15,544 nt of DNA, from the NCBI GenBank assembly GCA_947305045.1, contig CAMZCW010000033.1, positions 1 to 15,544 of the forward strand, in the 5' to 3' direction. Shown here piece after piece: positions 1-15,544 of this stretch. The notes beneath the pieces were generated by a model that saw only the letters and a program-made list of their open reading frames with translations, did not search any database and had not been told where the DNA came from. The position numbers were made by a program, and so were the translations under genes. The stretch's first letter is position 1. Every line of letters starts with the position of its first letter. The DNA is from an uncultured Bacteroidales bacterium (GTDB lineage Bacteria; Bacteroidota; Bacteroidia; Bacteroidales; UBA932).

Positions 1-1265
1 TTGTTCTTGACGGAGCCCGTCAGGTAGGTAAGACATACATCCTCAAAGAGTTTGGAAAAAAGGAGTACAAAACGCTCTCCTATGTAAACCTGGACAAAGA
101 TGCCGTGGCCAAGTCCATCTTCGAGCCAGACCACGACATACCGCGTATTCTTCGCACTCTATCCGCCCATACCGGCGTAGACATTGTGCCGAAGGATACT
201 CTCATCGTCATAGACGAGATTCAGGAAAGCGCCGCCGCCCTCGGCTGTCTCAAATACTTCAAGGAAGACTTCCCGCAGTACGACGTCGCCGTCGCCGGTT
301 CGCTGCTGGGTATCTCCATCCACGAAGACCAGTCTTTCCCGGTCGGCATGGTGGAACTGGTCCGAATGTTCCCGATGTCCCTGCACGAGTTCCTGAACGC
401 CACCGGAAATGAGAAACTCACGCAGCTCCTCCTCAGCTGTGGCTGGCCCGCCGTAAACACCCTTAGCCAGAAGTATATTGACCTCCTGCTCCAATACTAC
501 TACGTTGGTGGCATGCCCGAGGCCGTATCCGGCTATATCGAAGGGAAAGGCCTCAATGCCGTTCGCATGATCCAGAAAGATATCCTTGCTGGATACCGCA
601 AGGACTTCTCCAAACACGCACCCAAGAAAGAGGTTCCCCGCATCGAGATGGTCTGGGACTCCCTGCCATCGCATTTGGCCAAGGAAAACAAGAAATTCAT
701 CTACGGCGCCGTTCGAAAAGGTGGCAGGGCCAAAGACTTTGAAGTGGCCATCACCTGGCTCAAGGATGCCGGTCTCATCTACAAAATCCACCGCGTCTCC
801 AAGATCGAGTACCCGCTCAAATTCTACGAAGATTTCGATGTTTTCAAGGTATTCCCTCTGGATGTCGGCCTTCTTGGCGCTATGACTGATGTCCCGGCCT
901 CCCAGATGCTGGTTGGTGACAACATTTTCAAGGAATTCAAGGGCGCGTTCACAGAGTGCTACGTGAACGAACAACTGGCCCGCATCCAAATCCCCACATT
1001 CTACCACTCATCCAATGAGTCAGAATGCGAGATGGATTTCGCCGTCCAGACAGAAAAAAGAGTCATCCCAATAGAAGCCAAGGCTGAAGAAAACGTCAAG
1101 GGCAAATCACTTAAGACCTACATTGACGAACATCCCGCCCTCAAAGGCCTCCGCGTCTCGATGAAGAACTACATTGACCAAGGTTGGATGGAGAATCTTC
1201 CGCTCTACGCAATTGAAGGGTATCTTCGTGCAGAGGGTATTCCGGTGCCCGAACAGGGTGAATAA
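1..1265 (+). CDS. AAA_14/DUF4143 family ATPase, 5' end outside the window
   Basis: This is the 3' part of a P-loop ATPase of the AAA_14 plus DUF4143 type; the open frame enters from the left edge (first full codon at base 3) and about 420 residues are visible. The first visible residues hold the Walker A loop GARQVGKT. About 60 residues later comes the Walker B strand TLIVIDEIQES, then the sensor-like strand VAVAGSLLG. The C-terminal domain ends with a PD-(D/E)XK-like core, ECEMDFAV followed by PIEAKAEENVKGKS (E..DF...E.K). The family is widespread in Bacteroidetes and archaea and its biological role is not firmly known; nuclease activity is only suggested by the motif. A GTG at 105 is not the start, because the Walker A lies upstream of it in the same frame. 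The gene converges with the peptidase gene at 1288 with a 22-bp gap. A second, divergent member of the same family lies at 13490-14761. Confidence 0.9.
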   Translation, partial: VLDGARQVGKTYILKEFGKKEYKTLSYVNLDKDAVAKSIFEPDHDIPRILRTLSAHTGVDIVPKDTLIVIDEIQESAAALGCLKYFKEDFPQYDVAVAGSLLGISIHEDQSFPVGMVELVRMFPMSLHEFLNATGNEKLTQLLLSCGWPAVNTLSQKYIDLLLQYYYVGGMPEAVSGYIEGKGLNAVRMIQKDILAGYRKDFSKHAPKKEVPRIEMVWDSLPSHLAKENKKFIYGAVRKGGRAKDFEVAITWLKDAGLIYKIHRVSKIEYPLKFYEDFDVFKVFPLDVGLLGAMTDVPASQMLVGDNIFKEFKGAFTECYVNEQLARIQIPTFYHSSNESECEMDFAVQTEKRVIPIEAKAEENVKGKSLKTYIDEHPALKGLRVSMKNYIDQGWMENLPLYAIEGYLRAEGIPVPEQGE

Positions 1266-1287
1266 CAGTTCGAGCTACCATAGAAGT

Positions 1288-2310
1288 CTATCGCAAAAGA
1301 AGCGGTCCGGCAGAGTAAACGGCGTCTGCTATAGCCTCTTCCACCAAGCAGGCCGAAAGGGCGCCCACGGCATTCAGGTTGGCCGGAACTTTTTCTTCAT
1401 CAGGTCCGACGGAGATGGCATAAACGGTGTCTCCATCGGCCGTTGTAAAGGCGGGACTTATACTTCTTGCAAGGCCGGCCGATGCCATCTGGGAGAGGTG
1501 CTTGAGCTGGGCAGGGGTGAAGTCCCCGTTGGTGAATATGGCAACAAGAGTGGTATTGGTGGTGCCGGAGGGGGTGCTGATAAACAGATTCTCTTCGGCC
1601 GTTTGCAGCAGCGTCGTGTAAGAATCGGCCTCGTCGGATTGCATTCCTGCTATTTTCTTTCCCCGGTAAAAGATATCTCCATAACTATTGAGGACCACTG
1701 CCACTCCTATCTGGAGGGGACCCATCTGAACGGCGGCATACCCGATGCCGGCTTTCTGGGCCAGGGCTATACCGGCCGCCTTTCCTACGGTGGCACCTGT
1801 TCCAGAGCCTACGCTGCCGCTGAGGGGGTTATTTGCTGTAAAAGACGCCTCGCAGGCCGCATAGCCCATTTTCTCGTCCGGGCGAACGGTGGCGCTTCGA
1901 TACCCCAGGTCATAGATGCAACTCTGGCACACGAGGGGTACCAGGGCGCTTCCGGTCTCGTATCCCACACCGTGCTCTTCTAGGCAGCGCACTACGCCGC
2001 CCGATGCCGCCAGGCCATAGGCCGAACCTCCCGAGAAGACCAGGGCGTTGATGGGGTGGTTCCGTTCTACGGCAATCACTTCCGTTTCCCTGGAAGCCGG
2101 ACCGCCGCCGAAAATTTCTACTGCGGCACGTCCCGGTACCGTCAGGCGAAACACCGTCACGCCCGTTCCAGCCGCATCATCCTGCGCGTTTCCAACGCTG
2201 ACTCCCCGAATATCCGAGAAGGGGATGGTCTTCAGGTTGGAAACTTGTCCCTGTGCCATTAGCGCCGATGCCAGCAGTACTCCAAAAAAGGTCGAAAGAA
2301 TTTGTTTCAT
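1288..2310 (-). CDS. P1 family (S58/DmpA-NylC-like) peptidase, exported
   Basis: A 340-residue protein of the P1/S58 family, whose known members (DmpA aminopeptidase, NylC oligomer hydrolase) are autoprocessing Ntn-hydrolase-like amidases. A signal peptide is evident: a positive N-terminus, a hydrophobic stretch over about residues 4-18 and a likely cleavage near ALMA/QG at 19-20, so the enzyme is probably periplasmic. Family hallmarks are the glycine-rich segments FSGGSAYGL (92-100) and GSVGSGTGATVGK (165-177). The sequence TTNTTLVAIFTN (250-261) matches the self-cleavage region of NylC. By analogy Asn252-Thr253 would be the scissile bond and Thr253 the nucleophile; this is inference. Its substrate cannot be told from sequence. 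A -7 element TATCTTTG lies on the minus strand at 2341-2334, about 24 bp before the ATG. Confidence 0.85.
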   Translation of the reverse strand: MKQILSTFFGVLLASALMAQGQVSNLKTIPFSDIRGVSVGNAQDDAAGTGVTVFRLTVPGRAAVEIFGGGPASRETEVIAVERNHPINALVFSGGSAYGLAASGGVVRCLEEHGVGYETGSALVPLVCQSCIYDLGYRSATVRPDEKMGYAACEASFTANNPLSGSVGSGTGATVGKAAGIALAQKAGIGYAAVQMGPLQIGVAVVLNSYGDIFYRGKKIAGMQSDEADSYTTLLQTAEENLFISTPSGTTNTTLVAIFTNGDFTPAQLKHLSQMASAGLARSISPAFTTADGDTVYAISVGPDEEKVPANLNAVGALSACLVEEAIADAVYSAGPLLLR

Positions 2311-2333
2311 AGCGAGTATGTTGTATAATGTGA

Positions 2334-2341
2334 CAAAGATA
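2334..2341 (-). promoter_or_regulatory. -7 element of the P1 peptidase gene
   Basis: Read on the minus strand the bases are TATCTTTG, a perfect match to the Bacteroidetes -7 consensus TAnnTTTG. They lie about 24 bp before the ATG at 2310. I see no convincing TTTG -33 element at the usual 19-21 bp spacing, so this promoter may be weak or may need an activator. Confidence 0.55.
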
Positions 2342-2370
2342 CGAATTTGTCAGAAATGTGGCTGCGCCCG

Positions 2371-2390
2371 AAAAACTTTCACCTAAAGTT
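2371..2390 (-). terminator. weak Rho-independent terminator after the integrase remnant
   Basis: On the minus strand a perfect 6-bp stem AACTTT/AAAGTT (2374-2379 with 2385-2390, 5-nt loop) runs into five T residues in all (the last two bases of the stem plus three more). It follows the stop codon of the recombinase remnant by 28 bp. The stem is AT-rich, so its strength is uncertain. Confidence 0.4.
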
Positions 2391-2417
2391 CTGCCGATGT
2401 TCATTACCTTCCACCTT

Positions 2418-2639
2418 CTACTCATCGTCTTCCGGCGGTTCCAGGGTTTTGTCAAACTGCTCCATGGCTTGGGCTTTGTCGGCCGCGGCAATGTCTATGT
2501 AGGGTTTCATGGACTGGTAGTCGCTGTGGCCGGTCCACCGTATGACCATAACGGGCGGGATGCCGATGGACAATGCGTAGCAAATGAAGGTTTTGCGGAT
2601 GGGCTCGCGTTGAACTGACGGCGAAGGAATGCGCGCCAT
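2418..2639 (-). pseudogene. tyrosine recombinase 3' remnant
   Basis: This 73-codon frame encodes the C-terminal end of a tyrosine recombinase closely related in sequence to the intact one at 7208-8611. It keeps RKTFICYALS, RWTGHSDYQSMKPYI (the second His/Trp-region histidine and the catalytic Tyr) and an acidic tail. The equivalents in the intact enzyme are RKTFICFALS and QWTGHSDYESMKPYI. The His of the HxxR box is replaced (EPIR for HAAR). The Arg I and Lys boxes and the whole N-terminal part are absent: upstream the frame meets a stop just before the ATG at 2639. The 100 bp between it and orf196 (2640-2739) show no recognisable gene in any frame. The DNA differs from the intact copy at many positions, so this is a relic of a related element, not a recent duplication. 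Confidence 0.8.
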
Positions 2640-2739
2640 CTACAGACCGTCCTGAACCCCGTGGATGTGGAACGATTTTGCATCAAGAAACACACCGGTG
2701 GGATTTACCGAATAGGCGCCTTGAAGCGGTAGGGGATGG

Positions 2740-3330
2740 CTATTCCCACTCTACGTAAATTGTGCTGAGAGGTATTCTGCGAGGGTGGCCGTTTGAGCCT
2801 TGAACCTTATAGATGGGGGACTGTTCTTTTCCCAGAATCTCCTCCAGCCTCTTGTTCAAGTTGGTGAGCTTTTCGCTGAAGGAATTGTCCAAAGGGGAGA
2901 GCAGGCGAACCATGCGTTGCTCCCGCACGGTTTCACTAGTCTCAGGAGAGATAAGGGCATAAATGGACGAGATTTCATCGGCATAATTGGCCCTGTCCTT
3001 CAGGCAGATACCTTCCGGATGACGCAGGAAGAAGATGAAAATGGTTTTTAACAGAGGCTGGAGCGGAAGCTCAATACCTCCGATGCGGATGTCATATTTT
3101 TTGCCGATATGGACGACGGTGGGCTCTCCGGAATGGTCTTCATCGGCCTCCATGCCCCTGGCTGCCAGGGTCTCACGGATTCTGCCCATAAGGTTGAACA
3201 GATCCCTGGCTTCCAGCAACTCCAGCGCTTCGTAAGCATACGGGGAGCCTCCCTCCTCCAGGCAGTTATTTCCCTCTCCAGTGAGCAGCGTCCATACAAG
3301 CCGTGCCTCTATGCCGATGTGTTCAATCAT
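2740..3330 (-). CDS. Bacteroidales protein of unknown function coupled to hicB (orf196)
   Basis: A 196-residue soluble protein without signal peptide or membrane segment. The ATG at 3330 is chosen because it lies one base after the hicB stop (TGATATG), giving tight translational coupling; a TTG at 3339 would overlap hicB. Residues 1-60 look helical. The second half has a conserved feel: a hydrophobic run, LRHPEGICLKDRANYADEI (102-120), a Ser/Thr/Glu-rich linker, and NSFSEKLTNLNKRLEEI then a basic stretch HPRRIPLSTIYVEW near the end. I recall similar LRHPEGI-type C-terminal regions in uncharacterised Bacteroidetes proteins, possibly of winged-helix type, but cannot name the family. Its position as third gene of a toxin-antitoxin operon suggests a role in regulating or extending the HicAB module; this is inference. 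Confidence 0.75.
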   Translation of the reverse strand: MIEHIGIEARLVWTLLTGEGNNCLEEGGSPYAYEALELLEARDLFNLMGRIRETLAARGMEADEDHSGEPTVVHIGKKYDIRIGGIELPLQPLLKTIFIFFLRHPEGICLKDRANYADEISSIYALISPETSETVREQRMVRLLSPLDNSFSEKLTNLNKRLEEILGKEQSPIYKVQGSNGHPRRIPLSTIYVEWE

Positions 3331-3331
3331 A

Positions 3332-3730
3332 TCAAGCAAATTTTAATGCCGTGAGTTCTCCTGCAAACCGCTCTACGCCTTCCTGTATTTTGTGAATGGT
3401 TTTTTGTGAAGGTTTTCTTCTCCCGTGCAAAAAGTGTCCCAGCTGGGCCTGGCTAATACCTGTAATCCTTTCCAATCCCGCTAAACTGAATGCTTTGCAA
3501 TACTCTGAAAGAAAGCTTGCTACATCATAATAAAACTCAAAAGAGGTTTCTTGAAAAGGAAGGCCTTCTTGTAAGTAATAGGATTTGATCTCCTCATAAG
3601 AATCATTAAAATCTGCAATGGCTTCCTGCACGGTTTTCCCCTCACCGATACAGCTATAATCAAGCTTATTCGCCTCTGTGTAAGCCGAAAAACCATATGT
3701 AGAAATCTCGATGAATACTTTGGTTTTCAT
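3332..3730 (-). CDS. hicB: HicB family antitoxin with C-terminal helix-turn-helix
   Basis: A 132-residue antitoxin that should neutralise HicA and repress its own operon. The N-terminal half (about 1-65) has the partly degraded RNase-H-like HicB fold, with the typical GEGKTVQEAIADFNDSYEEI segment (29-48). Residues about 78-120 form an XRE-type helix-turn-helix, with LERITGISQAQLGHFLHGRR (86-105) as the recognition region. The DNA-binding C-terminus fits autoregulation, and a palindrome suited to it lies at 3962-3976 beside the operon promoter. The order is hicA then hicB with a 3-bp gap, as is usual. It is followed after one base by orf196. Confidence 0.88.
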   Translation of the reverse strand: MKTKVFIEISTYGFSAYTEANKLDYSCIGEGKTVQEAIADFNDSYEEIKSYYLQEGLPFQETSFEFYYDVASFLSEYCKAFSLAGLERITGISQAQLGHFLHGRRKPSQKTIHKIQEGVERFAGELTALKFA

Positions 3731-3733
3731 ATC

Positions 3734-3919
3734 CTATAATTTAACACCTGACACTCTTTCTATAGCCTTCTTTGTTCCGGGGGCTACTTCTTCAGACTCA
3801 TGGTGACTTGTCTGAAAACGATTCCCTGTAATGGGGCTAAACCACCAAGGGTGTCTGTTCGTATCAATCTGATAACAACCGGCTCTTCTTAGTTTCCGGT
3901 GCAATTCGGAGTATTTCAT
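3734..3919 (-). CDS. hicA: HicA family mRNA-interferase toxin
   Basis: A 61-residue toxin of the HicA type, a small double-stranded-RNA-binding-fold ribonuclease that cleaves mRNA in a translation-independent way. The protein starts MKYSELHRKLRRAGCY, has the basic RHPWWFSP segment that carries the family's catalytic His (His23 here), and ends with the HHESEEVAPGTKKAI region typical of HicA C-termini. The ATG at 3919 is chosen over an in-frame TTG at 3934, because the TTG lies inside the -7 promoter element (3932-3939). It heads the hicA-hicB-orf196 operon. Confidence 0.88.
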   Translation of the reverse strand: MKYSELHRKLRRAGCYQIDTNRHPWWFSPITGNRFQTSHHESEEVAPGTKKAIERVSGVKL

Positions 3920-3931
3920 ATACCCAGCGAG

Positions 3932-3963
3932 CAAATGTAGGAAATTTCTTACAAAACGCCAAA
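3932..3963 (-). promoter_or_regulatory. hicAB-orf196 promoter
   Basis: On the minus strand TTTG (3963-3960), a 20-bp spacer and TACATTTG (3939-3932) match the Bacteroidetes consensus. The predicted transcription start is only a few bases before the hicA ATG at 3919. The promoter overlaps the end region of the upstream 480-aa gene, so the toxin operon can be transcribed independently. Confidence 0.7.
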
Positions 3964-3976
3964 TGTAAATTACATT
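3962..3976. promoter_or_regulatory. palindromic operator candidate of hicAB
   Basis: AATGTAA-A-TTACATT is a perfect inverted repeat (7-bp arms, one central base). It overlaps the -33 element of the hicAB promoter and contains the stop codon of the 480-aa gene (3970-3972). The octamer CAAATGTA recurs 28 bp away at 3932-3939 and 3960-3967. HicB antitoxins with helix-turn-helix domains repress from such inverted repeats, so this is the likely HicB operator. Confidence 0.6.
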
Positions 3977-5412
3977 ATTTGCAAAGCCATTAACACCGCT
4001 TCATTGTAGGTGCGGAAGCGAAGATTACTATGCCCATAAGGATAATAGCCATTTGTGTCAAAGCGTATGTCAAAACAGATAATGAGGTTATTGTGAGCCA
4101 ATTGCAGTAATTCACCAACTGTTTTGGACTCGGTGGAGGGATATTTTTGATAAACAGGATGTTCAAGAGGAACGGGCATGTCTATTGCTACGTCAGGGAC
4201 TGGTAGCCATTCTGCATTCTGAATGAGAGCTTCTCTCTGCTCAAGTGTCATATTGCCATCGATCCCGCACATGTGTCTTTCCGGGAGGGACGTGCAAGTT
4301 CCTTCTTTCGGGCCTATGGCAGACCTCCAGTCTGAGTCTCCATACAGCAGGACACAATCCTTTTCCTCCAGGATGGCAAGTATTTTATCTGCATCCTGGA
4401 CCAGAAGGGGAGCGCCGGCATCGTAAAGGGCAACCATTATATCCATAACTTCATTCAGTCGGAAATAGGTATCGTAACTTAAATAGAACATCCACCCCCT
4501 GGGAGTGTAGTACTTTGTTGCCCGAAGCCTGGCCGTATAGCATTTCAGTTCTCCAAAATGATCTGTATGTGCAAATCTTCTAAAGGATTTCTCGCTGTCC
4601 AGCCTAAGATGAGACGGAATTTGATAGATATTGCCCTGGCGGTAGAAATCCAGGTTCTCTTTGTTGTAGTCAAGATAATCCCGCAGATGACTTTCGGCAA
4701 GGCAGGCAATTTTGTAATAATGACAGTAATCACGAATTGTCATCTTTCCAAGAGGCTCCCTGGGGTGCTCAATGATTTCTTTCAGAACCGTTTGGGCTCT
4801 TTCCGGATCCTTTGGATGAATCCTGTTTTCTGGGCAAATCTTATTATAATACGCCCGGGGGATGCGACCCATCCGTTGCCGATAATCAAGTCCATCAGCA
4901 ACCTTATTATTGTAGTTTGCTACATTGTTGAGCATCTCTCCGACCGTTACCCGGATGATTTGAAGGAGTTCCGTCGTAAACCATTCGAAATCTGCGAACG
5001 ACCTGTCGTCAGTACTATTGTGGTAACTCTTTATTGAACAATAATGTCCGGCGCCATCAGAAATGATCAGGAGATGTCCCTGATGATAGCAGGATGTTTC
5101 TACAAAGAACCATCGGCCTTTGTCGGGATAATGCTCCCGCCACTTTTTCAGGTAATCCTCTTTATGCTCGATGACACCCTCATCCAAGGCTTCCTGTCTT
5201 GTATACCATGCCGATGGCAAGCCCCTGTGAACATATATCCACAGGCCCCTGCGATTATCATCGCCTATGGGCGCCAATACCTGCATACGTTCTTCAATAT
5301 CAATTAAATCATGAAGAGCCTGCCTCTCTACAACTATACTTCTCCATCCTCCGAACATAAGCCAGTCCAGCATTGGAAGATTCACCGCCTTGTAATGCTT
5401 TTTCATTGTCAT
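3970..5412 (-). CDS. unknown 480-aa protein divergent from metallophosphoesterases
   Basis: I do not recognise this 480-residue protein. It has no signal peptide, no obvious membrane segment, no P-loop and no nuclease motif that I can identify. It is rich in Tyr, Trp and His. The N-terminal third (1-175) reads as a mixed alpha/beta region. A helical, charged middle (about 180-275, with RIPRAYYNKICPENRIHPKD and MTIRDYCHYYKIACLAESHL) follows. The C-terminal half contains Tyr/Arg-rich strands and an acidic stretch at 340-375. The start may be the ATG at 5412 or the second ATG at 5406; the promoter lies so close (-7 element at 5430-5423) that the leader is about 7-13 nt. Base composition is more AT-rich than the flanking chromosomal genes. 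Twin operators tie its expression to the phosphoesterases on the other side of the intergenic region. Confidence 0.8.
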   Translation of the reverse strand: MTMKKHYKAVNLPMLDWLMFGGWRSIVVERQALHDLIDIEERMQVLAPIGDDNRRGLWIYVHRGLPSAWYTRQEALDEGVIEHKEDYLKKWREHYPDKGRWFFVETSCYHQGHLLIISDGAGHYCSIKSYHNSTDDRSFADFEWFTTELLQIIRVTVGEMLNNVANYNNKVADGLDYRQRMGRIPRAYYNKICPENRIHPKDPERAQTVLKEIIEHPREPLGKMTIRDYCHYYKIACLAESHLRDYLDYNKENLDFYRQGNIYQIPSHLRLDSEKSFRRFAHTDHFGELKCYTARLRATKYYTPRGWMFYLSYDTYFRLNEVMDIMVALYDAGAPLLVQDADKILAILEEKDCVLLYGDSDWRSAIGPKEGTCTSLPERHMCGIDGNMTLEQREALIQNAEWLPVPDVAIDMPVPLEHPVYQKYPSTESKTVGELLQLAHNNLIICFDIRFDTNGYYPYGHSNLRFRTYNEAVLMALQIM

Positions 5413-5422
5413 TTCTTTTTTA

Positions 5423-5454
5423 CAAAAATCCGCAGAAAAACCGACCTGGTCAAA
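5423..5454 (-). promoter_or_regulatory. promoter of the 480-aa gene
   Basis: On the minus strand TTTG (5454-5451), a 20-bp spacer and GATTTTTG (5430-5423) resemble the Bacteroidetes promoter, with G in place of T at the first position of the -7 element. The same deviation occurs in the divergent promoter at 5546-5576. It sits right next to the palindrome at 5455-5474. Confidence 0.6.
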
Positions 5455-5474
5455 CGATTACAAGCTTGTATTCG
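5455..5474. promoter_or_regulatory. operator copy 1, near-perfect 20-bp palindrome
   Basis: CGATTACAAGCTTGTATTCG is a palindrome with a single mismatched pair (5458/5471); the perfect core is TACAAGCTTGTA at 5459-5470. Its centre (5464.5) lies 41.5 bp from the last base of the -7 element of the 480-aa gene. It belongs to a longer direct repeat (5455-5486 with 5525-5556, 26 of 32 positions identical). Confidence 0.7.
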
Positions 5475-5524
5475 TTTGTATTTCTCATAACTATTCCTAT
5501 AGCAATACTATCGGCAAATCCAAG

Positions 5525-5544
5525 CGATTACAAGCTTGTAATTG
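5525..5544. promoter_or_regulatory. operator copy 2, 16-bp perfect palindrome
   Basis: ATTACAAGCTTGTAAT (5527-5542) is a perfect palindrome with the same core as copy 1, 70 bp away. Its centre (5534.5) lies 41.5 bp from the last base of the -7 element of the metallophosphoesterase operon, exactly the same geometry as copy 1 to its own promoter. A dimeric regulator binding both sites is the natural reading; which regulator is unknown. Confidence 0.7.
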
Positions 5545-5545
5545 G

Positions 5546-5576
5546 TTTTATTTCTGCGCCATTCACGCGATATTTG
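5546..5576 (+). promoter_or_regulatory. promoter of the metallophosphoesterase operon
   Basis: TTTT (5546-5549), 19 bp, then GATATTTG (5569-5576) resembles the Bacteroidetes promoter, with a degenerate -33 and the first -7 base G in place of T. The ATG at 5594 follows by 17 bp. Confidence 0.5.
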
Positions 5577-5593
5577 CAGAAAACGAGAGACTT

Positions 5594-6361
5594 ATGACTA
5601 TTCAATATGCATCGGACCTGCATCTGGAATTTGCAGACAACCGGGAATTCGTGGAAAGGGGAGGGCTCACGCCGGTAGGGGATATCCTGGTCCTGGCCGG
5701 AGATGTTTCCTACCTTGGAGACCACAAGATGATGAAGCGACCTTTCTTTGACTGGTGCGCGGAGCATTTCCGACAGACCTATATCGTCCCGGGCAACCAT
5801 GAGTTTTACCATGGATATGATATCGCCTTGACTATGGAGGACTTTGAGTTCGCCTATAGGAAGAATGTACGCTACTTAAATAATAAAAGTGTGGTAGAAG
5901 GGGATACGGAGCTCTTTTTTACCACCTTATGGACCCGGATCAATCCCGTCTATTATTGGCAGATCCAACGTGGCATGAACGATTTCAAACACGGAAAGTA
6001 TGAGGGCGCCCGCCTGAATGCCAATGATGTGGATGCTCTGCATAGCCGAAGTCTGGAGTGGCTGCAAAAGGCGCTTGCGGCATCATCGGCCACCAGAAAG
6101 GTGGTGGTTACCCATCATTGTCCCACCCTCCGTCCAGATTTCAACGGCTACCCGGGCGGGGCGCTGAATTCGGCCTTCCAGGTGGACTTGGACGCGTTTA
6201 TTGAATCGGCCCATATCGATTACTGGATATACGGGCATACGCACTTTGCCGGCGGCTCAGGAAGCAGGATAGGGGAGACCACCCTCCTTTGCAACCAGCT
6301 GGGCTATGTCTTCAGCAACGAGCATTCGGCCTTTAATCGTCACGCTTTTATCGACCTATGA
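5594..6361 (+). CDS. calcineurin-like metallophosphoesterase, 255 aa
   Basis: A two-metal phosphoesterase of the calcineurin-like superfamily with every core motif in order: SDLHLEF (metal ligands D8 and H10), LAGDV (D37), PGNHEFY (N68, H69), VVTHHCPT (H174/H175) and YGHTHFAG (H215, H217). It is about 255 residues long with no signal peptide, so it is cytoplasmic. Such enzymes hydrolyse phosphomono- or diesters, including cyclic and linear nucleotides, and the substrate cannot be read from sequence. Its stop overlaps the start of the next phosphoesterase by four bases (ATGA, 6358-6361), so the two are translationally coupled. It is transcribed divergently from the 480-aa gene with matching operators. 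Confidence 0.9.
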   Translation: MTIQYASDLHLEFADNREFVERGGLTPVGDILVLAGDVSYLGDHKMMKRPFFDWCAEHFRQTYIVPGNHEFYHGYDIALTMEDFEFAYRKNVRYLNNKSVVEGDTELFFTTLWTRINPVYYWQIQRGMNDFKHGKYEGARLNANDVDALHSRSLEWLQKALAASSATRKVVVTHHCPTLRPDFNGYPGGALNSAFQVDLDAFIESAHIDYWIYGHTHFAGGSGSRIGETTLLCNQLGYVFSNEHSAFNRHAFIDL

Positions 6362-6987
6362 ACCAGATTTATTTTACGGCCGATCTGCACTTCGGACATG
6401 CAAATATCCTCAAGCATTCTCCCCGGCGGCCTTTTGCCGATGTTGTTGACATTCAGGCGCATGATGAATGGCTGCTGGACAAATGGCGCTCAACCGTTGA
6501 CAAGCGGGATACGGTATATGTTCTGGGGGACCTTACCTTCCTCAAGAGTGAAGACGCCCGCCATCTGCTGGAAAAGCTTCCCGGGCAAAAGTTCCTGATT
6601 GAAGGGAATCACGACGGCTCCATCCGCGCCTATAAAAACTATTTCCGGGAGGTGTACCAGATTAAGGAGATGGTTTTCAAGCCCACTGTAGCGCCTTTCC
6701 TAAAAGAGGATTTGCAGGTTGTTATGTGTCATTATCCCATGGTTACCTGGAACAGAAAGCCTTATGGCTCCATCATGCTCCACGGGCATTGCCACGGGAA
6801 ACTGGACGGGCATAATGCCCAGTCCATGGATCTTCGTTTCGACGTGGGCATTGACGGCACACTGGCCAATCTGGAATTCCTTACCCTGGAGGACATCTAT
6901 AACGCTGCCACAGAAAAAATCAGCCAGTACAAATGCAACAACTTTGCAGAGTATGCGAGGAACAATTACCGGTCGGCGGTGATGTAA
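6358..6987 (+). CDS. calcineurin-like metallophosphoesterase, 209 aa
   Basis: A second, shorter phosphoesterase of a different subfamily from its neighbour. Motifs are ADLHFGH (D9, H11, H14), VLGDLTF (D58), IEGNHDG (N84, H85), VMCHYPM (H125) and LHGHCHG (H144, H146), followed by a DVGID segment near 162-166. The DLHFGH plus GHCHG form is common among small phage- and plasmid-associated phosphoesterases. The last 30 residues (helical, Lys/Asn-rich) extend beyond the core fold. Two unlike phosphoesterases in one coupled operon suggest sequential or dual-substrate action on one phosphorylated compound or nucleic-acid end; this is inference. No terminator is visible after the stop. Confidence 0.88.
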   Translation: MNQIYFTADLHFGHANILKHSPRRPFADVVDIQAHDEWLLDKWRSTVDKRDTVYVLGDLTFLKSEDARHLLEKLPGQKFLIEGNHDGSIRAYKNYFREVYQIKEMVFKPTVAPFLKEDLQVVMCHYPMVTWNRKPYGSIMLHGHCHGKLDGHNAQSMDLRFDVGIDGTLANLEFLTLEDIYNAATEKISQYKCNNFAEYARNNYRSAVM

Positions 6988-7021
6988 AACCGATGATAAT
7001 GAAAAAGCGCTGGGAGAGTAG

Positions 7022-7072
7022 ATTTCGATAATTTTGCCCAAATAGCCAACTGAATTTCAACAATTTTACCCA
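7022..7072 (+). repeat. imperfect direct repeat upstream of the recombinase gene
   Basis: Two 19-bp copies (7022-7040 and 7054-7072) share ATTTC-A-AATTTT-CCCA with three mismatches and are offset by 32 bp, about three helical turns. The first copy contains TAATTTTG (7029-7036), a perfect -7 match but without a visible -33. Possible roles are a recombinase arm site or an operator. Confidence 0.4.
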
Positions 7073-7124
7073 TTGGAGCACAAAAACTGCTCTGAAAATA
7101 GAAGAAAACCTCCTACATTTTTCC

Positions 7125-7154
7125 ATCGGCCTCTCACCACCCTGAGGGGCCGAT
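7125..7154. promoter_or_regulatory. hairpin-forming inverted repeat in the recombinase leader
   Basis: An 11-bp stem (7125-7135 with 7144-7154; ATCGGCC then CTC, one G-U pair, 8-nt loop) lies 53 bp before the recombinase ATG. No T-run follows on either strand, so it is not a standard terminator. The 220-bp gap between the phosphoesterase and the recombinase otherwise holds only the direct repeat at 7022-7072. Confidence 0.45.
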
Positions 7155-7207
7155 ACGGATAATTGTTCAGATTTTACTAAACTCGCATTTCTTTTTAAAT
7201 AATTATT

Positions 7208-8611
7208 ATGGAAATGCCTGTAAAATTTTATCTTTCGCACACGGCCAACCTCAATGGAGAGCGTCGCATCAGAGTGTCTGTCAGTATCTTAGGAGAACGT
7301 TATCTTACAACCGCCGGATTTCATATCGGCCCGGAACAGTGGATTTCCAATGCGCCGGATGAATCTCCGCTCCACACACTAAAAAATGTTTGGGTAATAC
7401 CCGGCACGCAAAATTCGGAGGGGATTGATGCCGATGTCATCAATGCCCGCCTTGGGAAAATTGTGGCTCATTTCCGGGAGTATTCGTTGATCTGCCGGGC
7501 AAAACCCACGCAGGAACAGTTCCACCGGGAATTCCTGATTGCCATCGGCCGGATGTCCTTGGAGCCCGAACCGGACTCTGTGAGCATCTACGACCGTTTC
7601 CGTGAATTCATGCGGGAAGAAAACATCCATCAGGAGTGGGAAATGGAGACGTATAAGGCGGTGAAAACCACGTATTCCCATCTGCTCGCGTTTGGCCAGG
7701 CGCACACGCTCAATTACTTCAACGAGGATGGAATCAACCGCTATGTCCAGTATCTGCGGGGGCGGGAAATGGAGGACGTGAGCGTTCTCAAACAGCTGAA
7801 AAACCTCCTCTGGTTCATCAATTGGGCCATTCGGAAGGGATATACCACCGAGCGGACCATCCAGACTTATCGGCCCAAACTGAAGGTGGTGGACAAGCCG
7901 GTCATCTTCCTTACGCCGGAAGAACTCATGCGGCTGTACCACTACCGCATCCCCGAGGCTGGAACAGAGGTGGAGCTGTCCAATTCCTATGGCCGACTCT
8001 ACAAAAAGAAGGTCGAAAGCCGCTTTGCCATGGAAGTTTCGCGAGACATCTTCTGCTTCTGCTCATTCTCGTCCCTGCGTTTTGGAGACGTGACCAAGTT
8101 GCGGTGGACCGACATCCAGAACGGCGTAATGACAATCACGACTTACAAGACGCACGATCGTCTTCCCATTGAACTTACGCCTTTCTCACAGGCACTTCTG
8201 GACAAATATCGATGCTGTGAATTTCCTGATTATCTGGTATTTCCGCCTATCTCTAACCAAGAGATGAACCGAAGCCTGAAGGACCTGTGCGAACTGTGCG
8301 GGATCAATTCTCCTGTACATATTACCTGCTACCGGAACGGTCGGCGCGAAGACAAGGTGTACCAGAAGTTCCAGAGGATTGGCACCCACGCTGCCCGAAA
8401 GACATTCATCTGCTTTGCCCTTTCCAACGGCGTTCCGCCAGACGTGGTGATGCAGTGGACCGGCCACAGTGACTACGAGTCCATGAAGCCCTACATCGCC
8501 ATCAGCGACCAAACCCGCTCCAACGCCATGAAGAAACTGGGGGAGCAGTGGAAGAAGTATAATGCCGATGAAGACACGCAGGACGATGGGGAGGACGAGG
8601 TGGAAGTATAG
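7208..8611 (+). CDS. tyrosine-type site-specific recombinase/integrase
   Basis: A 467-residue integrase of the Bacteroidetes phage-integrase type. The N-terminal arm-binding and core-binding (SAM-like) regions cover about 1-225, and the catalytic domain about 235-450. Active-site residues are all present: Arg291 (SSLRFGDV), Lys314 (TTYKTHDRLP), His394-x-x-Arg397 (THAARKT), His420 (WTGHSDY) and the nucleophile Tyr429 (ESMKPYI). The tail from about 452 is strongly acidic. The ATG at 7208 is used; an in-frame ATG at 7214 is equally possible. It ends 219 bp from the 3' end of tRNA-Phe, a classic place for an island integrase. A degenerate relative lies at 2418-2639 in opposite orientation. It probably moved the block between them, but this is not proven by visible att sites. 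Confidence 0.92.
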   Translation: MEMPVKFYLSHTANLNGERRIRVSVSILGERYLTTAGFHIGPEQWISNAPDESPLHTLKNVWVIPGTQNSEGIDADVINARLGKIVAHFREYSLICRAKPTQEQFHREFLIAIGRMSLEPEPDSVSIYDRFREFMREENIHQEWEMETYKAVKTTYSHLLAFGQAHTLNYFNEDGINRYVQYLRGREMEDVSVLKQLKNLLWFINWAIRKGYTTERTIQTYRPKLKVVDKPVIFLTPEELMRLYHYRIPEAGTEVELSNSYGRLYKKKVESRFAMEVSRDIFCFCSFSSLRFGDVTKLRWTDIQNGVMTITTYKTHDRLPIELTPFSQALLDKYRCCEFPDYLVFPPISNQEMNRSLKDLCELCGINSPVHITCYRNGRREDKVYQKFQRIGTHAARKTFICFALSNGVPPDVVMQWTGHSDYESMKPYIAISDQTRSNAMKKLGEQWKKYNADEDTQDDGEDEVEV

Positions 8612-8722
8612 CGCCCAGCCGCGCCCCTGTTTCATCACAGGCCTACACTGCGGTTATCGTCCCACCATCTGGACCCATGACAGCACTTTTTTTATAATAT
8701 AGAGCCGGACAAACGAGTCCTT

Positions 8723-8766
8723 GCATTGAGCCCCGTCTTCGCATTGAGCCGGTTTTGCATTGAACC
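8723..8766. repeat. three GCATTGAGCC iterons between integrase and tRNA-Phe
   Basis: GCATTGAGCC occurs at 8723-8732 and 8741-8750, and as GCATTGAACC at 8757-8766, all in one orientation with 18- and 16-bp periods. A further direct repeat ACTGTGTAC/ACTGTGCAC follows at 8775-8783 and 8787-8795. The remaining bases of the 219-bp gap show nothing else I can interpret. Arm-type integrase sites are a reasonable guess. Confidence 0.5.
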
Positions 8767-8802
8767 AATACGTCACTGTGTACGAAACTGTGCACAAAAT
8801 AA

Positions 8803-8829
8803 ATAAGCCGCTGATTTTCAGCGGCTTAT
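8803..8829 (-). terminator. Rho-independent terminator of tRNA-Phe
   Basis: A perfect 12-bp stem (8803-8814 with 8818-8829, ATAAGCCGCTGA) with a 3-nt loop lies one base after the tRNA 3' end. On the minus strand it is followed by the T-rich tail TTATTTTG. Confidence 0.85.
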
Positions 8830-8830
8830 G

Positions 8831-8903
8831 TGGTGCTGGGAAGAATCGAACTGCCGACACATGGATTTTCAGTCCATTGCTCTACCATCTGAGCTACAGC
8901 ACC
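8831..8903 (-). tRNA. tRNA-Phe (GAA)
   Basis: A complete 73-nt cloverleaf on the minus strand. The acceptor stem GGTGCTG/CAGCACC is perfect and followed by discriminator A; CCA is not encoded. The D arm is GCTC/GAGC, the anticodon arm ATGGA-CTGAAAA-TCCAT with anticodon GAA, and the T loop TTCGATT. The T stem GGCAG/CTTCC has one C-U mismatch (51-63), which is unusual. It has its own perfect promoter (8919-8949) and terminator (8803-8829). Confidence 0.95.
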
Positions 8904-8918
8904 ATCGTTTTGGGATTG

Positions 8919-8949
8919 CAAAGATAAGGCTTTTTTTAGAAACTGCAAA
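8919..8949 (-). promoter_or_regulatory. tRNA-Phe promoter
   Basis: On the minus strand TTTG (8949-8946), exactly 19 bp, then TATCTTTG (8926-8919) match the Bacteroidetes consensus perfectly. The mature tRNA 5' end is 16 bp downstream. It is back to back with the Nudix promoter. Confidence 0.85.
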
Positions 8950-8959
8950 CTTTTTTTGC

Positions 8960-8967
8960 TAACTTTG
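8960..8967 (+). promoter_or_regulatory. -7 element of the Nudix gene
   Basis: TAACTTTG is a perfect -7 match, 15 bp before the ATG at 8983. The -33 region (T-run ending near 8937) is only T-rich. Confidence 0.6.
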
Positions 8968-8982
8968 GAAAAATTTTAAGAT

Positions 8983-9540
8983 ATGGCGCTCATCCCAGAA
9001 GATAAAACCCGGCGTTGGAAGATTCTCTCCACCGAATACCTCATCCGCAGACCGTGGCTTACGGCCCGGAGGGACCAGGTGCAACTGCCGGACGGACGCG
9101 TGAATCCGGAATATTATGTGGTGGAGTACCCGGACTGGGTGAATGTGATTGCCATCACCACAGATGGGAAATTCGTGATGGAGCGGCAGTACAGGCATGC
9201 CGTGGCCATGACCTGCTACGAACTGCCATGTGGCGTTATGGAGGCAGGGGAGACGCCCCTGCTGGCTGCTCAGCGGGAACTGCTGGAAGAAACCGGCTAT
9301 GGGAAAGGGGAGTGGAAGGAGATTATGACGCTCACCCCCAACCCCAGTTCCATGTCCAACTTTACGCACTGTTTCCTGGCAACCGGCGTCGAGCCCGTAG
9401 GCCCCACGCATCTGGATGCTACCGAGGAACTGGAAGTGCATCTGCTGGAACGGGAGGAGGTGCTCACACTGCTGCGGGAGAACCGGCTCATTCAGTCGCT
9501 CATGATTTCCCCGCTGCTCAAGTATTTCTCCGGCATTTAG
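8983..9540 (+). CDS. Nudix hydrolase, ADP-ribose-pyrophosphatase-like
   Basis: A 185-residue Nudix hydrolase. The Nudix box is complete at 84-106, GVMEAGE then RELLEETGY (G-x5-E-x7-REUxEExGU), which binds the divalent metals and cleaves nucleoside diphosphates linked to another moiety. The preceding region, with MERQYRHAVAMTCYELPCG (66-84), is like the ADP-ribose/nucleotide-sugar pyrophosphatase branch (NudF-like), so ADP-ribose or a nucleotide sugar is the likely substrate. Exact substrate is uncertain. The last four bases overlap the 3' end of the convergent mntP. Confidence 0.88.
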   Translation: MALIPEDKTRRWKILSTEYLIRRPWLTARRDQVQLPDGRVNPEYYVVEYPDWVNVIAITTDGKFVMERQYRHAVAMTCYELPCGVMEAGETPLLAAQRELLEETGYGKGEWKEIMTLTPNPSSMSNFTHCFLATGVEPVGPTHLDATEELEVHLLEREEVLTLLRENRLIQSLMISPLLKYFSGI

Positions 9541-10106
9541 GCCCCCAGGTGCTCGATCAGGATTCTGACGCCTATTCCCAGTAAAATAAGCCCGCCCAGC
9601 AGTTCCGGGCGCACTTTCCGGTTCACGGCATCTCCAAAACGGACGCCGATGGAAAAGCCCAAAAGGCTCATACCAAAAGAAACCACGCCGATCCATACCA
9701 GCGGCATCGTCAATTGCGCCAGCGTATTGTACCCTGTGCAGGCATAGGAAATGCCCACCGCAAGGGCGTCGATGCTGGTTGCCACCGCAAGCACCAGTTG
9801 CGTGCGTAAGTCCCTGGGATTAACGGACTTATCGTCCTCCTCCTTAAACGAATCGGCAATCATTTTTCCGCCGATAAAGGCCAGCATGCCAAAGGCAATC
9901 CAATGATCCACCGCCTGGATATAGGCGCTGAAACGGCTGGTGAGGAACCAGCCGACAAGCGGCATCAGCGCCTGGAAGAGCCCAAAGAAAAAGGCCAGGG
10001 TGAACATGGTGCGGCCTTCGTAGCGGCGGATGATGACGCCGCTGACCACGGACACCGCAAAGCAGTCCATGGCCAGCGCAAAAGCTATAAGCAGCGATTC
10101 AAACAT
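9537..10106 (-). CDS. mntP: manganese efflux pump MntP
   Basis: A 189-residue, six-helix inner-membrane Mn(II) exporter. The two inverted halves each show the family signature: FALAMDCFAVSV (Asp14) and VATSIDALAVGIS (Asp113), with a charged cytoplasmic loop around 84-104 between them. Length matches the family. The ATG overlaps the stop of the upstream gene by one base (TAATG), so it is translated with the TrkA-N/RyR protein from one transcript. I see no yybP-ykoY manganese riboswitch upstream, so regulation is probably through the upstream promoter at 11739-11769. Confidence 0.92.
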   Translation of the reverse strand: MFESLLIAFALAMDCFAVSVVSGVIIRRYEGRTMFTLAFFFGLFQALMPLVGWFLTSRFSAYIQAVDHWIAFGMLAFIGGKMIADSFKEEDDKSVNPRDLRTQLVLAVATSIDALAVGISYACTGYNTLAQLTMPLVWIGVVSFGMSLLGFSIGVRFGDAVNRKVRPELLGGLILLGIGVRILIEHLGA

Positions 10107-11719
10107 TATTCCCGGTTCTTCAATTTGAGCATACTCTTGACGGCAAGAAGGCCCATGTTCCTATAGTCATCGCTCTGAATGGTTGGATAGGGCTGCATAT
10201 CCGGATGGTGCTTGGTCAGATCGTCCAGCGGGCCGTCGCTGTAGCCCATTACAGCCAGCGCATTCATCCAATGCAGGTGCTCCAGCGCGGCAAGATACTG
10301 CATTTGACCCGAATCCGGCAACCCCTTGGGAACAAAGGCATAGAAGGTGGGCAGATACACTGCACGTTCCACATCCATGGCCTGTTCGCGACGCAGTTGC
10401 AATTGATTGCGCAAGTGATCCTTGCCGGGCTGGGAGAGACGCTCCTTGCGCTGGTCCCAGGTTTCGCTGATACCCATGGCTTGCCGGTTCTCGTCAAAGA
10501 GCAAAGCCACGTTCTTGAGCCGTCGGCCGGAAATGACATCCGCCGTCCAGATATCCTTGGTATTGCCGAAGCAGTGGAGCACGGAAACGCCGAAAGCCTC
10601 GTTATACGAACGGATAATTTCCCGCGTTTTTTCGCTTTCCTGCCAATAGCGCATGAGGATGAGCATAGAGGAAAGGTCCTGACCGGCACGGGCGGCTGCC
10701 TGGAGCAGCGCTACGCCCATCTGCAGGTTCTTGGGGCCATCGTCCATGGCCACGATGATGTAATTGAAATGCTCCTTGGCGAATTCCTCCCAGAAAACAA
10801 CGCTTCCGGCCGATTCCGCACGCCAGGTAAACGCCTTGTCTCCCTTCATTTGCGGGGCCGATTCCAGGAAAGCGCCCAGCTGGTCTTCCAGCGAAGGGTC
10901 ATAGACCTTGACGGACATGGGAGCACGATTAAAATCCTTGCCCACAAAACTGCCGAATTCATAAAGAAATCGCACAGCCTCCTGGCCGGTATTGCCAAAG
11001 CCGATGACCAGGGCCTTGAGCCCTTCCGTCACATAGCCCAGCGGCTCTCCATCCGTGCCCACAGCCTTCTTGACGTAATTGAATGGCATGAGTTGGGGAC
11101 ACTGAAGGGTCAGGTGGCGAAATGCCATCTGGTGCGGATTGAGCGTGCGGACGCGGGAACCGGTAGCGGCCACCAGGGCATCGAAGCCATTGGGGTCCGG
11201 AGAATAGTAGAAAATCTTGGCTTTGATAGAAGGATCAGCGGTGGCCTGGGTGAGCAGTTGCGCGTTCACCTCCTGCGAATCGGCGAAAAGGTACAAACTG
11301 GTCCGTTTGTTGGCCAGCCATGAGCGCAGTCCGCGTAGCGTCAGGGCATCTGATGGCGTCGCATTGAAAAGACGCACCCGCTGGCTGCCAAGTTCTGTCC
11401 GTAACAAGCGTTCCGCCAGGGGATTGAAGCGGTCCGTAAGGTTCACGAACAGAATACGCCCCTGGTCTTTTTTCTTCTTTTCCTTCTCCCAATCACGGAG
11501 CAAATGCGCCGCCATGAGCTTGGAATAGGGGCTAATCCCTATAAACACGTGGTGTTTCCGATTTTTCCTGCCGATAAAACTGAAGGGGATAGCCAGGCTT
11601 AGGGCATCGCGCCGCTGACTGGGTTTTACCAGGAAAACAATAAACCAGATTAGCAGCGCCAACACTGCCAGCCCGGCAAAGATAGTCAAAATAAGATGAA
11701 GCGGATTGGTCAGGTCCAT
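10106..11719 (-). CDS. membrane-anchored TrkA-N-like protein with C-terminal RyR domain
   Basis: A 537-residue protein with one N-terminal membrane helix (about 10-31) and a cytoplasmic remainder. Residues about 55-200 form a first Rossmann-like region (HHVFIGISPYSKLMAAHLL). Residues 234-400 form a TrkA-N-like nucleotide-binding fold with GFGNTG at 240-245. The C-terminal 60 residues (about 477-532) match the RyR (ryanodine-receptor repeat) domain pattern: LEHLHWMNAL, GYSDGPLDDLTKHHPDMQPY. Prokaryotic RyR domains are thought to sense nucleotides or similar ligands; the role here is unknown. The ATG at 11719 is chosen because the promoter (-7 at 11746-11739) rules out the in-frame TTG at 11737. 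Coupling to mntP suggests a ligand-controlled partner of metal export or membrane ion homeostasis (inference). Confidence 0.75.
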   Translation of the reverse strand: MDLTNPLHLILTIFAGLAVLALLIWFIVFLVKPSQRRDALSLAIPFSFIGRKNRKHHVFIGISPYSKLMAAHLLRDWEKEKKKKDQGRILFVNLTDRFNPLAERLLRTELGSQRVRLFNATPSDALTLRGLRSWLANKRTSLYLFADSQEVNAQLLTQATADPSIKAKIFYYSPDPNGFDALVAATGSRVRTLNPHQMAFRHLTLQCPQLMPFNYVKKAVGTDGEPLGYVTEGLKALVIGFGNTGQEAVRFLYEFGSFVGKDFNRAPMSVKVYDPSLEDQLGAFLESAPQMKGDKAFTWRAESAGSVVFWEEFAKEHFNYIIVAMDDGPKNLQMGVALLQAAARAGQDLSSMLILMRYWQESEKTREIIRSYNEAFGVSVLHCFGNTKDIWTADVISGRRLKNVALLFDENRQAMGISETWDQRKERLSQPGKDHLRNQLQLRREQAMDVERAVYLPTFYAFVPKGLPDSGQMQYLAALEHLHWMNALAVMGYSDGPLDDLTKHHPDMQPYPTIQSDDYRNMGLLAVKSMLKLKNRE

Positions 11720-11738
11720 TGTCCAGTTTTTTTTCAAA

Positions 11739-11769
11739 CAAAATTAGTGATTCCTGCCGACTTTTCAAA
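11739..11769 (-). promoter_or_regulatory. promoter of the RyR/TrkA-N-mntP operon
   Basis: On the minus strand TTTG (11769-11766), 19 bp and TAATTTTG (11746-11739) match the Bacteroidetes consensus exactly. This places the transcription start just upstream of the ATG at 11719. Confidence 0.8.
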
Positions 11770-11808
11770 CATTTTTGGAGCGCTGAGGAGTTTTCGCTTA
11801 AAATCACT

Positions 11809-11816
11809 ATCTTTAC
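11809..11816 (+). promoter_or_regulatory. -7 element of the alpha/beta hydrolase gene
   Basis: TATCTTTA differs from TAnnTTTG only in the last base and lies 24 bp before the ATG at 11841. No clear -33 element is seen at standard spacing. Confidence 0.45.
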
Positions 11817-11840
11817 AACGGAATTCACAAAATTCAAGAC

Positions 11841-12749
11841 ATGAACACAGATACCCTCATTTCTCCGGTAGATAGCCTTAAACTGTCACTCCTTTATGCA
11901 GAACCCGCAGAGGCCCCCAAAGGGATTGTCCAAATGGCGCACGGCATGTGCGAGCACAAGGAACGATACATCCCGCTCATGGAGTATCTGTGCCGGAACG
12001 GCTTTGCCGTGGTGTGTAGTGACCACAGGGGACATGGCGCGTCCGTAAAGTCTCCGGAGGATTTAGGCTATATGGGGGAGGGGGGCTGGCTGGCCATGGT
12101 GGAGGACCTGAATGCCGTAACCCTATGGGCCAGGAAAAAATGGCCCGGCGTTCCGCTTACGCTCTTTGGGCACAGCATGGGCTCCATGGTGGTGCGTTCT
12201 TATGCCAAACGCTACGACAGCCAGATAGACAGCCTCATTGTCTGCGGCTGCCCCTCGGATAATCCCGCCAAGGGTGCCGGTATCCTGCTGGCCAGGCTAA
12301 TCGGCCAAATGAAAGGGTGGCATTACAGGCCCCGGATTCTCCAAAAGATGTCCTTTGGCGCATACAACAAGCCGTTTGAGAAGGAAGGCTGGGCATCGGC
12401 CTGGGTATGCTCAGACCCGGACATTTTAAAGGCTTACCATTCGGACCCGCTGTGCCAGTATATCTTCACGGCCGATGGCTTCCTGAATCTCCTGCTTCTG
12501 ATGAAGGACTGCTATTCCACCGATTGGAAAACGAGCCATCCGGACCTTCCGGTGCATTTCATCTCCGGCGCCGAGGATCCCTGCCGCGTCTCTGACAAAG
12601 CTCTCCAGAATGCCGTCCGGGCCATGAAGGACAGGGGATACATAAATGTGTCTCTGAAGGTCTATCCCGGCCTCCGCCACGAGATTCACAACGAAACCGT
12701 CCACCAGGAGGTTTGGGCCGATATCCTTTCCTACCTGGCCCACAAGTAG
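11841..12749 (+). CDS. alpha/beta hydrolase, monoacylglycerol-lipase-like
   Basis: A 302-residue serine hydrolase of the Hydrolase_4/serine-aminopeptidase S33 group, close in layout to monoacylglycerol lipases and lysophospholipases. Visible elements are the oxyanion-hole segment AHGMCEH (33-39), SDHRGHGAS (60-68), the nucleophile elbow GHSMG with Ser112, the acid Asp246 in SGAEDP, and the catalytic His280 in LRHEIHNE. Residues about 140-225 form the cap. No signal peptide is present, so it acts in the cytoplasm or at the inner membrane face, probably on lipid esters. Its stop codon directly abuts the stop of the convergent yqaA-like gene, with no bases between. Confidence 0.88.
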   Translation: MNTDTLISPVDSLKLSLLYAEPAEAPKGIVQMAHGMCEHKERYIPLMEYLCRNGFAVVCSDHRGHGASVKSPEDLGYMGEGGWLAMVEDLNAVTLWARKKWPGVPLTLFGHSMGSMVVRSYAKRYDSQIDSLIVCGCPSDNPAKGAGILLARLIGQMKGWHYRPRILQKMSFGAYNKPFEKEGWASAWVCSDPDILKAYHSDPLCQYIFTADGFLNLLLLMKDCYSTDWKTSHPDLPVHFISGAEDPCRVSDKALQNAVRAMKDRGYINVSLKVYPGLRHEIHNETVHQEVWADILSYLAHK

Positions 12750-13235
12750 TTAGACAGCCCCTAACAGGATGTTCCACACCAGAAAGCGAAGCGTTCTGCC
12801 CACCAGGAAAAGGAGGGCGGTGATCCAGGGGTTGGTTTTGTAGAAGCCCAGGGCAATGGTGAAAACGTCCCCCACAAAGGGGAACCAGCTCACCAGGGCA
12901 AGCCAGATGCCGTATTTGTCAAAATAGACCTTCTGCTTTTCCAACTGGGCACGGGTAACTTTGGTATGCTTCTCAATCCAGTCCCACCTGCCCAGCCGTC
13001 CCAGGCCATAGGTTGTCAAGTTACCCAACCAGTTTCCCAGCGCAGCCACCGCCAGACAGGCCCAGGGGTTGGACGTCATTTGCAGCATCGTAATATACAG
13101 GACATCGGCGCTGAAGGGGACGATGGTTGCTGCCAGAAACGTCCCCACAAACAGCCCCCACAAGCCCCATGCCCCCAAGTCCGGGAGCTGAAGCAGGTGC
13201 TCTGAGAGGTCTGTGATGACAATCAAAAGCGGCAT
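12750..13235 (-). CDS. YqaA-like VTT/DedA-related membrane protein
   Basis: A 161-residue polytopic membrane protein of the small VTT (SNARE-associated/DedA-related) YqaA group. It has hydrophobic segments at about 23-46, 58-75, 108-130 and 138-160. Typical motifs are FVGTFLAATIVPFSADVL (29-46), the GNWLGNLTTYGLGRLG loop (67-82) and FPFVGDVFTIALGF (118-131). DedA-superfamily proteins are linked to lipid-carrier flipping and envelope integrity; the role of YqaA-type members is unclear. The ATG at 13235 is preferred over an in-frame ATG at 13298, because a perfect -7 element (13269-13262) lies between them. Confidence 0.8.
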   Translation of the reverse strand: MPLLIVITDLSEHLLQLPDLGAWGLWGLFVGTFLAATIVPFSADVLYITMLQMTSNPWACLAVAALGNWLGNLTTYGLGRLGRWDWIEKHTKVTRAQLEKQKVYFDKYGIWLALVSWFPFVGDVFTIALGFYKTNPWITALLFLVGRTLRFLVWNILLGAV

Positions 13236-13261
13236 AGGGAAAATGCTTGCAGTTGGCCCGG

Positions 13262-13269
13262 CAAAGTTA
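13262..13269 (-). promoter_or_regulatory. -7 element of the yqaA-like gene
   Basis: On the minus strand the bases read TAACTTTG, a perfect TAnnTTTG match 26 bp before the ATG at 13235. It decides the start of that gene. Confidence 0.6.
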
Positions 13270-13287
13270 CAAACAATTCCGCTCATT

Positions 13288-13321
13288 TTTGCCTGCATAT
13301 TGCAGAAATTACGTACCTTTG
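13288..13321 (+). promoter_or_regulatory. orphan plus-strand promoter candidate
   Basis: TTTG (13288-13291), 22 bp, then TACCTTTG (13314-13321) is a good consensus promoter with a slightly long spacer. Downstream there is only a 12-codon frame starting with ATG at 13343 and ending TAG at 13379-13381, just before the TTATCGAAGTT repeats begin. Confidence 0.4.
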
Positions 13322-13383
13322 ATTTTGGAATAACAAACGGGGATGCTGCAATCTTGGGAATCGGGGCACGCTTGGGGCTAGAC

Positions 13384-13459
13384 TTATCGAAGTTATGCTG
13401 CTTGAATTTTCAATTTTATCGAAGTTTATTATGAATTAAATTTGATTTTTATCGAAGTT
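13384..13459 (+). repeat. three phased TTATCGAAGTT repeats upstream of the ATPase gene
   Basis: The 11-mer TTATCGAAGTT occurs at 13384-13394, 13416-13426 and 13449-13459, with 32- and 33-bp periods (about three helical turns). Copies 2 and 3 share a longer 14-bp identity, TTTTATCGAAGTTT. Copy 3 lies between the -33 and -7 elements of the ATPase promoter, which suits a repressor site. Confidence 0.75.
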
Positions 13460-13471
13460 TGCGTATATTCG
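13441..13471 (+). promoter_or_regulatory. promoter of the second DUF4143 ATPase
   Basis: TTTG (13441-13444), 19 bp, then TATATTCG (13464-13471) matches TTTG-N19-TAnnTTTG with one -7 mismatch. The ATG at 13490 follows by 18 bp, and repeat copy 3 sits in the spacer. Confidence 0.6.
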
Positions 13472-13489
13472 CATTGTAAAAACAACGAT

Positions 13490-14761
13490 ATGATGACCGT
13501 TCAACAGTTACTATCCATCCTTTCTTCGCAGAAAGAGGAACTCGAAGCAAACGACCAGGCCTCCTTTGTGAGCCGCTATGAAGAGCCGCTTATCAACCTT
13601 GAAAGTAAGATGGCCCAGGTTGTTATCGGAGTCAGGCGCAGTGGTAAGTCGACAATATGTGAGAAAATCCTACGTGAGAAAGTGGGGGACTTTGCTTACG
13701 TCAATTTCGACGATGAGCGTCTTGTCTCACTCAAGACAGATGAGCTTGATATCCTTCTCGAGGCATTGTATAGGCTCAATGGAGATTTCAAGTATCTGTT
13801 CCTGGACGAGATTCAGAATATCGACGGGTGGCAACTGTTCGTTAACCGTCTTCTGAGGCAGAAGATTCATATCCTCATAACCGGGTCAAACTCCAAGCTG
13901 CTCAGCAGCGAGCTGATGACACACCTGACTGGCCGGCATAACCGGATCAACCTGTATCCGTTTTCGTTCTCCGAGTATTGCGGAATAACTGGCGTTGATA
14001 CCAAGTCATACTCGACCAGGGCCAGGGCTTTGCGTAAAACCGCTCTAGAAAAGTATATGTCGGATGGCGGGTTCCCAGAACTGATATCTGAGGCGAACCG
14101 CGCCGGATACATCAGCGGCCTGGTAGATGCAATCATCAATACCGATATTGCCAAGCGTTTCAAGATTCGTCACAAAGACGTGCTTAGGCGTATGGCCACC
14201 TATCTGTCGGACAATTACTGCCATGAGTTTGTTGCCAAGAATGTCGCAGAGGAGTTTGGGATATCAGACCATACGGCCGAGAATTACTACTCTTACCTTA
14301 AGCAGGCCTTCTTGCTGATCGGCATCAACAAATTCTCGTTCAAGAGTAAAGACAGGATCCGGAACGAGAAGGTATATGTGGTTGATACATCCCTGGCTAC
14401 AGATAAAGAGGGGACTATCGCCAGCGAGAACCTGGGCTGGCGTCTTGAGAACATCATCTGCGTTGAACTTCTGCGACGTTGCAAACCTCTTTTCCGGGAT
14501 CTGTTCTATTTCAAGACAGCCAGCCACGAAGTTGACTTTGTTGTGTCAGATGGGATGAAGCCCGTTGAACTGATCCAGGTCAGCTATGACATTTCTTCTC
14601 CGAAGACACGAAAAAGGGAAATCAATGGCCTGCTTGCCGGGGCGAAGGCTCTCAAATGTGATAAGCTGACGCTGATTACATTCGACACTGCCGAGACTGT
14701 CACAATGGGAGATAAGACCATTGAGATTGTGCCAGCGATAGACTGGCTCTTCCAGAGATAA
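13490..14761 (+). CDS. AAA_14/DUF4143 family ATPase
   Basis: A complete 423-residue member of the AAA_14 plus DUF4143 family. Walker A is GVRRSGKST (47-55), Walker B YLFLDEIQN (102-110, Asp106/Glu107), and the sensor strand ILITGSNSKLLS follows (128-139). The middle (about 225-300) contains a helical, winged-helix-like part. The C-terminus has a PD-(D/E)XK-like core, HEVDFVVSDG (346-355) and PVELIQVSYD (358-367), in which the usual Lys is replaced by Gln362. That makes catalysis doubtful if the motif assignment is right. The ATG at 13490 is chosen because the promoter lies at 13441-13471; an upstream ATG at 13442 lies inside it. It differs strongly from the ATPase at the left edge, so the two are not recent copies. 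Function of the family is unsettled. Confidence 0.9.
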   Translation: MMTVQQLLSILSSQKEELEANDQASFVSRYEEPLINLESKMAQVVIGVRRSGKSTICEKILREKVGDFAYVNFDDERLVSLKTDELDILLEALYRLNGDFKYLFLDEIQNIDGWQLFVNRLLRQKIHILITGSNSKLLSSELMTHLTGRHNRINLYPFSFSEYCGITGVDTKSYSTRARALRKTALEKYMSDGGFPELISEANRAGYISGLVDAIINTDIAKRFKIRHKDVLRRMATYLSDNYCHEFVAKNVAEEFGISDHTAENYYSYLKQAFLLIGINKFSFKSKDRIRNEKVYVVDTSLATDKEGTIASENLGWRLENIICVELLRRCKPLFRDLFYFKTASHEVDFVVSDGMKPVELIQVSYDISSPKTRKREINGLLAGAKALKCDKLTLITFDTAETVTMGDKTIEIVPAIDWLFQR

Positions 14762-14783
14762 TGACGACAATAAATAGCAAACA

Positions 14784-14810
14784 GCCCCAGCAGAGCGTAT
14801 CTGTCGGGGC
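14784..14810. terminator. hairpin between convergent genes
   Basis: GCCCC (14784-14788) pairs with GGGGC (14806-14810), and an inner CAGA pairs with TCTG after a 2x2 internal loop. The terminal loop is 5 nt. A T-rich stretch follows only on the minus strand, so it most likely ends the CMD-cupin transcript. Confidence 0.45.
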
Positions 14811-14828
14811 CGAATTATGTCCGTGTGA

Positions 14829-15544
14829 TCACCGAACTCTCTGATATTGCTCCTCGCTCACAGGTTCCAGCCATTCGTTGGAGGCGCCATCCTGAACGTC
14901 TTTATGGAAGGTCAGGTGCTGCATCCAACTGTCGGCTGCCGCACCGTGCCAGTGTTTGGCTCCTTCGGGAATCTCAATGATGGTGCCTGGAACGAGTTGC
15001 ACGGCCGGTTTACCCCATTCCTGGTACCAGCCGCGGCCGGCTACGCATATCAGAACCTGGACCTGTCTGTGGTGGATATGCCAGTTATTCCGGCAACCGG
15101 GCTCAAAGGTCACGTTGGCCACGCCGCCATCCAGCGGTGCCAGATAGCTATCGCCCGTGAAATACTGCGCATAAGTTGAGTTGGGCTGTCCTTGGGGCCA
15201 GACGGAGAAATCAACAGTCTGGACCGGGGTATGGGCATCTCCGAGCACGGCGTTCAGTGCGCCTCGGAGCCTCTCGGCTTCTGCCAGTCCTACTTTTGCT
15301 TCTAATAGGGCCGGCAGAGCACGCAGTTCTTCGTCGCTTACACCCATATTCCGGGCGCCGGAGACGTGGGCGAAAAGCTGCGGCTCACATCCGGGAAGGG
15401 CGGAGATGGCACTCACCGTGACAATCTCCCGGTCGGCATAACTGAGGTTGTTGCGGGCGAAGATATCTCCAAAAAGATGAGCCTTCAGATAATAGTCGGT
15501 GGCAGGGACAAAACTGTAGTTGAAAGGTTGCCCCGAAAGTTTCG
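14829..15544 (-). CDS. carboxymuconolactone decarboxylase-cupin fusion, 5' end outside the window
   Basis: About 237 C-terminal residues are visible, and the frame runs off the right edge; a GTG at 15416 is internal. The first part is a carboxymuconolactone-decarboxylase/AhpD-like helical domain: LKAHLFGDIFARNNLSYADRE, ISALPGCEPQLFAHVSGARN, GVSDEELRAL. After a linker comes a cupin barrel with the metal-binding motif WHIHHRQVQVLICVAGRGWY, the PGTIIEIPEGAKHWHGA second cupin motif and a final HLTF strand. Such fusions are common in Bacteroidetes and are usually annotated as putative aromatic-compound or antioxidant enzymes, without firm biochemistry. The cupin keeps His residues at all expected ligand positions, so metal binding is likely. 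The upstream context is not visible. Confidence 0.88.
   Translation of the reverse strand, partial: KLSGQPFNYSFVPATDYYLKAHLFGDIFARNNLSYADREIVTVSAISALPGCEPQLFAHVSGARNMGVSDEELRALPALLEAKVGLAEAERLRGALNAVLGDAHTPVQTVDFSVWPQGQPNSTYAQYFTGDSYLAPLDGGVANVTFEPGCRNNWHIHHRQVQVLICVAGRGWYQEWGKPAVQLVPGTIIEIPEGAKHWHGAAADSWMQHLTFHKDVQDGASNEWLEPVSEEQYQRVR

What the first reader, a model, noticed from the sequence alone, without database searches (positions are those of the whole stretch)
5423..5576. Twin palindromic operators at identical positions in two divergent promoters
The palindrome core TACAAGCTTGTA occurs twice in the 181-bp intergenic region. Copy 1 is centred at 5464.5, 41.5 bp from the last -7 base (5423) of the leftward promoter. 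Copy 2 is centred at 5534.5, 41.5 bp from the last -7 base (5576) of the rightward promoter. Both promoters also share the same deviation, GAnnTTTG in place of TAnnTTTG. Equal geometry in two directions is hard to explain by chance and points to one dimeric regulator, perhaps an activator given its place just upstream of -33 and the weak -7 elements. No regulator gene adjacent to the divergon is obvious, apart from HicB and perhaps orf196.
Basis: partly seen in the sequence, partly recalled or inferred. Interest (0 to 1): 0.75.

Follow-up and report, generated by a model that had tools for sequence, protein, structure and literature searches.

The report
Shared operator-promoter module of defence-type genes
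The two matching DNA palindromes are copies of a longer control element that sits at one exact distance from the promoters of many unrelated genes, a good part of them defence or toxin-antitoxin candidates, in a group of rumen-type Bacteroidales, so these genes are probably switched together by a regulator that is still unidentified.

Summary
Both exact palindromes and both 41.5-bp distances are in the sequence. The palindrome is the centre of a longer element, conserved from about -36 to +20, that stands before many unrelated genes in one large Bacteroidales genus. Of 40 sites chosen by palindrome score alone (window included), 35 have TTTG at exactly +39 to +42 on a side; the other five have TTTA or TGTG there. 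In an oriented non-redundant set it is 45 of 52, none one base off. Genes behind it include a metallophosphoesterase, YhcG, RhuM, Bro-N, toxin-antitoxin genes, an Mks/Wadjet-like operon and a small winged-helix family, C0. The window encodes a C0 protein (2740-3339), last gene of the probable leftward operon. I read this as a shared, rigid operator-promoter module of accessory, largely defence-type genes. C0, modelled with an OmpR/PhoB-type DNA-binding fold, is the best candidate regulator but unproven: six site-bearing assemblies lack a detectable C0, and near-identical C0 recognition helices face different operator cores. Activator or repressor is undecided. My searches of one open-licence library found no description.

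The parts
5438..5491 (.). Operator copy 1 (54-bp span; perfect 12-bp core 5459-5470; 28-bp palindrome 5451-5478 with one mismatched pair). Belongs to the leftward promoter.
   Evidence: Exact core; inverted repeat arms 5451-5464/5465-5478, 93% complementary; profile score 42.6 against 39.9-71.3 for the family sites used to build it.
5508..5561 (.). Operator copy 2 (54-bp span; perfect 12-bp core 5529-5540). Belongs to the rightward promoter.
   Evidence: Exact core; profile score 58.0.
5499..5516 (+). Upstream arm of copy 2 (TATAGCAATACTATCGGC), matching the family's conserved upstream element from about -36 to -19.
   Evidence: Family column counts. The corresponding stretch of copy 1 matches the family poorly (read).
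5423..5430 (-). Leftward -7 box GATTTTTG; -33 position TTTG at 5454-5451.
   Evidence: no mapped transcription start.
5569..5576 (+). Rightward -7 box GATATTTG; -33 position GTTT at 5545-5548.
   Evidence: no mapped transcription start.
3970..5412 (-). 480-aa protein of unknown function, first gene of the probable leftward operon.
   Evidence: No Pfam, NCBIfam, PADLOC or PHROGs match; three close homologues; model of mean pLDDT 83 without a credible Foldseek match.
3734..3934 (-). HicA-like toxin (open frame from TTG; first ATG in frame a few codons later).
   Evidence: Pfam HicA_toxin E 6.5e-5, 23.4 bits, under the curated cut-off of 27.
3332..3730 (-). HicB-like partner with a C-terminal HTH-looking stretch (identity from position next to hicA and from the sequence, recalled).
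   Evidence: No Pfam match; weak PHROGs transcriptional-regulator match, E 0.0043.
2740..3339 (-). C0-family protein (199 aa), candidate regulator, last gene of the probable leftward operon.
   Evidence: Family alignment; model; OmpR/PhoB-type DNA-binding domains as best structural matches. Gaps in the probable operon read.
5594..6361 (+). Metallophosphoesterase, first gene rightward.
   Evidence: Pfam Metallophos 3e-15; PADLOC PDC-S10 6.2e-13, covering residues 25-108.
6358..6987 (+). Second metallophosphoesterase, overlapping the first by 4 bp.
   Evidence: Pfam Metallophos 1.3e-4, just over the cut-off.
7208..8611 (+). Tyrosine recombinase beside the tRNA gene at 8831-8903; the genes above look like part of an integrated island.
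   Evidence: Pfam Phage_integrase 1.7e-8; tRNA. No flanking direct repeat found in 1200-9700.

Best explanation
The twin palindromes are two copies of a long operator-promoter module. Shown by comparison: a nearly invariant symmetric core (AAACGATTACAAG/CTTGTAATCGTTT and close variants), a further conserved arm on the upstream side, a -33 position inside the downstream arm, and a -7 box whose TTTG ends 42 bases from the centre. Shown: the module stands before many unrelated accessory genes, a good part of them defence or toxin-antitoxin candidates, in some genomes clustered in islands. Inferred: a dimeric or larger regulator binds it and switches these genes together. Copy 1 drives the leftward unit (480-aa gene, hicA, hicB, C0 gene); copy 2 drives the two metallophosphoesterases. 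Inferred, less surely: the regulator is a C0 protein with an OmpR/PhoB-type winged helix that also controls its own gene (I give about 0.45 for C0). Slightly favoured but open: the regulator activates by touching RNA polymerase over the -33 position (about 0.55 against 0.45 for repression).
For: Geometry: 35 of 40 sites selected without regard to the promoter, and 30 of 34 after removing near-duplicates, have TTTG at +39 to +42 on at least one side; no side of the 80 has TTTG ending at +33 or from +35 to +41 or at +43. Oriented set: 45 of 52, A36 in 51 (promoter side chosen by the TTT signal, so not blind). Span: upstream conservation to -36. Breadth: the 52 promoters face at least fifteen gene families. 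Defence character: YhcG = PDC-S02, RhuM = PDC-S05, Bro-N = PDC-S13, window metallophosphoesterase = PDC-S10 in PADLOC; seven sites in about 15 kb of L308, one before a DUF3584/MksE operon. Rarity elsewhere: 13 of 121 genomes of the nearest genus have strong sites, none of the 79 genomes of other genera. C0: near the element in 24 of 41 loci, some of them overlapping; its own short form is the commonest target, 15 of 52; C0 genes with a different operator core keep the layout; fold.
Against: No expression or binding data. C0: six of nine site-bearing genomes re-searched with the C0 profile have no match (G169, G176, G184, G110, G114, G102; completeness is told for three of them, 81-83%), and G048 (95% complete) has only long paralogues. 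Association with C0 that is free of linkage is weak: 3 of 7 genomes with unlinked sites against 11 of 114, p 0.03. Short C0 proteins L302 (core TACAAG) and L320 (core GGCAAG) have nearly identical recognition helices. Fold: Foldseek E 0.087 at best; no PDB sequence match to that family. In the window, copy 1 is a weaker family member and the rightward -33 is GTTT. 11 of the 52 targets were not classified and one labelled target, CutC, is not a defence gene. The Wadjet/Mks label rests on Pfam; the direct PADLOC JetC score is weak (E 1.1e-5).
Confidence: 0.72

Rival explanations
1. Same module, but the regulator is a repressor that hides the -33 element and is released on invasion or damage, as in the described defence-island repressors.
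For: The -33 position lies inside the operator in the family. Described regulators of defence islands BrxR and RptR are repressors (abstracts).
Against: The upstream arm is conserved further (to -36) than the downstream one (to about +20), the -7 box is off consensus in 33 of 52, and no one-base spacing variants occur among the 52. These are leanings, not proof; fixed -33/-7 spacing alone could explain the rigidity.
Confidence: 0.4
2. The regulator is not C0 but a host or other protein, for instance an XRE/S24-type repressor or a protein encoded elsewhere; C0 genes are merely frequent targets.
For: Six site-bearing genomes without detectable C0; C0 recognition helix does not vary with the operator core. 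A Bacteroidetes SOS regulator binds TTAC-AAATT-GTAA in one species (passages), which resembles the core TTAC-AAGCTT-GTAA but with a spacer of 5, not 6.
Against: Strong sites are in 13 of 121 genomes of the genus only, which is not expected of a core regulator. I did not search the genomes for S24, XRE or WYL regulators.
Confidence: 0.4
3. The palindrome is a recombination or gene-cassette site, by which genes are exchanged behind a common promoter.
For: Same neighbourhood, different genes behind the element: 480-aa gene with hicAB in the window, YhcG in G001; a recombinase is close.
Against: The element includes promoter parts and faces a gene at one distance in nearly every case. I did not test for sequence breakpoints at the palindrome.
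Confidence: 0.06
4. The palindromes are REP/REPIN-like dispersed repeats moved by a RAYT-type transposase; the twin copies are a REPIN doublet.
For: A Y1_Tnp (IS200-like) protein family occurs in 8 of the 41 loci.
Against: Only 1 to 7 places per genome among site-bearing genomes and a fixed place in promoters. A different palindrome in the same genomes looks more REP-like.
Confidence: 0.03
5. Chance: an accidental repeat in AT-rich intergenic DNA.
For: The 12-mer at 2 mismatches alone is not rare enough (8 of 200 shuffles gave two or more matches).
Against: 0 of 200 and 0 of 20,000 shuffles for the stricter tests, and the whole family.
Confidence: 0.01

Closest known systems
BrxR, WYL-domain regulator of phage-defence islands (PMC9122601: abstract and section list seen)
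   Same: One regulator serves a defence island; headings state that BrxR binds inverted repeats and that two binding sites lie in the island.
   Different: Shown to be a repressor; WYL protein, found mostly in Proteobacteria by its headings. Here the operator is far longer, sits in many promoters at one distance to the -7 box, and the candidate regulator is modelled as an OmpR/PhoB-type winged helix.
RptR, repressor of a restriction-modification/DarTG2 island (PMC12255303: abstract and section list seen)
   Same: Small regulator of a mixed defence and toxin-antitoxin island.
   Different: Minimal site is the 6-bp palindrome TAGCTA in three direct repeats; TAGCTA is absent from the 181-bp region (sequence printed).
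Bacteroidetes LexA-like S24 regulators (PMC8565304: passages seen)
   Same: Palindromic operators in the same phylum; a diverged site TTAC-AAATT-GTAA is reported.
   Different: Main motifs CTAA-N5-TTAG and GGA-N5-TCC are absent from the 181-bp region; none of the labelled targets is a classical SOS gene.
Bacteroidetes primary sigma promoters, TAnnTTTG at -7 and TTTG near -33 (PMC7366714: passages seen)
   Same: The module contains a promoter of this type.
   Different: First -7 base is mostly G; the -33 position is part of an operator arm.
OmpR/PhoB-type DNA-binding domains
   Same: Predicted fold of the C-terminal half of C0. Such proteins often bind over the -35 region as tandem copies (recalled).
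   Different: No receiver domain match in C0; no sequence match to such chains in the PDB; the operator here is an inverted repeat.

Membership tests
Bacteroidetes primary sigma promoter | TAnnTTTG at -7 | tested here: met
   TTTG in 45 of 52 and the A in 51 of 52, but first base T in only 19 of 52; both window promoters have GAnnTTTG.
Bacteroidetes primary sigma promoter | TTTG near -33 | tested here: inconclusive
   At +11 to +14: YTTG in most sites, T12 and T13 in 52 of 52, G14 in 37 of 52. Window: TTTG leftward, GTTT rightward.
BrxR/WYL-regulated defence island | WYL-domain regulator encoded in or near the island | not tested
   No search for WYL proteins was made; the window ORFs scanned with Pfam (10) showed none.
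RptR-regulated island | TAGCTA sites in the promoter | tested here: not met
   Absent from the printed 181-bp region.
Bacteroidetes SOS (LexA-like) regulon | CTAA-N5-TTAG or GGA-N5-TCC box | tested here: not met
   Absent from the printed 181-bp region; motifs from passages of PMC8565304.
Bacteroidetes SOS (LexA-like) regulon | Regulator with S24 peptidase domain, autoregulated | not tested
   Genomes were not searched for S24 genes; none of the labelled targets is one, 11 of 52 unlabelled.
OmpR/PhoB-type regulator (for C0) | Winged-helix DNA-binding fold | tested here: met
OmpR/PhoB-type response regulator (for C0) | Phosphoacceptor receiver domain | tested here: not met
   No Pfam match in the window C0, nor in L178 C0-short or C0-long; N-terminal part of the model is of low confidence.
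REP/REPIN element | Many dispersed copies per genome | tested here: not met
   1 to 5 strong places per site-bearing genome of the genus, up to 7 in chosen genomes.

The most novel reading that the evidence does not exclude
These Bacteroidales carry a dedicated defence regulon: a family of small winged-helix regulators without receiver domain (C0), with several versions of one operator design, docks on RNA polymerase at a rigid 42-base offset and switches many unrelated mobile defence and toxin-antitoxin genes in concert; a gene joins the regulon by arriving with, or acquiring, the promoter cassette.
Probability: 0.33. Interest if true: 0.8.

Novelty: new variant of a known kind. Interest (0 to 1): 0.62.

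Why it matters
Little is known of how bacteria co-ordinate the unrelated systems that gather in defence islands. Here one operator design unites at least fifteen gene families in many species, and its fixed distance to the promoter makes it a search handle: a gene of unknown function behind it, such as the 480-aa family, becomes a candidate for defence. It also makes a direct test possible of whether the unnamed C0 proteins are transcription factors.

Tried and rejected
Viral origin: the 16-mer was found in 5 viral stretches and a degenerate 20-mer in 16. The 16 were scored with the profile, and the best score was 17.3 with no -7 box in place; the 5 were among the contexts ranked and none reached the cut. 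One viral contig encodes a distant C0 relative. No DNA match of 5300-5720 in annotated phages; one weak plasmid hit for the 480-aa protein.

Function of the 480-aa protein: no family match and no credible fold match (highest Foldseek probability in the 50 rows shown 0.12). A second-look job was started and not collected.

LexA/SOS was considered because of the TTAC...GTAA core; its boxes are absent.

The 91 genome stretches include many matches outside Bacteroidales that look like chance; 16 fixed bases in 257 billion would give about that many (my estimate, no call). In one search, 19 of 200 genomes passed E 0.01; I treat 6 (G031, G054, G057, G195, G197, G221; at most 21.7 bits) as chance. 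Genomes reached under two handles (for example G001 = G119, G184 = G104) are counted once where I name a number of genomes of the genus; the 27 handles hold one such pair (G184/G104).

Selection: the 40 sites were chosen by arm score 18 or more out of 150 contexts, without the -7 box. The weak copy 1 of L156 (arm score 14) and L184 (16) and L172 (17) fell below the cut. For the oriented set I chose the promoter side by the TTT at +39, and dropped near-duplicates from 58 to 52.

Errors: one search read upstream of L001, L003 and L004 on the wrong strand, repeated. One search failed on a script error and was rerun.

Full report
What is there. The 181 bp between the 480-aa gene (3970-5412, minus) and the metallophosphoesterase gene (5594-6361, plus) hold TACAAGCTTGTA at 5459-5470 and 5529-5540 and nowhere else in the window at up to two mismatches. 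A repeated perfect 12-bp palindrome arose in 0 of 20,000 shuffles of the region. The copies form a 35-nt direct repeat, 86% identical, starts 70 bp apart.

The family. The 16-mer CGATTACAAGCTTGTA occurs in 91 stretches of named genomes. Read side by side, a subset from uncultured Bacteroidales and relatives, many from the rumen, shares far more sequence. Among 150 distinct contexts with the 12-bp core, 40 have flanks that resemble one arm consensus (score 18 or more). Symmetrised, these are conserved to about 26 bp on each side. A variant core, TTCAAGCTTGAA, turned up with the profile.

Fixed geometry. Taking both sides of the 40 sites, TTTG ends at +42 on 37 of 80 sides, 35 sites having it on at least one side; the five others have TTTA (4) or TGTG (1) at that place. 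From +21 to +75 all other offsets together give 51 sides, of which 16 at +32 and 8 at +57. After removal of near-duplicates it is 30 of 34 sites. In a larger set with the variant core, oriented to the promoter and cut from 58 to 52 at 80% identity, 45 have TTTG at +39 to +42 and none at +38 to +41 or +40 to +43; 51 have A at +36; the spacer between the palindrome arm and the -7 box is weakly conserved; conservation runs to -36 upstream but fades after about +20 downstream. The +32 signal lies on the side away from the main promoter, in several loci towards the 200-aa C0 gene, and may be a second promoter that uses the inner CTTG as -33 (my reading).

Genes behind the element. Automatic labels for the 52 promoters: C0-short 15, Bro-N 6, a 197-aa unknown family 3, RhuM 2, Gp49-type toxin 2, a 210-aa HTH-like protein 2, 480-aa family 2, and one each of metallophosphoesterase, YhcG, an MksF/JetA-like protein, a MazE-like protein, a two-gene unit of L011, two AAA proteins, CutC and 200-aa C0; 11 unclassified, two of which start like the Y1_Tnp family (L169, L311). 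YhcG, RhuM, Bro-N and the window's metallophosphoesterase match candidate defence families of PADLOC. L308 has seven operators in about 15 kb; one faces an operon with MksE (1.2e-39) and DUF3584 (1.4e-75) proteins, another a Gp49-type gene. The direct PADLOC score to JetC is weak (1.1e-5), so I call the operon Mks/Wadjet-like, no more.

Distribution. A sequence profile from 42 sites (84 rows, both strands) finds strong sites in 13 of 121 genomes of the nearest genus, one to five each, and in none of the 79 genomes of other genera among the 200 searched; filters were strict. All 27 handles chosen because they hold sites scored, with up to seven places.

Setting in the window. A tRNA gene (8831-8903, minus) and a tyrosine recombinase gene (7208-8611) lie to the right; a fragment at 2418-2639 resembles the recombinase's C-terminus by eye (no Pfam match). 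No direct repeat marks the ends in 1200-9700. The nearest held genome, G001, keeps the C0 gene and both metallophosphoesterases with the element, and has YhcG in place of hicAB and the 480-aa gene. In the window 480-aa gene, hicA, hicB and C0 run in one direction with short gaps, so copy 1 probably drives all four (inference).

Results against C0. Six of nine site-bearing genomes re-searched with the C0 profile have none, and G048 only long paralogues. Over the genus, sites and C0-short go together (9 of 13 against 5 of 108), but mostly because the site is in C0's own promoter; with unlinked sites only it is 3 of 7 against 11 of 114, p 0.03 (the C0 cut of E below 1e-15 is mine). Short C0 proteins with different operator cores have nearly the same recognition helix. 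Another partner or another protein may read the core.

Activator or repressor. The -33 position lies inside the operator: a class II activator would sit there, and so would a repressor. The off-consensus first -7 base in 33 of 52, the longer upstream arm and the lack of one-base variants lean slightly to activation. The two described defence-island regulators nearest in setting are repressors (abstracts). I leave this open.

In print. Searches with the core sequence found nothing. Broader searches on regulation of defence islands gave BrxR and RptR as nearest (listings, with two abstracts read). The library holds open-licence papers only.

Noticed in passing
L204, L309, L317: Another palindromic repeat, AAATCTTTGCAAACCTTGCAAAGATTT-like, looks dispersed in these genomes (seen as DNA in L204 and as KSLQTLQRF in translated frames of L309 and L317); it may be REP-like and go with the Y1_Tnp genes near the islands.
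   Followed up: no
Several loci, for example L021, L042, L055, L178: In C0-short promoters the start codon lies only about 3 to 6 bases after the -7 box, so the mRNA may be nearly leaderless.
   Followed up: no
L308 2878-17697: Seven operators in about 15 kb, six with the TTCAAGCTTGAA core and one with TACAAGCTTGTA, round an Mks/Wadjet-like operon and small unknown genes.
   Followed up: partly
window 3970-5412: The 480-aa family gave a fairly confident model (mean pLDDT 83) but no credible match among solved structures by Foldseek.
   Followed up: partly
window 3-1265 and 13442-14761: Two AAA_14/DUF4143 ATPases lie near the two ends of the window.
   Followed up: no
L315 (G035:C14), about 90 bp before a C0-short gene: The operator has one extra G at its centre (ATTACAAG-G-CTTGTAAT), intermediate between the even and odd operator forms.
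   Followed up: no
L329 (viral contig IMGVR_UViG_3300028914_003078): A distant C0 relative, 35% identical over residues 89-199, lies on a contig held as viral.
   Followed up: no
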